DNA of 64,000 bases, taken from Alcaligenaceae bacterium CGII-47. GTDB taxonomy: Bacteria; Pseudomonadota; Gammaproteobacteria; Burkholderiales; Burkholderiaceae_B. Shown here piece after piece: positions 1-64,000 of the stretch (within the stretch, counting starts at the first letter, position 1; the number at the start of each line of letters is the position of its first letter). The position numbers and the translations under genes are program-made. Where the stretch lies: positions 163,066 through 227,065 of the forward strand of contig JAHTBO010000001.1 in assembly GCA_019166125.1 (NCBI GenBank). The letters are read 5' to 3'. Below the pieces are notes generated by a model, which saw only the letters and a list, made by a program, of their open reading frames with translations, searched no databases and was not told the origin of the DNA.

Positions 1-562
1 TCCCGACAACCTGTACGGCGTGCGCGGGTAAGCCAGCACTCTCCAGGCTAGACTGAATGACGGCGCCGAGTGCGCGGTTCGAGTGAAAAGCCTCGCTCCC
101 TCCGCGCAGGATTGTCGCGTTGCCGGTTTTCAGGCATAGCGCTGCTGCATCAATTGTGACGTTGGGTCTGGATTCGTAAATGATGCCCACCACCCCCAGC
201 GGCATGCGCATGCGCGCGACGCGCATCCCGTTCGGGCGCTGGGTGGTCTCGCTTAGGCTGCCGATCGGATCAGGCATAGCGGCGATCTGCCGCAGGCCGA
301 TTGCCATCGTGTCCAGCGCCTTGTCCGAGAGCTTGAGGCGCTCCAGGAGGGCTGGCTCTAGTCCGCGCTGGGCGGCGGCTTCGAGGTCACGTGTGTTTTC
401 AGCTTGTAGGGTCTCGCGCTGGGCAAGCAGACCGTCAGCCATGGCGTGCAGCGCATTGGCCTTGGCGATGCCTGAGGCTGCACGCATGAATCGTGCTGCC
501 GACTTGGCCTGGCGGCCCAGCGTGACCATCATCGAAGCAGAGGAGCTAATAGTTTCAGTCAT
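1..562 (-). CDS. proA: Gamma-glutamyl phosphate reductase, N-terminal part (cut by window edge)
   Basis: This is the NADPH-dependent reductase of the proline pathway, converting glutamyl-5-phosphate to glutamate-5-semialdehyde in the cytoplasm. Only about 187 N-terminal codons are in the window; the rest, including the catalytic cysteine region, lies to the left. The visible part carries the family signatures [16 protein letters not shown] and [13 protein letters not shown], which form part of the nucleotide-binding aldehyde-dehydrogenase fold. The chosen start (MTETISSS) fits the family's N terminus. It is the last visible gene of a minus-strand run leuS-lptE-holA-proA, 19 nt after holA, an order seen across Burkholderiales. 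The family call is secure; the gene is incomplete only because of the window. Confidence 0.95.
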
Positions 563-581
563 GATGAATAGATAAAAAAAC

Positions 582-1634
582 TCAGGTGCGCTGACCTGCT
601 GTTGCGATGCGCATGACCAATCGCGCCAGTTCATCCCAGGGGTTAGCGAGCCTACCTGCAACAGGGATGCCCTTGATCAGGCTGTCTATGTCTTGCACGT
701 GGCGCACTGCGGCAGGCCAAGCATTGGCTGGAATACGGGATAAGGCCTGGCGTGCCAAGCGCTCGCGTTGGCCAAACATACGTTGTCGACGCAATTCATC
801 CTCTAGTCGGGCCCCCAGGCCTTGCAGCTCGGCCAGGCGTGCAAGCAAGCGTATTTCCTCGCCGACTGCCCATAATACCAGCAGTAGCGCTTCGCCCTCA
901 GCACGCAAGCCGTCAAGCACTGTCAAAGCCTTGTCGGCATGGCCTTGCAGCATGGCATCGCGCAGGTCGAACAAGTTATAGCGGGCAACATTAAGTACGG
1001 CACTTTGAGCTTGCGCGAGGCTAATGCTTCCTGCAGGGTAGAGCAAGCTGAGCTTCTGGATTTCCTGGAACGCGGCAAGCAAGTTGCCTTCAACCTTGTC
1101 CGCGACCCATTCCAGAATATCGGGCGCCATATTTTGGTCCTGGCGGGCCAAACGTTTGCCGATCCAGGCAGGGAGTGCTGCACGGGAAATCGTCGGAACA
1201 TCCACCCAGGTCGCAGCCTGCAATAGTGCCTGGGCCCATTTGCTTTGGCGGGTCGCGCGATCCAGATAAGGAAGATGCATAATGATGCACATGTCGGGAA
1301 GATGACCCTGGGTGATCATATTGGCGAGCTTTTGCAGCGTATCTGATCCGGTTTTGCCCGGTTTGCCGGTAGGTAAGCTCAATTCCATTAGGCGCAAATC
1401 GCCAAATAGCGAAGTGTTTTGTGTCGCCGCCAGCACGCTGCTCCAATCGCTGCGGGCATCCATAACAAATCTAGAGCGTTCCGTGCAACCGGCCCGTATT
1501 GCCGCCGCACGCAGGGCATCGCCTGTCTCCGTAGCCAGCAGAATTTCATCGCCCGAGATGACATAGCATGATGCTAGCGTCGAGGTTTGTGCGATCTGTT
1601 CGATCAGCCGGTCAGGCTCTATGCTGCGGCTCAT
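582..1634 (-). CDS. holA: DNA polymerase III subunit delta
   Basis: HolA is the clamp-loader delta subunit, which opens the beta sliding clamp during replication. The chosen start, [13 protein letters not shown], lies 4 nt after the lptE stop and gives 350 aa, close to the usual 340-350; a longer reading would run back into lptE and begin with proline- and arginine-rich residues unlike the family. The order is an N-terminal AAA+-like fold without Walker motifs, then the helical C-terminal clamp-loader collar region (around residues 215-340, with the [14 protein letters not shown] segment). It is translated between lptE and proA, probably by coupling. Call based on family pattern and on the conserved lptE-holA neighbourhood. 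Confidence 0.93.
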
Positions 1635-1638
1635 GGCC

Positions 1639-2301
1639 TTACATGCGCCCGCCGTTGGGCAATTGATGTATCCACCCGGGCTGGGTGCTGCGGTTAACGG
1701 GCGTGTCCTCAGGGATCGGTGCAGAAGGCTGTTGGGCGGCATTTTGATATGCCGCTCGGACCTCTGGGGCGCTCAGGCGACGCAGGATCTGATCGATCAG
1801 GCTGATTTGCATATCATTGAACATACGAGTGATCTCGTTCTCTTTGGCCTGGACGACATTGACGTTATAGGGGATGTCGCGGATACTGCGCAAGGTCGTT
1901 GGGGCGAGGATGATATGTCCTTCGCGATCCAAAACCTGAAAAATGAAACTCAGTGCCAGTTCGTATTCTTCGACGCGTCCGTCCGCATCAATCGAGAGCT
2001 GGCGCAAGCGTTGATCGTTGCTGATCTGCTGTAAATAGACGTCAGCCTGCCGACGATTATCTACAAAGCGGGTGTGGGGTGAGTTCGCCTGAATAGTGCG
2101 TCGCAGGCGCACACCGAATTCCGTATCCAGATTGATATTGGTATAGATCGTCTCGAATGGAACGGGAGTCGCCCCCTTGAGGTGAAAGCCACAGCCAGCC
2201 AAAAGCAAACACAGAAAGGCGCCCAACAGCGTATGCAGGCCCGTGCGAAGCGTTGGGGTAGGGCGCGAGACAGAGTCCCGAGTGGCGACGTGGCGTCTCA
2301 T
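1639..2301 (-). CDS. lptE: LPS assembly lipoprotein LptE
   Basis: LptE is the outer-membrane lipoprotein that plugs the LptD barrel and helps insert lipopolysaccharide into the outer leaflet. The 220-residue product has a positively charged start, a hydrophobic stretch and a lipobox LLAGC, with acylation expected at Cys37, followed by the typical GFHLKG start of the mature protein. The C-terminal tail past about residue 185 is proline- and glutamine-rich and probably disordered. It lies 7 nt downstream of leuS and 4 nt upstream of holA, the standard order in beta- and gammaproteobacteria, where it was once called rlpB. Regulation is presumably with leuS as one operon. Confidence 0.93.
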   Translation of the reverse strand: MRRHVATRDSVSRPTPTLRTGLHTLLGAFLCLLLAGCGFHLKGATPVPFETIYTNINLDTEFGVRLRRTIQANSPHTRFVDNRRQADVYLQQISNDQRLRQLSIDADGRVEEYELALSFIFQVLDREGHIILAPTTLRSIRDIPYNVNVVQAKENEITRMFNDMQISLIDQILRRLSAPEVRAAYQNAAQQPSAPIPEDTPVNRSTQPGWIHQLPNGGRM

Positions 2302-2308
2302 GGGTATT

Positions 2309-4966
2309 TCATCCTACGACATTGACTAGTTTGCCCGGAACGATAATAACCCGCTTGGGTGGGCGGCCTTCGAGAAAGCGTTCGACGGCATGATGGGCGC
2401 GCGCGATGGCTTCGATCGCTGCCTTATCCGCGTCCTGAGCGATTGTGAGCTGGGCACGTACCTTACCGTTGACTTGCAAGACCAGTTCGACCTCATCGGC
2501 GATCAGGGCGGCTTCGTCCACCAACGGCCATGGCGCATCCAGCAGATCACCGTAATGCTCGGCCAAACCCAGATCACGCCATAATTGCCAACTGATATGC
2601 GGGACCACCGGGTAGATGACACGCAAAAGAATCGAGGTCGTTTCAGCTAGCGCTTGCTGAGCGATAGGCGTATCGGGTAGCCCGGCGTTATCCAGAGCGT
2701 TGAGCATTTTCATGCTGGTCGAGACGACCGTGTTGTACTGAATACGTTGGTAGTCGTAGTCGGCCTGCTTGAGCAAAATGTGGATCTGGCGGCGTAGCGC
2801 CTTGCTGGCCTCATCTGCACCGCGCCAGTCTGTGGGCGGCGTACATGCCGGTTTGATCTTACTTGCGTGGCTATGGGCAAATGCCCACAGACGACGCAGG
2901 AAACGGTTCGCACCCTCGACACCGGAATCAGACCATTCCAGGGTTTGTTCCGGGGGGCTGGCAAACATGACAAATAGCCGCGCCGTATCCGCACCCATCG
3001 TATCGATCAGGGATTGGGGGTCCACCCCGTTATTTTTTGATTTAGACATGGTGCTGATGCCGCCATAGTCCACAAGAGAGCCGTCTGACTTCAGGCGTGC
3101 GCCGATGATGGCGCCCTTGTCATTATAGATATTATCGACATCCTCGGGCCAGAAATACTCAATGCCGCCCCGGTCTTTTTTACGGGAATAGATATGATTG
3201 AGCACCATGCCTTGGCACAGCAGGCGAGTAAAGGGTTCAGAGAATTTCACCAATCCCATGTCACGCATGACGCGTGACCAGAACCGTGCGTACAGTAGAT
3301 GCAAGACCGCGTGTTCGATACCGCCGATATACTGATCCATCGGCATCCAATAGTCATTGCGCTCATCGACCATGGCCTGATCGTTACCTGGCGATGTATA
3401 ACGCATGAAGTACCAGGACGAGTCGATGAAGGTGTCCATGGTGTCGGTCTCGCGTCGTGCGGGTTTACCACAACGTGGGCAATGGCACGACAGGAAGCCT
3501 TCATGTTTGGCTAGCGGGTTGCCGCTGCCATCGGGGACGAGGTCATCGGGCAGCACGACGGGTAGGTCCTGCTCGGGCACAGGTACCGGGCCGCAGTCCG
3601 CACAGTGGATGATGGGGATCGGTGTGCCCCAGTAGCGCTGGCGAGAGATGCCCCAGTCGCGCAAGCGCCAAGTTGTACGTGTCTCGCCAAGCCCGAGCGT
3701 CGTTAGGTCGGCTGCGACCGCAGCGATCGCCTCTGCGGTGGACAGGCCGTCGTATTTGCCTGAGTGGATGACCTGCCCGGATTGCTTGTCGCCGTACCAG
3801 TCCTGCCAGGTATCGGTGGCATATGGCTGGCCGGCTACGTCGATGACCTGCTCGATAGGTAATGCGTATTTGTTGGCAAAGACAAAATCGCGTTCATCAT
3901 GCGCCGGCACGCCCATGACCGCACCATCGCCATAGCTCATCAAAACGTAGTTACCGACCCAAACAGGAACAGGCTTGCCTGAGAGCGGGTGCGTGACGGT
4001 CAGCCCAGTAGGCATGCCCGCCTTTTCGCGCGTCGCCATTTCAGCTTCAGTGGTTCCACCGTGCTTGCAGTCTTCAATGAAGGCGGCGAGCTGCGGCTGG
4101 CTGGCCGCAGCATGCGTGGCTAGCGGATGCTCGGGGGCGACAGCGCAAAAAGTAACCCCCATGATCGTATCCGCACGCGTCGTAAAAACGTACATCAAGC
4201 CATCTTGGATTAGCGCGCCCGAGGCGTCATGAATATCGTGGCGGAAGGCGAATCGTACGCCTTCGCTCTTGCCGATCCAGTTTTCCTGCATGAGGCGCAC
4301 GCGCTCTGGCCAGCCTGGCAGATTATCGGTGACGGTATCGAGCAGTTCCTCGGCGTAGTCAGTGATGCTTAAGTAGTACCCGGGGATTTCGCGCTTTTCG
4401 ACCGGCGCGCCAGAGCGCCAGCCCAGACCATCGATGACCTGCTCATTGGCCAGTACGGTTTGATCCACAGGATCCCAGTTGACGGTCTGGGTTTTGCGAT
4501 AAGCGATGCCTTTTTCGAGCATTTTAAGGAACAGCCATTGGTTCCATTTGTAGTATTTCGGATCGCAGGCGCACATCTCGCGCGACCAGTCGATGGCCAA
4601 CCCCATGGCCTGCATCTGCTTTTTCATGTAAGCGATGTTGTCGTAGGTCCATTTGGCGGGGGGGACACCCGACTTCATGGCGGCGTTTTCGGCAGGCATG
4701 CCAAACGCATCCCAGCCCATGGGCATCAGGACGTTGTATCCACGCATGCGAAGCTGTCGCGTCATCATGTCGTTGATGGTGTAGTTGCGCACGTGACCCA
4801 TATGGAGCTTGCCGCTGGGGTAGGGCAGCATTGAGCAGGCGTAGAACTTGGGCTTGGGTGAGCCGTCGGCGGCGAGCGCGCCCTCGGTGACGCGATAGGC
4901 ATCGCGTGCGCTCCAGTTATCCTGAGCGGTGGCTTCGACTTCGGTTGGGTTGTAACGTTCCAGCAT
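2309..4966 (-). CDS. leuS: Leucine-tRNA ligase
   Basis: This is class I aminoacyl-tRNA synthetase, charging tRNA-Leu with leucine at the cost of ATP. The product has 885 aa, normal for bacterial LeuRS. The HIGH-type motif is HMGH at residues 55-58 and the KMSKS-type loop is MSKSK at 640-644. Between them lies the CP1 editing domain (roughly 230-420), which includes a threonine-rich segment [10 protein letters not shown] and the [10 protein letters not shown] motif that hydrolyses mischarged tRNA. The start [11 protein letters not shown] was preferred to an upstream ATG 30 nt away because it matches the family N terminus. It is the first gene of leuS-lptE-holA-proA. Confidence 0.97.
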
Positions 4967-5018
4967 GGATTCCGTCGCGAGAGTTATGCAAACCAAACAT
5001 TATAGGGCGCAAAGTATT

Positions 5019-5045
5019 AAAAAAAATCCCCGCCGAAGGCAGGGA
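5019..5045 (-). terminator. Rho-independent terminator after rpmG
   Basis: On the minus strand an 8-bp stem (TCCCTGCC / GGCGGGGA, one G-T pair) with a TTC loop is followed by a run of eight T. It sits between the rpmG stop and the leuS start and so ends the rpmB-rpmG transcript before leuS. Confidence 0.85.
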
Positions 5046-5088
5046 CTCTTTAAATCGAGCAAAGGTTCATCCGTAGAGGTGATGCGGA

Positions 5089-5256
5089 TTACTTGAGCTT
5101 GATTTCCTTGTAATCGACGTGTTTGCGTGCGACGGGATCAAATTTCTTGATCAGCATCTTTTCGGGCATATTGCGCTTGTTCTTGGTCGTCGTGTAGAAA
5201 TGACCTGTCCCAGCGGTAGACTCGAGTTTGATTTTTTCGCGGGTGCCTTTTGCCAT
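5089..5256 (-). CDS. rpmG: Large ribosomal subunit protein bL33
   Basis: bL33 is a small basic protein of the 50S subunit near the E site. The gene encodes 55 aa starting [14 protein letters not shown], with the family core [14 protein letters not shown] and a lysine-rich C terminus. No cysteine is present, so this is the zinc-independent form. The start follows a GGAG-type ribosome-binding sequence (gagcac in the plus-strand complement). It lies 30 nt downstream of rpmB, the normal rpmB-rpmG pair, and is followed by a clear terminator. Confidence 0.96.
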
Positions 5257-5286
5257 ATTGTGCTCCTGAATTAAGGACGAGGCCGA

Positions 5287-5523
5287 TTAGACCGTCTCGC
5301 CGCGGGCGCGCATATCGGCCAGTACGGCATCAATGCCGTTCTTGTCGATTGTGCGCAGGGCGTTAGTGGATATGCGCAGGCGGATCCAACGATTTTCGCT
5401 CTCGACCCAGATACGGCGCGATTGCAGATTAGGCAAAAAACGACGCTTGGTCTTGTTGTTGGCATGGGAAACATTATTTCCCACCATCGGGCCTTTGCCG
5501 GTCACTTGGCATACGCGTGCCAT
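5287..5523 (-). CDS. rpmB: Large ribosomal subunit protein bL28
   Basis: bL28 is a structural protein of the 50S subunit. The gene encodes 78 aa beginning [20 protein letters not shown], the strongly conserved L28 N terminus, followed by the [12 protein letters not shown] segment and the [14 protein letters not shown]-terminal part. Longer readings in the same frame extend into the upstream gap and lack similarity to the family. It forms a pair with rpmG just downstream. Confidence 0.97.
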
Positions 5524-5587
5524 GGTCACACCTCTATGAGTTGATATCTGTAAAGCCAAGCATTCTAATATAGAAATACCTGGTAGA

Positions 5588-6781
5588 TCAAGTTGCACGC
5601 AATGCGATGCGGCCAAATAGCCACGATAACACAGCGCAGACGGCTAACATGCCTGTGAGGGGTAGGGGCGTATCAGACTGCCAGGCGCTGACTGCCATGC
5701 CTGCGCCTGCGCCACATAGCATTTGCAGGGTACCCATCATAGCAGAGGCGACGCCCAGGCGGCGCCCTTGCTCATTCAAGGCCAGTGCTGCAGCGTTTGG
5801 ATTGACAAAGCCCTGACTCGCCATAAAGCCCATCAGGCAGAGCATAAGCAGCGGTAATGTGATCAGGCCTAGCAGCGTGAGGGCGAGTGCAATAAGGGTC
5901 ATGGCAACCAGCATAGTTTGGGCACGACGCAGCAGCACGCCAGGCTCCCGGCGGTTCAGCATGCGGGCACTTAACTGTGAGGCAAGGATGAGCGATAAAG
6001 CATTCAAGCCAAATAGCAGGCCAAAGTAGCGCGGGTCCACATCGTAGATCGTCATGAAAACACGGGGTGAGCCCACAATATAAGCAAACATCCCCGCTGT
6101 GCCAAATCCTCCAGCCAGGGTATAGCAGATAAATTTTTTATGGCGCAGCAAGCTTAAGTAATTGTGGGCAATGATGCTCGGGCGCAGAGCAATCACAGCA
6201 CTGGGATTAAGCGATTCACGCATGGCGATCACCACGGCGATGAGCTGCAGGGTTGCGACGCCTGCCATGATGTGAAAGATGGTTCGCCAGGAGCCCAGAC
6301 TGACAATCTGTCCACCGAGCAGGGGGGCCACGATGGGCATCACGCCCATGATTAGCATCAGTAAGGACAAGGCCTTGGCTGCGTCGCGTGTCTCTAGGTG
6401 GTCACGGATGACCGCACGGGGCACGACCATGCCCGAGGCGCCACCAAAGGCTTGGATAATGCGCCACAAGTTCAGATGCTCGATGTCCGTGCTGGATGCG
6501 CAGGCAAGGGATGCAATGATGAACAATATCAAACCGCCAATGAGCGGAATCTTGCGGCCAAGACGGTCGGCAAGTGGGCCATAGACGAGTTGCGCCAAAG
6601 CCAGCCCCAAGAGGTAACTTGCGAGCGTGCGCTCGACCTGGCTGACCGGGACATTCAGATCAGCGGCGATTGCACCGAACGAGGGCAGGTACATATCTAC
6701 GGCTAGCGGGCCGATTGCCGCCAATGACCCCATCAGGACAAGCCATGGGGGGATGGCGTTCAGCGGTTTTTTAACGGACAT
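5588..6781 (-). CDS. Bcr/CflA-family MFS multidrug exporter
   Basis: This is a 397-residue major facilitator protein with about 12 predicted membrane helices, of the drug:proton antiporter type (bicyclomycin/chloramphenicol resistance family). The loop between helices 2 and 3 carries motif A as [13 protein letters not shown], and the N-terminal region [11 protein letters not shown] is typical of Bcr/CflA proteins. The substrate cannot be read from sequence. It is divergent from the cfa gene across a 68-bp AT-rich gap that must hold both promoters, and its end lies about 64 nt before the start of rpmB on the same strand, with no obvious terminator between. Confidence 0.88.
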
Positions 6782-6849
6782 TGGGGGGTTGAGCTTCCAT
6801 TATTTGGGGCTAATATAACAAGGTATAAAAAAACCATAGGGAGATTGCG

Positions 6850-8112
6850 TTGAGCTCGATTCTGTCTCTTGTTGAGGGCAAGCTTGATTCTTTGCCGATT
6901 TCTGTCCGACTGCATTTGCCTGATGGAAAGGCTGTGGGGGCTGCAGATGCCGCTATTCAGATCCACATACACGATATGAGCGTCCTGGTGCACTTGAACG
7001 CAGGGGATGTGGGCGTACTCGGCGAGGATTATGTCGAGGGCCGGTTCAGCTTCGACGGCAATATGCGGGATCTGATGCGTTTGGCTGCATCGATTCTGCC
7101 CAGTTCTCCGGTGGATGCGGCACAATTGGGCTGGCTGACTGGCCTGGTGCATAAGCTTACTTCGGTATGGCGACATTCGATTGAACGCGATGCCAAGCAA
7201 ATTGAATTTCACTACGATCTGTCTGACGAATTTTACGCGCTTTGGCTCGATCCTCGCCGCGTTTATTCTTGTGCCTATTATCGTGAGCCGGATATGACCC
7301 TGGCGCAGGCTCAGGAGGCCAAGCTCGACCATATCTGCCGCAAGCTCAATCTTCAGGCCGGAGAGCGCTTTTTAGATGTGGGTGCGGGTTGGGGAGGGCT
7401 GCTGATGTGGGCCGCCGAACACTATGGCGTCAATGCCACCGGCATTACGCTCTCGCACAATCAGCATGCTTACGTTAATCAACTCATCCAGAGTAAAGGC
7501 TTGGCTGATCGGGTGCATATCGAGCTGCTCGATTACCGCAAGCTCGATGAGACCCAGCCGTATGACAAAATCGCTTCGGTGGGGATGTTTGAGCATGTGG
7601 GGCGTGCCCAATTGCCTGCTTATTTCGCCAAGTTGCGGCGCCTCGTGCGCCCCGGTGGCCTTATCCTCAATCACGGTATTACGGCGGGGGGTCTGGATAA
7701 TGCTGAACTGGGTGCAGGGATGGGGGATTTCATCGAGAAATTTATCTTCCCAGGCGGTGAGCTCTCGCATGTTCATTATGTGATGCGAACCTTGGCGCAA
7801 AGTGGGTTGGAGGATCTGGATGTCGAAAATTTGCGTCCACATTATGCACGCACGCTGTGGGCGTGGAGCGATGCGCTAGAAGGATGTCTGGATCGTGCCC
7901 GCGAAATCCTGAATACCGAACAGGGGCAGCGGTCTCTACGAGCCTACCGAATGTACCTGGCAGGGTGTGCGATGGGTTTCGAACATGGTTGGGTTGCCTT
8001 ACATCAGATACTTGTCCAATCCCAGCCATCAGGTCGCTCTGATGAGCTTGATTACCCTGAGGGATTATCCTATCCGTGGCGTCGGAATTATATCTATGAC
8101 GTTGATCGCTAA
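6850..8112 (+). CDS. cfa: Cyclopropane-fatty-acyl-phospholipid synthase family protein
   Basis: The enzyme transfers a methylene group from S-adenosylmethionine to double bonds of membrane phospholipid acyl chains, a response to acid and stationary phase. The 420-aa product has the lipid-binding N-terminal region (1-110) and a class I methyltransferase fold with the SAM motif FLDVGAGWGGLLMW near residues 174-187, followed by the family segments GITLSHNQ and FEHVG. The start is TTG, supported by an AGGGAG ribosome-binding site 6 nt upstream; no better ATG fits. The promoter gap is shared with the divergent exporter gene. Related SAM-dependent lipid methyltransferases are an alternative, but the CFAS fit is good. 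Confidence 0.9.
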   Translation: MSSILSLVEGKLDSLPISVRLHLPDGKAVGAADAAIQIHIHDMSVLVHLNAGDVGVLGEDYVEGRFSFDGNMRDLMRLAASILPSSPVDAAQLGWLTGLVHKLTSVWRHSIERDAKQIEFHYDLSDEFYALWLDPRRVYSCAYYREPDMTLAQAQEAKLDHICRKLNLQAGERFLDVGAGWGGLLMWAAEHYGVNATGITLSHNQHAYVNQLIQSKGLADRVHIELLDYRKLDETQPYDKIASVGMFEHVGRAQLPAYFAKLRRLVRPGGLILNHGITAGGLDNAELGAGMGDFIEKFIFPGGELSHVHYVMRTLAQSGLEDLDVENLRPHYARTLWAWSDALEGCLDRAREILNTEQGQRSLRAYRMYLAGCAMGFEHGWVALHQILVQSQPSGRSDELDYPEGLSYPWRRNYIYDVDR

Positions 8113-8382
8113 ATACCGATATTCATCAATTGGGTTTATTTTCTTGTAAAATGTGCGTAAAATAGTTGAATTGCTGTAGTTAATAAATATTAATTTCAAT
8201 CTCTGGCGTATGGTGGGTTGATGCTTGCATCGGCCCCATAACCTGTCTACGATACTTCGGTATCCACGCTAGTGCTGGTATGTATTGGCGGTATTGCCCG
8301 TCTTCCGCACACCCTCCCCTAAGCTATGGCGCACCAGGCCTGTTTGGTTGGCGCGTCCCCGTAACCCAAAGGAGGCATAGCC

Positions 8383-9450
8383 ATGTCAATCCAAATCCGT
8401 GCGTCGCGTCATGCGATGATCCCTGCCCGTCAAAAGCCGTCTCTTCGGTCACGGCTGGCATTCACTCTTAGTTTTGCTGCCGTGGTGCTCGGCTCTGTTG
8501 GCGTTGTTGGCTCAGCCCATGCCGCGGATGTCCAGTGCGAGCTGGATCGACCCATGCGCTTTGGCGGCATGAACTGGGAATCCAATCTTGTTTTGGTCGA
8601 AATCGAGCGCTTTATCGTCGAAAAAGGCTATGGCTGCAAGACCGAAGTCCTGCCCACCGAGACATTGCCTGCCTTAGCGGCTCTCGAGCGTGGCGACTTG
8701 GACATTAATACCGAAATCTGGTTAAACAGCGTGGGCGAGCCCTGGGCCAAGGCCGAAGCAACTGGCAAGGTCAAGCGTATCGGCGATATCTACATGGGGG
8801 GCGAGGCCTGGTTCATCCCACGCTATACGGCCGAGCGCCTGCCGGGCTTGAAAAAGGCCGCCGATCTGCCTAAGTTCAAGGATGATTTCAAGGACCCTGA
8901 AGAGCCAAGCAAAGGTCGTTTTTATGGTTGTCCTGCAGGCTGGGGCTGCGAGATAGTAAGCGGTAATTTATTCAATGCGTTGAATCTGGGTGATACCTTT
9001 ACGCTGTTCTCACCCGGCACGGGTGCGACCCAAAAGGCAGCGCTGACTGCGGCATACCAGCGCAAGGAAAACATTGCGTTTTACTACTGGTATCCGACAC
9101 CGCTAGTAGGCTCTCTGGATCTGGTGAAGCTTGAATTGCCCGCCTACGATCCAGCCAAACAGATCTGCCTGACTGATGTGAATTGCGTGGATCCGCAAGC
9201 AAGCGACTATCCGGAAAACCCTGTATTTACTGCGGTCACGACACAGTTCACCCAGGATGCGCCAAAGCTCACCGCGTTTCTCTCCAAGGTCGTCGTGCCG
9301 CTGGCCGTCATGAATGAAGCCATGGCCTACATGGAAAAAAATGAGGCTGAGCCTGAGGAAGCCGGCCAATGGTTCCTCAAGGATAAGCAGGATATCTGGA
9401 CGACTTGGTTGCCTGCCGATGTGGCCGAGCGCGTCAAAGCAGCGTTGTAA
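8383..9450 (+). CDS. proX: Glycine betaine/proline-type ABC transporter substrate-binding protein
   Basis: This is a periplasmic binding protein of the OpuAC/ProX family, delivering compatible solutes or related quaternary amines to the membrane complex. Of 355 aa, the first 45-50 form a long, arginine-rich signal peptide ending AHA-AD. The mature part carries family landmarks MNWESNLVL, LNTEIWLNS-like DINTEIWLNS, and WYPTPLVG. Four cysteines in the mature protein could form disulfides. It follows an ideal AAGGAGG site and is the first gene of proX-proW-proV, the reverse of the E. coli proVWX order. Exact substrate (glycine betaine, proline, choline or a related amine) is not proven by sequence. 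Confidence 0.88.
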   Translation: MSIQIRASRHAMIPARQKPSLRSRLAFTLSFAAVVLGSVGVVGSAHAADVQCELDRPMRFGGMNWESNLVLVEIERFIVEKGYGCKTEVLPTETLPALAALERGDLDINTEIWLNSVGEPWAKAEATGKVKRIGDIYMGGEAWFIPRYTAERLPGLKKAADLPKFKDDFKDPEEPSKGRFYGCPAGWGCEIVSGNLFNALNLGDTFTLFSPGTGATQKAALTAAYQRKENIAFYYWYPTPLVGSLDLVKLELPAYDPAKQICLTDVNCVDPQASDYPENPVFTAVTTQFTQDAPKLTAFLSKVVVPLAVMNEAMAYMEKNEAEPEEAGQWFLKDKQDIWTTWLPADVAERVKAAL

Positions 9451-9456
9451 TCGTTC

Positions 9457-10308
9457 ATGTTTCCTGAACTAATTGCAGCGCGCACGCTGCAGCGTCCGAT
9501 CGATGAGTTTGTGGGCGGTATCGTCACACAATATTCGGACCTGCTGCGGGCGATGACGCAGCCCCTGCTCGATACGCTGATCTGGATGGATCACCTGTTA
9601 CGCGGCTCGCCTTGGTGGGCCGTGGTGCTCGCCGTCATCATGCTCGCCTGGCTGGCCAGCCGAAAATTGGGCTTCAGTCTGATCATGGGCGGCATGCTTT
9701 ATCTGATCGGCGCGATTGGCTTATGGGATGCATCCATGCAGACCTTGTCGCTCATGATCGTGGCCGTTGTTATTTCCGTGGCAATCGGGATTCCAATAGG
9801 CGTGGCGATGGCCAGTTTTCGTTGGCTACGCACGGCCATGCTACCTGTGCTGGATGTCATGCAGACCATGCCCAGCTTCGTCTATCTGATTCCCGTGGTC
9901 ATGCTATTTAACCTGGGCAAGATTGCGGCCTTGTTCGCCACGATCATCTATGCCATTCCACCCGTCATCCGCCTCACTGACCTGGGCATTCGCCTGGTTG
10001 ATCAGGAAGTGCTGGAGGCCTCGCGCGCGTTTGGTGCGAATCGAGCACGTCAGCTCTTTGGTGTGCAGCTACCCCTGGCGCTGCCCAACATCATGGCGGG
10101 TGTCAATCAGACCACGATGATGGCGCTGGCAATGGTAGTGATCGCCTCGATGATCGGGGTGCGTGGCTTAGGTTATGAGGTTCTCCAGGGGATCAACCGC
10201 TTGCAGGTTGGGCGTGGCCTGCTCGCAGGCCTGGGCATCGTCATCCTGGCGATTATCTTTGACCGAATCACTCAGCAGTTCGGCCTGCGCAAACAAAGCA
10301 GGACTTAA
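9457..10308 (+). CDS. proW: Glycine betaine/proline ABC transporter permease
   Basis: This is the 283-aa inner-membrane channel subunit of the transporter, of the OpuAB/ProW family. It has an N-terminal amphipathic segment, then about six to seven membrane helices. The EAA-type coupling loop reads LEASRAFGANRARQLF at about residue 187, where the ATPase docks. It starts 6 nt after proX and ends 1 nt before proV, indicating a single operon. Confidence 0.92.
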   Translation: MFPELIAARTLQRPIDEFVGGIVTQYSDLLRAMTQPLLDTLIWMDHLLRGSPWWAVVLAVIMLAWLASRKLGFSLIMGGMLYLIGAIGLWDASMQTLSLMIVAVVISVAIGIPIGVAMASFRWLRTAMLPVLDVMQTMPSFVYLIPVVMLFNLGKIAALFATIIYAIPPVIRLTDLGIRLVDQEVLEASRAFGANRARQLFGVQLPLALPNIMAGVNQTTMMALAMVVIASMIGVRGLGYEVLQGINRLQVGRGLLAGLGIVILAIIFDRITQQFGLRKQSRT

Positions 10309-10309
10309 T

Positions 10310-11545
10310 ATGAATAAGATTGAAGTCAAGAATATCTACAAGATTTTCGGCTCGCGTCCGCAGCGTTGGATGGATGCGGTGCGCGACGGCATGACTAAGG
10401 AAGCCTTGCTGGAAAAAAGCGGCCACACCTTAGGGCTGCGTGATATCAGTCTATCCATCGAGGCCGGGACAATCCATGTCATCATGGGGCTGTCGGGCTC
10501 AGGCAAGTCAACGCTGATTCGACATTTCAATCGTCTGATCGAGCCCAGTGCAGGTCAGATCTTGGTCGATGGCGTCGACGTCATGAGCTTGGGAACACAC
10601 GAGCTGGAGCGGTTTCGTCAGCAAAAGATGAGCATGGTATTTCAGCGCTTTGGCCTGCTGCCACACCGTACTGTCCTCGACAATGCTGCCTATGGTCTGG
10701 CTGTACAAGGGGTGGCTCGCGCAACGCGTAATGAACGTGCACAACATTGGCTAGAGCAGGTGGGACTCACCGGCTTTGAGCTGCAGTATCCGCACCAGCT
10801 TTCAGGCGGTATGCAGCAGCGTGTCGGTTTGGCGCGTGCCTTGGCGACTGATGCCGAGATCCTGTTGATGGATGAGGCTTTCTCGGCACTTGACCCGCTG
10901 ATTCGTCGAGAGATGCAGGATCAGTTGCTTGCCTTACAGGCGCGACTGAACAAAACCATCGTATTCATCACGCATGATCTGGACGAGGCTTTACGCTTGG
11001 GCAATCGGATCGCTATTCTTAAGGATGGCGAGCTCATTCAGGAAGGCACACCCGAGGATATCTTGCTGTCTCCTGCAAACGACTATATCGAGGCATTTTT
11101 GCAGGATGTGAATCGCGGGAAGGTCTTGAATGCGGTGCATGCCTGTAACGGGCGGCCGTTGACGCTGACCATGCGTACGTTCCCCGCACATGCCCTAGAG
11201 CGTTTAGCGACCCGTGATTATCGATATGCCGCTGTGCTGGATGGCAAGCGCCTCGCAGGCGTTCTCACGCGTGAGGCCGCTCAGCGAGCCGTGACGCAAG
11301 GGAGCCGAGATATCGCACGATATGTCGAGGATATGGCGTCGGTGCCCGCTACCGCAGGCTTGGATGAGGTGTTGGGGCGTTTGTTGCGCAGCACCGAGCC
11401 TTTGGCTGTTACGGGTATCAATGATGAGTTCCTTGGCGTGCTATCGCGCAGCAAGGTCGTCGAATTGGTGACACCCATCTCTGACACCGTAACGGCGCCT
11501 GAAGAAGGCGCCCCACACGAAGCCACGCAATCGGCAGCCGCCTGA
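10310..11545 (+). CDS. proV: Glycine betaine/proline ABC transporter ATP-binding protein with CBS region
   Basis: This is the 411-aa ATPase that powers the importer. Motifs: Walker A GLSGSGKST near residue 60, signature LSGGMQQRVGLARAL, Walker B ILLMDEAFSALD and switch ITHD. Residues about 285-395 form a CBS-pair region, which in OpuA-type transporters senses ionic strength and gates transport; this suggests osmotic control at the protein level. The start MNKIEVKN was chosen because it follows the proW stop by one base; a longer reading would lie inside proW. The C-terminal tail (TAPEEGAPHEATQ) is low-complexity. Confidence 0.93.
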   Translation: MNKIEVKNIYKIFGSRPQRWMDAVRDGMTKEALLEKSGHTLGLRDISLSIEAGTIHVIMGLSGSGKSTLIRHFNRLIEPSAGQILVDGVDVMSLGTHELERFRQQKMSMVFQRFGLLPHRTVLDNAAYGLAVQGVARATRNERAQHWLEQVGLTGFELQYPHQLSGGMQQRVGLARALATDAEILLMDEAFSALDPLIRREMQDQLLALQARLNKTIVFITHDLDEALRLGNRIAILKDGELIQEGTPEDILLSPANDYIEAFLQDVNRGKVLNAVHACNGRPLTLTMRTFPAHALERLATRDYRYAAVLDGKRLAGVLTREAAQRAVTQGSRDIARYVEDMASVPATAGLDEVLGRLLRSTEPLAVTGINDEFLGVLSRSKVVELVTPISDTVTAPEEGAPHEATQSAAA

Positions 11546-11595
11546 TTTTTCAGTAGCGCATGGCCAGTGGAATACGGCCAAAGCACGTCCGCTGC

Positions 11596-12990
11596 CTAGA
11601 GGGTGCGGCGTGATATATGCCGGTACCAACCAAATAACATCATCGCCGTCAGCGCCAATCCAACCATCGCCATCATCCACATGGCGGCTGCGCCTGGGGG
11701 CGCGCCAGGCATCAGCCAGTTCACTGCCGGCTGCAAGCGGCCTGCACCAGGCCCAAAGCCGAACCACCATCCCCCCACTAAGCCCAGGCCGGTCAGGGCG
11801 CTGATCTGTAGGAGTAGGGGTATGACTGCGACCTTATAGGCGCGCAATAGGTAAGAGCTGATGCAATGCATGGCATCCCAAAAATGAAACCATGGCGCAA
11901 TCTGCATGAGTGCCGCCGCGACGACGGCTACTTGTAGCTCATCAGTATAGGCACGCAAGATCGCCTGTTGACCAACAATTAAAATTAAGGCCGTCATGAG
12001 CGCACCCGTCATGACCAGCATGATTCCCGCCAACCCAGTCCGTCTGGCCTTGGCTGCATCGCGTGCGCCAATGGCTTGTGCGGTAAGTGAGGCGGATGAA
12101 ATGCTGAGCGCCATCGGCATCATATAGCACAAGGCGATCAGATTAGCCATAATTTGTTGGCCGCCGCTTACGTATATACCCCCGCGCGCGATCACCAAAG
12201 ACATAAAGCTAAACGCGCAGACCTCAATCAGATAGGAGCCGCCCATCGGGATGCCTAGGCGCAGCAATTCCTTTTGATCGACCCAACGAGGACGCCCCAC
12301 GCGTAGCCGCAGCGCCACAAAACAGGCCTGGTTGCGGATGGCCCAAAGGCCTGCTGCCAAAGTCATCCAGCTCACCAGCGCGGTGGACAGACCTGCGCCG
12401 ACCGCACCCATGGCCGGTAGACCAAAATGACCAAAAATGAGCAACCAGTTAAACAATAGCTTGGCACCGATGCTGGCCAGATTAATGGCCATCACGGTCT
12501 TGGGTTGCGAGATGGCGGTGCCTAGCGCATAAATCGTACGAAATACCAATGCAGCAGGCAGCGCCACGATCAATGCGTATAAATACCAGGTAATGCGTCG
12601 GCGGACATCGACATCGACCTCACCTGACATGGCTAGCCACATATCGGGAAATGCCATGCACAGCCCGCCCACGATGGATAGACCCAGCGCCATCCAGACC
12701 CCTTGACCCCAGGCGCGGCTAAGCTGTTCGGGGCGCTGACCGCCAAAGTGTTGGGCAATAATGGGGATCAGTGCATGCACCACCCCGGTCAGGCTAATAA
12801 AAACCGTAATGTAGATGGATACCGCCAAGGACATGGCCTGGAGATCGGCGGCTGTGGTGTGACCGACCATTGCTGTGTCAAATACAGCAAAGGCGATGCC
12901 CGCCCAGGCGCTCACCATTACCGGCCAGGCCTGGCGCAGAATATCCAGCATATTACGGGGTAGGGTGAGCAAGCTGTGGTGTGTGCTCAT
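11596..12990 (-). CDS. MATE-family efflux transporter
   Basis: This is a 464-residue multidrug and toxin extrusion protein with about 12 membrane helices in two homologous halves, using a sodium or proton gradient for export. The N-terminal half shows the family pattern VSAWAGIAFAVFDTAMVG and LMSISVSIYITV-type helix; the centre carries GIPMGGSYLIEV, the start of the second half. The start ATG overlaps the stop of the upstream glycosyltransferase by 4 nt (ATGA), so the two are translationally coupled and may act together, for example in export or modification of a lipid-linked sugar; this is inference. It converges on proV. Confidence 0.88.
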   Translation of the reverse strand: MSTHHSLLTLPRNMLDILRQAWPVMVSAWAGIAFAVFDTAMVGHTTAADLQAMSLAVSIYITVFISLTGVVHALIPIIAQHFGGQRPEQLSRAWGQGVWMALGLSIVGGLCMAFPDMWLAMSGEVDVDVRRRITWYLYALIVALPAALVFRTIYALGTAISQPKTVMAINLASIGAKLLFNWLLIFGHFGLPAMGAVGAGLSTALVSWMTLAAGLWAIRNQACFVALRLRVGRPRWVDQKELLRLGIPMGGSYLIEVCAFSFMSLVIARGGIYVSGGQQIMANLIALCYMMPMALSISSASLTAQAIGARDAAKARRTGLAGIMLVMTGALMTALILIVGQQAILRAYTDELQVAVVAAALMQIAPWFHFWDAMHCISSYLLRAYKVAVIPLLLQISALTGLGLVGGWWFGFGPGAGRLQPAVNWLMPGAPPGAAAMWMMAMVGLALTAMMLFGWYRHISRRTL

Positions 12991-14747
12991 GAACCTGGAT
13001 TGAGCCGCAGCAATCTGAACATTTCGTGTCGGTCAGGCCCGCGCTTGCCCTCCCACAGGACGTTCGCCCCACTTGAATAGGCGGCTGTTCCATCGCGCAC
13101 ACTTCCTGGGGAGACTTGTTGCAAGATCAATGTGCAATCGGTGTCATAGCTGAATTCGAGTTGATTGAAAACCAGGAATGATGCGCGCTGGCCGACACCC
13201 AAATGTAGGGTGCGTACGCATTCTCCGGCTTGCTTGGCGCTGGCCAGAGCCTGGGTTAGTGAGGCTGAAACGTCACGATAACTACGCACATAATCCAGCG
13301 CAGGCATCCACAGCGTCGCCAGCAGGAGCCAGGTCGTGATGAGTCCTCCTGCAGAGAGCGCTGTCCCGCGCCACAGTCCGGCGGGATGCGTGCGTAGGCG
13401 CCAGCGCACTAAAATGACCCAGGCGATGGTTCCAGCCAGCGCAAGCAAAAAAGCGGGCCAAGCCAGGTGGGGCGCATAGCCTTGGGTCTGGCGTGCAATA
13501 TTATGTGAAATTTGAGTGGGCCAGCCTGTTTGCAGTGCGATCCACCCAAGCCATACTGTGGCAGCGGTTAATGAAAAACACATGACTGCGAACCAGTCCA
13601 GCGTATTGACCACGCCGCGACGTAAGGTCGGTAGCGCAAAGGCGGCCAGGACGGCGCAAGGGACGGCCAGCAGGCTGTATTCAGGCTCGAAGGGATCTGG
13701 GCTAAATACCATGATCAGCAGCGCCCAGCCGGCAAAGGAGGTGGGGATGAGCATATGGGGTGCGCGTAGCCAGGCGCGCCAGCGCCACAGGGCAAGTAAG
13801 GCTAAGGGCCAGGTGGGCCAGAGAAACCAGGGTAGGTCCCGCGCGATACTGATTAAGGCGCTAAGGCGTGGCCACCCAAAAGATTGCGTTGTCCAAAGCC
13901 ACCAATTGTCGGTCCAGTATGGCCCAAATTCGCGAGCTGGAATCCACCAGAGCAGAATCATGCTGGCGGCGATTAATGTGCTGATCGTGAGCCATTTTTT
14001 CTCGCCCCAGAGCGGGCTGCCCCACCAGAATGCACAGGGTACGGCCAGCATGATGGGTAGAGCGCCAATCCAGCCGCGCGCCAGGAACGCTGCGCCCAAT
14101 GCGATACCCAGCGTGATGGCGCCGGAGACGGGGTGATCAAGCATGCGAGCGACGGCGTAGAATGCCAAGGCTTGAAAGGCGATGAGCGCCGGTACCTCAG
14201 AGGTCTCGTGCATACGCCACACGATGCCGATGGTCGCCACAATGAGCAATAGCGCCGCGTCGGCAATCATGCGTCCGTAGTCCCGATCAGTAGGCTCGCC
14301 GCCAAAAGGCAGTCTTATTGGCTGCGCCTCGGCGCGTCGGCCCAGCAGGTAGGTGCCATACCAGATAGAGCTGGTCAAAAGCCCGAACCACAGTAGATTA
14401 GGCAGGCGTGATGCAATGATCGCAGCATCGACAGGCGTGGTAAACCACTCGAACAATGGCGCAAAGATCCAGATAAAGAATGCACCAACCCAGGTAATCA
14501 GTGGGCCATCCTGGGCATGTGCCAACGTGCCGATCTGCGGCAGCAGCATGGTGTGGCCGCCCTGGTCAGACAAGGCAGTGATCATCGTGGCCAAACTGGC
14601 GACGTCATCGGTCTTCCAGGGGTCTCGAAAGAACAGGCCCGCAAAAATATAGACCAGACCGACTCCCAGCAAAAATAGCCTAGGGAGCTTGATGGTTGCC
14701 GTGGCCGTTAGCCTGGCAGGCGTGGAACGTACATCATTCTGGAACAC
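12987..14747 (-). CDS. ArnT-like (GT39/GT83-type) membrane glycosyltransferase
   Basis: The 586-aa product is a polytopic inner-membrane protein with about 11-12 helices and a C-terminal periplasmic part from about residue 475. The N terminus carries the acidic DPWKTDD motif in the first periplasmic loop, the expected catalytic/metal-binding loop of GT-C enzymes that move a sugar from a polyprenyl phosphate to an acceptor such as lipid A. The start codon is GTG with no strong ribosome-binding site, so the exact N terminus is uncertain. It is coupled by 4 nt to a MATE transporter. The acceptor is unknown; no arn aminoarabinose genes are nearby. Confidence 0.8.
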   Translation of the reverse strand: MFQNDVRSTPARLTATATIKLPRLFLLGVGLVYIFAGLFFRDPWKTDDVASLATMITALSDQGGHTMLLPQIGTLAHAQDGPLITWVGAFFIWIFAPLFEWFTTPVDAAIIASRLPNLLWFGLLTSSIWYGTYLLGRRAEAQPIRLPFGGEPTDRDYGRMIADAALLLIVATIGIVWRMHETSEVPALIAFQALAFYAVARMLDHPVSGAITLGIALGAAFLARGWIGALPIMLAVPCAFWWGSPLWGEKKWLTISTLIAASMILLWWIPAREFGPYWTDNWWLWTTQSFGWPRLSALISIARDLPWFLWPTWPLALLALWRWRAWLRAPHMLIPTSFAGWALLIMVFSPDPFEPEYSLLAVPCAVLAAFALPTLRRGVVNTLDWFAVMCFSLTAATVWLGWIALQTGWPTQISHNIARQTQGYAPHLAWPAFLLALAGTIAWVILVRWRLRTHPAGLWRGTALSAGGLITTWLLLATLWMPALDYVRSYRDVSASLTQALASAKQAGECVRTLHLGVGQRASFLVFNQLEFSYDTDCTLILQQVSPGSVRDGTAAYSSGANVLWEGKRGPDRHEMFRLLRLNPGS

Positions 14748-14787
14748 CGGGGCAGCACCAGCAAAGGAAACAGCTTAATCTTAAATG

Positions 14788-14811
14788 AAAAAAGGCAGCC
14801 AGTTGGCTGCC
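14788..14811 (-). terminator. Rho-independent terminator after rpmE2
   Basis: On the minus strand a perfect 7-bp stem, GGCAGCC / GGCTGCC with loop AACT, is followed by TTTTTTC. It lies 20 nt after the rpmE2 stop and ends that transcript before the glycosyltransferase gene. Confidence 0.9.
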
Positions 14812-14831
14812 TCGCACGGGGGCATCGAGAT

Positions 14832-15098
14832 TTATTCGCCCTTTTTGACGGTGCCAGCCGTACGTGCAAACCGGGCGCGGAATTTTTCAACGCGACCTGT
14901 CTCGACGATGCGAGTCTGGGCACCAGTATAGAAGGGATGGGACTCGGAGGTCACGTCGCACTTGAACAGAGGATAGGACGTGCCATCGATCTCGATTTTT
15001 TCGCGACTATTCAGTGTCGAGCGAGAGATGAATTTATTGCCGGTCTGCTGATCCAAAAACACCACGTCGCGGTATTCAGGATGGATGCCTTCTTTCAT
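14832..15098 (-). CDS. rpmE2: Large ribosomal subunit protein bL31, type B
   Basis: bL31 bridges the ribosomal subunits. The 88-aa product starts MKEGIHPEYRDVVFLDQQTG and contains LFKCDVTSESHPFYTG, the type B pattern. The zinc-binding CxxC pairs of type A are absent (only one cysteine), so this form should not need zinc. In many bacteria type B L31 is induced on zinc starvation, but no Zur site was recognised upstream here. It is a single-gene transcript with a strong terminator. Confidence 0.95.
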   Translation of the reverse strand: MKEGIHPEYRDVVFLDQQTGNKFISRSTLNSREKIEIDGTSYPLFKCDVTSESHPFYTGAQTRIVETGRVEKFRARFARTAGTVKKGE

Positions 15099-15200
15099 GA
15101 TTGATTCCAGTAGGGTCTAGGTGAGGGTCGCCAGTCGAGCCCTCATGGCCGACAACGTATCCAGTAAAGCCCGTAATTGTAATGGTAAGCAAGGTATTTT

Positions 15201-15884
15201 TCAAATGCCCATCTCACCACGCTCTGCCAGCGATACAGCGCCCGAGGCGATAACGATCAGGTGGTCAAGCAGGCGTACATCCACCAGTGCGAGCGCTTGT
15301 TTGAGATGACGGGTGAGCGCCAGATCGGCCTGGCTGGGCTCGGCCAATCCTGAGGGGTGATTATGAGCGAGGATGAGCGCGGCGGCATGATGGCCCAATG
15401 CCGCCTTGATGATTTCACGCGGATACACTGAAGCCTGGGCCAGCGTACCGCGGGAGACTTCTTCGCAGGCAATCAATTGGAGCTGGCTGTCCAGGTAAAG
15501 TGCAATACAGTGTTCTATATGTAGGTGTCCAAGTCGTGCCGTACAGAATTGCTTGACCCGTTCGGGTTGATTTAAAGCCTGGCCACTGCGCAGGTCTTCC
15601 TCAAGCGCACGACGGTTCAATTCATTGATGGCAAGCAGTTCACAGGTCTTGGCAACGCCTAGTCCCGGGATCTGCATAAGCGTGCGTGCATCGGCCGAGA
15701 GCAGGCCGCGTAGCCCTTCGAAGTGCTCGAGCAGACGCCGCCCAAGATTGACCGCGTCGCACCCCGGGATACCGGTACGTAGAATGATTGCCAGAAGCTC
15801 GGCAGATGTCAGGACATCGGCGCCGTGACGCAGCAGGCGTTCGCGCGGACGTTCAGAGTGTGGGGATGATTGGAAGCGTGTCAT
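15201..15884 (-). CDS. radC: RadC family JAB-domain protein
   Basis: The 227-aa product has an N-terminal helix-hairpin-helix region (about 20-85, LLAIILRTG and LMQIPGLGVAKTCELLA) and a C-terminal JAB1/MPN metalloprotease-like domain. The metal motif is present as the E of CEEV (around 137) and the HNHPSGLAEPSQAD segment (HxH-x-D signature), so a zinc-dependent fold is intact. The true biochemical role of RadC is not settled; it is not the recombination protein once proposed. It is divergent from fkpB with 51 bp between starts. Confidence 0.93.
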   Translation of the reverse strand: MTRFQSSPHSERPRERLLRHGADVLTSAELLAIILRTGIPGCDAVNLGRRLLEHFEGLRGLLSADARTLMQIPGLGVAKTCELLAINELNRRALEEDLRSGQALNQPERVKQFCTARLGHLHIEHCIALYLDSQLQLIACEEVSRGTLAQASVYPREIIKAALGHHAAALILAHNHPSGLAEPSQADLALTRHLKQALALVDVRLLDHLIVIASGAVSLAERGEMGI

Positions 15885-15935
15885 GATAGGCTCTAAAATA
15901 GGCGTTACTCAAACAATCCTATACGGTGACACATT

Positions 15936-16412
15936 TTGATCTCTACATCTGACGCGGTACATGCTTTTGTCCGTGCCGATTCATACCTGACCTTGCACTA
16001 TCGTATCGAGCTCACCAGCGGTCCGGCAGCGGGCGCGGTCTTTGTCGATACCTTTCTGGACCGACCAGCGACCTTACAGATGGGGGTGGGACAGTGGTCT
16101 CCTGGTGTAGAGGAAGTGCTGTTGGGGCGTGCCGAAGGCGCGCACTTTACGGCGGCATTGCTGGCCGGGCAGGCCTATGGCGAGCGTAACCCCGAGCTCA
16201 TCCAGCGCGTAAGCCGTGCAGCGATGCTCAGTAACGCGCCACCCGATACTGAGTTCGAGCCAGGTGATCTGGTAGAGTTTGTAGCGCCCAATGGTGGCCG
16301 GTATTCTGGCGTCCTGAAAGAATTGGGCGAGACCTCTGGTCTATTTGACTTTAATCACCCGTTAGCGGGCGCTGATCTGCTCATTGAGATCGAGATATTG
16401 GGAGTAATGTGA
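15936..16412 (+). CDS. fkpB: FKBP-type peptidyl-prolyl isomerase (SlpA/FkpB)
   Basis: This is a 158-residue cytoplasmic prolyl isomerase of the SlyD-like group. The FKBP part (about 15-70 and 130-158) shows [15 protein letters not shown] and the [21 protein letters not shown] core, with the insert-in-flap domain between. The [15 protein letters not shown] terminus is the family ending. The start is TTG with a GGTGA sequence 7-8 nt upstream; no ATG lies nearby. It overlaps ispH by one base, the conserved fkpB-ispH pair of proteobacteria. Confidence 0.92.
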
Positions 16413-17380
16413 TGGACAAGCCGGATGACATCATCGGGGCCGAGATCGTTTTGGCTCAGCCCCGCGGTTTTTGCGCTGGGGTGGATCGTGCTATTGAGAT
16501 TGTCGAGCGGGCCTTAGAGCTTCATGGCGCCCCTATTTACGTACGCCATGAAATTGTGCATAACCGTTATGTGGTTGAGGACCTGAAGTCAAAGGGTGCG
16601 GTGTTCATCAACGAACTCTCTGAGGCACCGTCCGATGCAATTGTGATTTTTTCTGCGCATGGGGTGGCCCGCTCCGTCCGAGACGAGGCTGTGCAGCGCG
16701 AGCAGCGTATTTTCGACGCGACCTGCCCGCTGGTCACCAAGGTACACGTCGAGGTTGCCCGGATGCGTGCTGCCGGGCGCGAGGTCATTATGATCGGTCA
16801 TCGTGGCCACCCTGAGGTCGAGGGGACACTGGGCCAGGTCGAGGGCGGCATGTATCTGGTTGAGTCAGTCGAAGATGTCGCTGCCCTTATCGTCACGGAT
16901 CCGGCTAATCTCGCCTTTGTGACGCAGACGACACTGTCTGTTGATGATGCGGCACAGGTGGCAGACGCCTTGCGTAGTCGGTTTCCCGGAATTATGGAGC
17001 CTAAAAAGAGTGATATCTGCTATGCCACACAGAATCGCCAGGATGCGGTGCGTATTATGGCACCTGCCTGCGATCTGGTGCTCGTAGTGGGTAGTCCCAA
17101 TAGCTCCAACTCTAATCGCCTGCGTGAGGTCGCCGAGCGCAAGGGCGTGACTGCCTATCTGCTGGATGACCCCGATATGATCGATCCCGCCTGGCTGGTT
17201 AAAGCAAAACGCATAGGCGTCACGGCAGGCGCTTCAGCGCCTGAGGTGTTGGTACGTCAGGTGCTGGATCGTCTCAAAGAGCTCGGTGCTGCTTCCGTGC
17301 GCCCGCTCAAAGGCATTGAGGAAAATGTTTCCTTCCCGTTGCCTAAAGAACTCTCGCGCAAGCAAGTCGCGCGAGGTTAA
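16412..17380 (+). CDS. ispH: 4-hydroxy-3-methylbut-2-enyl diphosphate reductase
   Basis: IspH is the last enzyme of the non-mevalonate isoprenoid pathway, converting HMBPP to IPP and DMAPP. Its iron-sulfur cluster is held by three cysteines, visible here at 21 ([11 protein letters not shown]), 105 ([10 protein letters not shown]) and 203 ([12 protein letters not shown]). The HGV and HRGHPEV motifs that bind substrate are also present. The ATG at 16412 was chosen over a GTG 3 nt upstream because GGGAG lies 7 nt before it. It is co-translated with fkpB, and its last 4 nt overlap the convergent isomerase gene. Confidence 0.97.
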
Positions 17381-17979
17381 GGAACTGCTACGCGGGACGC
17401 CCAGCGTCGGATCATATCCAGGCGATCAAAACCCCAGAATGGCTCATCATCGAGGATGATGAACGGGGAACCGAATACGCCTCTTGCGATTGCGGCGTCG
17501 TTTTCTGTGCGCAAGCGTAACTTAAGTTGATCCGACGACAGTGCCTGACGCAGGGCCTCGATATCCAGCCCTGACTCGCCCGCAATGCGCACGATCTGCT
17601 CAGGCTGGCTGATATCAATGTTTTCAACGTAATACGCGTGTAAGGCGCGCTGGGCGAAGGGGATTGCCCGATCAGGCTGGGTATCCTGGGCGTGTAGCAT
17701 GGTTCGCGCGGCCGTGACGGTGTTGATGGGAAAGGGCGAGGGTTCATTGAATGGAATGTTGTAAATCTGCGCTGTGCGCAGCATGTCATGCCGAGAGTAG
17801 GCGCCCTTCAGGGGGATCTCGGTCAATGGCGTGGTTCCAGTGATCTTGAACATCGGCCCGAGCAAAATGGGGTGCCACGCCACATCACGGCCCAGGTCAC
17901 GGGCCAGCGCATCAATCTGTGTGCTAGCGAAATACCCATATGGCGAAGAAAAATCAAAGTAAAAATCAATAGCAAGCAT
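17377..17979 (-). CDS. 2-hydroxychromene-2-carboxylate isomerase family (DsbA-like) protein
   Basis: The 200-aa protein has a thioredoxin/DsbA-like fold of the kappa-class GST and HCCA-isomerase group, starting [20 protein letters not shown]. The SSPYGY segment holds the serine that contacts glutathione in this family, in place of a CxxC. The C-terminal [24 protein letters not shown] is the conserved cis-proline region. The start was placed at an ATG behind AGGAGGCC; the frame stays open far upstream without family similarity. No naphthalene-degradation genes are near, so the natural substrate is unknown. Confidence 0.88.
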
Positions 17980-18144
17980 TATGGCCTCCTCATGAGCAAC
18001 GGGTTTCTGTACTATGTCTGACTCAGGATAGCGCGATTGATGATCTGGTGATATCCAGTCTGTCGATTGCGCTGCAGTGCAAGTGATCGCTTGCCTCTCT
18101 TTTCTCTCTCCCGGCCTGAATGCCGGCGCTTCCAGGAGCACCCA

Positions 18145-19572
18145 ATGAAAAGCAGGTTCTATATTGCCTTTGGTGTCATTTTGGCACTTGTGCTCGCCTA
18201 TGCTGGCGCCTCTTGGTATGCCGGTAAACAAGCCCAAGACCAGATTGAACTGGCGCTCGAGCAGGCTAATTTGCAGCTAGGTGCTGCCTGGCCGGTAGGG
18301 CAAGAGCGACCGACGCTGCGGGTGCAGGCTTATCAACGTGGCTGGTTCAGCTCTTCTATCGAGTATGCCTTTGCCTACAAGGATGATGCGGGTCATGATC
18401 AAGAATTGCGCTTGCACGATGATTTGCAACATGGCCCATTTCCGTGGCGTGGCGTGAGGGCTGGTGAGTTCTCTCCAATGTTGGCTGACAGCCAGGTGCG
18501 TTTATTACCCACTGAGGCCTTGCAAGCTTGGTTTGATACGCAGCAGGGCGCTTCGCCGCTGCAGATCGATACGCAGGTGTCTTTTAGCGGGGTTGCCCAT
18601 TCTATGTGGCAGTTTCATCCCGCTAAATTCCTGCGTGAGGGCGAACAGTTTGATTTCAGTGGCGGGCAGATTGATGTCGTGTTCAATCAACGACAACGAA
18701 CCTCCGAGACCCGTGGCGCGTTTGATTCGTTGGTCTGGGAGGATGCCGCCAATGGTGAGCGTGGCGAATTTAAAAATATTACCTTTGAGGGGCGTAACGC
18801 GTTCGTGGGCGAAGAGGATTTCCAGATTCATAACCAGGCCCAAATCGGACAAATCACGGTCACCCAGCCGGATCAGCCAACGCTGACTCTGGCGGATATG
18901 CAGGTCAAGCTCGACGCCTCACGCACAGGCGCGCTGCTCGATAGCACGTTGGCCTACGGATTTGGTGGTATTCATGTAGATGAAACAGATCTGGGACAAC
19001 TTCAGGCTGGGGCGCGTGTCGAGCATATCGATATGGTGGCCTTTAGGGCGCTGATGGCTGCCTGGGAGCAGGTGAATCCTGATGATGCGGATGATGCAAG
19101 TCTTAGCTTGGCCGCTCAGGCGCTGCTCCAGGGAAAAATCAAGGCTGTGCTGGCGGCGAGCCCCTCGGTGACGATTGAGCCACTCAAATGGAAAAACTCC
19201 CAGGGCGAGAGTCAAGCCATGTTGGCAGTTCATTTCATGCCTGCCAGCGCCGATGCGGCCTCCGATGAGGACATCGGGACGTTGCTGGAACGCTCTTTGC
19301 GTCAGGTTCACCTCAAGTTGAACGTCTCCAAGGCCATGTTGCTGCAGTTGATCGGACAGCTGGACACTGGTGATGATGCGGAAAGAACACGAGCGTTGCT
19401 AAGCATGCTATTTGATCATTACACCGCGGGTATGCAGCGTGCTGGGCTTATTGAAATTCGGGATGGTATCGCCAATCTGGATGTGAGTTATCAGGCTGGC
19501 GAGGTGGTTCTGGGTGACGCCAAAATGTCTGTTGAAGCGTTTATAAAATTGATTCAGAGTGTCATGGGCTAA
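18145..19572 (+). CDS. DUF945 (YdgA-like) family protein
   Basis: The 475-aa product begins with a single hydrophobic segment (residues 5-25) that is a signal anchor or signal peptide. It is followed by a large region predicted to be beta-rich, with repeated short strands, matching the DUF945/YdgA family of envelope proteins of unknown function. The start MKSRFYIAFGV follows CAGGAGCACCCA. It stands alone between two minus-strand genes. Functional assignment is not possible beyond likely periplasmic location. Confidence 0.82.
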   Translation: MKSRFYIAFGVILALVLAYAGASWYAGKQAQDQIELALEQANLQLGAAWPVGQERPTLRVQAYQRGWFSSSIEYAFAYKDDAGHDQELRLHDDLQHGPFPWRGVRAGEFSPMLADSQVRLLPTEALQAWFDTQQGASPLQIDTQVSFSGVAHSMWQFHPAKFLREGEQFDFSGGQIDVVFNQRQRTSETRGAFDSLVWEDAANGERGEFKNITFEGRNAFVGEEDFQIHNQAQIGQITVTQPDQPTLTLADMQVKLDASRTGALLDSTLAYGFGGIHVDETDLGQLQAGARVEHIDMVAFRALMAAWEQVNPDDADDASLSLAAQALLQGKIKAVLAASPSVTIEPLKWKNSQGESQAMLAVHFMPASADAASDEDIGTLLERSLRQVHLKLNVSKAMLLQLIGQLDTGDDAERTRALLSMLFDHYTAGMQRAGLIEIRDGIANLDVSYQAGEVVLGDAKMSVEAFIKLIQSVMG

Positions 19573-19632
19573 AGGCCCTCTGCGTTTATCGTTGATCCGC
19601 TTGTCGTGATGATGGATGGTATCAAGCCGTCA

Positions 19633-20121
19633 TTAGCGACGGCGTACGGTGCGTCCGTCAAAGATCCAGGTGTCGATCGCATTCACCTTGTCTGGATTCG
19701 GCGTGTTCAGTACGAACTGCTTGCCGTGGATGGTCACGCGGATACTGGCAGAGCAAGACCCAAAAGGCGCTGTAAGCCGATAGCCGTCCTGGCGGATCGT
19801 CATCCAGCGGTAGCTTATCGCGCAGGTGCTGTCACCCGTATCCACTGCGATCAGGATCACCCGAGCCTTACCTACCTGATAAGCATAGGTGATATTGATG
19901 ATGCCCTGAATATCAGGCTCGAGTCTTTTGCCATTGAACAACAGATAGGACTCATAGACATAGTCGCTGCCATGGACCTCAAGCACGCCGTATGGTGTCT
20001 GTAAGGATGTGTGGGAGGGTGTGGCTGGCCAAGGCGTCGTGGTGCCGGTTACAGGTTGGCACAGGAAGCAAAAAACAAACAATAAGCTCAGGCGGGTGCG
20101 CATGACGGTAGCCTTAGGCAT
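19633..20121 (-). CDS. Hypothetical secreted protein
   Basis: The product has about 162 aa, with a basic N terminus and a hydrophobic stretch (LSLLFVFCFLCQPVTG), consistent with a Sec signal peptide. The mature part holds two cysteines (STCAIS and GSCSAS) that could pair in the periplasm, and short hydrophobic strands. I do not recognise a family. Two in-frame ATGs 18 nt apart (20121 and 20103) are both possible; the first has AAGG 5-6 nt upstream. It is divergent from the HIT gene. Confidence 0.55.
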   Translation of the reverse strand: MPKATVMRTRLSLLFVFCFLCQPVTGTTTPWPATPSHTSLQTPYGVLEVHGSDYVYESYLLFNGKRLEPDIQGIINITYAYQVGKARVILIAVDTGDSTCAISYRWMTIRQDGYRLTAPFGSCSASIRVTIHGKQFVLNTPNPDKVNAIDTWIFDGRTVRRR

Positions 20122-20241
20122 CTGGACCTTGTAACCGATCTTGAAAAGCCCATTACATTTCACTTTTATTTCTAGCGCAAGGCGTGATACAAAATAGTTC
20201 GCGTATCAATTGTTTGTCGCTTTATTTCTACCGGAGCTGCC

Positions 20242-20646
20242 ATGCCTACTGTATTTACCAAAATTCTAGAACGAGAGATTCCTGCTGTGATGGTCTATCA
20301 AGACGAGCGGGTCTTTGCGTTCATGGATGCTGGTCAACTCAATCCTGGTCATGTTCTGGTGGCAAGCTGCCACCCCTACGAGACCTTGATGGATATGGAT
20401 GAGGATACGGCAGTGGCGTTGATGCGCATCGCACATCGAATCGCGCGTGCCGTCGAACGAGCCTTTCAACCTCAGGGCTTGACCCTGCTCCAGGCGAATC
20501 GGCCTGCTGGCTGGCAAACCGTGGCGCATGCGCATATTCATGTCCTGCCTCGCTACGAAAACGATGGGGTGGAGTTGGTGTGGCCACGCAAGGATCCTGG
20601 GCTGGATGTCTTGCGTGAATACGCTAAAAAAATCATTTTGGAATAG
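20242..20646 (+). CDS. HIT family nucleotide-binding protein
   Basis: The 134-aa protein belongs to the histidine-triad superfamily, whose members hydrolyse or transfer nucleoside monophosphates (Hint-type phosphoramidases). The triad HAHIHVLPR lies at about residues 98-106, preceded by the NPGHVLVA and QANRPAGWQTVAH segments typical of bacterial HIT proteins. Physiological substrate is unknown. It precedes the amino-acid ABC transporter by 365 bp of noncoding DNA and is unlikely to be in its operon. Confidence 0.92.
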   Translation: MPTVFTKILEREIPAVMVYQDERVFAFMDAGQLNPGHVLVASCHPYETLMDMDEDTAVALMRIAHRIARAVERAFQPQGLTLLQANRPAGWQTVAHAHIHVLPRYENDGVELVWPRKDPGLDVLREYAKKIILE

Positions 20647-21011
20647 ATAATTCTTGATTTTTGATCTAGCTGTTTTCCCTTAGGCGTTAACCCGTACGCC
20701 TATCTGCTTGCGCCACACGCCACGCTGATTATTTATATATAAAACAATGATTTACTTGCGTTTTTATATGCTTGTCCGCAGGCGTGCGCCCTAGGTTTGT
20801 CTGAAGCTCGATAGTCGCTGTCAAAGTCACGTAAGTTTTGCGTAAGTTTCAAATTTTACTAATAGCGTCAAGCAGGAATACCCAGGTATTTACGCTGCGC
20901 ATATAAAAACAAAATTTGGACCAAATAAAAAGAACCTACCGGACAGTAACGGAACTGTATTTCAGATCGGGCTATTCCAGGCTCGGATCCAATCAAACAG
21001 GAGACAGGATA
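20647..21011 (+). promoter_or_regulatory. Upstream region of the branched-chain-type ABC importer
   Basis: These 365 bp have no convincing gene. They are AT-rich in the middle (TTATTTATATATAAAAC) and contain a tandem pair of the 9-mer CGTAAGTTT at 20830-20838 and 20841-20849, that is an 11-bp period, close to one helical turn. The region probably carries the promoter and an activator or repressor site for the importer, but the factor cannot be named. A strong ribosome-binding sequence, AGGAGA, precedes the substrate-binding protein gene. Confidence 0.45.
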
Positions 21012-22373
21012 ATGGATGATAAAAAAACTTTGAGTGATGCATTGAAGGGCCGCGTTGGCCGCCGTTCGGTGCTCAAAGCTGGTGCGGCAGGTGCTGCAGG
21101 CAGTATGTTTTTGCCCGGTGCAGCACGAGTGGCCATGGCCGAAGATAAAAAGCCCATTGGTAATTGGCCTGCTGGAGTTGAGGGTGACTCGGTCTTTATT
21201 GGCCTGACCGTAGATCTGACTGGCCCCTACTCGGCACAAGGCGCCGAGCAGCAGCGGGGCTATGAGTTGGCTGCAGAGCAACTGAATGCGGGCTCGGATG
21301 AAATAAAAAAAATCTCACCGCTTACAAAAAAAGGCGTGCTAGGCAAGACCGTCAAGCTTGGTGTCGCAGATGCAGAGACCAAGCCCAATACCGCCGTGCA
21401 GGCGGCGACGCGCTTTATGCATGACAACAAGGCCATGGTCATCACTGGCAGCACCAGTAGTGCCGTGGCCATTGCATTACAAAAAGTTTGCGACCGCGAA
21501 CGCACGATCTATCTGCCTGCCATCAGCGGCTCGAATGAAACGACAGGGGTAGATTGCCAGCGCTACGGCTTTCGTCTGTGTTATTACGCCTATCCGGCCT
21601 GCAAGGCCATTGCTCCAGTGCTTGCCAAGAACCTGGGTAAGGACCGCAAAGCTGCATATCTGGTGCCTGACTACACCTACGGGCACACGACCTACGATTC
21701 CATGAAGGAGTTCACAGAGAAAGAAGGCTGGACGACTGTCACCGAGCAGGTCCACCCACTGGGTGCCAAGGACTATAGCTCTTTCCTGATCAATATCGCC
21801 AATAGCAATGCGGACACGCTGGTGGTCATCGCTTACGGGGCGGATGCGGCCAATGCGATCAAGCAAGCCAAGCAATTCGGCCTGCTCGACAAAATGCAGA
21901 TCGTTATTCCGTATATGTCCGCATTCCTGGAAAAGGAAATTGGTGCTGAGGTCATGCAAGGGGTGTATGCCGCTTCAGGTTTTTGGTGGACGCTGGAGGA
22001 CAAATATCCAATTGCTAAGGACTTTGTCTCCGCCTACGAGAAAAAGCACAATGCCAAGCCGCGCGACTCCGCCTATATCGCTTACCTTACGCTGACGCTT
22101 TGGGCGGATGCGGTCGAGCGTGCCGGGACCTTCTATCCCCCAGATGTGATCAAGGCCTACGAGGCTGGCGTGGTACGTCAGGGTCCAGTAGGTGATGTGA
22201 CGTTCCGTGCGGGGGATCACCAAGGTGTTATCAACTTCCCGATCGTACGGGGCAAGAAGCCTGCCGATATGAAAAATCCGGACGATTACTTTGAGGTCGT
22301 CAGCGTTATCGACGGCAAGACGGCTTTGCCAGACCTTGGGGTATTGGGCTGCAAGCTGGGTGCCTATGTCTGA
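21012..22373 (+). CDS. Branched-chain amino acid-type ABC transporter substrate-binding protein
   Basis: The 453-aa protein is a type I periplasmic binding protein (LivJ/LivK/urea-binding group). The N terminus carries a twin-arginine leader, GRRSVLKAG followed by an alanine-rich hydrophobic stretch and AMA, so export may go through Tat. The mature protein starts with the IGLTVDLTGPYSAQG strand that contacts ligand. Several cysteines (CDRERT, CQRYGFRLCYYAYPAC) are more than usual for this family. The start follows AGGAGACAGGATA. It heads a four-gene importer operon; ligand (amino acid, amide or urea) is not readable from sequence. Confidence 0.88.
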   Translation: MDDKKTLSDALKGRVGRRSVLKAGAAGAAGSMFLPGAARVAMAEDKKPIGNWPAGVEGDSVFIGLTVDLTGPYSAQGAEQQRGYELAAEQLNAGSDEIKKISPLTKKGVLGKTVKLGVADAETKPNTAVQAATRFMHDNKAMVITGSTSSAVAIALQKVCDRERTIYLPAISGSNETTGVDCQRYGFRLCYYAYPACKAIAPVLAKNLGKDRKAAYLVPDYTYGHTTYDSMKEFTEKEGWTTVTEQVHPLGAKDYSSFLINIANSNADTLVVIAYGADAANAIKQAKQFGLLDKMQIVIPYMSAFLEKEIGAEVMQGVYAASGFWWTLEDKYPIAKDFVSAYEKKHNAKPRDSAYIAYLTLTLWADAVERAGTFYPPDVIKAYEAGVVRQGPVGDVTFRAGDHQGVINFPIVRGKKPADMKNPDDYFEVVSVIDGKTALPDLGVLGCKLGAYV

Positions 22374-22421
22374 CGCTTACGTCAGCTTATTAAGCGTAAG
22401 TCTTTTATAGGAGTAGCTCGA

Positions 22422-23297
22422 ATGCCGAGCATGTCGTTAGTTTTTTCTCAGCTGTTCAACGGGTTGGCGACAGGCCTGTTGCTGGCACTGATCAGTACCG
22501 GCCTGACCATTATCTACGGCACGCTCGGCGTTATTAACTTTGCGCATGGTGCATTATTTGTAGTCGGCGCCTATGCCGGCTACAGCGCCTACGCGTTCAC
22601 CGGTTCGTTCTTGGTTGCGATTGCGGCTGGGGCGGCGGTGGTTTTGGTGGTGGGTTTGATCATCGAACGGGGGCTGATGCGGAAGTATTACAGCCGTCCT
22701 GCCGAGGATCAAATTCTCGTCACCTTCGGGATCGGCATTATTTTGGTGGAATTTGTGCGGGCTATTTTCGGTGGCGTGAGTCTCTCGGTGCCCACTCCGG
22801 AATGGGGCCAGGGTGTCGCACATATTGGTTCGCTGATTTATCCCTTGTACCGATTGCAGGCGCTGGGGATTGCAGCGGCAACCCTGATATTGCTGTATTT
22901 CATTCTGTATCGGACAAGTCTGGGCCTGATTGTGCGTGCGGGGATCGAAGACTCTTTGATGGTCAATGCCTTGGGTATCAACGTCAAGCGCACGTTCCTG
23001 CTGGTCTTTGGCATTGGTGCGATGGCAGCTGGGTACGCAGGGGTGATTGACTCACCGATTGTGACCTTACAGCCTGATATGGGGCACCGGGTATTGGTGG
23101 ATTCCTTTGTGGTAGTCGTGATTGGCGGGGTGGGGTCGTTTCCAGGCGCCATCATCGGTGGGATTATCGCGGGCGAGATTTTGAGCCTGACTTCAATATT
23201 CAATCCGGCGTATTCAGATGTGATGTTATTTATCGTCATGGCGCTGGTGTTAATTTTCCGCCCACAAGGTCTGATGGGTCAGGAGGGACGGGAATGA
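22422..23297 (+). CDS. livH: Branched-chain amino acid-type ABC transporter permease (LivH family)
   Basis: The 291-aa inner-membrane protein has about eight helices and the LivH signatures GLTIIYGTLGVINFAHG near the N terminus and VVIGGVGSFPGAIIGG in the C-terminal half. It forms the translocation pore with the LivM half of the next gene. The ATG follows TAGGAG by 9 nt; its stop overlaps the next start by 4 nt (ATGA). Confidence 0.92.
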   Translation: MPSMSLVFSQLFNGLATGLLLALISTGLTIIYGTLGVINFAHGALFVVGAYAGYSAYAFTGSFLVAIAAGAAVVLVVGLIIERGLMRKYYSRPAEDQILVTFGIGIILVEFVRAIFGGVSLSVPTPEWGQGVAHIGSLIYPLYRLQALGIAAATLILLYFILYRTSLGLIVRAGIEDSLMVNALGINVKRTFLLVFGIGAMAAGYAGVIDSPIVTLQPDMGHRVLVDSFVVVVIGGVGSFPGAIIGGIIAGEILSLTSIFNPAYSDVMLFIVMALVLIFRPQGLMGQEGRE

Positions 23298-25210
23298 GTA
23301 TTACTCATGACGGGGCGTCGCTGGGTAACCAGGCCGCAGATCAAAAAACAGGGCAGACAGGAGGCCCTCAATTGAACGATACGCTCGCGCACGGAGGCAT
23401 GCGCAGACAATTGCCTGAAATTATTGTGGGGCTGTGTCTGATTGCGGCACCCTTTGTCTTGCCCTATCTAGGAATGAGTGCGGACTTGCTGACCCGTATT
23501 TTGATATGGGGACTGTTTGGCCTGGGCTTTGATCTACTCTTTGGCTATACGGGTCTCTTGTCATTTGGTCAGGCGGCGTTCTATGGTACGGGTGGCTTTG
23601 TCACGGCGTACCTGCTTACGATAGGCCTTGTTCCTAATATCCTGGTTGCGCTCCTGATCGGTACGCTTGTCGCCTGTGTGGCGGGGGTGGTGATTGGCTA
23701 CCTGACCTTACGGCGCACGGGGATTTATTTTGCCATGGTTACGCTGGCCTTTGGCGAGATGTTCTACTTTTTAGAGAACTCTGCATTTAAGGAGTACACC
23801 GGCGGGGAAAACGGCATTGCGGGGGTACCCCCCCCACACGTAGACCTTGGCTTTATCGATATCCATATCTCGAGCGGCTGGCCGATGTATTGGTTCGTGG
23901 CCTTGTTCTTCTTTGTCGGCTATCTGATCGCCCGACGCATCGTGCGCTCGCCTTTCGGAATGGTGCTGAAGGCCATACGCGGTAATCCAAAACGTGCGCT
24001 GGCCTTGGGTCACTCGGTTCAGTCCTATAAATTATCCGTCTTTGTGGTGGCAGCGGCGTATGGCGGTCTGGCGGGTGGTTTGCTTGGGATATTTCAATCG
24101 TACATGCCGCCTGATGCCTTTGGCCTGGACACCTCTGCACAGTTAGTGATCCAAACGGTGATGGGGGGGGCAGGCACCTTACTTGGCCCTTTGTTAGGGG
24201 CAACGATCTGGCTGTACCTGTATGAAGGTTTGCAGAGCGTCGCCAATATCGGCCCTTACTGGAAACTGATTCTGGGTGTGGTGTTTGTTGTCCTGGTGAC
24301 GGTATTCAGGCACGGTGTGGCGGGCGGTATTCTGGATTACGTTCGACGCCAACGTGGTGGTATGCCAGCTGACATCGATAAAGCCGCGAGCTCTAAAGTG
24401 TCAGCACCACTCAATATTGTGCCACCACTTACGAGCAATCGTAGTGGTGCACCGGTTCTCGAGGCGCGGGGTATCAGTAAGCAATACGGGGGGCTGAAGG
24501 CTGTCTCGGATGTTAATTTCACGCTTAAGGAAGGTGAACTGCATGGCGTGATTGGCCCTAATGGCGCAGGCAAATCCACGTTCTTTGCCATGTTGGCGGG
24601 CGAGTTGCCCACGACCGAAGGTAAGGTGTTTTTCCGTGGCCAGGAGATCACCGGCATAGGCGTGACCGCCGTGTGCCAACTCGGCATGAGCAAGAGCTAT
24701 CAGATCAATCAGCTCTTTGAGATGCTTACGGTGCGACAAAACGCCATGATTCCGGTCTTGGCCCGCCGTCGGGGAAAATTTCGCAATGATATGTTGCGCG
24801 GCCTGCACTCCCAGGAGCTCGATGAGCAGGTCAATGCCGCGGTCGCCCTGGTAGGCCTGACTCACCATATCGATACCCTGGTCTCCGAGATGTCCTATGG
24901 TGAAAAGCGCCGTCTGGAGATCGGTCTGGCTCTGGCCACCGGCGCCAATGTCTTGCTCTTTGATGAGCCGCTGGCGGGTTTGGGTCCTGAGGAGCGTGTG
25001 CTGGTGGTGTCGTTGCTTAAGTCCATACGCGCAGGCCGCAGCATGGTAATTGTCGAACACGATATGGATGCAATGTTCGAGTTGGCAGAGCGTATTACGG
25101 TGTTGTACGAAGGTTGCAAACTAGCAGAAGGCACACCTGATGAGATCCGTAATGATCCATCTGTGCAGGCTGCCTATCTCGGAGGGATGGACGAAGATGA
25201 GTCTGCTTGA
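23294..25210 (+). CDS. livM-livG: Fused LivM permease-LivG ATPase
   Basis: The 638-aa product joins two usually separate subunits. Residues about 35-345 are a LivM permease with about ten helices (LLFGYTGLLSFGQAAFYG, VMGGAGTLLGP). After a linker rich in S, P and T (about 350-385), residues about 388-638 are a LivG ATPase with GPNGAGKST, EMSYGEKRRLEIG, LLFDEPLAGLGPEE and IVEHD. No stop codon or frameshift separates the parts, so the fusion looks genuine; similar fusions exist in other proteobacteria. It overlaps livF by 14 nt. Confidence 0.92.
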   Translation: MSITHDGASLGNQAADQKTGQTGGPQLNDTLAHGGMRRQLPEIIVGLCLIAAPFVLPYLGMSADLLTRILIWGLFGLGFDLLFGYTGLLSFGQAAFYGTGGFVTAYLLTIGLVPNILVALLIGTLVACVAGVVIGYLTLRRTGIYFAMVTLAFGEMFYFLENSAFKEYTGGENGIAGVPPPHVDLGFIDIHISSGWPMYWFVALFFFVGYLIARRIVRSPFGMVLKAIRGNPKRALALGHSVQSYKLSVFVVAAAYGGLAGGLLGIFQSYMPPDAFGLDTSAQLVIQTVMGGAGTLLGPLLGATIWLYLYEGLQSVANIGPYWKLILGVVFVVLVTVFRHGVAGGILDYVRRQRGGMPADIDKAASSKVSAPLNIVPPLTSNRSGAPVLEARGISKQYGGLKAVSDVNFTLKEGELHGVIGPNGAGKSTFFAMLAGELPTTEGKVFFRGQEITGIGVTAVCQLGMSKSYQINQLFEMLTVRQNAMIPVLARRRGKFRNDMLRGLHSQELDEQVNAAVALVGLTHHIDTLVSEMSYGEKRRLEIGLALATGANVLLFDEPLAGLGPEERVLVVSLLKSIRAGRSMVIVEHDMDAMFELAERITVLYEGCKLAEGTPDEIRNDPSVQAAYLGGMDEDESA

Positions 25211-25901
25211 AGTTGATAAGATCAATAGCTACTACGGTGATTCGCATATCTTGTTTGATGTGTCGATGCGAGTCGAGGAGCATGAGGTCGTGGCCTTGTT
25301 GGGTCGTAATGGCGCAGGCAAGAGCACGACGCTCAAATCTCTAATGGGGATGGTGACCACTAAATCAGGTACGATCCGCCACAATGGTGTAGAGGTACAG
25401 CACCTGCCGCCCTATGAACGGGCTGCGCTGGGCATTCAACTGGTGCCCGAAGAGAGGCGTGTCTTTGGTTCGATCACTGTGCAGGAGAATCTACAGTTGG
25501 CGGCGATGACCGCCGAAAATCCGCGCACCCTCGACCAGATCTACGAATCCTTCCCGCGTTTGGCCCAGCGCAAGCGCAATCGTGGTAAGCAATTGTCCGG
25601 CGGTGAACAGCAGATGCTGGCTATCGCTCGCGCCATGATCCGCAATGCGAATGTCGTTCTTCTGGACGAGCCATTCGAAGGCTTGGCACCGTTGATTGTG
25701 CGTGATCTGATCCAGGTCTGCCGTCAATTGGCGAACGAGGGCCATACCATTGTGATTGTCGAGCAGAATGTACGGGCAGCACTGGCATTGGCTGACCGAT
25801 GCTACATCATCAATAACGGCCATATGGTCTACGAAGGGACACCAGCCGATTTACACGCTAATAGTGAGATCATCGAGCGGTATCTGGGTGTAAAGGCGTA
25901 G
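25197..25901 (+). CDS. livF: Branched-chain amino acid-type ABC transporter ATP-binding protein (LivF family)
   Basis: This is the second ATPase of the importer, 234 aa. Motifs: Walker A GRNGAGKST, signature LSGGEQQMLAIARAM, Walker B VVLLDEPFEGLAP and switch IVEQN. The start ATG lies inside the 3' end of the preceding fusion gene, giving MSLLEVDKINSYYG, the usual LivF N terminus; a longer reading has no family similarity. A strong terminator follows. Confidence 0.95.
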   Translation: MSLLEVDKINSYYGDSHILFDVSMRVEEHEVVALLGRNGAGKSTTLKSLMGMVTTKSGTIRHNGVEVQHLPPYERAALGIQLVPEERRVFGSITVQENLQLAAMTAENPRTLDQIYESFPRLAQRKRNRGKQLSGGEQQMLAIARAMIRNANVVLLDEPFEGLAPLIVRDLIQVCRQLANEGHTIVIVEQNVRAALALADRCYIINNGHMVYEGTPADLHANSEIIERYLGVKA

Positions 25902-25920
25902 TACGGCACACTGGGTAATA

Positions 25921-25956
25921 AAAGCCAGGCTTACACACGCGTGAAGCCTGGCTTTT
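25921..25956 (+). terminator. Rho-independent terminator after livF
   Basis: A perfect 12-bp stem (AAAGCCAGGCTT / AAGCCTGGCTTT) with an 11-nt loop is followed by T. The A-rich 5' flank also allows partial function on the other strand. It ends the importer operon before ribA. Confidence 0.88.
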
Positions 25957-26046
25957 ATATTGATATACCGCAACAATTTGGTGCTTGATCCAGCTTTTGC
26001 GGGCCGAAGTGCTAAGCTATAGTCCATTTATGTTTAGAGATTATTC

Positions 26047-26715
26047 ATGCAAGGCAGTGAGGGGCAGTCCATTGGCAAGCTGCCTTCGGGGTTGGTAGGG
26101 GAGGCAGGGCAGTTGGACTATATAGCGTCCAGCCTGCTACCCATGCCCTGGGGGGTTTTTAAGATTCATGTGTTTGTTGAGCATGAGACATCCAAGGAAC
26201 ACATTATGCTGTCCCTGGGTGATGTGCGTGTGGGCGGGCCGGTATTGGCGCGTATCCACTCGGAATGCTTGACAGGGGATGCGTTGTTCAGTCAGCGTTG
26301 CGATTGTGGCGCACAACTTGAAACTGCCTTGCAACGCATCGCACAGGAAGGACGAGGGGTGCTGATGTATCTACGCCAGGAAGGGCGGGGTATCGGCCTG
26401 GTCAACAAGATTCGGGCCTATCAGTTGCAAGACGAGGGCGCAGATACGGTCGAGGCCAACGAGCGTTTGGGTTTTCCGGCAGACATGCGTCGCTATGACC
26501 TATGCAAGCCGATGCTCGATCATTTTGGAATTACCCAGGTGCGCTTAATGACCAATAATCCTCGTAAGGAACGCACTTTGCAGGAGCTGGGAATAGAGGT
26601 GACCGAGCATATTCCTTTGCAAGTTAACCGTAATCCCTATAACGAGCAGTATTTGCGGACGAAGGCAAAAAAGCTGGGGCACCAATTCAAGGAATACTTC
26701 GGCGAGGGACCTTGA
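26047..26715 (+). CDS. ribA: GTP cyclohydrolase II
   Basis: RibA opens GTP to give the first committed intermediate of riboflavin synthesis. The 222-aa product has the zinc cysteines at 74, 85 and 87 ([17 protein letters not shown]), the GTP-binding [11 protein letters not shown] motif and the [14 protein letters not shown]-terminal signature. It is a stand-alone RibA without a RibB domain. About 20 N-terminal residues ([15 protein letters not shown]) exceed the E. coli enzyme. No FMN riboswitch was recognised upstream. Confidence 0.95.
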
Positions 26716-26803
26716 CGGGCGGTCAATAGGTAATGTCCTATGCCGCATTGGATTGAGTTTGTGTTACAACTCCATTACTTTTGAGCTGGACTCATATATA
26801 TAA

Positions 26804-28990
26804 ATGGTGCGTGCCTTGTGCGCGGCGTGCCTCGAGACGACAATCATGCTACAGCAGCCGGAGGCGGACGGGCTTCGCCATGTGTTGAACGCAGGGGACG
26901 GCGTAGAGCTGTTGCGATCGCTTCCCAGTTCACTGGATCGCAGTCATATGCTGGCCTTGCTCAGGCTGGGTGACTTTGCCGATGATGCATTTGTCGCGAC
27001 GGCGCTCGATGGCCGTATTACCTATATGAATCGTGCTGCTGGGCGCTTGTTGGGCATTGCGCGTAGCGCAATGTCTGAGTCGTTTCTATCTGATTTTATT
27101 CAAGAGTTACCGCGATACCCTGAGCCGCTCGAAGAACCCGGCAAATCAAGTGTCCTGACCTGGTCTAGTCCGGGTATACGTACAGATGGTATTGCGCTAT
27201 CGCTAGAGGGTGCGTCGACCCTGATGATCGGTCTGACAGGTCCGTGTTATCTGTATATTATGCGGGCGCGCCGCGCAGAGACCGACGAGGATAGCCGGCA
27301 AGACCAGCTGGCGGCCCTGGTTTATCGTAATACCAGTGAAGGTATGTTGGTGCTGGATCCAAAGGGTATTATTCTGGATATTAATCCCGCCTTTGTGAGC
27401 TTGCGCGGTCAGCACGAATCCGAGGTGATTGGTCGACATGTGCGTTTACTTAACTCCCCGTGCCATGATCGCGATTTTTATCGTGCAATGTGGCGGAGTG
27501 TGATAGAGACGGGGAGCTGGCAGGGCGAACACTGGGGACAGCACAAGAACGGCGAGCTGTACCCTGAATGGTTGAGTATCAATACGTCTTACACCGAAGA
27601 AGGCCAGGTGTACCGGCGCATCATGATTTTTTCCAATATTGCCGAGATAAAGCGCGCTGAAGCCATTATCTGGAAGCAAGCCAACTACGACAAGCTCACT
27701 GACTTGCCTAATCGGCAGATGTTCTATGATCGGCTCGAACAGAGCATCAAGAAATCGCAGCGCAGCGGTACCAAGGTTGGCTTGATGTTCCTCGATCTGG
27801 ATCGATTTAAAGAGATCAACGATACCTTGGGTCATGCTATAGGGGATGAGTTACTCAAGGAGGCGGCCCGACGCCTTAGCGCCTGCGTGCGTCAAAGCGA
27901 TACGGTGGCGCGTCTGGGCGGTGATGAATTCACGGTACTGGTCGATGATATTACTCAAAAGCGTGATCTGGATCGACTCAGCAAACTCATCCTGCTCAAA
28001 CTCTCCGAGCCATTTCAACTGGGGCTAGAGACAGTATTCATATCTACGAGTATCGGCATAACCTTCTATCCCGACGATGGAAAGCAGGCAGAGGTCTTAT
28101 TGAATAATGCGGATCAGGCGATGTATGTAGCCAAGAGCGAGGGCCGCAACCGCAGTTGTTATTTTGATACCTCTATGCAGGAGCGCGCGCAGACGCGTAT
28201 GCGCTTAGTCAATGACCTGCACCTGGCGCTCGCGCAGAACCAGTTCTCGCTTGTCTTTCAACCTATCGTCGAACTGGCAACCGGTAAAATTACCAAGGCC
28301 GAGACCTTGCTGCGCTGGCAGCATCCTGTGCGTGGCGCGATCCCCCCAGTAGAGTTTATTCCGCTCGCCGAAGAAACAGGCATGATTGCGGCAATCGGCG
28401 ATTGGGTGTTTTGTGAGGCGACACGCCAAGCGCATATATGGCGGGCGCGCTATCTGCCGCAGATGCAACTAAGCGTGAATATCTCGCCCGTGCAATTCCG
28501 TCATGAAGGGATTGATCTGGGTTTTTGGCTGAGTCACCTAGAGACGATGGGGATGTCGGGGACAGGGGTGACGATCGAGATTACAGAAGGGATATTGCTT
28601 GATTCCAACTCAGGGATCACCGAGCAGCTCAAGGCGTTCAGAAATGCGGGCATACAAGTTTCGTTGGATGATTTCGGGACAGGCTATTCGTCCTTGTCTT
28701 ATCTGCGTAAATTCAATATAGATTACCTCAAAATAGATCAGTCGTTCGTCTCGAATCTGGGGGATGCCGGGCCTGATCTGGCGCTGTGTGAGGCGATTAT
28801 TCTGATGGCCCATAAGCTTGGCTTAAAGGTCGTGGCCGAGGGGATCGAGACGTCAACACAATATGAGTTGTTGTGCAAGGCGGGCTGCGATTATGGACAA
28901 GGTTTTTTGTTTTCCAAACCGCTGTCTGCCCGGCATTTTGAAGCGCTACTCGAGGACGGTGGGGATATTCGCCCGGGCCACGGGGCCTGA
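26804..28990 (+). CDS. PAS-PAS-GGDEF-EAL cyclic-di-GMP signalling protein
   Basis: The 728-aa product is a soluble signalling enzyme with two PAS sensor domains (about 50-120 and 170-285), a diguanylate cyclase domain and a phosphodiesterase domain. The GGDEF motif is intact near residue 372, with an inhibitory I-site RQSD five residues before it. The EAL motif reads ETL (near 500), but the other catalytic segments, NISPVQF, EITEGILL, LDDFGTGYSSL and VVAEGIET, are present, so either activity is possible. No membrane segment is seen. The start lacks a good ribosome-binding site; ATGs at 26804 and 26846 are both possible. It could control the matrix genes at 55-64 kb through c-di-GMP, but this is speculation. 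Confidence 0.92.
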   Translation: MVRALCAACLETTIMLQQPEADGLRHVLNAGDGVELLRSLPSSLDRSHMLALLRLGDFADDAFVATALDGRITYMNRAAGRLLGIARSAMSESFLSDFIQELPRYPEPLEEPGKSSVLTWSSPGIRTDGIALSLEGASTLMIGLTGPCYLYIMRARRAETDEDSRQDQLAALVYRNTSEGMLVLDPKGIILDINPAFVSLRGQHESEVIGRHVRLLNSPCHDRDFYRAMWRSVIETGSWQGEHWGQHKNGELYPEWLSINTSYTEEGQVYRRIMIFSNIAEIKRAEAIIWKQANYDKLTDLPNRQMFYDRLEQSIKKSQRSGTKVGLMFLDLDRFKEINDTLGHAIGDELLKEAARRLSACVRQSDTVARLGGDEFTVLVDDITQKRDLDRLSKLILLKLSEPFQLGLETVFISTSIGITFYPDDGKQAEVLLNNADQAMYVAKSEGRNRSCYFDTSMQERAQTRMRLVNDLHLALAQNQFSLVFQPIVELATGKITKAETLLRWQHPVRGAIPPVEFIPLAEETGMIAAIGDWVFCEATRQAHIWRARYLPQMQLSVNISPVQFRHEGIDLGFWLSHLETMGMSGTGVTIEITEGILLDSNSGITEQLKAFRNAGIQVSLDDFGTGYSSLSYLRKFNIDYLKIDQSFVSNLGDAGPDLALCEAIILMAHKLGLKVVAEGIETSTQYELLCKAGCDYGQGFLFSKPLSARHFEALLEDGGDIRPGHGA

Positions 28991-29004
28991 TTCGAGGCGG
29001 GGCA

Positions 29005-30525
29005 TCAGTGAGAACATTCTGAGGTGACTGGAATAACCGCCCAGTGCAGGTCGATGATCGGGCTCTTGGGTGAGGACCAGGGTAGCTCAATGACGCCTCG
29101 CCATTGAGCTGTGTTGTAGAGCGCTTGGATCGCTGCCGCAGGCTGACCGCGTGTGCGCGGGCTGTAGGCTACAACGGCGCCACAATGTAGTGCCGTCCCC
29201 GGTACGAACCAGGGGGATTCCTCGTCATTGGCATCAATATAGACCTGAACGTGCCGGTTGAGGTTGACTGCAATATTGCCGCCCATCCAGGTGTCGGAGG
29301 CAATCACGTGCAAAGGGTGGCCTGGTTGGTACTGAGACCATTTTTCATGCACCAGGGCAGCGATTTTGGGGCCAGGGAAGGTCGATCGGGCGGCGCGCCC
29401 AGTCTCCCAGGCGAGTGGGCCGCGCGCCAGTGCGTAGCCCCCGGCCATCAGGACATGCGTGGCGATAACCAGGATCGCAATGCGGCGTAGTTGCACAGGC
29501 TCGGGGCCTCTCAGCCACCACAGGCCATAAAAACCGAATAGGATAAAAAAGGTGCTCGCCCATGAGGCTTCGAGGCGTGTGCCCAGAATGGCAGAGATCA
29601 GTAGCGTGGACAAAAAGGGTGCCAGGCCCACCCAGAGCAGGAACGTGCGCTTTTGCGGCGCCATGTTCTCGATATTGCGTGGTGCAGCAGGTATGCGGCC
29701 AGGGGCTCGGTGCTCCCAGGCGGCCCAGGCGAGCAATACAACGAGCATGGGTGCGAGGCGGCCGATCTGATCGAGCGTGAAATCCAGCATATCGCGTAGC
29801 GCATCGAGGTACGTGCCCGCCTCTAGGGATGAATCCGCATAGAGCAGAGGTTCAAAGTGATGCTCGGCGAGCCAGTATAGATGCGGCGAGATACCGATCA
29901 GGAAAGCCGCCAGTGCCAGTGCCAGGCCGCGCCAGGTGCGCCGGTCACGTAGGCTGCCGACCCGAAGCATATACAGAAAAAACGCTGCGAATTGGATCAA
30001 TGCGCTGTACTTGGTCATCATCGCCAGAGCGCTCACCAGACCCAGACCGATCCACGTTAACGAGCGTTGATCGCGTAGCGCACAGTAAAACAGCCAGGTC
30101 GCGCAGGCAATAGACCAGAGTTGTACCGTATTGTGGTTATAAATCGTGCCACGTATCGAGAAATAGGCGGTGGTAGAGACCAGGAGTGTAGCGATGAGGG
30201 CCTGACGACGGGTGGCAAGTTCGCAGCCCAGCTTCCATATGAACCAGAGGCCCAGCGCAGAGAACAGTTGCCCCATCAGGAACGGTAGCCAGATGGGCCG
30301 GCCGAACAGTTGAGTTGCAACATACATGAACCACGAGGGTAGGGGGGGGTGTTTGGTGTAGCCCAGCTCTAGGCTGGCTGCCCAGACCAGCTCCTCCATG
30401 CCGTCCAGATCGGGCGCCTTGTGACTGATGGCACACAGAATCGTCCACACGCATACCATGCCGAATAGATAGGCGAGGACTAATGTATTGGTAGGCTGTC
30501 GTGGGTGCGCGGCGGACGATGGCAT
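29005..30525 (-). CDS. GT39-type (ArnT-like) membrane glycosyltransferase
   Basis: The 506-aa protein has about ten to twelve membrane helices and the [27 protein letters not shown] segment in the first periplasmic loop (two acidic residues, then a KHPPL motif) typical of PMT_2/GT-C glycosyltransferases. The C terminus from about 395 is a small soluble domain. It is only distantly like the glycosyltransferase at 12987-14747. It converges on the c-di-GMP gene and is divergent from lipA, with about 130 bp between starts. Acceptor unknown; envelope glycolipid modification is the best guess. Confidence 0.8.
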
Positions 30526-30655
30526 GTGGGTGGACTTTGTGCTGATTCCTGGCTTGCAAGTATACCCAAGCCGGGATCAGGCAGCGTGGTATCATCCCGA
30601 AACAGGCCCCAGACGGGCCTATGTCGGGTTCATTTTTCTCCATGGGTCTCTCTCT

Positions 30656-31642
30656 ATGACCGAAGACGTCACCATTATTCGGGCGCGATCTGGCAGTAAA
30701 TTTGTCAGTCCGCAAGGCACTAAGGCTGTCAAGGACGGTATGCGTCCTAGCGATCTAAGCACGGTCGCTGATGCCGCCCCAAAGCCCCCTTGGCTGCGTG
30801 TGCGTATTCCGTCGGGTGAAGGCTATCAGGCGATCCGCGAGATCGTCCAGACCCATAAGCTCAATACCGTGTGCGCCGAGTCCAAGTGTCCGAACATTGC
30901 AGAGTGTTGGGGACGCGGCACGGCGACCCTGATGTTAATGGGTTCAGTGTGTACGCGCGCCTGTAAATTCTGTGCCGTGAGCACGGGTAACCCCCATGGT
31001 TGGCTGGACCATAATGAGCCTGCCAACGTCGCCGATGCCGTCGCGCTGATGCGCCTCAAATACGTCGTGCTGACCTCAGTGGATCGTGACGATCTGCTCG
31101 ATGGTGGGGCGGGGCATTATGCGGCATGCATTCGCGCCATCCACGAGCGCTCGCCGCATACTGCCGTCGAGGCGCTGACGCCGGACTTCAGTGGCAGCGA
31201 GGCCAGCATAGCCAAAGTTCTGGATGCAGGATTGGTTACTTTTGCGCAGAATCTCGAGACTGTCGAGCGCCTGACACATGTGGTGCGTGATATCCGTGCA
31301 GGCTATCGCCAGACCCTGGATGTCTTGGCTTTCGCTAAGCGCCATACGCCGACCACGCTTACTAAAACCAGCATGATGTTGGGTCTGGGCGAGACCGACG
31401 AAGAAATTGAGCAAGCTATGGATGATATCCGGGCCTCGAATGTCGATATTCTGACCTTTGGACAGTACATGCGACCGACACAGAACCACTTGCCCGTGCA
31501 GCGGTTCGTGACACCAGAGCAGTTCAAGACTTACCGTGATCTGGGCCTATCCAAGGGTTTCCGAGAGGTCGTCTCGGGTGCTTTGGTGCGCTCCAGCTAC
31601 CGTGCTGAGCAGGTGCTGGAACATAATAACGTCGGCCTGTAG
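30656..31642 (+). CDS. lipA: Lipoyl synthase
   Basis: LipA inserts two sulfur atoms into protein-bound octanoyl groups to make lipoyl cofactor. The 328-aa radical-SAM enzyme has both cluster motifs: auxiliary [12 protein letters not shown] (Cys73, 78, 84) and radical-SAM CTRACKFC (Cys99, 103, 106). The C-terminal RSSY motif ([13 protein letters not shown]) that ligates the auxiliary cluster is also intact. The ATG giving MTEDVTII was chosen; upstream sequence lies within the divergent promoter. No lipB gene is adjacent, unlike the common lipB-lipA pair. Confidence 0.96.
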
Positions 31643-31676
31643 GTCCTTGCTGGGTGCGGTTTTCTGGTGCAGCGCG

Positions 31677-32018
31677 CTAGCGAGGCGTGTGTAGATGTTC
31701 CAGCTCTTGTAAGGCAAGCGCCGAGTGTGCGTAGGCGCCGCCTGCGCGCATTTCGGCGGCCACCCAAATTGCTTCCATGATCTCAGCATCGCTCGCACCT
31801 GCCCGAGAGGCACCTTGGGTGTGCCCCTTGATGCAATATGGGCATTGCGTGACATGGGCGACGGCTACGGCGATCAGTTGCTTGGTTTTGGCATCCAATG
31901 CGCCAGGGGCAAACACTGCCTTACTAAAGGCCTTGAAGGCGGCGAGTGGTTCAGGTGCAAGCTCAGCGCGCTTTTTGGCGATTTCCTGGGTGAGGCTTGG
32001 GTACATAGCTTGGTCCAT
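31677..32018 (-). CDS. AhpD-like carboxymuconolactone decarboxylase family protein
   Basis: The 113-aa protein has the AhpD-fold redox motif CPYCIKGH with Cys59, Cys62 and His66, as in alkylhydroperoxidase-type reductases rather than true carboxymuconolactone decarboxylases, which lack the cysteines. It is probably a small cytoplasmic peroxidase or thiol reductase. It lies divergent from pirin, which may point to a shared oxidative-stress theme (inference). It converges on lipA with 34 bp between. Confidence 0.88.
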   Translation of the reverse strand: MDQAMYPSLTQEIAKKRAELAPEPLAAFKAFSKAVFAPGALDAKTKQLIAVAVAHVTQCPYCIKGHTQGASRAGASDAEIMEAIWVAAEMRAGGAYAHSALALQELEHLHTPR

Positions 32019-32133
32019 GATGACTCCTGTGCGAGATGGGGTGAGGCTTCATCATAGTCCTGTCAGCCGATAGCACGGTGAATAGTCAGGCTCGGATTGG
32101 CGTCATAATATAGGTGTTCAACGGAGAAACGCC

Positions 32134-32982
32134 ATGTCTATGCGATCGATCACTCGAATACTTCCTGCCCAGGCCACCCAAGATGGTGCGGGCGTGCGCT
32201 TGTTGCGTGCCCTAGGTTATCAGCACGGGGTGCGCTTCGATCCATTTTTAATGCTTGATGCATTCTCCTCGGATAATCCTGATGACTATATCGCTGGGTT
32301 CCCGGCGCACCCTCATCGTGGCTTTGAGACCGTGACCTATATTGTTGACGGTCATATGCGTCATCGCGACCATATGGGTAATGAGGGTGATTTGCGGGCC
32401 GGAGGTGTGCAGTGGATGACGGCGGGGCGCGGCATTATCCATGAAGAGATGCCACAACAAGAGAATGGTCTGTTGCGAGGCTTTCAGATCTGGTTGAATC
32501 TGCCTTCAGCAACTAAGATGCAGCCTGCACATTACCGTGATATTCCAGTCACCGAGATCCCTGTGCGTGAACTTGATGGGGGCGGATTCGTCAAACTCAT
32601 CGCTGGAACCTTGTTGGTCGAAGGTCAGCCGCTTGTGGGGCCGGGCCACAGCGTCACGACTGAGCCAATCATTGCGGATGTGTCTGTGGCGCCCGGTCAG
32701 ACCCTCGAACTGCCAGTGCCCGCCACACATCAGCTTATGCTGTATGTTTTCGAGGGCTGGCTCGAGATTGATGGGCAGGATGTCGCCAGCACACACAGTG
32801 TATTGCTGGGAGCGGGCTCGGCGCTGCGTATGGCAGCAGGAGACCAAGGGGTGCGGGTATTGTTATTAGCGGGTAAGCCACTAAACGAGCCGATTGCACA
32901 GTACGGCCCGTTTGTCATGAACACCCAGGACGAAATCGAGCAAGCGCTAAGCGATTATCGTGACGGAGTGCTGGCTGCCTAG
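32134..32982 (+). CDS. Pirin family protein
   Basis: The 282-aa protein is a bicupin. The N-terminal cupin holds the metal ligands as FPAHPHRGFETVTYIVDGHMRHRDHMG and GRGIIHEEMP, consistent with a mononuclear iron or other metal site like that of YhhW-type pirins, some of which have quercetinase activity. The C-terminal cupin lacks these ligands. It follows GGAGAAACGCC and is 12 nt before the antiporter gene, so the two probably share a transcript. Confidence 0.92.
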   Translation: MSMRSITRILPAQATQDGAGVRLLRALGYQHGVRFDPFLMLDAFSSDNPDDYIAGFPAHPHRGFETVTYIVDGHMRHRDHMGNEGDLRAGGVQWMTAGRGIIHEEMPQQENGLLRGFQIWLNLPSATKMQPAHYRDIPVTEIPVRELDGGGFVKLIAGTLLVEGQPLVGPGHSVTTEPIIADVSVAPGQTLELPVPATHQLMLYVFEGWLEIDGQDVASTHSVLLGAGSALRMAAGDQGVRVLLLAGKPLNEPIAQYGPFVMNTQDEIEQALSDYRDGVLAA

Positions 32983-32994
32983 GGAACCGCTTAT

Positions 32995-34872
32995 ATGAAC
33001 GACCACTCTGTGATGCTCTTGGCAGGCATTGGCATGATTGCGATGCTGTGTCAGTGGGTTGCCTGGCGTTTGCACCTGCCCGCCATTCTGTTTTTATTAC
33101 TTGCAGGGCTGGCGGTTGGGCCCGGCATAGGCTGGCTTGATCCAGACGCCCTATTTGGCGATCTATTGTTTCCTTTTATCTCATTATCGGTTGCAGTCAT
33201 TTTGTTTGAGGGCAGCCTAAGTCTGCGTTTTCATGAGATTCGTGGCCTAGAAGGCGTGGTACGCCGGATGACGGGCGTGGGCATCCTGATCACCTGGGCG
33301 GTCACGACCATTGCGGCTCATTGGATCATTGGCTGGTCCTGGGAACTGGCCCTGCTCTTTGGTGCAATTATGGTGGTGACGGGCCCGACCGTGATTGGCC
33401 CTTTGTTGCGTACGGTGCGCCCAGTAGCGCGCGTCGCGCGCATCCTGCGCTGGGAAGGTATTGTTGTTGATCCGATTGGCGCGCTACTCGCGGTGTTGTC
33501 CTATGAGTTTATTGTCGCCTCACAGGCGCGCGCTGGCTTGGGGCATACGTTATTGATATTTGGCGAGACCGTACTGACTGGCATGGGGGCTGGCCTGGTT
33601 GCCGGTTTTGCCCTGGGCGAGATATTGCGGCGTAACTGGCTCGCAGATTACCTGGTGAATGTCACGGTATTGATTACGGTATTTGCGGTTTTTGCGCTGT
33701 CCAATACCTTTCTGAGTGAATCGGGTTTGCTGGCCGTGACGATTATGGGTATCTGGTTGGGTAATCGCAAGGGTGTGCCCATCGAGGACATCATGGCGTT
33801 CAAAGAGACGCTCAGTTTATTGTTGCTCTCGGGCCTGTTCATTATTTTGGCAGCCCGCATGGATTTTGCTGACTTACTTGTTCTTGGCTGGCAGGGACCC
33901 GCCGTACTGGCGGTTCTGCTGTTGATTGCGCGCCCATTGAAAGTTGCTTTTTCGACTTGGGGGTCGGGATTGCCCTGGCAAGAGCGTGTGTTGCTTACCT
34001 GGATTGCCCCTCGCGGTATTGTCGCAGCTGCGGTCTCGGCGCTGTTTGCAATTAAGCTACAGCACTTGGGGATGGCTCAGGCCAACCAATTGATGCCTCT
34101 GACCTTCATTGTTATTGTCGGCACGGTCGTTTTGCAAAGTATTACAGCCCGACCTGTCGCGCTTGCCCTGAACGTGGCAGAGCCTGATCCGGTGGGCTTT
34201 CTGGTGGTGGGTGTGGGCCCGATCGCCCAGGCGATTGCCCTGGCATTGCAGGCGGCCAAAGTACCTGTGCGCTTGTGCGGTAGCGATTGGGATGGCGTCA
34301 CCAAGGCGCGTATGGCAGGTCTGCCTGTGTACTACGGCAGCCCTTTGTCCGAGGATGCACAACGTAATCTGGATCTGGCCGGGATGGGGCGACTGTTGGC
34401 GATCGGCCCGAGTGATGATTTCAATACGCTGGTGACTTCATGGTTCGTTGATCATTATGGGCGAGGAAATGCTTATGCTCTACCGGATGGGCGGCGCGTG
34501 GACGGCACGGACAAGCATCAGGCAAGCGCCTTGCATCGTCCGGTCACACTGTTTGCTGAGGAGGCCAGCTATTGGGTGCTCATGCGCATCCTGGCAGAAG
34601 GCGGGGCTGTACGCAGTACCACCTTGACAGAGGCGTATGGATACACGCAGTACGAGACTAGCTACGCCGGACGGTTTACCCCGTTATTTGCCTTGACGCC
34701 CAAGGGCTACGCGCGCCCCTTCACGCCTGGACAAGACTGGCGACCCGAAGCCGGTTGGACGGTGCTTAGCCTGTTCTCCGCTGAGGTTGAGCAAGAGCGC
34801 GTTCAGGCACGTCGTATCGCGAGTCAGGGCGGCGACCTTGACGCTGAAGCGACACGAGAGGCCGCTGCATGA
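32995..34872 (+). CDS. CPA1-type cation/proton antiporter with TrkA-N domain
   Basis: The 625-aa product has about 12-13 membrane helices (residues 1-395) of the sodium/proton exchanger family, including LFGAIMVVTGPTVIGPLLR and the helix ending VDPIGALLA with a conserved aspartate. Residues about 400-510 are a Rossmann-like TrkA-N (RCK) domain (FLVVGVGPIAQAIALAL), which usually binds NAD(H) or another nucleotide and gates transport. The C-terminal 100 residues are soluble and unassigned. It likely exchanges Na+ or K+ for H+. It ends 1 nt before the convergent small secreted protein. Confidence 0.88.
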   Translation: MNDHSVMLLAGIGMIAMLCQWVAWRLHLPAILFLLLAGLAVGPGIGWLDPDALFGDLLFPFISLSVAVILFEGSLSLRFHEIRGLEGVVRRMTGVGILITWAVTTIAAHWIIGWSWELALLFGAIMVVTGPTVIGPLLRTVRPVARVARILRWEGIVVDPIGALLAVLSYEFIVASQARAGLGHTLLIFGETVLTGMGAGLVAGFALGEILRRNWLADYLVNVTVLITVFAVFALSNTFLSESGLLAVTIMGIWLGNRKGVPIEDIMAFKETLSLLLLSGLFIILAARMDFADLLVLGWQGPAVLAVLLLIARPLKVAFSTWGSGLPWQERVLLTWIAPRGIVAAAVSALFAIKLQHLGMAQANQLMPLTFIVIVGTVVLQSITARPVALALNVAEPDPVGFLVVGVGPIAQAIALALQAAKVPVRLCGSDWDGVTKARMAGLPVYYGSPLSEDAQRNLDLAGMGRLLAIGPSDDFNTLVTSWFVDHYGRGNAYALPDGRRVDGTDKHQASALHRPVTLFAEEASYWVLMRILAEGGAVRSTTLTEAYGYTQYETSYAGRFTPLFALTPKGYARPFTPGQDWRPEAGWTVLSLFSAEVEQERVQARRIASQGGDLDAEATREAAA

Positions 34873-34873
34873 G

Positions 34874-35200
34874 CTACCGATCTCGGCCGCGATGCTTGCC
34901 CCGATCGCCATGGCCACGGTTGCCTTGCCAATGATTATTGCCATATGAGCGCCATTGTTTATAGCGGGCTCGATCGTGGTGGCCACCACGCCAACCATAG
35001 ACAGGCGCGTACATGGGCCTGGGGATAATCATGAGGGGTTGAGGCGCGTAGTACACCGGCGGGGGGGCGTAGTAGTGGTGTGGAGCAGGGTAGATAACGC
35101 CCGGCACACCAATTGATATACCGACTGAAACCTCGGCTGAAGCCGTCTGAGCTGAGCCCAGTACGAGCAGCGCCGCAATCGCAAGTGCGTATTTCTTCAT
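34874..35200 (-). CDS. Small secreted Tyr/Pro- and His/Arg-rich protein
   Basis: The 108-aa product has a clear signal peptide (residues 1-22, cleavage after ASA), then a Tyr/Pro-rich segment (APHHYYAPPPVYYAPQ) and a basic tail rich in Gly, His, Arg and Asn. Composition suggests a disordered envelope protein, possibly metal- or polyanion-binding; no function is known to me. It converges on the antiporter gene. Similar small proteins are common in Burkholderiales. Confidence 0.7.
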   Translation of the reverse strand: MKKYALAIAALLVLGSAQTASAEVSVGISIGVPGVIYPAPHHYYAPPPVYYAPQPLMIIPRPMYAPVYGWRGGHHDRARYKQWRSYGNNHWQGNRGHGDRGKHRGRDR

Positions 35201-35358
35201 GTCATCCGATCCATTGATTGCAATGTGATGATTGTGCCGTCAGGGCGAAGTTCAATGGTGCAGCAATGATGGAGAATCGCGTCGAAATGCTACCGTCTAC
35301 CGTACTGTGGACGATAGACGTACATTTATATACAAAAGGTGGCCGACATCATCGAGAG

Positions 35359-36390
35359 CTATTCCTGGGACGAAAAAGCCATGCATCGTCCATGTACCTT
35401 TAATGAGATATCGGAATCGGCTGTGGGAGCGTCCAGGGATGATGTGCGCAAACTAAAGCAGAACCCGTCCAGCTCTAGATCCAATAAGGTATGGTCACCT
35501 CGAAAGCGGCTGCGTGATACGTGGACCTTGGGTTGGTGGGTCGAGGGCAGGGGCACGACCTGCTCGGGGCGCAGCATAATCAAGGCGGACCCGGTCACTG
35601 TTGCGCATTGTGGATATAGAGGCAGGCGGCCCAATGCACAGGTGGCCGTGCCCTCAGTGCATTGTCCGTCCATAAAAATCGATGTCCCTGTCAGGCGTGC
35701 GACCGCAGGGCTCGCGGGTTGCCAGTAAACCTGTTCGGGCCGTGCACACTGCATCATCACGCCACCTTGCATGACCGCAACTTGATCCGCAACGGAAAAC
35801 GCCTCACCTGGATCGTGACTGACCAGCACGGTTGTGGTTCCCGTGCGACGCAGCACGCTCACCACGTCCTCGCACATATTGCGGCGCAGATCCAGATCCA
35901 GGGCATTGAAGGGTTCATCGAGCAGAATCAGCGATGGATCAGGGGCAAGCGCACGGGCGAGTGCGACGCGTTGTTGCTGGCCTCCCGATAGTTCATGTGG
36001 AAAACGTTTGCCCAGACCCTGCAAGTTTGTCAGTGCCAGGATCTCCTCGACGCGCGCTTGGTGATGCGTATGTGGGCGCAGGCCATAGCGGATGTTGTCC
36101 TCTACATTCAGATGGGGGAATAATGCGCCCTCCTGTGGAACATAGCCGATCCCGCGCTTTTCTGGCGGCAGGCTCGTTAGCCCGGTGGCCACGATGCGTT
36201 GATCAAGGGCAATCGTCCCGGTATCGGGGCGTTCAAATCCGGCGATCAAACGTAATAGTGTGGTTTTTCCGCAGCCTGAGGGGCCGAGCAAGGCGAGGAC
36301 GCAGCCGTGTTCGATTGTCAGTTCAATGTGATCCAGTACGGGGATGGCGTTGTAGTGCTTGCTGAGGTGTGTGATGACGATATGGCTCAT
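35359..36390 (-). CDS. fbpC: Ferric iron ABC transporter ATP-binding protein
   Basis: The 343-aa ATPase energises periplasmic iron uptake. Motifs: GPSGCGKTT, LSGGQQQRVALARAL, LILLDEPFNALD and VSHD, followed from about residue 240 by a TOBE-type regulatory domain. The start MSHIVITHLSKHYN overlaps the permease stop by 4 nt (ATGA). It is the last gene of fbpA-fbpB-fbpC on the minus strand. A longer frame runs back through the permease without family similarity and was not used. Confidence 0.92.
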   Translation of the reverse strand: MSHIVITHLSKHYNAIPVLDHIELTIEHGCVLALLGPSGCGKTTLLRLIAGFERPDTGTIALDQRIVATGLTSLPPEKRGIGYVPQEGALFPHLNVEDNIRYGLRPHTHHQARVEEILALTNLQGLGKRFPHELSGGQQQRVALARALAPDPSLILLDEPFNALDLDLRRNMCEDVVSVLRRTGTTTVLVSHDPGEAFSVADQVAVMQGGVMMQCARPEQVYWQPASPAVARLTGTSIFMDGQCTEGTATCALGRLPLYPQCATVTGSALIMLRPEQVVPLPSTHQPKVHVSRSRFRGDHTLLDLELDGFCFSLRTSSLDAPTADSDISLKVHGRCMAFSSQE

Positions 36391-37931
36391 TTTTCCTCTC
36401 CGTAACGCCACAGACGTTGAGTAAAGATATAGACCGGGATAAGTGAGAGGAGCACGAGCAACGCAGCAAACGGTGCGGCTGCGGCGTACTCTACGTCGGC
36501 AGTGTGCGTCCAGACCTCCGTTGCGAGCGTGATGACGTCGGTGGGTGCGAGCATAAGGGTAGCGGTCAGCTCGCGGATAATCTCGAGCATCATTAACGCC
36601 ATGGCGGCACCGATACCGGGGGCGATATTGGGTAGCGTGACCGAGATAAAAGCTTGTACGGGGCGCCGCCCGAGGCTGCGTGCGATGTCCTCCATCTGTG
36701 GCGAGGCTAGCTCGACTGAGGCGCGCAGCGATGATTGTGCCAAGGGTAGAAACAGGATCACATAGGCACACAGCAGCACGAACGTGGTCTGGTATAGGGC
36801 CGGTGCTATACGGATTGCTAAAAATACCAATGCCAATGCCACGACCACCCCTGGCAGCCCATGAATAATGTAAGGCAACCGGTCAGCCAAAATGGACAGA
36901 TGACTGCGGTGGCGTACCGCCAGCAATACCAGAGGTATTGCGCAAACGCTGGTGAGGACAGCACCGATGAACGATAGGGAAAGAGAGCCTTGGATTGCAG
37001 GTAAAACATCTGCGTAGTCCAGCCCCGCAGAGTGTCCTTTGCTTAGCCAGTAGACGAGTGTGGATAGTGGGGCGCCTAGCCCGATTAGCGCGATTATTAC
37101 GAAGCCGGCCACAACCAGTGGTTTGGCCCAGCCTAGTGTGATGGGCGTTGCGCGTCGCCGGTTGCCACGTCCGATCCGTGCCACGCGTCGATTCGTACGC
37201 AGGCGCATCTCGCCCCAGGCGGCGGGCAAACATAAAGCCATCAGCACGGTGGACTGCAAGGCGGCAGAGGTGCTATCGAATTGCAACTCATATGACTCAA
37301 AAATTGCGGTGGTAAAGGTCTGCACGCGAAGCATTGCCAGGGCGCCAAATTCAGCCAGCATATGACCCAAGACTAAAACTGCGCCGCTGCCCAACGCAGG
37401 CTGAATCTGTGGACGCACGGCATAAATAAAGGTGTGCCATGGGCCGTGGCCCAGCGAGCGTGAGACATCCTCAAAACTTGCATCCGTATGGCGCAACGCA
37501 GCAGCGACAGGCAGATAGACCAAAGGGTAACTTGATAGCGTGAGGATCATGATGGCGCCCGGCATGCTCTGAAACCCCCTATCGATTGAGGACCAGGCAT
37601 AGCTAGAGACGAATGCCGGGACGGCCAGAGGCAAACCCGCGAAAGCGCGCCATGCGCGTCGACCGGGCAGGTCCGTGCGCTCAACGCACCAGGCCACAGC
37701 GGTGCCTATCACGGTCGCACCCAGTGTGACGCTGACCGCCAGGGTGACCGTATTGAGCAACAGGAAAAGCGTACGTGAGCGAAACAGCTCATCGACGATG
37801 CTGGATGCGCCAGCCTGACTGATCCTGATTGCAAGGTAGACCAGAGGCAGGCTCGTTAGGACAACTGGTACAGCAGCTGCGCTTACCAGCCATCGAGATG
37901 ATCTCGAGCGCAGACCCGGTCCGTGCGCCAT
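36387..37931 (-). CDS. fbpB: Ferric iron ABC transporter permease (double-length)
   Basis: The 514-aa inner-membrane protein has about 12 helices in two homologous halves, each with an EAA-type loop (VSRSLGHGPWHTFIYAVRPQIQP in the first, IARSLGRRPVQAFISVTLPNIAP in the second), as expected for FbpB/SfuB/thiamine-type permeases. It is coupled with fbpC by ATGA and lies 5 nt after fbpA. Confidence 0.92.
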   Translation of the reverse strand: MAHGPGLRSRSSRWLVSAAAVPVVLTSLPLVYLAIRISQAGASSIVDELFRSRTLFLLLNTVTLAVSVTLGATVIGTAVAWCVERTDLPGRRAWRAFAGLPLAVPAFVSSYAWSSIDRGFQSMPGAIMILTLSSYPLVYLPVAAALRHTDASFEDVSRSLGHGPWHTFIYAVRPQIQPALGSGAVLVLGHMLAEFGALAMLRVQTFTTAIFESYELQFDSTSAALQSTVLMALCLPAAWGEMRLRTNRRVARIGRGNRRRATPITLGWAKPLVVAGFVIIALIGLGAPLSTLVYWLSKGHSAGLDYADVLPAIQGSLSLSFIGAVLTSVCAIPLVLLAVRHRSHLSILADRLPYIIHGLPGVVVALALVFLAIRIAPALYQTTFVLLCAYVILFLPLAQSSLRASVELASPQMEDIARSLGRRPVQAFISVTLPNIAPGIGAAMALMMLEIIRELTATLMLAPTDVITLATEVWTHTADVEYAAAAPFAALLVLLSLIPVYIFTQRLWRYGEEK

Positions 37932-37936
37932 GTGGA

Positions 37937-38968
37937 TTAAGCCAAGCCTGCCTCACGGCGTAGGGCCAGTGCATCAGCAGCGTCACCTAGGTCGGCAGGC
38001 GATATCTTGGGCGGGTGTAGCTGGCTGAAGGGCTTTAGGTTAAACGGAGAGACAATGCCCGGACGCAACGGATATTCAGCAACTGAGTCGACAATTGCCT
38101 GTTGACCTGCCGGGCCGACCATAAAAGCCAGAAACTGCTGAGCCAGGGCTTGTCGTCGGGAGCTTTTGAGGATACCGGCGGCCGAGACAGTGATCAGGCC
38201 GCCTGGATCTTGATGATCCATATAATGCAGAGCAGATTGCATTTTGTCCGCGCCGATTTCTTTGGCAACTGCGAACCAGTAATAGTTATTCACCAAGGCG
38301 GTCGCGATATCGCCACTTTCGACGGCCTTCATGGCCGCCATATTTCCGTTGTAGATACGTCCGTATTTCTTCAGATCTTTGAGCCAGTTCAGAGCTGCTG
38401 GACGGCCCAGCAGCAACTCGATTGCGATCAACTGCTCCTGGAAGGCACCGCTGGTTGGTACAAAGCCGACCCGACCAGTCCAGTCCGCGGTAGCGATATC
38501 CATGATCGATGCGGGCAATGCACTGGCTTTAAGTAAAGATGGGTTATAGGCGATTGCTCGGGAACGTGCGCTCACACTAATCCAAGTGCCATTCTTGGCA
38601 ATATACCCGGGAATAATCTGTGTTAGCGTGCTAGCGTCCAGGACGGATAGCAGCCCTTTGTTGTCCAATACAGCGACGGGTGGGCTTTCTTCGGCATAAA
38701 ACACGTCTGCAGGTGAACGGGCGCCTTCTTCGATGATCTGATTGGCTAATTGCGCGCTACTGCCCTTGCGAACGTCAACGTGTACGCCGGTTGCTTGGGT
38801 GAAGGCCTTTACGAGTGCTTCGGTGGTGTGTGTGTGTTGTCCATTATAGAGAGTGAGCGTGGGCGGTTCGATTGCCTGAGCAAGCCGCATTGTTCCTGGA
38901 GCGAAGATCGCAGCTGCCCCCAAAGATAGGCTTTGGTGCATAAATGAACGACGATTTACCTTACTCAT
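37937..38968 (-). CDS. fbpA: Ferric iron-binding periplasmic protein
   Basis: The 343-aa transferrin-like binding protein picks up Fe3+ in the periplasm. Its leader has twin arginines (NRRSFMHQSLSLGAAAIF), so Tat export is possible. The mature part has the FbpA features LTLYNGQHTHTTEALVKAF and the double-tyrosine NNYYWFA iron-ligand motif. The ATG follows AGGAG by 7 nt; an in-frame ATG 30 nt upstream is less likely. A Fur-like site lies about 46 bp upstream of the start. Confidence 0.92.
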   Translation of the reverse strand: MSKVNRRSFMHQSLSLGAAAIFAPGTMRLAQAIEPPTLTLYNGQHTHTTEALVKAFTQATGVHVDVRKGSSAQLANQIIEEGARSPADVFYAEESPPVAVLDNKGLLSVLDASTLTQIIPGYIAKNGTWISVSARSRAIAYNPSLLKASALPASIMDIATADWTGRVGFVPTSGAFQEQLIAIELLLGRPAALNWLKDLKKYGRIYNGNMAAMKAVESGDIATALVNNYYWFAVAKEIGADKMQSALHYMDHQDPGGLITVSAAGILKSSRRQALAQQFLAFMVGPAGQQAIVDSVAEYPLRPGIVSPFNLKPFSQLHPPKISPADLGDAADALALRREAGLA

Positions 38969-39013
38969 TGGCGTTACTCCTGAATAGCTTTTGATCAAAA
39001 AAAGTATAACGCG

Positions 39014-39027
39014 AATAAGAATTATTA
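39014..39027. promoter_or_regulatory. Putative Fur box upstream of fbpA
   Basis: The sequence AATAAGAATTATTA is an AT-rich near-palindrome resembling the repeated NATWAT hexamers of Fur operators. It sits 46-59 bp upstream of the fbpA start, next to an AT-rich stretch (TTGATCAAAAAAAGTATAAC) that may hold the promoter. Iron repression of the fbp operon is expected from the family. Match judged by eye. Confidence 0.45.
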
Positions 39028-39278
39028 GTCTTACGAGAAGCTGACTGCAGGGATGGCTTTTGGTTTAATCAGCGCCTGTGCGGTACCCCCATACCACCCG
39101 AACACGGCTGCACGATGCCATAATTATCTGATTAATCAATTTGAAGACAATGATGGGTAAGGCATTGTTGATGCGGTTGGTGACTATCGAATCGCGTCGA
39201 TATCCTATCTTAAAGAATCCTCAGGATGTGTCGTCAAACATAAGGTCGTAACGATCTACGATGCATCTAGAGGGTTTC

Positions 39279-40826
39279 ATGACTCATCCGCAGCATGACG
39301 CGCACAAACGCCAACCGGTTGGTAATAATTGGTTGGGCCGCCGCTCTTTGGCGGGACGCCTGTTTTTACTCACATCGCTGGCGACTGTTTTGATTATGGC
39401 TGCCATCGCGGTGGTGATGACCTGGAATAGTCATCGTGTCGCCGTTGATACCGTACAGCGTGAAATCAATGCAGCGCTCGATGGTGCGCAAGGTTCCTTG
39501 CATCTGACATTCGCCAGCGCCAGTAGTCGTGGTGAGCGTATCCTGCCTGTTTTAGAGCGCGAACTGGGCGGTATTCCCGTACCTGACGGCACGACTGAGC
39601 AGAGCGCTGCCGGTGATGCCGTTCCCGTGTTCAAGGTTAAGGACGTGGTCTTGAACGGCGATATCAGTGCGCTCATGCGTGTCCATGGCAATACGGGTGC
39701 TGATCCGGCCGTTATCGCGCGCGTGGGCACCAAATGGGTGCGTGTCGCCACGCTGCTCAAAGACGAGCAGGGCAAGCCACGGATCTACAGCATTGTGGAT
39801 TCCAAGGATCTGTTGGCGGTAACGCTCGATAGCGGCTTACCTTACAACGGCCTGGTTCAACGTAACGGCAAATGGTATGCAATGAGCATCCTTCCGTTGA
39901 AGGATAAGTCCGGCGCGGTATACGGAGGCTTTTCGGTACGGGTCAGTGTGGATGCAGAGGTTCAGGGCCTCTTCGAATCAATGTCCAAGATGCACGTGGC
40001 GCAGTATGGCTCACTGGGTGTTTTACAGCGTACCACCGATAAAAGCAGCTGGATCCCAGCTGCTGGCGACATGCTCGTCGGGGGCTTGTCAGACGCCGAG
40101 CGTGCTCACGCCTTGCAGACGATAGGGACTGCGCAGGCGGGTTTCGCCTCTTTAGACGCCAGTGATCTTGGGCCAGCAAAATACATCGCGTGGTCGCGGG
40201 TACCGGGCTGGGACTGGATTGTGTACGGCGCGGGCGACCAGGCCTCTTTTCTTGATGAGAGCAATCGAGCACTGAGTATCCAGCTTGCGTTGATGCTGCT
40301 GGGCACACTGTTGATCTCGTTCCTTGTGTGGTGGGTGGCGCGGTATACCATACGCCCGGTTCGTCAGGTCGTGGACGCCTTGGATATGTTGGAGCGCGGC
40401 GACCTAAGCGCTGATCGGCCCCTTGTGCCCGAGCGCAGCAATAATGAGATTCATAGCCTACTCGCGCATCTCACTCGGACACAGAATGGGCTAGAACGCA
40501 CCATTACCGCGGTGCGTACAGGCGTCGATGAAATCAACCTGGCAGCGACAGAGATCGCCGCTGGAAATACCGATCTATCCAGTCGGACCGAGGAACAGGC
40601 AGCTTCCTTGCAGCAGACCGCTACAAGCATGGAAGAGCTCGCTGCGACCGTCAAGCAAAACACTGATCATGCCCACGCCGCCAATGAGGTCGCCAGTGCG
40701 GTGTCTTCGGTCGCGCGGCGTGGAGAGGCGCCCGGCAGCACAAGCCGTCAGGCTGCTGGCGCATTGAGCGTCGTTGCGAAGAACGCCAAGGTTCGCTCTT
40801 GGGCGAGTGCCGCAGAACCGCTGTGA
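39279..40826 (+). pseudogene. Methyl-accepting chemotaxis protein, C-terminally truncated
   Basis: The visible 515-aa reading starts as a normal chemoreceptor: cytoplasmic tail, helix 1 (about 22-45), a Cache-like periplasmic sensor (50-320, with Cache-type YNGLVQRNGKWYAMS), helix 2 (about 335-357), HAMP (about 358-410) and the start of the methylation helix (TDLSSRTEEQAASLQQTATSMEELAAT, about 430-455). Similarity stops after ARRGEA near base 40730. The remaining 32 codons run antisense through the 3' end of the neighbouring hydrolase. The hairpin tip that binds CheA and CheW is missing, so signalling should be lost. Start 39279 was chosen for its AGAGGG site. Confidence 0.85.
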
Positions 40827-41422
40827 AAGCTGCTGCGCTCCTCGCAGCCAAAACCATGGCCCGCATCGGCGTAGGTGTAGATGGCTACACCTGGCTGCGC
40901 TGCACGAATCGCGTCGATATCATGTACAGGGATCGATTTGTCTTGCATGCCAAAATGCATTTGCACCGGAATATGCGGTGACTCGTCTGCTGCCTTGGCG
41001 ATACCGCCGCCGTACCAACAGGACGCAGCTGCAAAGAGCGGGCTGCGGCAGGCAGCCAACCAGGCAAGCGTGCCGCCCCAGCAGTAGCCCACGATCCCCG
41101 GCAGATGTTCGGACGAGACGGCCTGGGCGGCAGCCTCGATATCCATGAGCGCCTGTTCCTCTGTAATCTGGTTACGCAAGGCGAGCCCGCGCTGGATGCC
41201 AGCTGGATCGTAATCGAGTTCGATGTTTGCCTCGATCCGGTCAAAGAGCGCCGGGCAGATCGCCCGATAGCCAGCGGCTGCAAATTGATCTGTTACATGG
41301 CGCATGTGTGCGTTCACACCGAAAATTTCCTGGATTACCACAATGCTGTGTTGTGCGTCCTCCGGGCCTGCCACATAGGCATTCAAAGCGTGCTGGTCGT
41401 GAGTGTGAAGCTGAATCTGCAT
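40748..41422 (-). CDS. Dienelactone hydrolase family protein
   Basis: This is a 224-aa alpha/beta hydrolase. The catalytic triad is visible as Cys114 (GYCWGG), Asp161 (GMQDKSIP) and His189 (DAGHGF), so an active enzyme is expected. Members cleave dienelactone in chlorocatechol degradation, but many act on unknown esters; no catechol genes are near. Its last 79 nt are overlapped in antisense by the broken chemoreceptor reading, yet the hydrolase itself looks complete. Confidence 0.9.
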   Translation of the reverse strand: MQIQLHTHDQHALNAYVAGPEDAQHSIVVIQEIFGVNAHMRHVTDQFAAAGYRAICPALFDRIEANIELDYDPAGIQRGLALRNQITEEQALMDIEAAAQAVSSEHLPGIVGYCWGGTLAWLAACRSPLFAAASCWYGGGIAKAADESPHIPVQMHFGMQDKSIPVHDIDAIRAAQPGVAIYTYADAGHGFGCEERSSFHSGSAALAQERTLAFFATTLNAPAA

Positions 41423-41467
41423 GATTGACCTGTCCTTCAGTAAGCGATGTGCGTTGGATAATTGTGC

Positions 41468-41896
41468 TCAAGCGCGCATCATTCTGTATAGCTTGATTTT
41501 GTCATAACATAGATTAAAGACAAATGCGTAGGGCATGTAAAAAAGTACTAGTCCGATATCCAGTATAAGTGCGTGCCATAGCGTGGTGTCTAGCCACCAA
41601 GCGATGATAGGGATGACCATGATAATCAGGCCTATTTCAAATCCCGCCGAATGTATGGCCCGTACCCAGAGCGTGCGCTTAAAGCCCCGACGGGTCTGGA
41701 GCCGATCGAATAACCAGTTATAGAGCATATTCCATAGTACGGCCATCGTTGCAATGATGGCCGTCAAAACACCCATACTCAGGACTGTCTCGCCTGTTAT
41801 CCAGGCAGCGAGTGGGGCGGAAATGCCAATAGCCAGAACCTCAAACAAGAGCGCATGCAGCACTCGCTCGGCCAGACTGCGTTCATACAAATTCAT
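41468..41896 (-). CDS. PACE-type (AceI-like) multidrug efflux protein
   Basis: The 142-aa protein has four membrane helices in two tandem bacterial transmembrane pair (BTP) domains: MNLYERSLAERVLHALLFE and GFKRTLWVRAIHSAGFEIG, each with the conserved R..H...FE pattern. This fits the proteobacterial antimicrobial compound efflux family, which includes the chlorhexidine pump AceI. The start behind CAGGAACGACACA was chosen; a 36-codon extension upstream lacks similarity. Natural substrates are probably polyamines. Confidence 0.9.
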   Translation of the reverse strand: MNLYERSLAERVLHALLFEVLAIGISAPLAAWITGETVLSMGVLTAIIATMAVLWNMLYNWLFDRLQTRRGFKRTLWVRAIHSAGFEIGLIIMVIPIIAWWLDTTLWHALILDIGLVLFYMPYAFVFNLCYDKIKLYRMMRA

Positions 41897-42133
41897 TGTG
41901 TCGTTCCTGGGAGTGACGTCGTCGCCACGATAAACGGAGAGCAGCGAGGTCGTCCACGCCCGAGAATATCGTATTATTTTAGGGAAAACCCTGGTGTGAG
42001 GCAATAGTTGTGATTTTTCTGGGGGTCATGTGTGGTGACGCGGTGGTGCCTGGGGGCCGTCAGCGGCCCTGGCCGTGGCCTTGCACAGTTTTGCTATTAG
42101 AATGACTATTACGACTCTGTAGGACTCGCTAAT

Positions 42134-42391
42134 ATGTCCATTCAAATATTGGTTCGATATGCGGTAACGCTGCTGTTTACCGTATTTATTTCTGGGTGCT
42201 CTATAAGTAGTATTAAGGATTCATTTACCGGCTACAGCAATGTAGACCATGAGAATGCGTGTACAGGGAATCGAAGCGCTTGTATCTATAAGGGATCTTA
42301 TGAACCCGGAGAGCGGGACTTTGCTGAACAGGAAGCGAGGCGCTTAAATCAGGCTTCACTCGCTCGGCTGCGCCGAGCATCTGTTAGATGA
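42134..42391 (+). CDS. Small putative lipoprotein
   Basis: The 85-aa product starts with a hydrophobic segment and a lipobox-like FISGC (Cys about 22), followed by a polar region with two more cysteines (NACTGNRSACIYKG). The C terminus is arginine-rich. Likely an envelope lipoprotein; I do not recognise the family. Start is supported by position only; ribosome-binding site is weak (TAGGACTCGCTAAT). It lies 28 nt before the NYN gene and may be cotranscribed. Confidence 0.55.
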   Translation: MSIQILVRYAVTLLFTVFISGCSISSIKDSFTGYSNVDHENACTGNRSACIYKGSYEPGERDFAEQEARRLNQASLARLRRASVR

Positions 42392-42419
42392 ATGACTTAT
42401 CTATTGAGGAAAAGTTGAA

Positions 42420-43223
42420 ATGGAACCCTCACGTTCACTCGGAAAACCTCAGCATGACGAAGACTCCACTGCGCGGCTTGCAGTGCTTATCGATGCTGAC
42501 AATGCCCAGGCAACGGTTATAGAAGGCATTTTGGCCGAGGTGGCTCGGTTTGGCGAAGCTTCAGTCAAGCGTATCTATGGGGACTTTACATCGCCGCACA
42601 GTGCGTCCTGGAAGAAAGTCCTGCAAAAATACGCCATCAAGCCCGTCCAGCAGTTTGCCTACAGCACCGGTAAGAATTCGACAGACAGCATGTTGATTAT
42701 TGACGCGATGGATCTGCTCTACACGCGTCGGTTTGATGGGTTTTGCCTTGTTACGAGTGATAGCGATTTTACGGGGTTGGCTACTCGAATTCGTGAAGAA
42801 GGCCTGACGGTTTTAGGTTTTGGTGAGAAAAAGACACCAGATGCGTTTCGCAATGCCTGCCACAAGTTCATCCTTACCGAGGTTTTGCGGCCCAGAGCTA
42901 TCGAGCCTGAAAAGAAAAAGGCAAAGCCAAAAGTCAGCGTTGATACCACTACAGAGCAACCGCCAGCGCCGGTCAGCCCGGATCTCAGCCTTCCACAGCA
43001 GTTCCTGCTTGATGCGTTAGAGCAGTCGACCGATGAGGACGGATGGGCACCCTTGGCTACATTTGGCAGCTATCTCAATAAACTACAGCCTGATTTTGAT
43101 CCGCGCCTCTATGGATTTAAAAAGCTCTCGGACCTGGTAAAGGCCAATCCAAGCTTGTTTGTGACTGATAAGCGCACAAAGTCCGGCCAGACGCAAAAAC
43201 AACTGTACGTACGAGCTCAGTAG
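42420..43223 (+). CDS. NYN domain and LOTUS/OST-HTH domain protein
   Basis: The 267-aa protein has an N-terminal NYN (PIN-like nuclease) domain (about 18-155). Its acidic residues are visible in VLIDADNAQ, GKNSTDSMLIIDAMDLLY and LVTSDSDFTGLATRIRE, so metal-dependent RNase activity is plausible. After a Lys/Pro-rich linker comes an OST-HTH/LOTUS domain (about 190-265, LPQQFLLDALEQSTDEDGW and LYGFKKLSDLVKAN), linked to RNA binding. LabA-type proteins of this design are widespread but poorly understood. It ends just before the duplicated tRNA fragment. Confidence 0.88.
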   Translation: MEPSRSLGKPQHDEDSTARLAVLIDADNAQATVIEGILAEVARFGEASVKRIYGDFTSPHSASWKKVLQKYAIKPVQQFAYSTGKNSTDSMLIIDAMDLLYTRRFDGFCLVTSDSDFTGLATRIREEGLTVLGFGEKKTPDAFRNACHKFILTEVLRPRAIEPEKKKAKPKVSVDTTTEQPPAPVSPDLSLPQQFLLDALEQSTDEDGWAPLATFGSYLNKLQPDFDPRLYGFKKLSDLVKANPSLFVTDKRTKSGQTQKQLYVRAQ

Positions 43224-43251
43224 AACGGTTAATCGGTCATCGTCCCGACGC

Positions 43252-43348
43252 AAAAACGCCAGCCCGGTTAAAGGCTGGCGTAAGTGCTTGATTCTACTGG
43301 TGGCGCATCCCTGATTCGAACAGGGGGCCTGCGGATTATGATTCCGTC
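43252..43348 (-). repeat. Distal copy of tRNA(CAU) 3' half plus terminator (att-like repeat)
   Basis: On the minus strand, 43348-43298 repeats the 3' half of the tRNA at 45389-45465, from the anticodon stem to CCA, with one mismatch (at 43327). After a 6-nt spacer it continues with the tRNA's terminator hairpin (ACGCCAGCC / GGCTGGCGT, then TTTTT) at 43252-43281. The copy lacks the acceptor 5' strand and D arm, so cannot make a tRNA. With the intact copy it brackets about 2 kb carrying the RhuM-Fic gene, as an attachment-site duplication would. Confidence 0.85.
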
Positions 43349-43476
43349 TGATAGAGTCGCTTTATATGTGCTTTACCTTAGCAATCAAGGGTTTGCGCTG
43401 CATTGGTTGCGCTATAAAAGTGCTTTATTTCGCTATGCTGTCGACAGTTTGTTGACACCGCCCTTCTATCGATCCT

Positions 43477-44484
43477 TTACCTCCACTTAGGCTCTCTGAG
43501 CAGGATAAAGTGCTCAATCAGCCGAATCATCAGAGCCTTTTGGTTAGGCAGACTTTCTGCTACCAGAAGAGCTAGCGCGACAAGGGTATTGTCGTTGATT
43601 AGCTGCTCCACGGGGCGGGCCAGCAAATGCTGATTGCGGCGTAGATACCAAAGGAACAAGAAGGAGCCGCAACGCTTATTGCCATCGGCCAGCGCATGGT
43701 TTTTCACCAAAAAGTACAGCAAATGTGCGGCGCGACTAGCAACATTTGGGTAAAACAGCTCGTCGCCAAACCCCTGTTCAATCGTTGCCAGCGCGGAGGC
43801 TAAACCATCGCCGCGCACCAGTCCAAATAATTCGGTTGCTTCGCCTTTAGTGATCAAGGTCTGCTTTAATTCGGCAATTGCAGCTAGAGCCTCACTCAGA
43901 ACCAACGGGCGCATGTCCGGCTGATTAAGAGAAATTTCTTCGAGTGCCTGTTCATCGTAGCCCTGTAACAGGCTCCATGAGCGTGCATAGTCGCTGATGA
44001 CTCTGGCCACCGCTTCGCCTTCGGCGGACATCAATCCCTGATTAGTGAGCGTGCGGCTGAGCAAATTGACTGCCTGCTCAAACTCGGCACCACGCTCTAA
44101 TAAGCGGTGCTGATTCAGGCTATAACCCTGTACCAGATGGTCCTTGAGCACCCGAGTGGCCCACTGGCGGAATTGGGTTGCTCGTTTTGAGCTGACTCGG
44201 TAGCCGATCGAAACAATAGCATCCAGATTGTAGTGCTTGATCTGCCTGCGGACATGGCGTTTGCCCTCCTGACGAACTACCGAGGATTCCTCGGTAGTTG
44301 CTGATTCATTCAGCTCTCCCTCCTGATAGATGTTCCTCAGGTGCAGACTGATATTGTCTGCAGAGGTATCAAATAGCGTAGCCATTTGGCCTTGACTCAG
44401 CCAGACGGTATCCCGGTCCAGCGCCACTTCGAGCTGAGCCTTGCCGTCCTGGCTAACAAATATCTGGATTTGTTGATCAATCAT
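43477..44484 (-). CDS. rhuM: RhuM-Fic/Doc fusion protein
   Basis: The 335-aa product has a RhuM (virulence protein) domain at about 1-150 (VWLSQGQMATLF and IGYRVSSKRATQFRQWAT), found in toxin-like and phage-type proteins. From about 180 follows a Fic/Doc domain with the active-site motif HALADGNKR at 263-271, matching Doc's HxFxDGNKR pattern except for leucine in place of phenylalanine. Doc-type enzymes phosphorylate EF-Tu; AMP transfer is the other option. No antidote gene was identified beside it. It is the main cargo between the tRNA repeats; such genes are common in restriction-modification islands, but none are here. Confidence 0.9.
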   Translation of the reverse strand: MIDQQIQIFVSQDGKAQLEVALDRDTVWLSQGQMATLFDTSADNISLHLRNIYQEGELNESATTEESSVVRQEGKRHVRRQIKHYNLDAIVSIGYRVSSKRATQFRQWATRVLKDHLVQGYSLNQHRLLERGAEFEQAVNLLSRTLTNQGLMSAEGEAVARVISDYARSWSLLQGYDEQALEEISLNQPDMRPLVLSEALAAIAELKQTLITKGEATELFGLVRGDGLASALATIEQGFGDELFYPNVASRAAHLLYFLVKNHALADGNKRCGSFLFLWYLRRNQHLLARPVEQLINDNTLVALALLVAESLPNQKALMIRLIEHFILLREPKWR

Positions 44485-44713
44485 CAGTGCTGCCTATGCA
44501 CATCTAGTTCAAGCCGTCATTATGCATTTGAATGGCCTCTGCTGACACTGTAGGTTGAAAAACGGTAGCGCCGGTGACATTGCGCAATGCGGCGGTGGAG
44601 CAGTTCGCTGCAACGGAGGCCAACAGCTCGCAGGTATGAACTCGACCCGTGAGCGAATTAAAGAGCCGACGGCTATGTTTAGCGTTGTGCAGTGTACCGT
44701 GCAACGTTGGCCG
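44485..44713. other. Noncoding stretch between rhuM and the truncated DUF6680-like gene
   Basis: No convincing gene is seen. Short open frames exist in several frames but lack ribosome-binding sites or family similarity. The stretch may hold the rhuM promoter and decayed coding sequence. Confidence 0.4.
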
Positions 44714-45058
44714 TTACTGATTGTCAGGTGGGGGAGGAAAGGGACTGCTTACAGTCGAGGCCGGTCGGATGGAGAGGGAGGCGCGTCCGGAGAGCACATT
44801 TAACAGTTGCGTGCGAGCCAGCCGTTGATCAGTGTCATCGTTTACCCAGCCTTGAGGGACGTAGTTTCCGTGCAAGATATCCAGCTGTGCGATCTTAACC
44901 TTCAAAACATCAGCGATATCTGATAACAGCTTGGTTAGTAGACTGTCTCTTTTCTGTATTGCTAAATCGAACGCCGCTTTATCAGCCATGGGCGGCATCT
45001 CCGTGCCCAGGTTCTCCAAGTATGCCTTCCATGTAGCGATTACTTGACCATTGCCCAA
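44714..45058 (-). pseudogene. DUF6680-like protein, N-terminally truncated
   Basis: The remaining 114 codons (IATWKAYLENLG, RDSLLTKLLSDIADVLK, HGNYVPQGWVNDDTDQ, RTQLLNVLSGRASL) resemble the C-terminal two thirds of DUF6680-type proteins. The usual N-terminal membrane helix and following segment are missing. Only a TTG could start the remaining frame, with a stop 3 codons upstream. The break coincides with the first bases of an ISL3-type element end, so the gene was probably cut by that insertion. Family assignment from memory of the pattern, moderate confidence. Confidence 0.5.
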
Positions 45059-45061
45059 ATT

Positions 45062-45284
45062 GGGGCTCTACATCATTAACGGGGGACAGCGGTATTCATT
45101 AGACTTGTTTTTACGAAGAACACGTTTAATGGAGGTAATACCGATGTCCCCAATTGATTCTATCCTAGGATTGAAGGGTTTGGTCGTTCAACGCGTCGAG
45201 CGTAGGCACGACATTCATGTCTGGGCCCAGCCCCAAGAGAGGCCCGCCTTGCGCCGAACCACTTGGAAGCTGCAAGAACGCTAA
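45062..45284 (+). mobile_element. ISL3-family insertion sequence remnant, left end
   Basis: The stretch begins with GGGGCTCTACATC, resembling the GGCTCT terminal repeats of ISL3 elements. It continues with the first codons of a transposase at 45144: MSPIDSILGLKGLVVQRVER and DIHVWAQPQERPALR, as at the N terminus of ISL3-type transposases. A stop follows after 46 codons, and the zinc-finger, catalytic and right-end parts are missing. It is a dead fragment, evidence of past transposition into the DUF6680-like gene. Confidence 0.65.
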
Positions 45285-45330
45285 ATCCAATTTCTGCGTT
45301 GACACTTGGTTGACAGAACGCCCTAAAAAC

Positions 45331-45439
45331 AAAAACGCCAGCCCGGTTAAAGGCTGGCGCAAGTGCTTGATATTACTTAGATATTCTTTGGTGGCGCATC
45401 CCTGATTCGAACAGGGGACCTGCGGATTATGATTCCGTC
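45331..45439 (-). repeat. Proximal copy of the tRNA 3' half plus terminator repeat
   Basis: This is the partner of the repeat at 43252-43348. On the minus strand it covers the tRNA from its anticodon stem to CCA (45439-45389), an 18-nt spacer (6 nt in the distal copy) and a terminator hairpin CGCCAGCC / GGCTGGCG (45359-45336) followed by TTTTT. The two copies lie about 2.09 kb apart in the same orientation. Confidence 0.85.
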
Positions 45440-45465
45440 GCTCTAACCGGCTGAGCTAATGCGCC
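45389..45465 (-). tRNA. tRNA with CAU anticodon (probably elongator tRNA-Met)
   Basis: Read on the minus strand, the 77-nt gene begins GGCGCATTAGCTCAGCC and ends GGGATGCGCCACCA with CCA encoded. The 7-bp acceptor stem (GGCGCAT/ATGCGCC), D stem GCTC/GAGC, anticodon loop ATCATAA with anticodon CAT, and T arm CCCTG-TTCGAAT-CAGGG are all intact. CAU could mean elongator Met or lysidine-modified Ile2; the AATCATAATCC anticodon arm favours elongator Met. The initiator is excluded by a paired first base and absent GGG stem pairs. Its 3' half is duplicated 2 kb downstream. Confidence 0.9.
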
Positions 45466-45550
45466 AAAGCACGTAAATATAGCAAGTATTAGGGGTGCGA
45501 GCAAGTCGGCTGGCAGTCGGTGTAAGATGGCCCGAAATAAGGGAGAGAAT

Positions 45551-45934
45551 ATGCTCAAACCGATGCTTGCGATCGCCCTGGGCGCAGTGCTCGGCGCCTG
45601 GATACGTTGGGGGCTTAGCGTCCGGCTAAATCACCTGTTTCCTACCTTGCCGCCAGGGACGTGGTTGGCCAATATGATCGGTGGGTATGTCGTGGGCCTG
45701 GCGATCGCCTATTTTGCGATGCATCAATCGATCAGTGTAGAGTGGCGTTTATTCTGGATTACCGGGCTGTGCGGTGCGTTAACGACATTTTCAACGTTTT
45801 CCGCGGAGACCGTGATGTTGCTGCAGCAAGGACGCTTGGCGTGGGCATTCGGCACAATTGTGACGCATGTGGCGGGGTCGCTCTTGATGACCGGAGCGGG
45901 GTTGGCGACCGTGCATTTGCTGATGTCGCGTTAA
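45551..45934 (+). CDS. crcB: Fluoride ion exporter CrcB/Fluc
   Basis: The 127-aa four-helix membrane protein forms dimeric fluoride channels. Signatures seen: [26 protein letters not shown] (with the pore asparagine) and [16 protein letters not shown], including the FSTFS phenylalanine box. The start MLKPMLAI follows AAGGGAGAGAAT. No fluoride riboswitch (GGCGAUGG-type) was recognised upstream, so its regulation is unclear. Confidence 0.95.
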
Positions 45935-45984
45935 AGCCAGACAAGAGCGGGCTTTTTTTCGGCACTTAAGGTCTCGGAAACTTA

Positions 45985-46093
45985 AAGGCCCCGCCTTCTG
46001 GCGGGGCCTTACTGCCAGAGGGGCAGTAAACACCACATATGAGTAGTGTCAATCAATCGCCATGAAAGGCGATCAGTGACTACCGTTTGGTAG
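45985..46093. other. Cluster of four hairpins between crcB and the glutamate-synthase-like gene
   Basis: Four inverted repeats follow in 109 bp: AAGGCCCCGCC/GGCGGGGCCTT (45985-46010, 11-bp stem), ACTGCC/GGCAGT (46011-46027), ATCGCC/GGCGAT (46056-46073) and CTACC/GGTAG (46080-46093). The first is GC-rich and on the minus strand is followed by TTTAAGTTT, so it may be a terminator for either convergent gene. The other three have no T-run. The whole intergenic stretch is 261 bp; a structured RNA is possible but unproven. Confidence 0.5.
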
Positions 46094-46195
46094 CAGCTTT
46101 AGTTTAGGCTGGTCAGCGGGACGATGCAATCTAGGGTTAGTACGGGATATTTTAAGCAAAGGTAAGCTGATCTGCTGTCATACCCTAAAACAGGT

Positions 46196-47866
46196 TCAGG
46201 TGGGTGTCGCGGGTTCCGGGATTTCCTTGTCGTGGATGCCCGATAGTGCTGCGCTCAGGCTATAGAGGGGCTCAAAGGATTCAGCTTGTGCCATGGGCCA
46301 GGCGGTGCGAAAGATCGTATTGGGAAAATGGCCCTCGAGTAGCGCACCTTTTGTTAGATCAGGGAATAGCGCTGCAAGTACACGGACTTCACCATTGGCG
46401 ATGCGTCGTGCGATGTGGTGGGGGCGCAGATCGGATGGGTGCTGTAGCCCTGCAGCATTCAGAAGCTCGCCCAGTGCCTTGAGGGTACTGGCGTGAAAAT
46501 TTGCAACGCGTATCGATTTGTCAGCAACAACTAGCGCCTTTTGGCGTTCGGGGTCCTGTGTGGTGACACCAGTGGGACAGCGTCCGGTATGACAGACCTG
46601 CGCCTGGATACAGCCGATGGCAAACATATAGGCGCGGGCGCTATTGCACCAATCGGCACCTAGTGCCATGATGCGCGCCATGTCGAAGGCGGTGATGACC
46701 TTACCCGAAGCGCCGAGCTTGACGTGTTCTCGTAGGCCGATTCCCACTAACGTATTGTGAACGAGCCGTAGGCCTTCGCGTAAGGGTGTCCCAACATGAT
46801 CGACAAATTCAATCGGTGCGGCACCTGTGCCCCCCTCGGCGCCATCTACCACGATGAAGTCAGGCGTGATGCCGGTGGCGAGCATGGCCTTGGCGATGGC
46901 GAACCATTCCCACGGGTGACCAATGCATAGTTTAAAGCCAACGGGTTTGCCGCCAGATAACTCGCGTAATCGAGCGATAAAGTGCATGAGCTCGATGGGT
47001 GTATTAAAGGCGCTGTGACTTGAAGGAGAGACACAGTCCAGGCCAACGGGTACGCCGCGGGCCCGGGCAATTTCTGCCGTGACCTTGGGTGCTGGGAGTA
47101 TGCCGCCGTGTCCGGGTTTGGCGCCTTGGGAGAGCTTGATCTCGATCATCTGTACTGACTTGCGCCGTGCCATATCGCTGAAGCGTGATTCAGAAAAACT
47201 GCCATCCTCGTTGCGACAGCCAAAATAGCCCGAACCGATATTCCAGATCAGGCTGCCGCCATGCTCGAGGTGGTAGGCGCTGACCCCCCCTTCGCCGGTG
47301 TCATGAGCAAAGTTTCCAAGCGCCGCGCCCTTGTTTAGCGCGCGCACGGCGTTCGCCGAAAGTGCCCCAAAGCTCATGGCCGAGATATTGAATACAGACA
47401 ATGAGACCGGTTGGGTGCAGTCTGGTCCACCCACCGTAATGCGGAAATCCATATCCTGGATATGACTGGGAATCATGGCGTGGTTGATCCACTCGTAGTC
47501 GTTGCCATAGACGTTGTGTTGGGTGCCAAAGGGGCGTTGGTCCATGGCGTGCTTCGCACGCTGGTAGACCAGGGATCGGTCAATGCGCGAGAACGGCTGC
47601 TGTAGGGTGTCATCCTCGAAAAAATATTGACGCAGCTCGGGGCGGATGTATTCAAACAGGAACCGCAGGTTGCCAATAACCGGGTAGTTGCGCCGGATTG
47701 CGTGCCGCGTCTGGCGCAGATCATAAATGCCAAGAAAGCTAAGCGCCAGGCAGATTAGACTGAGGAGCCACCAGCCTGCGCTATAGGAAAGTGCCAGCCA
47801 GGTAAAGACCAGGGTTAAAGAAAAAGCCACATAGAGGGCGGTGTGGCGAGCGAGCAGATGGGGCAT
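46196..47866 (-). CDS. FMN-binding glutamate synthase family protein
   Basis: The 556-aa protein has two N-terminal membrane helices (about 7-50) and a TIM-barrel FMN domain like the synthase domain of GltB (LSQGAKPGHGGILPAPKVT, VDGAEGGTGAAPIEF). The 3Fe-4S cysteine region is present as CIQAQVCHTGRCPTGVTTQ. It lacks the glutaminase domain and the small subunit, so it is not classical glutamate synthase; related proteins are widespread and of uncertain role. The start follows CGGAGACAACGA. It is divergent from the GNAT gene. Confidence 0.9.
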   Translation of the reverse strand: MPHLLARHTALYVAFSLTLVFTWLALSYSAGWWLLSLICLALSFLGIYDLRQTRHAIRRNYPVIGNLRFLFEYIRPELRQYFFEDDTLQQPFSRIDRSLVYQRAKHAMDQRPFGTQHNVYGNDYEWINHAMIPSHIQDMDFRITVGGPDCTQPVSLSVFNISAMSFGALSANAVRALNKGAALGNFAHDTGEGGVSAYHLEHGGSLIWNIGSGYFGCRNEDGSFSESRFSDMARRKSVQMIEIKLSQGAKPGHGGILPAPKVTAEIARARGVPVGLDCVSPSSHSAFNTPIELMHFIARLRELSGGKPVGFKLCIGHPWEWFAIAKAMLATGITPDFIVVDGAEGGTGAAPIEFVDHVGTPLREGLRLVHNTLVGIGLREHVKLGASGKVITAFDMARIMALGADWCNSARAYMFAIGCIQAQVCHTGRCPTGVTTQDPERQKALVVADKSIRVANFHASTLKALGELLNAAGLQHPSDLRPHHIARRIANGEVRVLAALFPDLTKGALLEGHFPNTIFRTAWPMAQAESFEPLYSLSAALSGIHDKEIPEPATPT

Positions 47867-47989
47867 TCGTTGTCTCCGGTTCTGATCTACCTTAACAGAT
47901 ATGGCAGGCCGTCGAGTCTGCTGATCGGGCAATAAGCAGGCTTGGAATCACGTACAATTTTTTCTTAATTGGTTCGCTAGGGATTAGCA

Positions 47990-48424
47990 ATGCCGGATGA
48001 AAAGATACAGGTTGTAGTGGGGGATTGGTCGGTATGTGGTGATGCTGCCGGGATGATTCGTACAGAGGTGTTTGTGCTCGAACAACATGTTCCCCAGGCC
48101 TTAGAGCTCGATGATCAGGATGCGACCTGTGTCCATGCTGTGGCCTACGATCAGCTCGGTGCGGCGATAGGGACTGGGCGCCTGTTACCGGATGCGCATA
48201 TTGGTCGAATGGCGGTGCGCAAGCACTGGCGCGGGCAGGGGGTGGGTGCACAGCTTCTGTTGGCCTTAATCGATGTCGCGCAGCAGCGCGGCGAGCACGA
48301 GGTGGTGCTCTCGGCACAGCTGAGCGCGCAAATGTTCTATACAAAATATGGCTTTCAGGCCGAAGGGGATACCTATATGGATGCCGGGATTGAGCATGTC
48401 TTGATGCGTCGCACCATACCTTGA
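47990..48424 (+). CDS. GNAT family N-acetyltransferase
   Basis: The 144-aa protein has the acetyl-CoA fold typical of YjcF-like GNATs: IRTEVFVLEQHVPQ, then GRLLPDAHIGRMAV and the pyrophosphate loop HWRGQGVGAQLL. The C-terminal FYTKYGFQAEGDTYMDAGIEH is common in this subgroup. The acceptor is not known. It is an isolated gene converging on DUF3293. Confidence 0.88.
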   Translation: MPDEKIQVVVGDWSVCGDAAGMIRTEVFVLEQHVPQALELDDQDATCVHAVAYDQLGAAIGTGRLLPDAHIGRMAVRKHWRGQGVGAQLLLALIDVAQQRGEHEVVLSAQLSAQMFYTKYGFQAEGDTYMDAGIEHVLMRRTIP

Positions 48425-48433
48425 TCAGGGCTG

Positions 48434-48883
48434 CTACAGCCAGACCAACTCGGGAATTGCTGCAGGGCCAGCTAGAACGATGGCATTTTGCTCATATTTC
48501 CGACCGAGCTCACGGGCGACATGTCCCTTAATACCTAATGCCAGGACGCTAAGCTCGGTAGGCCAAGCCCCATCGGGGCACAGGCTACGGCCCTCAATCA
48601 CGCCTCGTCCAATTTTCTGTACATCGTGCATCAGGGCACACTGGCGTTGAACATTTAGTGCTGTATCCAGGCGTTGGCTGCGCGGGTTGTAGGCGGTGAG
48701 GTAGGCGCAGCAATCGACGTCGTGCGCCAGATATAAGGTGGCTAAGGGGCGACAGACTTGACCGATGAAAAGCGTAAAGGGTGGCTCGGTATCTACAATG
48801 TAGTGTGCATCGAGATAAGCCTGTTGTAAGACGTCCTGGGCGTTGGTCGACTTGGGCATGATGTTGGCTGGGCGCAGGCTCAT
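48434..48883 (-). CDS. DUF3293 domain-containing protein
   Basis: The 149-aa protein matches DUF3293 (AYLTAYNPRSQ, GRSLCPDGAWPTELSVLALG, LGRKYEQNAIVL), a small cytoplasmic family of unknown function. The start overlaps the azlD stop (ATGA); another ATG 24 nt downstream (MPKSTN) is possible. It is the last gene of the tag-mnmH-azlCD operon. Confidence 0.82.
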   Translation of the reverse strand: MSLRPANIMPKSTNAQDVLQQAYLDAHYIVDTEPPFTLFIGQVCRPLATLYLAHDVDCCAYLTAYNPRSQRLDTALNVQRQCALMHDVQKIGRGVIEGRSLCPDGAWPTELSVLALGIKGHVARELGRKYEQNAIVLAGPAAIPELVWL

Positions 48884-49221
48884 AAGTTAAGGACCTGCAT
48901 AAGTACACCATAGCTCAAGGCGCCAGCGAGCGTAGGCAGGGCGATTCCCCCGCGCCAGTGCTTAAATAGCGCGATCATCGTCAGTGCGGCGAGCGCACTA
49001 AATCCGCGGGCGATCCGCAGATCCCCCATCAGCATTGGCCAGAGCGAGATCACCAGCAGCGCCATGATCGCGGCTGGTCCAATGCCCTGCAGGAGGCACT
49101 GCATGCGCTTGGAGCGCTGAGTGCTCGCCACCGCATGGCGGGTTTGCCAAATCGGCAGGAATCTTAATAAAAAAGTACCTGCACCGCACAGAATGATAAT
49201 GAGGATGGGCTCAGCGATCAT
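48880..49221 (-). CDS. azlD: AzlD family branched-chain amino acid exporter subunit
   Basis: The 113-aa protein has three to four membrane helices, with GAGTFLLRFLPIW and RMQCLLQGIGPAAIMALLV typical of AzlD. It works with AzlC, a proton-coupled exporter pair for branched-chain amino acids or related molecules. Both its ends overlap neighbours by 4 nt, indicating tight translational coupling. Confidence 0.92.
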   Translation of the reverse strand: MIAEPILIIILCGAGTFLLRFLPIWQTRHAVASTQRSKRMQCLLQGIGPAAIMALLVISLWPMLMGDLRIARGFSALAALTMIALFKHWRGGIALPTLAGALSYGVLMQVLNL

Positions 49222-49895
49222 GTATGGGCGCCCAGGGCATGAAATAAGGTTCCCCCAAGAATTGCCAATGCCAGCGCGAGGTGGCTCGGGAGCACACACA
49301 GCAGTACAGCGGTGATCAGCGCCGTCGCGATGAGCGTGCGCAGGAGATTTCTGATATCCATCTCTAGTAGTAACACGAAAAATAAGGCGGGTAGCACAAA
49401 GAATAAGGCCTCGCTCACCCATAGGGGAGGATGTTCCAGGTTGTGGCCCAGTGTGATGCCCAGCGCGGTGCCCACAACCCAGGATAAATAGGCGCCTGTT
49501 TGCATACCGATGTACCAGCTTTCACGTTCGTTGAGATCCAGTTCATCAAAGCGCGCCATACTGGCAGCAAATACCTCATCAGTGAGGCCAAAGCTCAATA
49601 AAGCGCTGGGTGCGCGGATTGGGTCCAGTCGCGAGCAGACGGCAGGTCCGTAGAACAGATGGCGTGCGTTCATTAGCAGAACGGTAGGTAAAGCGATGGG
49701 TAGCCCGACGCCTGAGGCGAGCAGGCTGATGAGCACAAATTGGCTGGCGCCAGCGAAAATCAGAATAGAAATCAGTAAGGTCGCCGTGGGGGATAATCCG
49801 GCGTTCAGGGCCGCTAGGCCAAAGGAAAAAGCGATAGGTATATAGCCTGCTGCAATGGCGATACTCGCGCCTAGGCCCTTAGTAAACGCACCCAT
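49218..49895 (-). CDS. azlC: AzlC family branched-chain amino acid exporter subunit
   Basis: The 225-aa inner-membrane protein carries AzlC signatures YIPIAFSFGLAAL, FAGASQFVLISLL and NARHLFYG, and is coupled with azlD by ATGA. It starts 2 nt after mnmH. The export substrate was not determined from sequence. Confidence 0.93.
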   Translation of the reverse strand: MGAFTKGLGASIAIAAGYIPIAFSFGLAALNAGLSPTATLLISILIFAGASQFVLISLLASGVGLPIALPTVLLMNARHLFYGPAVCSRLDPIRAPSALLSFGLTDEVFAASMARFDELDLNERESWYIGMQTGAYLSWVVGTALGITLGHNLEHPPLWVSEALFFVLPALFFVLLLEMDIRNLLRTLIATALITAVLLCVLPSHLALALAILGGTLFHALGAHT

Positions 49896-49897
49896 AC

Positions 49898-50950
49898 TCA
49901 GTGTTCCGCCAGGCGTTCAAGCAGCATGGCGGCTTGCTCGGTGAGATCAGTCACATTAGGGTGCAAAATGTAGGGTAGTGCAGTGTCGGCGTGGGAGAAA
50001 TGGCTGTCCTGGCTGCGCGCGTAAGCAGGGTCATAATGCTGGTTCAGTAATTCAGTGAACAGCGCTTCGCGCCTGTCTGCATCGATCATGGCCTGCCAGC
50101 CGGCTATTTCCTTTTTGCTATGTAGGCCAATCATACGTGCTAGCTGCTGTTTAAAATTTTCGGGATCGTCAAAGAGCGTGGCGTAGTCCTGCAGCAAAAA
50201 CGCAACACGCTCGTCCAGACTGGCCTGCAGGTCAATGCAGCGTCCCTGGTGGAAGGTGACGAGCAGCGACTTGGGTAGGGTGACGCGGCCGATACGTGAG
50301 CTCTCGGCCTCAATAAATACGGGTTGAGTTGGGTCGAGGCGACGCAGCGCGTGGATGAGACGGGTCTCGAATAGCTTCTGACTGGGTTGTGGTTGCCTGG
50401 GCAGGGCGCCGAGCAGTGAGCCACGATGCGAGGCCAGCGCCTCCAGGTCGAGCACTTGTGCGCCGGTTTGACCGATGGCCTGTAGCAGACGTGTCTTGCC
50501 GGTACCGGTGGGGCCGAGTAAGACGTGATAGTCAAAGCGTTGTGGCAAGGTGTCGAGTGCCTGCACAATATCGCGGCGATAGGTCTTGTAGCCACCCCGT
50601 AGCTGGCGTGCGGGCCAGCCGATCATATTAAGCCAACTCGTCATGGCGCCCGAGCGCTTGCCGCCCCGCCAACAGTACACTAGCGGGCGCCATGTGCGGG
50701 GCCGATCGGCAAACTGAGACTCGAGGTGTTTGGCAATATTGCGTGCCACGAGCGCCGCACCGATGCGGGTCGCCTTGAAGGGAGACTCTTGTGCATACAT
50801 GGTCCCGATCAGCTCACGTTCCTCATTGTTGAGTACTGGCGCATTCAAGGCGCCGGGAATGTGATCCTCAGCGAATTCCATCGGTGTTCGCACATCGATG
50901 ATTTCATCAAAGTCAGCCAGTGCGTCCAGGGATACGTGCAGGTCATACAT
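49898..50950 (-). CDS. mnmH: tRNA 2-selenouridine synthase
   Basis: MnmH (SelU) replaces sulfur by selenium in the 2-thiouridine at the wobble position of certain tRNAs, via a geranylated intermediate. The 350-aa product has an N-terminal rhodanese domain with catalytic Cys93 (VYCWRGGKRSGAM) and a P-loop GPTGTGKT at 146-153. The start MYDLHVSLDALADF was chosen because upstream codons overlap tag. Its activity needs selenophosphate from SelD; selD is not in the window. Confidence 0.93.
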   Translation of the reverse strand: MYDLHVSLDALADFDEIIDVRTPMEFAEDHIPGALNAPVLNNEERELIGTMYAQESPFKATRIGAALVARNIAKHLESQFADRPRTWRPLVYCWRGGKRSGAMTSWLNMIGWPARQLRGGYKTYRRDIVQALDTLPQRFDYHVLLGPTGTGKTRLLQAIGQTGAQVLDLEALASHRGSLLGALPRQPQPSQKLFETRLIHALRRLDPTQPVFIEAESSRIGRVTLPKSLLVTFHQGRCIDLQASLDERVAFLLQDYATLFDDPENFKQQLARMIGLHSKKEIAGWQAMIDADRREALFTELLNQHYDPAYARSQDSHFSHADTALPYILHPNVTDLTEQAAMLLERLAEH

Positions 50951-50976
50951 GATTTGGGTGGGGGCGACGGGGGGAT

Positions 50977-51540
50977 TCAGCTTACGGCAGCTTGTGCCAG
51001 AACAGCGTAGCGATGGCAGTCCGTCGTATGATCCATCAGGCAACCGATGGCTTGTAGATAGGACTGGCAAATCGTGGGGCCAACGAACTTAAATCCGGAT
51101 TTTTTCAGGCTATGGCTCATGGCTTCGGCTTGCGGACTAATAATCGGAATATCCGCTGCGTTATTGTAATGGTGGATGAGGGGCGCGCCGTCCGTAAACG
51201 ACCAGATATAGGTGACCGGATCGGGCAAGGCAAGCCATGCCCGAGCGTTGGTTCGGGTAGCCTGTAATTTTAGACGGTTGCGGATAATCGTTGGATTGTG
51301 CATCTGTTCGTCGAGCCAGTCTTCATCCGCGATGGCGAGTTGCCGGGCATCGAATCCCAAGAGAGCTTGCCGAAAATTTTCGCGCTTTTTCAGGATGGTT
51401 ATCCACGATAGCCCAGCCTGAAAGCCTTCTAGAATCAGCATCTCGAACAGATGTGCCGGGTCATGGGAAGGCACCCCCCACTCTTCATCGTGGTAGTGTA
51501 AATAGTCGATATCATCCGTACACCAGGCACAGCGCTGCAT
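50977..51540 (-). CDS. tag: DNA-3-methyladenine glycosylase I
   Basis: Tag removes 3-methyladenine from alkylated DNA. The 187-aa product has the same length as the E. coli enzyme and the same zinc ligands: Cys4, His17 (LHYHDEEWG), His171 and Cys175 (MDHTTDCH). Helix-hairpin region LSWITILKKRENFRQA and the catalytic-region KKSGFKFVGP are conserved. The start MQRCAWC was chosen over upstream ATGs. It leads an operon with mnmH. Confidence 0.95.
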   Translation of the reverse strand: MQRCAWCTDDIDYLHYHDEEWGVPSHDPAHLFEMLILEGFQAGLSWITILKKRENFRQALLGFDARQLAIADEDWLDEQMHNPTIIRNRLKLQATRTNARAWLALPDPVTYIWSFTDGAPLIHHYNNAADIPIISPQAEAMSHSLKKSGFKFVGPTICQSYLQAIGCLMDHTTDCHRYAVLAQAAVS

Positions 51541-51589
51541 GAGTAGGGTCCTGTTAGAGTAGGCTTCCATGCAGTATAGAGGATGGGCG

Positions 51590-52876
51590 CTAGGGCTTGG
51601 CCAGCCACGCTGTCTGACGCGCGAGTACCGAGGCTGCAGATTCCCCAATCTGCGCCTGATAGCCCTGGGGGGCGGTCGCGCCCTCTGAGCTGATGACCAA
51701 GACCCGAGAGCGGCTGTCAAGCCCGATTTGGGCACGTAGCACAGCGCTCTCGCAGATGATTTGCAGCCCGGCGAGGCCTGCCGCGCCAGATTCTCCGGCG
51801 ACAATCGGCACGTCCCGTTGGCTACCACGCGCTAATTGGCGGACGCAAGCGACGGCGTCTGAATCCTCAATCGTCATAAAAAAGTCAGCACAGCCACGTA
51901 ACAGCTTCCAGGCCAGGGGTGAGGCATCACCACAGGCCAGCCCTGCCATGATTGAGGTGACTGAGCCGGTGGCGTGTGCAGCGTGGCCCACACGAGCACT
52001 CTGATACAGGCAGTCAGCTTGCACGGGCTCGACAATGATACCTACCGGGCGCTGCGCGCCATAGAACTCCCAAAAATGAGCCAGGATGCCTGCAGGCAGT
52101 GCACCGACGCCGCCTTGTAAAAATACATGCGTAAATGCGCTCTGCGTATCCGGGCTTGCCTGTATCTCATCGAGAATTTCCTGCACGATGATGCCGTAGC
52201 CCTGCATGACATCGCGTGGAATGATTTCATATTCGGGGTAGGAGGTATCCGAGACAACATGCCAGCCGTGCGCGGCTGCCAGACGAGCGGCCTCAGCGAC
52301 GGCAGCATCATAATTGTCGGCGACACGGATAATTTCAGCACCATAGATGGCGATAGCCTGCTCGCGCTCAGCGCTCACATGTTCAGGCAGGACGATCAGG
52401 CAACGGCATCCAGCTGATTGTGCCGCAGCAGCCAAGGCGCGTCCGTGGTTGCCATCGGTTGCGCTAATGACGGTGAGGGCATGCAGATCGTCTCGGTAGC
52501 GACCTGTGAGGAGAGCGGCAGGGTCGAATTTCTGTGTGGAATAGAGGCGCAAAATCAGACGTATCAAGGCAATGGGCGCCCCTAAAGCCTTAAAACTTTT
52601 GATGCTTGAGCGCGTGGATTCATCCTTTAGACGTATTTCTGTCACCCCCAGCGCGTGCGCCAGATCAGGTAGAGACCATAGCGGTGTAGGCGTATGGCGA
52701 AGGTGTTCCCATGTAGATAGCCATTGTTCGCATTCAGCAACACGCTCGATTGCCATAAGGGCTTTGTGCTCGGGAGGGTAGACGCTGCGGCAGGCGAGTG
52801 GGTTAGCAATGACGATAGGCCGTGCAAGCCCATGATCGATTGGTTTGTCCTGGGTCTGGGCTAAAAATTGGCTCAT
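51590..52876 (-). CDS. dpaL: Diaminopropionate ammonia-lyase-like PLP enzyme
   Basis: The 428-aa fold-type II PLP enzyme matches 2,3-diaminopropionate ammonia-lyases, which release pyruvate and two ammonia. The PLP lysine lies in IKSFKALGAP, and a glycine-rich phosphate loop is seen as QGGVGALPAG; ATDGNHGRALA is the serine/threonine-dehydratase-type asparagine loop. The start MSQFLAQ lies 7 nt after AAGGAG. It is divergent from an Lrp-type regulator, a typical arrangement. Threonine-dehydratase-like activity is an alternative. Confidence 0.85.
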   Translation of the reverse strand: MSQFLAQTQDKPIDHGLARPIVIANPLACRSVYPPEHKALMAIERVAECEQWLSTWEHLRHTPTPLWSLPDLAHALGVTEIRLKDESTRSSIKSFKALGAPIALIRLILRLYSTQKFDPAALLTGRYRDDLHALTVISATDGNHGRALAAAAQSAGCRCLIVLPEHVSAEREQAIAIYGAEIIRVADNYDAAVAEAARLAAAHGWHVVSDTSYPEYEIIPRDVMQGYGIIVQEILDEIQASPDTQSAFTHVFLQGGVGALPAGILAHFWEFYGAQRPVGIIVEPVQADCLYQSARVGHAAHATGSVTSIMAGLACGDASPLAWKLLRGCADFFMTIEDSDAVACVRQLARGSQRDVPIVAGESGAAGLAGLQIICESAVLRAQIGLDSRSRVLVISSEGATAPQGYQAQIGESAASVLARQTAWLAKP

Positions 52877-52928
52877 GATCACACTCCTTTATTCGTCGGT
52901 AGACAATGCCTGCTTGAAATTAGGCTTA

Positions 52929-52949
52929 TATTGAAATAATATTTCAATA
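52929..52949. promoter_or_regulatory. 21-bp palindrome, likely Lrp-type operator
   Basis: A perfect palindrome with 10-bp arms around one base has the core TTGAAATAATATTTCAA. It lies 52 bp upstream of the ammonia-lyase start and 93 bp upstream of the Lrp gene start. AT-rich palindromes of this sort are typical Lrp/AsnC binding sites, so the regulator next door probably controls both genes. Confidence 0.7.
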
Positions 52950-53041
52950 ACTGCGGCATCTTTATTCTTTTTATGGGGAATACGTGCAATATATTTTCAT
53001 TTGCTTGGGAGTTAGTTGAATGATTTCTATAGAGGCAATGA

Positions 53042-53509
53042 ATGCTGGATACCTATGACCTCAAAATTCTTGCCGAGGTACAAAAAAACGCGCGGATTGC
53101 ACAGAGTGAACTGGGCGAACGGGTACATCTATCCACCGCAGCGGTGAATCGACGACTGAAGCGTCTGACAGATGAAGGCGTAATAGAGAAGCTCACAGCA
53201 GTAGTCGCCCCTGAGGCGCTGGGCTACGCTTTGACGATCGTGGCTGAAGTCGAGGCCGAGAGCGTGCAGGTCGATCTGCTTGACGCGATGAAGCACAGCT
53301 TTAGTGCGAGCCCGCTGGTACAACAGTGTTACTACGTGACGGGTCAGTGTGATTTTATTTTGGTGATCGTCGCGCAGAGCATGGAGCAGTACCAGGAGTT
53401 GACCCGAGACTTATTTTTTCAAAATAATAACGTCAAGCGCTTCAGGACGTTTGTATCCATGCATCGGGTCAAGGTCAGTCTGGATGTTCCAATTAGCGGC
53501 GCCCAATAA
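53042..53509 (+). CDS. Lrp/AsnC family transcriptional regulator
   Basis: The 155-aa protein has an N-terminal winged helix ([26 protein letters not shown] and a recognition helix [11 protein letters not shown]) and a C-terminal RAM effector-binding domain (about 65-150, [16 protein letters not shown]). It should form octamers and respond to an amino acid, perhaps diaminopropionate. Its divergent neighbour is the likely target. The 3' end overlaps the ATPase gene by 17 nt, tail to tail. Confidence 0.92.
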
Positions 53510-55028
53510 GCGAGCCCAGCACACCGCGCACGAATTGGGTGGCGCTACGTCGGACCATGCTCTTGACAACAGACTGCACGATGCCGTCACGTCGCCCTCC
53601 CCGTGGGCCGGTCGAGCCAAACAGGAAATCATTGACCGAGCCCATCATGCCCTGATTCTGGTCGCCTGGGCTTGAGGTCGACCCGTCCGGTGCGCGGCGT
53701 GATGGATGCGCCGTGGTGTTTGACGATGTATCAGTAGGAGTCCCGATATGCTCGACGCGTTTAAGCAACACCTCATACGCTGATTCACGGTCGATCGTTT
53801 TTTCATATTTGCCACCCAGCAGCGAAGTATTACGGATTGCCTCGCGCTCGGTTATGCTTGCTGGGCCGATGCGGCTTCCTGGTGCGAGCATCCACACACG
53901 CTCGGTCATGCTTGGGCGCCCCTTGGCGTCGAGCAGGGACACCAAGGCCTCGCCGACACCCAGTTCGGTAATGGCTGCTTCAATATCCAGGCCGGGCGTG
54001 GGCCGCATGGTTTGGGCGGCGGTCTTGACTGCCTTTTGGTCGCGCGGCGTGTAGGCGCGTAAGGCATGCTGTACACGGTTACCCAATTGTCCTAAAACGG
54101 TGTCGGGGATGTCCAATGGGTTCTGGGTGACGAAATAAATCCCGACCCCCTTCGAACGCACCAGTCGCACGACCTGTTCGACCTTCTCTAGCAGTGCCTT
54201 GGGTGCCCCCTTGAACAATAGGTGCGCTTCGTCGAAAAAGAACACAAATTTTGGTTGCTCCGGGTCACCCACCTCGGGCAGAGACTCGTACAGGTCGCCT
54301 AGCATCCACAAAAGAAAGACTGCATACAGGCGTGGTGACTGCATGAGCTTGTCAGCGGCAAGGATATTGATCATCCCTCGGCCTCGGGCGTCGGTGCGGA
54401 TCCAGTCAAAGATCTCTAGCATCGGTTCGCCGAAAAACGTGTCTGCGCCCTGAGACTCCAGACGCAATAGATTGCGCTGGATAGCGCCAATCGAGGCGGA
54501 GGAGACATTGCCATAGCGTGTGCGCAGTTCTGGTGCCCGATCTGCCACGTGTTGGAGCATGGCGCGCAAATCCTTGAGATCCAGGATCAATTGACCCTCG
54601 TCGTCGGCAACCTTGAATACCAGGTTCAGTACGCCTTCCTGGGTGTCGTTCAAGTCCAGCATGCGCGCCAGCAGGAGGGGGCCCATATCCGAGACGGTTG
54701 CACGTACAGGGTGGCCCTGCTCGCCAAAAATATCCCACAGCGTGACAGGGTTATCCCCCCACACGGGTTCGGGTAAACCGAGCTTATCCAGGCGTTCACG
54801 AAGCTTGGGCGAAGACGTGCCCGCCTGAGAAATACCGGTTAGGTCCCCCTTGACGTCAGCCAGGAATACCGGCGTGCCAATCCGTGAAAATGCCTCAGCC
54901 ATCACCTGAAGTGTGATGGTCTTGCCTGTGCCCGTTGCCCCTGTAATGCAGCCGTGGCGGTTGGCGAGTTGGGGTAGCAGCGCAAGTTTAGTCGCGGCAT
55001 TTTGAGCAATAACGATCGGGTCAGCCAT
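53493..55028 (-). CDS. HerA/DUF853-type ATPase (YjgR family)
   Basis: The 511-aa protein is a FtsK/HerA-like ATPase of the DUF853 group. The P-loop is GATGTGKT at 30-37, with Walker [13 protein letters not shown] near 260 and an arginine-finger-like region later. The C-terminal 70 residues are Ser/Pro/Gly-rich then basic. No NurA partner gene is adjacent, and the cellular role of YjgR-type proteins is unknown. It is divergent from the curli genes. Confidence 0.9.
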
Positions 55029-55305
55029 GTTGTGGTTCCGCTTTGAGAAGTCTGCCAGGCTTTGATTTTATCAAGTCGGCTCATTGTTGTGCTGTAAGGA
55101 CTAGCCAGCGTACCTGGATAGTGAGGCTGTCATTGATTTAATGTTTTTTCTAGTACTTTTGTATTAATCATTCAGGTATACGAAGCATACCTAATTACAA
55201 CTTCTATCCTATATGTGAGCATACACAAGAAAAGTAATATTGCTCTCACGCGGTAGATTCATCCAGCGATACAGGTGCGGTTTTGTAACGTTATAGGATA
55301 AAGAA
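55029..55305 (+). promoter_or_regulatory. AT-rich upstream region of the curli-PGA cluster
   Basis: This 277-bp region is visibly AT-rich and probably holds the promoter of the whole biofilm cluster. It contains an inverted repeat AGGTAT-N7-ATACCT at 55174-55192, a size fitting a LuxR/FixJ-type dimer site. A second, looser pair TGAGCA (55216-55221) / TGCTCTCA (55241-55248) lies downstream. No csgD gene is present in the window. The csgE ribosome-binding site AGGAT lies at 55294-55298. Confidence 0.5.
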
Positions 55306-55755
55306 GTGTCCAAATGTGTATTGGCATTGAGTTTGATTTTAATCTCTTCAACGGGACAATTCAGTGACGTCTGGGCACAACAACCTGATCAACCCATAAA
55401 AGTTCCGGATTCAAAGAAACTAGATAATGAACCTTTGCGTGGATTGATTATTAATCGAACTATCACTGTATTGGGATGGGACTTTTACAAAGGTTTTTCC
55501 GAGATTTGGCAGGCCTTATATCCAGATTCTAAAAACACACTCATCGTTATTGAACGACCAACAGCTAAATATGGGAGTGAAATCTGGATTAGTTACGAAA
55601 ATCAAAATGTATTTCACACCTTTCTGTCCCCAATGCGATCACGGGCAAGGGAGGAGAGTAAGCAGGCAGTGGATATCGTTCACAAAACTGTTGCCGATAT
55701 CGAAATTCGGCGCAAATTGTTTCAGGATGCCGATCTGGGTCCGGAGGAGATGTAA
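55306..55755 (+). CDS. csgE: Curli assembly/transport component CsgE
   Basis: CsgE is the periplasmic cap that guides the curli subunits to the CsgG pore. The 149-aa product has a signal peptide (about 1-25, ending VWA) and the family segments LIINRTITVLGWDFYKGFSEIW, ERPTAKYGSEIWI and VFHTFLSPMR. It starts with GTG after AGGATAAAGAA. It is the first gene of csgEFG-B-A-H, abutting csgF. Base composition is lower in GC than the flanks. Confidence 0.93.
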   Translation: MSKCVLALSLILISSTGQFSDVWAQQPDQPIKVPDSKKLDNEPLRGLIINRTITVLGWDFYKGFSEIWQALYPDSKNTLIVIERPTAKYGSEIWISYENQNVFHTFLSPMRSRAREESKQAVDIVHKTVADIEIRRKLFQDADLGPEEM

Positions 55756-56145
55756 ATGAATTTTATAAAAAATCGGTGTGGCAGTCCCAGAACAAAACTG
55801 CAGGTGCTCCTGGCTACCGTTGCTGTTCTTCCATTGCTTGCTGGGCCTGTTGTCGCGAGTCAATTAATTTACACGCCCGTGAATCCGGCTTTTGGCGGAA
55901 GTCCGCTAAATGGCCCGTACCTATTACAGAAGGCTCAGGCAGGCAAAAATTACACCATGCCTATGGATGATCTGGATTTTTTGAATTCATTTGGAATAAT
56001 TGCTCAGACTGATACTGCAATTATATTTAAAAAGGGTGACAAATATTATTCCTATGATATAGCCAGTGGCGCACTACGCTATATTGATTTTGATAATCCC
56101 ATGAGTACTGGGGCAACTGCCTCAGTCGGCGATTTGGGCAAATAG
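55756..56145 (+). CDS. csgF: Curli assembly component CsgF
   Basis: CsgF sits on the outside of the CsgG pore and helps nucleator anchoring. The 129-aa product has a signal peptide (residues 1-35, ending VVAS) and the conserved mature start SQLIYTPVNPAFGGSPLNG, the part that plugs into CsgG. The start codon follows the csgE stop directly, with GGAGGAG inside csgE as ribosome-binding site. Confidence 0.94.
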   Translation: MNFIKNRCGSPRTKLQVLLATVAVLPLLAGPVVASQLIYTPVNPAFGGSPLNGPYLLQKAQAGKNYTMPMDDLDFLNSFGIIAQTDTAIIFKKGDKYYSYDIASGALRYIDFDNPMSTGATASVGDLGK

Positions 56146-56153
56146 GAGCCATT

Positions 56154-57104
56154 ATGCCAGCACTGCTTTCGCTCTCTATGCCCCGTGCCGGGCGCCTATG
56201 TATGGTCGCGCTCGCATCACTCACCTTGTCGGCTTGCGCCCTGCAAAAGCCAACAAACGTTTCGGCCCAAGCGCAATTGACGCCTTCCACACCGTCTACA
56301 GTTGCGTTGAGGACGCTACCACCTCCGCAGAGGAAAATTGTGGCAGCGGTCTATGGGTTTCGAGATGAGACAGGGCAATACAAACCTGCGCCAGACAGTT
56401 CATTCTCCACGGCTGTGACACAGGGTGCGGCAGCGATGCTGATGAAGGCGCTAAAGGATTCAGGTTGGTACATCCCGGTAGAACGTGACGGCCTGCAGTC
56501 GCTTTTGACTGAGCGTCGCGTGTTACGTGCTGTTGATGAGCAGCCAGCCCAAGGGGGGGGAGGGCGACCGATTGCTGTTCCCAATCTATTACCGGCTTCC
56601 ATCATTCTGGAGGGCGGGGTGATTGGATATGACAGCAATACACGTACAGGTGGCGTGGGTGCTCAGTTTTTAGGTATTGGCACATCAACCAAGTACAGCG
56701 TGGATCAGGTCACGATCAGTCTACGAGCTGTCGACGTCATGACAGGCGCCATTTTGGATAGCGTCTCGACCACCAAGACAATTCTGTCCTATGAAATTCA
56801 TCCGAGCTACTTTCGTTTTGTGAATTATTACGACTTGCTCGAGATCGAGGCGGGTTATACCCACAACGAGCCAACTCAGCTTGCTGTCAAGGAGGCAATT
56901 GATGCAGCCGTGATGCATCTGACTGTGCAGGGTATCAAAAACAATCAATGGCAGCTAAAAAATCCAGATGACTGGAACTCACCCATCATTCAGCGGTACT
57001 TGCAGGCTGAAAATGATTACGCAGTGAGCGTGACGCCTTGGCAGGATGGCAATACGTCTGGGGTTGCGGTGCCGGCAGTGACGGACAAGCAGTCTACCTT
57101 GTAG
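56154..57104 (+). CDS. csgG: Curli secretion channel lipoprotein CsgG
   Basis: CsgG forms the nonameric outer-membrane pore that secretes curli subunits. The 316-aa lipoprotein has a lipobox LSAC (Cys28) and the family core VYGFRDETGQYKPAP, STAVTQGAAAMLMKALKDSG, LEGGVIGYDSNTRTGGVG and TKTILSYEI. It follows AGGAGCCATT. It is longer than the E. coli protein, mostly in the N-terminal linker and C terminus. Confidence 0.96.
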   Translation: MPALLSLSMPRAGRLCMVALASLTLSACALQKPTNVSAQAQLTPSTPSTVALRTLPPPQRKIVAAVYGFRDETGQYKPAPDSSFSTAVTQGAAAMLMKALKDSGWYIPVERDGLQSLLTERRVLRAVDEQPAQGGGGRPIAVPNLLPASIILEGGVIGYDSNTRTGGVGAQFLGIGTSTKYSVDQVTISLRAVDVMTGAILDSVSTTKTILSYEIHPSYFRFVNYYDLLEIEAGYTHNEPTQLAVKEAIDAAVMHLTVQGIKNNQWQLKNPDDWNSPIIQRYLQAENDYAVSVTPWQDGNTSGVAVPAVTDKQSTL

Positions 57105-57143
57105 AGGGGAGATTGATCCGTATCACATTATTAGGAGTCAAAA

Positions 57144-57692
57144 ATGTCTGAATTTACAACCACCAAGATTTGCACCAACGTTTATCGTCGGTTGGCAATG
57201 AGCACCGTTGCTCTATTGGTAAGCGCTCCGATAGCTGCTTATTGTCAAAGCCCGGATTTGGCAGCAGCGTCAGAACTTCCTGCTTCAGAACTCAGTATTA
57301 CCTCACTTGACGCGTCAGTTGTTCAACGAGGAGAGATGAATGCTAGCAATATAGACCAGAGAGGCGTATCTGAACGCGCTTCTGTTAGGCAATATGGCTA
57401 TGGCAATCATGTGGGCATCACACAATCCGGCAGTGATAATTTGGCTACGGCAGCCCAATATGGAATTGGAAATAATGTGCAGTTTTCCCAATATGGTAAT
57501 AATGATTCAGCGATTGCCAATCAATACGGGATAGGTAATCAGGCAACGGTCAATCAATACGCAAGCAATGCCAGCGCAGCAGTGAATCAGATTGGAAATT
57601 TGAATCAAGCTACTGTTGTGCAAACGTTACCCGGTGTGCTGATGCCTATTTATCAGATCGGTCATAACTTGGAAATAACGTTGTTTAAATAA
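57144..57692 (+). CDS. csgB: Curli minor subunit/nucleator-like CsgB
   Basis: The 182-aa secreted protein has a signal peptide (about 1-35) and a mature region with about five 22-residue curlin repeats of the type QYG-x2-N-x-A-x3-Q (ARQYGYGNHVGITQ-like, QYGIGNNVQFSQYG, QYGIGNQATVNQY). The C terminus, IYQIGHNLEITLFK, is unlike the repeats, as in CsgB, where the last repeat anchors the fibre. CsgB versus CsgA was judged by position and the divergent C-terminal part. It follows TTAGGAGTCAAAA. Confidence 0.85.
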   Translation: MSEFTTTKICTNVYRRLAMSTVALLVSAPIAAYCQSPDLAAASELPASELSITSLDASVVQRGEMNASNIDQRGVSERASVRQYGYGNHVGITQSGSDNLATAAQYGIGNNVQFSQYGNNDSAIANQYGIGNQATVNQYASNASAAVNQIGNLNQATVVQTLPGVLMPIYQIGHNLEITLFK

Positions 57693-57778
57693 TTTATTTG
57701 TTTTTAACAAAGCCCGGTATCAAGGCCGCCGGGTGGCGTGTTCAACTCAGGTCTTGTCGACTTCAAAGGAACTTCACC

Positions 57779-58534
57779 ATGAAAACGACTCTTTGCGTAT
57801 TGGCATCCGGACTTGCGATGGCTTTTGCCGGGACGTCAGCGTTTGCAGCAAGCTCAACCGCTGAGACCTATCAAAGTGGCTTCAACAACGATGCAAATAT
57901 TTCTCAGTCATATAACACAGACGCCACGGCCTATATCGGGCAGGAAGGTAGCTTAAATGTTGCATCGGCTGCGCAAGATCATTCACATGCAAAAATTGAT
58001 ATTTCGCAGGCGGGATTTAATAACTCGGCTAATGCCAAACAACATTCTACGTCCCATTCCAATTCGGATATTGTTCAAAAGGGTAGTATGAATGTGGCTA
58101 ATACCACGCAGAGAAATGGGTACGAGCAGAATGCTGATGTTTATCAAGCCGGTTTCAATAATACGGCCAATGTAAAACAAGAGTGGACTGCGTATTCGGA
58201 TTCAACGATTGTCCAGAAGGGTGATATGAACGTGGCAAGTACGGATCAGCAAAATGGAATTGGTCTTAGCGCTGATATCTATCAAGCTGGCTTTAACAAC
58301 TCGGCCAAGGCTGTTCAAAATGGGAGCTGGGGTGCGGATTCTGTAATTGTCCAGAAGGGCGATTTAAATGTCGCCAATACAACCCAGAAAAATGGTTTTG
58401 ACCAATCAGCCGATATCTATCAGGCAGGGTTTAACAATACGTCCAATGTCAACCAGACAGGTTCCTTTTTGAGTGCTACCGCCACTCAGTTGGGAAGTAT
58501 GAATGTCAGCAATATTACCCAGGTAGGCTGGTAA
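57779..58534 (+). CDS. csgA: Curli major subunit-like CsgA, ten repeats
   Basis: The 251-aa secreted amyloid has a signal peptide ending FAA (about 1-23) and ten repeats of 22-23 residues alternating two types: YQAGFNN-x-A-x3-Q and VQKG-x2-NVA-x2-TQ. Units pair into a 46-residue (138-bp) double repeat. E. coli CsgA has five units. Each keeps the Gln, Gly, Asn and Gln ladder that stacks in the beta-solenoid. The start follows AAAGGAACTTCACC; an upstream frame extension lacks a leader. Confidence 0.88.
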   Translation: MKTTLCVLASGLAMAFAGTSAFAASSTAETYQSGFNNDANISQSYNTDATAYIGQEGSLNVASAAQDHSHAKIDISQAGFNNSANAKQHSTSHSNSDIVQKGSMNVANTTQRNGYEQNADVYQAGFNNTANVKQEWTAYSDSTIVQKGDMNVASTDQQNGIGLSADIYQAGFNNSAKAVQNGSWGADSVIVQKGDLNVANTTQKNGFDQSADIYQAGFNNTSNVNQTGSFLSATATQLGSMNVSNITQVGW

Positions 58535-58538
58535 ATCC

Positions 58539-58591
58539 CCAAGCCCCTCTGGGGGCTTGGCTACAAAAGGCCCGCCGGGCCTTTTGTAGCC
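58539..58591 (+). terminator. Double hairpin between csgA and csgH
   Basis: First stem CCAAGCCCC/GGGGCTTGG (58539-58560), then a perfect 15-bp stem GGCTACAAAAGGCCC/GGGCCTTTTGTAGCC with a 3-nt loop (58559-58591). No T-run follows, so full termination is doubtful; mRNA protection of csgA and attenuation of downstream csgH-pga are possible. Confidence 0.75.
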
Positions 58592-58627
58592 AGAGAGGAT
58601 GTGATGGAAACATTTTAGGAAATAATC

Positions 58628-58945
58628 ATGATGGCAGCCGATGTGAATTTGCAGGTATGGCTCGAAACGGTCCCTAATACCCATCCCAGCGTGATTATTC
58701 CCTATGTGCAGGGACCCAAAAGCGGCACGGTTCAATATCAGCTGAACACCATCAAGCAGGGACATGGCGGTATATCACGTATCAGCCAGAGTGGCGATGC
58801 ACAAATGCATGCCAATCAACCAACGGCCTTATCCAGATTTTCAATTTCTGTTGGAAAAGAAGATCAGTGCCGTATTGAGTTAATTCTGGTTGCAAATGGG
58901 GATCCAGCAGGAACTTATCGCTTCGATTGCCCCTATTCGCAGTAA
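58628..58945 (+). CDS. csgH: CsgC/CsgH-like curli chaperone without visible leader
   Basis: The 105-aa protein resembles CsgC/CsgH, an immunoglobulin-like chaperone that stops premature curli assembly in the periplasm. Its C-terminal part, ANQPTALSRFSISVGKEDQC followed by a hydrophobic strand, lines up with CsgC. Two cysteines (about 87 and 101) could pair. No signal peptide is visible, and the frame is closed by a stop 12 nt upstream. The start follows AGGAAATAATC. It is 7 nt before pgaA. Whether it is cytoplasmic or exported otherwise is open. Confidence 0.72.
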   Translation: MMAADVNLQVWLETVPNTHPSVIIPYVQGPKSGTVQYQLNTIKQGHGGISRISQSGDAQMHANQPTALSRFSISVGKEDQCRIELILVANGDPAGTYRFDCPYSQ

Positions 58946-58952
58946 CAGCTTA

Positions 58953-61406
58953 ATGACATCCTTCATATCGTGCGCGGCGATTGTTATGATGCTCTCTTGC
59001 ACTTTGCCTGTATCATCATGGGCCAGAGGGGGGGCTGATCATTATGATGCATTGATTCGTGATGCGCGTAGTGGAAATTATAATCCTGCGCTATTAATGT
59101 TGGATCAGCGTCTGCAACAAGAGCCACATGATCGTCGTGCATTTTCTGATTTTATTCTTATTTCGGACTGGGCAGGTCACAGCCGTCAGATCATCGATGT
59201 CTACGAGCGCATAGGCTCGGTTCAAAAGCTCGACGCTCAGCCTTTGGCCGCAGTTGCTCGGGCTTATCGAAATGAGCAGCAATGGGATAAGGCCCTCATG
59301 CTGTACCAGGTTGGTGAGCGACGTTTTCGCTCACAAAATGTATTTGTGCTTGGGCATATTATGACCTTGGCTGATGCGCGACGCTCGCAGGACGCAATTG
59401 ACCTTGGAATGAAACTCGTCGCCCAGCAGCCTAATAGCGCTGATGGCCGGCTGGCTCTAGGCTATGCCTACCACATGGATGGCCAACCCTATGCCTCACT
59501 GGCACAGGCCTCTAGAGCTTATGATCTGGAACCAGGAAAGGCATACGTTGTAAGCGCCTATATCTCTGCTTTACAGCAGGCGCAACTACCCCAAGCGGCC
59601 TTGCGCGAAGCGCAAGCACATCCAGATGTGATGACCCCGGCACAGATCCGTACGTTGGAGGCAGACGTCGCTGCGCAGCTGACGCGTGTGGCGGCTGCGA
59701 ATTCTCGTGGGGAGGCCAGCCGGTTTGATCTCGCTGACCAGGTACTGATAATGTATGACGCGCTTATTTCCAAATGGAAGGCACTCGGGCCTTCTGCACA
59801 TACTGATGTGCTACGTGTTGAAGTGGATCGACTCCAGGCCTTATATGCACGCCGCCGCATGCAGGATGTCATCACCAGCTATGAGTCTTTGTTGGCCCAA
59901 GGCGTGAGCATTCCAGACTATGCCCTGGGTGATGTGGGAGACGCTTACTTGCATCAGCGTCAACCTGATCGCGCGAAACCGCTCTTGCGTCGAGCATTGG
60001 CCGCTGCGTCGAGTGCCTCGACAAGCGGCACGCCAGTGGGAGCTCAGACGAGACTGTACTACGCGCTCACGGAGTCTGGTGCGTATGGGGAGGCAGATGC
60101 GGTGTTGAGTGCTGCGGTGGCTGAACAGCCCACTTGGCTTTATTTCAAGGGGAACCCGAGCCGCCAGCCCAATGACGCGAAACTTCATCTCGATCTCGTC
60201 CAGACGATGGGCGCGCTATATGGAGGCCGCTCGTTGGAGGCGCAGCAACGACTCGATCAGATGGTAAACGTCGCGCCCAGTAATTCTAGCCTTCGGGCTG
60301 CACGCGCCCAAATATATCGGGCACGTGCGCTACCCAGACATGCCGAGCGTGATCTTAAGTACGCAGAAAATGAAGCGCCACGTTCCATTGAAGTGGAAGT
60401 CGGCCAGGCCGCGACGGCACTTGATTTGCAGGAATGGCATCAAGCTGACCTGCTGCGAACCGATGTCATGATGCGCGCCCCTGAGGATCTATCTGCTCAG
60501 CGATTAAATCGTGCGTGGGAAGTTCACAATATGTCCGAGTTGCAGGTGAGTGCGAGCCGTGGTGTATCGACGGATAGCCCGGTGATGGGCACTCAGGACT
60601 TCAATATCGATTCCGTACTCTACTCGCCACCGATCAATGAGAATTGGCGCGTTTTTGCTGGCTTAGGCTATTCAACGGGTGAGTTTGGTGAAGGTCGTGG
60701 CGACTATCACTGGATACGCTCTGGCGCTCAGTGGCGCAGTCGCAATATCACTGCTCAGGCTGAAATTTCCGGAAATGATTTTGGGTATGGTCAGCATATA
60801 GGGGGCGCGCTATCGACAGCGATTGATCTGAATGATCATTGGCAAGTCGGTGGGGCTGCCGCGTTGATGTCACGTACAACGCCCCTTCGAGCACTGAAAA
60901 ACGATATTACGGCAAACAGCCTGTCGGCCTATCTGCGATGGCGAGGTGATGAACGGCGCGAATGGCAATTCTCTTTGTCCGCGTCGCGGTTTACGGATGA
61001 TAACGAGCGCATCGAAGCGGATTTGAGTGGTCGTCAGCGGCTGTACACGACGCCAAATTTCAAGATCGATGCCTTGCTTGATCTGGCCGTATCGCGCAAC
61101 ACACTGAGCAATACACCGTACTTCAATCCCGCCTCCGACCTCACGGTGCTTCCTGCACTGCAGTTCACACATACGCTCTATCGCCACTACGAGACGCAAT
61201 GGGAGCAGCAACTACTGATCGGGGTGGGCACGTATTCACAGCAGGATTTTGGCACAGGAGGTGTATTCACGATCGGCTACGGGCAACGCTTTCGCTATAA
61301 CGATGTTCTGGATATCGGGTTCAAAGTGTCCAGTACGGCCAGGCCATATGACGGTGTGCGTGAGCGAGATCTGGATGTGTTCGTCGATATGACGTATAGA
61401 TTTTAG
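58953..61406 (+). CDS. pgaA: Poly-beta-1,6-N-acetylglucosamine export porin PgaA
   Basis: PgaA exports the exopolysaccharide PNAG across the outer membrane. The 817-aa product has a signal peptide (about 1-26), a TPR superhelix (about 30-510, e.g. ALMLYQVGERRFRSQ, DARRSQDAIDLGMKL) that binds deacetylated PNAG, and a C-terminal 16-strand barrel (about 510-817) ending in MTYRF. The ATG is 7 nt after csgH with a weak ribosome-binding site, suggesting coupling. Confidence 0.93.
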   Translation: MTSFISCAAIVMMLSCTLPVSSWARGGADHYDALIRDARSGNYNPALLMLDQRLQQEPHDRRAFSDFILISDWAGHSRQIIDVYERIGSVQKLDAQPLAAVARAYRNEQQWDKALMLYQVGERRFRSQNVFVLGHIMTLADARRSQDAIDLGMKLVAQQPNSADGRLALGYAYHMDGQPYASLAQASRAYDLEPGKAYVVSAYISALQQAQLPQAALREAQAHPDVMTPAQIRTLEADVAAQLTRVAAANSRGEASRFDLADQVLIMYDALISKWKALGPSAHTDVLRVEVDRLQALYARRRMQDVITSYESLLAQGVSIPDYALGDVGDAYLHQRQPDRAKPLLRRALAAASSASTSGTPVGAQTRLYYALTESGAYGEADAVLSAAVAEQPTWLYFKGNPSRQPNDAKLHLDLVQTMGALYGGRSLEAQQRLDQMVNVAPSNSSLRAARAQIYRARALPRHAERDLKYAENEAPRSIEVEVGQAATALDLQEWHQADLLRTDVMMRAPEDLSAQRLNRAWEVHNMSELQVSASRGVSTDSPVMGTQDFNIDSVLYSPPINENWRVFAGLGYSTGEFGEGRGDYHWIRSGAQWRSRNITAQAEISGNDFGYGQHIGGALSTAIDLNDHWQVGGAAALMSRTTPLRALKNDITANSLSAYLRWRGDERREWQFSLSASRFTDDNERIEADLSGRQRLYTTPNFKIDALLDLAVSRNTLSNTPYFNPASDLTVLPALQFTHTLYRHYETQWEQQLLIGVGTYSQQDFGTGGVFTIGYGQRFRYNDVLDIGFKVSSTARPYDGVRERDLDVFVDMTYRF

Positions 61407-61418
61407 GAGAGGCGCAAC

Positions 61419-63437
61419 ATGTCGCTCATGCTGGCTCGTCTGCAATTTCTGTTGTTGTGTTGCATCGCTCTGCTGGCAGGTTGTGCCACCAATGAGCCAG
61501 CGTTTGTTCCGCCCGCTGAGCGTCCTGTGAGTCGTGTTGACGAACCCTGGCCTGCCAATCACTTTCTGGCTCTGGCTTACCATGATATTGAGGATACCGA
61601 CCCGGATCAGCGCTTTTTATCGGTGCGTACCGACCTCTTTGTTGCTCAGATGCAATGGCTGCGCGACAACGGTTATCAGTCTGTATCAGTCGATCAGATT
61701 CTAAGCGCTCATCAGGGGGGTAAGCCCTTACCGCCCAAGGCTGTAATGCTTAGTTTTGATGATGGCTATGAGAGTTTTTATACCCGTGTATTTCCGATCT
61801 TGAAGGCATTCAAGTGGCCGGCGATCTGGGCCCCCGTAGGCTCATGGGTGAGCACACCCGCCGGCCAAAAAGTGAACTTCGGTGGACTGATGACGGCGCG
61901 TGATCGCTTTACCACCTGGGAGCAGGTACGCGAGCTATCCCGTTCCGGTCTGATCGAAATCGCATCACATACTGACGATCAACACAAAGGTATTCTGGCC
62001 AATCCTCAGGGAAATACCCAGCCTGCCGAAGCAACGCATCAATATGATCCGACGACACACACCTATGAATCGGATGAAGCCTACAAAAAACGCATTCGTG
62101 ATGATGCGCTGCGCATCAGTGACGCCATCCGCCAAGCGACGGGGCGGTCGCCTCGCGTGTGGATATGGCCCTATGGCGCGGCAGCAGGGGAAGCGATCGA
62201 AATTATTGGACAGCAGGGCTACAAAATTGCGCTCACGCTGGATGACGGCTTGGCTACAGTCGATCAACTGATGTCCGAGTCGCGCATGTTGGTGACGAAT
62301 TCACCGGATATGTCTGAGTTTGCACAATCCGTTTTAAGTACTGAGGTGCGCCCTAACGTTCGCGTTGCACAGGTTGATCTGGATTATGTTTACGATCCGG
62401 ACCCGGCTCAAATGGAGAAGAATCTGAGTGGTTTGGTTCAGCGTATTTCTGACTTAAAAATCAATACTGTCTTTTTGCAGGCGTTTGCTGATCCGAAGGG
62501 GGATGGTCTGGTCAGATCGGTCTATTTTCCAAATCGCTGGCTACCCATGCGCGCCGACCTATTCAATCGAACCTTATGGCAGCTGCAAACGCGTGCCAAA
62601 GTCAAAGTCTACGCATGGATGCCTGTGCTGAGTTTCGATCTGGATCCCGGGATTGAGCGCGTGGTGCGTTGGAACCCTGATTATCCTGGTGCTTCGCCTA
62701 GTGTGGATGTCTCACAATATCGACGGCTTTCCCCGTTTGATCCGCATGCTCGTGCCGCGATTATCGGACTATACGAAGACATCGCGCGCAACGCGCCAAT
62801 AAACGGTATCTTATTTCACGATGATGCGCTGATGAGCGATTTTGAGGACGCCAGTGCATCTGCGCTGAGCGCGTATCGTGAGGCAGGTCTGCCGGGTTCG
62901 GTACAGATGCTGCGCTCTGATCCGGCGATGCTGCAACGCTGGACACATTTCAAAAGTGCTTACCTGATCGATTTCACCCAGACCTTAATGCAGCATGTAC
63001 GGGCTATCCGTGGTCCGCAGGTCAAGTCTGCACGCAACCTCTACGCTGCACCTATCCTCAACCCGGACAGTGAGGAATGGTTCGCCCAGAACCTGGAGGA
63101 CTTCCTTAATGCCTATGACTGGACTGTTCCTATGGTGATGCCTTTAATGGAAAAGGTTCCGCCGGATCAGGCTCAGGCCTGGATTCGCCGACTGGTTGCG
63201 GCGGTGAAGCAGATTCCGGGCGCTTTGGACCGTACGATATTCGAGCTGCAAAGCCGCAACTGGGATCGGCCCGATCAACCGCCAGTGGATAGTAAGACGC
63301 TGGCTGAGTGGATGCAACTGTTGCAATTGGCGGGGGTGAGGAGTTTTGGCTATTACCCCGACGACTTCCTCCGGAATCAGCCTGAGCTGGAAGTTATCCG
63401 GCCTGCTATATCTAACGCTTGGTATCCCTACCAATGA
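61419..63437 (+). CDS. pgaB: PNAG N-deacetylase/hydrolase lipoprotein PgaB
   Basis: PgaB partly deacetylates PNAG in the periplasm so it can be exported by PgaA. The 672-aa lipoprotein has a lipobox LLAGC (Cys22), a carbohydrate-esterase-4 domain (about 45-310; SFDDGYE and SHTDDQHKG metal motifs) and a C-terminal glycosyl-hydrolase (GH153-type) domain (about 320-672, YAWMPVLSFDL, HDDALMSDFEDAS). It lies 12 nt after pgaA and overlaps pgaC by 4 nt. Confidence 0.95.
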   Translation: MSLMLARLQFLLLCCIALLAGCATNEPAFVPPAERPVSRVDEPWPANHFLALAYHDIEDTDPDQRFLSVRTDLFVAQMQWLRDNGYQSVSVDQILSAHQGGKPLPPKAVMLSFDDGYESFYTRVFPILKAFKWPAIWAPVGSWVSTPAGQKVNFGGLMTARDRFTTWEQVRELSRSGLIEIASHTDDQHKGILANPQGNTQPAEATHQYDPTTHTYESDEAYKKRIRDDALRISDAIRQATGRSPRVWIWPYGAAAGEAIEIIGQQGYKIALTLDDGLATVDQLMSESRMLVTNSPDMSEFAQSVLSTEVRPNVRVAQVDLDYVYDPDPAQMEKNLSGLVQRISDLKINTVFLQAFADPKGDGLVRSVYFPNRWLPMRADLFNRTLWQLQTRAKVKVYAWMPVLSFDLDPGIERVVRWNPDYPGASPSVDVSQYRRLSPFDPHARAAIIGLYEDIARNAPINGILFHDDALMSDFEDASASALSAYREAGLPGSVQMLRSDPAMLQRWTHFKSAYLIDFTQTLMQHVRAIRGPQVKSARNLYAAPILNPDSEEWFAQNLEDFLNAYDWTVPMVMPLMEKVPPDQAQAWIRRLVAAVKQIPGALDRTIFELQSRNWDRPDQPPVDSKTLAEWMQLLQLAGVRSFGYYPDDFLRNQPELEVIRPAISNAWYPYQ

Positions 63438-64000
63438 TCGAACGACTGCTCGCCTTGTTGATATTGTGCATTGTTCTGGGTGTTCCTTTAGGGACGGCGC
63501 TAATCTGGACGGGTGAGGTTACTTTGGACTTTGTATATTTTTACCCCTTGTTTATGTCTGGGCTATGGATGGTCGGTGGTCTGTATTATTGGCTACATTG
63601 GGAGCGCCACTGGGATTGGGGGGATGGGGTACCCGCCCCTGTACTGAGGGGTGAGCCGCTGATTGTGGTGTTGCTGCCGTGCTTTAATGAAATCGAACAT
63701 GGGCCAGCAGCGATCATGGCAGCGCTTGCGCAAAACTATCAAAATGTAAAAGTAATCGCTATTAATGACGGCTCTACTGATGGTACAGACGTCATGCTTG
63801 ATGAGTTGGCTGCCTCGGACGATCGGCTGCAGGTGATTCACTTGGCTCAGAATCAGGGTAAGGCAATGGCGCTGCGTATGGGTGCTCTGGCAGCAAACAG
63901 CGAATATCTGGTTTGTATCGATGGTGACGTCATTCTGGATCCAAATGCGGTGTCTTACCTGGTTGCGCCTCTTTTGGATAATCCGCGGGTTGGAGCAGTC
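63434..64000 (+). CDS. pgaC: PNAG synthase PgaC, N-terminal part (cut by window edge)
   Basis: PgaC is the inner-membrane GT2 enzyme that polymerises UDP-GlcNAc into PNAG, with PgaD and c-di-GMP in E. coli. The visible 189 codons show two N-terminal helices, then the GT-A start VVLLPCFNE, NDGSTDGT and CIDGDV. The ATG overlaps the pgaB stop (ATGA). The catalytic C-terminal half and pgaD, if present, lie beyond the window. Confidence 0.95.
   Translation, partial: MIERLLALLILCIVLGVPLGTALIWTGEVTLDFVYFYPLFMSGLWMVGGLYYWLHWERHWDWGDGVPAPVLRGEPLIVVLLPCFNEIEHGPAAIMAALAQNYQNVKVIAINDGSTDGTDVMLDELAASDDRLQVIHLAQNQGKAMALRMGALAANSEYLVCIDGDVILDPNAVSYLVAPLLDNPRVGAV

Follow-up and report, generated by a model that had tools for sequence, protein, structure and literature searches.

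The window, that is, the whole 64,000-nt stretch of Alcaligenaceae bacterium CGII-47 DNA that was analysed, carries at positions 55306-64000 a row of curli and PNAG genes (csgEFG-csgBA-csgC/H-pgaABC) whose ORFs are all open and lie on the + strand. The curli (type VIII) secretion genes csgE (55306-55755; Pfam PF10627, 112.1 bits), csgF (55756-56145; PF10614, 47.4 bits, with a match that spans residues 22-71 only) and csgG, encoding the pore (56154-57104; PF03783, 224.1 bits; 47% identity with E. coli CsgG) all score above cut-off. They are followed by two subunit genes with curlin repeats (Pfam Curlin_rpt, 47.7 and 68.8 bits), one csgB-like (57144-57692) and one csgA-like (57782-58534), whose top NCBIfam models, CsgB at 82.6 bits and CsgA at 93.7 bits, stay below the respective cut-offs of 165 and 160. 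For the sixth gene (58628-58945), a curlin chaperone of the csgC/csgH family, the two libraries split: Pfam passes CsgC (Tafi-CsgC, 50.0 bits, cut-off 25) and misses CsgH (22.0, cut-off 27), NCBIfam has it above the CsgH threshold (49.7 bits against 35) and below the CsgC one (49.4 against 75), and csgC/H is thus a fair name, shortened to csgC below.

The pga genes comprise pgaA, encoding the porin (58953-61406; Pfam PgaA_barrel 421.8 bits; NCBIfam TIGR03939 802.2 bits) and having an alternative in-frame ATG at 58896, within csgC; pgaB (61419-63437; matched by Pfam and NCBIfam, TIGR03938 872 bits); and the 5′ part of pgaC, encoding the GT2 synthase (63434-64000, with the remainder at L003:9500-10834; TIGR03937 607 bits). 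Beyond the window lie pgaD (L003:10831-11289; TIGR03940 75 bits) and, after it, a LuxR-type regulator gene (L003:11373-12254). Each of the four Pga proteins is above the curated NCBIfam cut-off. The sequence-only reading had described a same-strand row with gaps of 87 bp or less and 7 bp between csgH and pgaA; the strand and the 7-bp gap are as described, but two gaps are longer, the series from csgE to pgaB being 0, 8, 39, 89, 93, 7 and 12 bp, followed by a 4-bp overlap of pgaB and pgaC. An Rfam search of 55000-64000 returned no known structured RNA. A plasmid match was considered and dismissed, a plasmid collection giving none for positions 58600-61400.

Like E. coli csgDEFG/csgBAC with CsgD, this locus has all the secretion and subunit genes, a LuxR/FixJ-type regulator and a hairpin between csgA and csgC that may be terminator-like. 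Unlike in E. coli, the curli genes lie on one strand in the order E-F-G-B-A-C, the regulator gene sits at the far 3′ end and pga is joined to csgC. The E. coli pgaABCD genes are the same four in identical order, with 36-59% identity for PgaABC, and PgaB of the window keeps D, D, H, H and D at the aligned E. coli positions 114, 115, 184, 189 and 466, which we take to be the deacetylase and glycosidase catalytic residues. In E. coli, however, pga is a separate unit with dgcT, IS3 and other genes between it and csgG. The two E. coli loci had been called distant, which is wrong: in K-12 MG1655 pgaA reaches 1,092,289 and csgG begins at 1,100,851, ∼8.6 kb apart, versus 7 bp between csg and pga here.

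The regulator combines a receiver-like N-terminal domain with a LuxR HTH. It aligns with E. coli CsgD over 52 residues at 38% identity by BLASTP (hhalign 94% over CsgD 74-208), and against the NCBIfam CsgD equivalog it reaches 34.7 bits, from the HTH only, far from the cut-off of 250; at most, its sequence suggests that it may function like CsgD. An AlphaFold model of a relative (L050; pLDDT 78.8, pTM 0.49) resembles response regulators including VraR and VpsT, with a whole-chain TM of 0.3-0.5. The NarL-type phospho-acceptor Asp is mostly replaced by Ser, according to our own reading of the position in alignment A2. A c-di-GMP receptor of the VpsT type was rejected, since W[FLM][TS]R, the motif of such receptors, occurs in 0 of 34 LuxR sequences.

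Conserved linkage of csg and pga in Alcaligenaceae

Conserved adjacency was sought in Alcaligenaceae; a search for relatives covered the best 80 of 233. CsgE was found in 56 of 268 family genomes and PgaB also in 40 of these 56. Counting only PgaB matches from CsgE-bearing genomes, the two genes lie at most 8 kb apart in 36 of the 40 (35 on the same strand, one on the opposite strand), which rules out an adjacency private to this genome and indicates that the linkage is not due to chance. Eight linked genomes have the order of the window, 27 the reverse order (pgaABCD-csg-luxR; the calls for G028 and G200 are based on a partial GHL13 match) and one an inverted csg block. Outside the family, none of three genomes with both CsgE and PgaB showed linkage. 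We found no report of csg-pga linkage in the literature, in a coverage that excluded bioRxiv preprints and most subscription papers; term searches gave no ‘pga’ in PMC3521004, neither ‘curli’ nor ‘csg’ in PMC7112194, and no passage on such linkage in PMC4551309.

A luxR gene is present at 31 of 32 fetched linked-type loci, the 32nd having a partial luxR match at the contig edge, and at one of 22 unlinked pga loci. The reverse-order loci of Pusillimonas, Pollutimonas, Paralcaligenes, Parapusillimonas and others resemble the window in having the three modules on one strand and a related upstream motif, and differ from it in that pga precedes csg, in most cases carries a separate copy of the motif, and belongs to a different pga lineage. 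Twenty-two of these 27 loci were fetched; in 21, the gap between pgaD and csgE measures at most 71-667 bp. On sequence grounds, pga and csg of the reverse-order relatives look like two adjacent transcription units. Other combinations of the modules also exist, namely csg-luxR without pga and, at one locus (L132), pga-luxR without csg. Betaproteobacterial curli loci from outside the family (Noviherbaspirillum, Herbaspirillum, Massilia, Burkholderia) share csgEFG and the curlin genes, but contain no pga or luxR in the fetched stretches.

A shared motif upstream of csgE and pgaA

In reverse-order loci, a 20-bp motif was found independently 5′ of csgE and 5′ of pgaA. The position weight matrix (PWM), obtained by EM, was trained solely on the csgE-upstream gaps of 16 of the 22 fetched loci, with five held out and L022 left out, and the motif was present 5′ of csgE in 16/16 trained and 4/5 held-out loci. 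Upstream of pgaA, it reached at least 13 bits in 12 of the 16 loci and in two of four held out (shuffles, 1/96 and 0/24), and a PWM trained on the pgaA side alone gave the same motif. At the same threshold it was absent from 13 stand-alone pga upstreams (of 21 fetched luxR-less pga loci), from the csgE upstreams of 12 non-family csg loci and from 32 coding controls. The difference between linked and stand-alone pga upstreams (14/20 versus 0/13) gives a Fisher value of 5e-5, uncorrected for kinship. Across nine whole genomes the exact consensus has eight matches, all 5′ of csgE or pgaA; three of the nine genomes have none, and a reversed control pattern matches twice. Separately, dyad counting gave leads in at most 7 of 16 loci and was superseded by the EM motif.

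In the window, the motif lies 5′ of csgE only, at 55195-55214 on the + strand (TTACAACTTCTATCCTATAT). This putative operator, which resembles the csgE/pgaA motif of the reverse-order relatives, scores 14.0 bits with the PWM trained on other genomes, and 13 bits was reached by 0 of 60 shuffles of the window's group. It is the single match in the window, with none in shuffles, and the sole match at three or fewer mismatches in the whole genome. Within the window's group, two of ten loci (the window and E. caeni) reach 13 bits, the rest showing a diverged form only after retraining; a matrix retrained on eight loci including the window places the site 100-139 bp 5′ of the csgE ORF start in 7/8, C. 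defragrans giving no convincing motif at the expected position.

We infer from these sequence patterns that the motif may be the operator of the linked LuxR-type regulator. Against this, the motif reaches 13 bits 5′ of luxR in 0/15 cases. A competing explanation, possible though on the doubtful side, would make the motif either a core promoter used by an alternative sigma factor or a site bound by an unlinked regulator. Within the window's group, 114-115 bp separate the motif from csgE in 5/8 loci, a near-constant spacing that would suit a core promoter. Of the 13 distinct csg-luxR loci that lack a pga set, among them one incomplete locus and one that retains pgaA, only three reach 13 bits, which means that the motif tracks linked pga better than luxR. 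Moreover, among 43 loci without luxR in the fetched stretch, two reach the threshold, one from Verticiella (L016), on the opposite strand, and L020, whose contig stops inside csgG. Against this explanation, the motif is missing from all the stand-alone pga and luxR-less non-family csg upstreams scanned and present, at 17.5 bits, at the one pga-luxR locus that lacks csg, and the confinement of consensus matches to csgE and pgaA in the nine genomes suits a dedicated regulator.

Ancestry of the linked pga genes

The PgaABC set excludes L008 and any pga locus in which pgaB or pgaC could not be used; the tree and the AU tests also omit 12 more rows, namely long outgroups, near-duplicates and the broken U_g5b. 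The pga genes of window-order loci nest among stand-alone pga, apart from those of reverse-order loci (SH-aLRT 99), and a single clade of all linked pga was rejected (p-AU 0.003, lnL 41.9, with L132 and A_g28 counted as linked), so that the linkage most simply arose twice. These results suggest that csg and pga sets were joined more than once. At least four changes between the linked and unlinked states, in either direction, fall on the tree, and a single joining followed by several losses is a possible alternative history. The tree and the AU tests also speak against a simple relocation of the common order's pga as the source of the window order; a relocation followed by gene replacement is possible. 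In E. caeni, partners were exchanged and the linkage was retained (D_G009, U_g5b and U_g2b were left out of this comparison).

The neighbourhood might also be neutral, two independent operons having been inherited side by side with no functional meaning. This would fit the facts that all linked genomes belong to one family, their counts not being independent, and that 16 of 57 csgE loci are in genomes without a PgaB match, and it would accord with the single-joining history. We regard it as unlikely, however, given the different pga lineages behind the two gene orders, the partner exchange in E. caeni, the motif common to linked loci and lacking in stand-alone pga, and the 0/3 count outside the family.

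Possible transcription across the csg-pga joint

The joint between csgC and pgaA is at most 54 bp long in all eight loci with csg followed by pga; the earliest possible pgaA start lies 12-54 bp after the csgC stop in five and within csgC in three, the ATG of the window being at 7 bp. The shared motif was found in none of the eight between 100 bp before the csgA stop and 60 bp after the csgC stop. Both observations support the joined csg-pga unit that had been proposed from the sequence. It is nevertheless conceivable, if rather improbable, that pgaABCD of the window has its own promoter within csgC or the csgA-csgC gap and is adjacent but separately transcribed. The csgA hairpin described below could stop most transcripts, and consensus promoter scans are blind to other promoter types; on the opposite side stand the shortness of the joint, the lack of the motif and the count of promoter-like sites in 53000-64000, which is at shuffle level (11 versus 11.5). 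Terminator consensus matches were equally unremarkable (10 versus 10.8 in shuffles).

Between csgA and csgC, folding predicts a hairpin with a 16-bp stem (58558-58592, + strand; region z -3.1), preceded by a smaller one at 58542-58557. It has TTTT inside the outer stem and no T tract after the full stem, was not listed by the terminator scan, and is a candidate attenuator or mRNA end. Most of the loci examined (L022 and D_G009 were left out) have a hairpin 3′ of their final curlin gene, with a mean best energy of -29.5 kcal/mol versus -17.5 in shuffles; in 26 of 30 loci it beats all eight shuffles. A hairpin followed by a T run is the pattern of an intrinsic terminator; such a run follows the hairpin in C. 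denitrificans, and the E. coli csgA hairpin has eight T. Because of these hairpins, curlin mRNA is probably in excess over csgC-pga.

The sequence-only reading had further supposed that a joined unit would make amyloid and exopolysaccharide in fixed proportion. A single tight operon of this kind would agree with the common strand, the gaps of 0-93 bp and the short joint in 8/8 loci, but we consider it quite unlikely in view of the strong hairpin directly 3′ of the last curlin gene, the T runs in C. denitrificans and E. coli, and the reverse-order loci, where csgE stands apart from pgaD and has its own motif in nearly all cases.

We favour, as reasonably probable, a different explanation, in which the curli and PNAG modules and the CsgD-like LuxR-type regulator would form one co-expressed matrix regulon in Alcaligenaceae, the two polymers probably being made together, but not at a fixed ratio. 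In the window, a single operator/promoter 5′ of csgE would drive the entire csgEFG-BA-C-pgaABCD-luxR row. RNA polymerase would transcribe csgEFGBA, most transcripts ending or being protected at the csgA hairpin, and a minority would continue via csgC into pgaABCD and luxR, with no own promoter at the joint. Both polymers would thus be induced together, curlin in excess and PNAG at a lower but tied level, and the regulator would feed back on itself. The commoner order would reach an equal outcome through two operators, one 5′ of pgaA and one 5′ of csgE.

Biofilm matrices usually contain amyloid and polysaccharide, and selection for making the two together is difficult to demonstrate. The two gene orders, the different pga lineages, the regulator gene and the shared motif are genomic evidence for co-selection of curli and PNAG. 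Our broader proposal is tentative: amyloid and PNAG may constitute a co-selected matrix machine that a CsgD-like regulator controls through a near-private operator, and PNAG genes would have been placed under this regulator at least twice, once with pga upstream and carrying its own operator copy, and once with a stand-alone pga captured 3′ of csgC and read from the curli operator, the polymers perhaps being assembled as a composite. Castellaniella defragrans and its relatives would offer a natural system for testing the interaction of curli and PNAG and their ratio.

Curli and PNAG genes adjoin on one strand in Alcaligenaceae

The sequence-only reading had described csg genes running into pga genes on one strand, and this arrangement was borne out. 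Between 55306 and 64000 all genes lie on the + strand, in the order csgE, csgF, csgG, CsgB-like and CsgA-like curlin genes, csgC/H, pgaA, pgaB and the start of pgaC. Successive spacings from csgE to pgaB are 0, 8, 39, 89, 93, 7 and 12 bp, the 7 bp separating csgC/H from pgaA, and pgaB overlaps pgaC by 4 bp. In L003, the stretch that runs past the window's end, the rest of pgaC is followed by an overlapping pgaD and, after 83 bp, by a LuxR-type regulator gene (luxR). The Pfam model of CsgF was matched by residues 22-71 only of the window protein (55756-56145; profile 5-54 of 132), whose C-terminal half differs from the model.

A search of Alcaligenaceae genomes showed that the adjacency recurs. 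Among 268 family genomes, CsgE was found in 56 and GHL13, the PgaB domain, in 89; PgaB was present in 40 of the 56 CsgE genomes and lay within 8 kb of CsgE (scored as linked) in 36 of these 40, on the same strand in 35 and on the opposite strand in one. The four genomes scored unlinked were that of L017, with pgaA still beside csgE, two Verticiella genomes whose pga is of a distant type, and one fragmented MAG. The window's csg-then-pga order was found in eight genomes, seven of its genus g1 (its own included) plus Candidimonas nitroreducens, and the pga-then-csg order in 27. The ten g1 genomes comprised seven with the window order, one with the reverse, one with csg and pgaCD only, and one without CsgE. 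Outside the family CsgE was rare (10 of 349 genomes in an order sample, two of the 10 being family members; 6 of 369 in a class sample, including the window's own genome); PgaB was found in three of 13 non-family CsgE genomes, and linkage in none of the three. Named loci, taken from the best 80 of 233 relatives, agreed with this picture, and pga was not detected in the fetched stretches of the non-family csg loci among these best 80. The two loci had also been called distant in E. coli, which is not so: in K-12 MG1655 pgaABCD lies ∼8.6 kb from the csg operons, a loose linkage outside Alcaligenaceae. In that record (L155, 1086106-1105293) dgcT, IS3 and tRNA-Ser stand between them.

The same luxR closes the row in both orders, as pgaABCD-csgEFG(B)AC-luxR or csgEFGBAC-pgaABCD-luxR. 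It was present in 31 of 32 fetched linked-type loci, a set that includes the Castellaniella caeni remnant and the inverted Eoetvoesiella caeni locus; in the remaining one a contig end truncates the locus, and a partial luxR match lies at that end. Only one of 22 unlinked pga loci carried it (L132, pga-luxR without csg). csg-luxR loci without pga also occur, and luxR was not detectable at Verticiella csg loci. The regulator scored 34.7 bits against the CsgD model (cut-off 250) and aligned by hhalign to E. coli CsgD with 94% probability over CsgD 74-208, while the AlphaFold model of a relative's regulator (L050) resembled VraR, LiaR and VpsT. We call it CsgD-like, not CsgD.

Lineages and variants of the linked loci

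A 42-row PgaABC tree placed window-order pga inside stand-alone pga (SH-aLRT 99, 18 rows), apart from reverse-order pga. Some branches of this tree are long, and the AU tests were done after it had been seen: forcing the linked rows together changed the log-likelihood by -41.9 units (p-AU 0.003) with L132 and the fragmented MAG counted as linked, and gave p = 0.0013 with the csg-less pga-luxR row and that MAG placed outside the linked group. The tree requires at least four linked/unlinked changes; the simplest history to explain them would be two separate csg-pga joinings, though it is not the sole one.

In E. caeni (L006/L044) a pgaD-csgEFGBAC block is inverted between pgaC and luxR. The csg genes there resemble those of Castellaniella, and pga and luxR belong to the other type. 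Since its csg stands beside the window's in the csg tree (SH-aLRT 99), its pga and luxR are nearest to reverse-order loci and the csg block is inverted, this locus points to module exchange with linkage kept. E. caeni carries csg a second time at L007, where luxR lies upstream and pga is absent.

Other loci departed from both layouts. C. caeni (L008/L045) carries csgEFGBAC-pgaC-pgaD-luxR, with pgaCD in place and pgaA and pgaB absent, and GHL13 was not found in its genome. L132 (genus g60) is pgaABCD-luxR with the shared upstream motif retained before pgaA, csg apparently having been lost from between pga and luxR. In Pusillimonas minor (L017/L063) a long csgE frame directly follows pgaA, a short frame overlapping the start of this csgE frame matches PgaB at 43 bits, and pgaC and pgaD are absent at the locus. 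In L037 and L038 (genus g20) the csg-linked PgaB is a short protein of 594-612 aa that matches GHL13 only in part; g20 genomes G028 and G200 carry a second pgaB elsewhere, in G028 inside a whole pga set (L124). The linked locus L022 (G211) looks degraded because pgaB, csgE and csgG are each split over two frames.

A motif shared by csgE and pgaA upstreams

EM training confined to the gap between pgaD and csgE in 16 reverse-order loci yielded the motif cTAcG.CaT.Ta.CgCATGT, with a likelihood of 141, versus 50-57 in shuffles. At 13 bits it was recovered before pgaA in 12 of the 16 training loci and two of four held-out loci, before csgE in four of five held-out loci, and before pgaA of L132 at 17.5 bits; none of 32 coding controls, 13 stand-alone pga upstreams or 12 csgE upstreams from outside the family reached this level. 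When only the pgaA side was used for training, the motif obtained was TAaGCCgTatg.CGCATttt, which passed the 99% shuffle level before csgE in 13 of 16 loci and in none of the same 13 stand-alone pga and 12 non-family csgE upstreams. Across nine whole genomes the exact consensus had eight matches in six genomes, each upstream of csgE or pgaA; matches at these genes follow by construction, the absence of other sites does not, and a reversed control pattern matched twice.

The window site (55195-55214, 14.0 bits) lies ∼110 bp ahead of csgE and is the genome's sole site at up to three mismatches. A matrix retrained on eight window-group loci found a diverged form 100-139 bp ahead of csgE in seven of them, and no motif was found around csgC-pgaA in eight csg-then-pga loci. 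That the LuxR protein may bind the motif is a reasoned guess, because the first matrix reached 13 bits in just 2 of 10 window-group loci, 3 of 13 csg-luxR loci without the pga set and 0 of 15 luxR upstreams, and in 2 of 43 loci lacking luxR in the fetched stretch.

A hairpin behind the curlin genes and a proposed mechanism

Behind the window's csgA lies a 16-bp stem (58558-58592). In the 80 bases past the last curlin gene the best hairpin averaged -33.5 kcal/mol in nine window-group loci and -27.8 kcal/mol in 21 reverse-order loci; means past other genes of the row ranged from -7.4 to -23.0 kcal/mol, with single values down to -39.8. Against mononucleotide shuffles the mean was -29.5 versus -17.5, and the hairpin beat all eight shuffles in 26 of 30 loci. 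Some loci had weak hairpins (U_g5, -15.2 in one survey; L012, L052 and L091, -12 to -14 in the shuffle comparison). E. coli csgA also has a stem, with eight T behind it, which together with the 30-locus survey indicates a common curli feature. A strong hairpin at this position argues against equal csgA and pga output and disfavours the proposal that curli and PNAG are made in fixed proportion.

The curli, PNAG and regulator modules are already known; in the literature searched we found no report of the conserved csg-pga island, its two pga lineages or the shared motif. By term search, the main text of an operon survey (PMC7112194) contains neither curli nor csg, and pga was not found in a curli survey (PMC3521004).

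We propose that in the window one putative operator before csgE would drive the whole row, with high curlin output and with csgC, pga and luxR reached through read-through; two operators would give the same result in reverse-order loci. LuxR would bind these operators, and both polymers may co-assemble.
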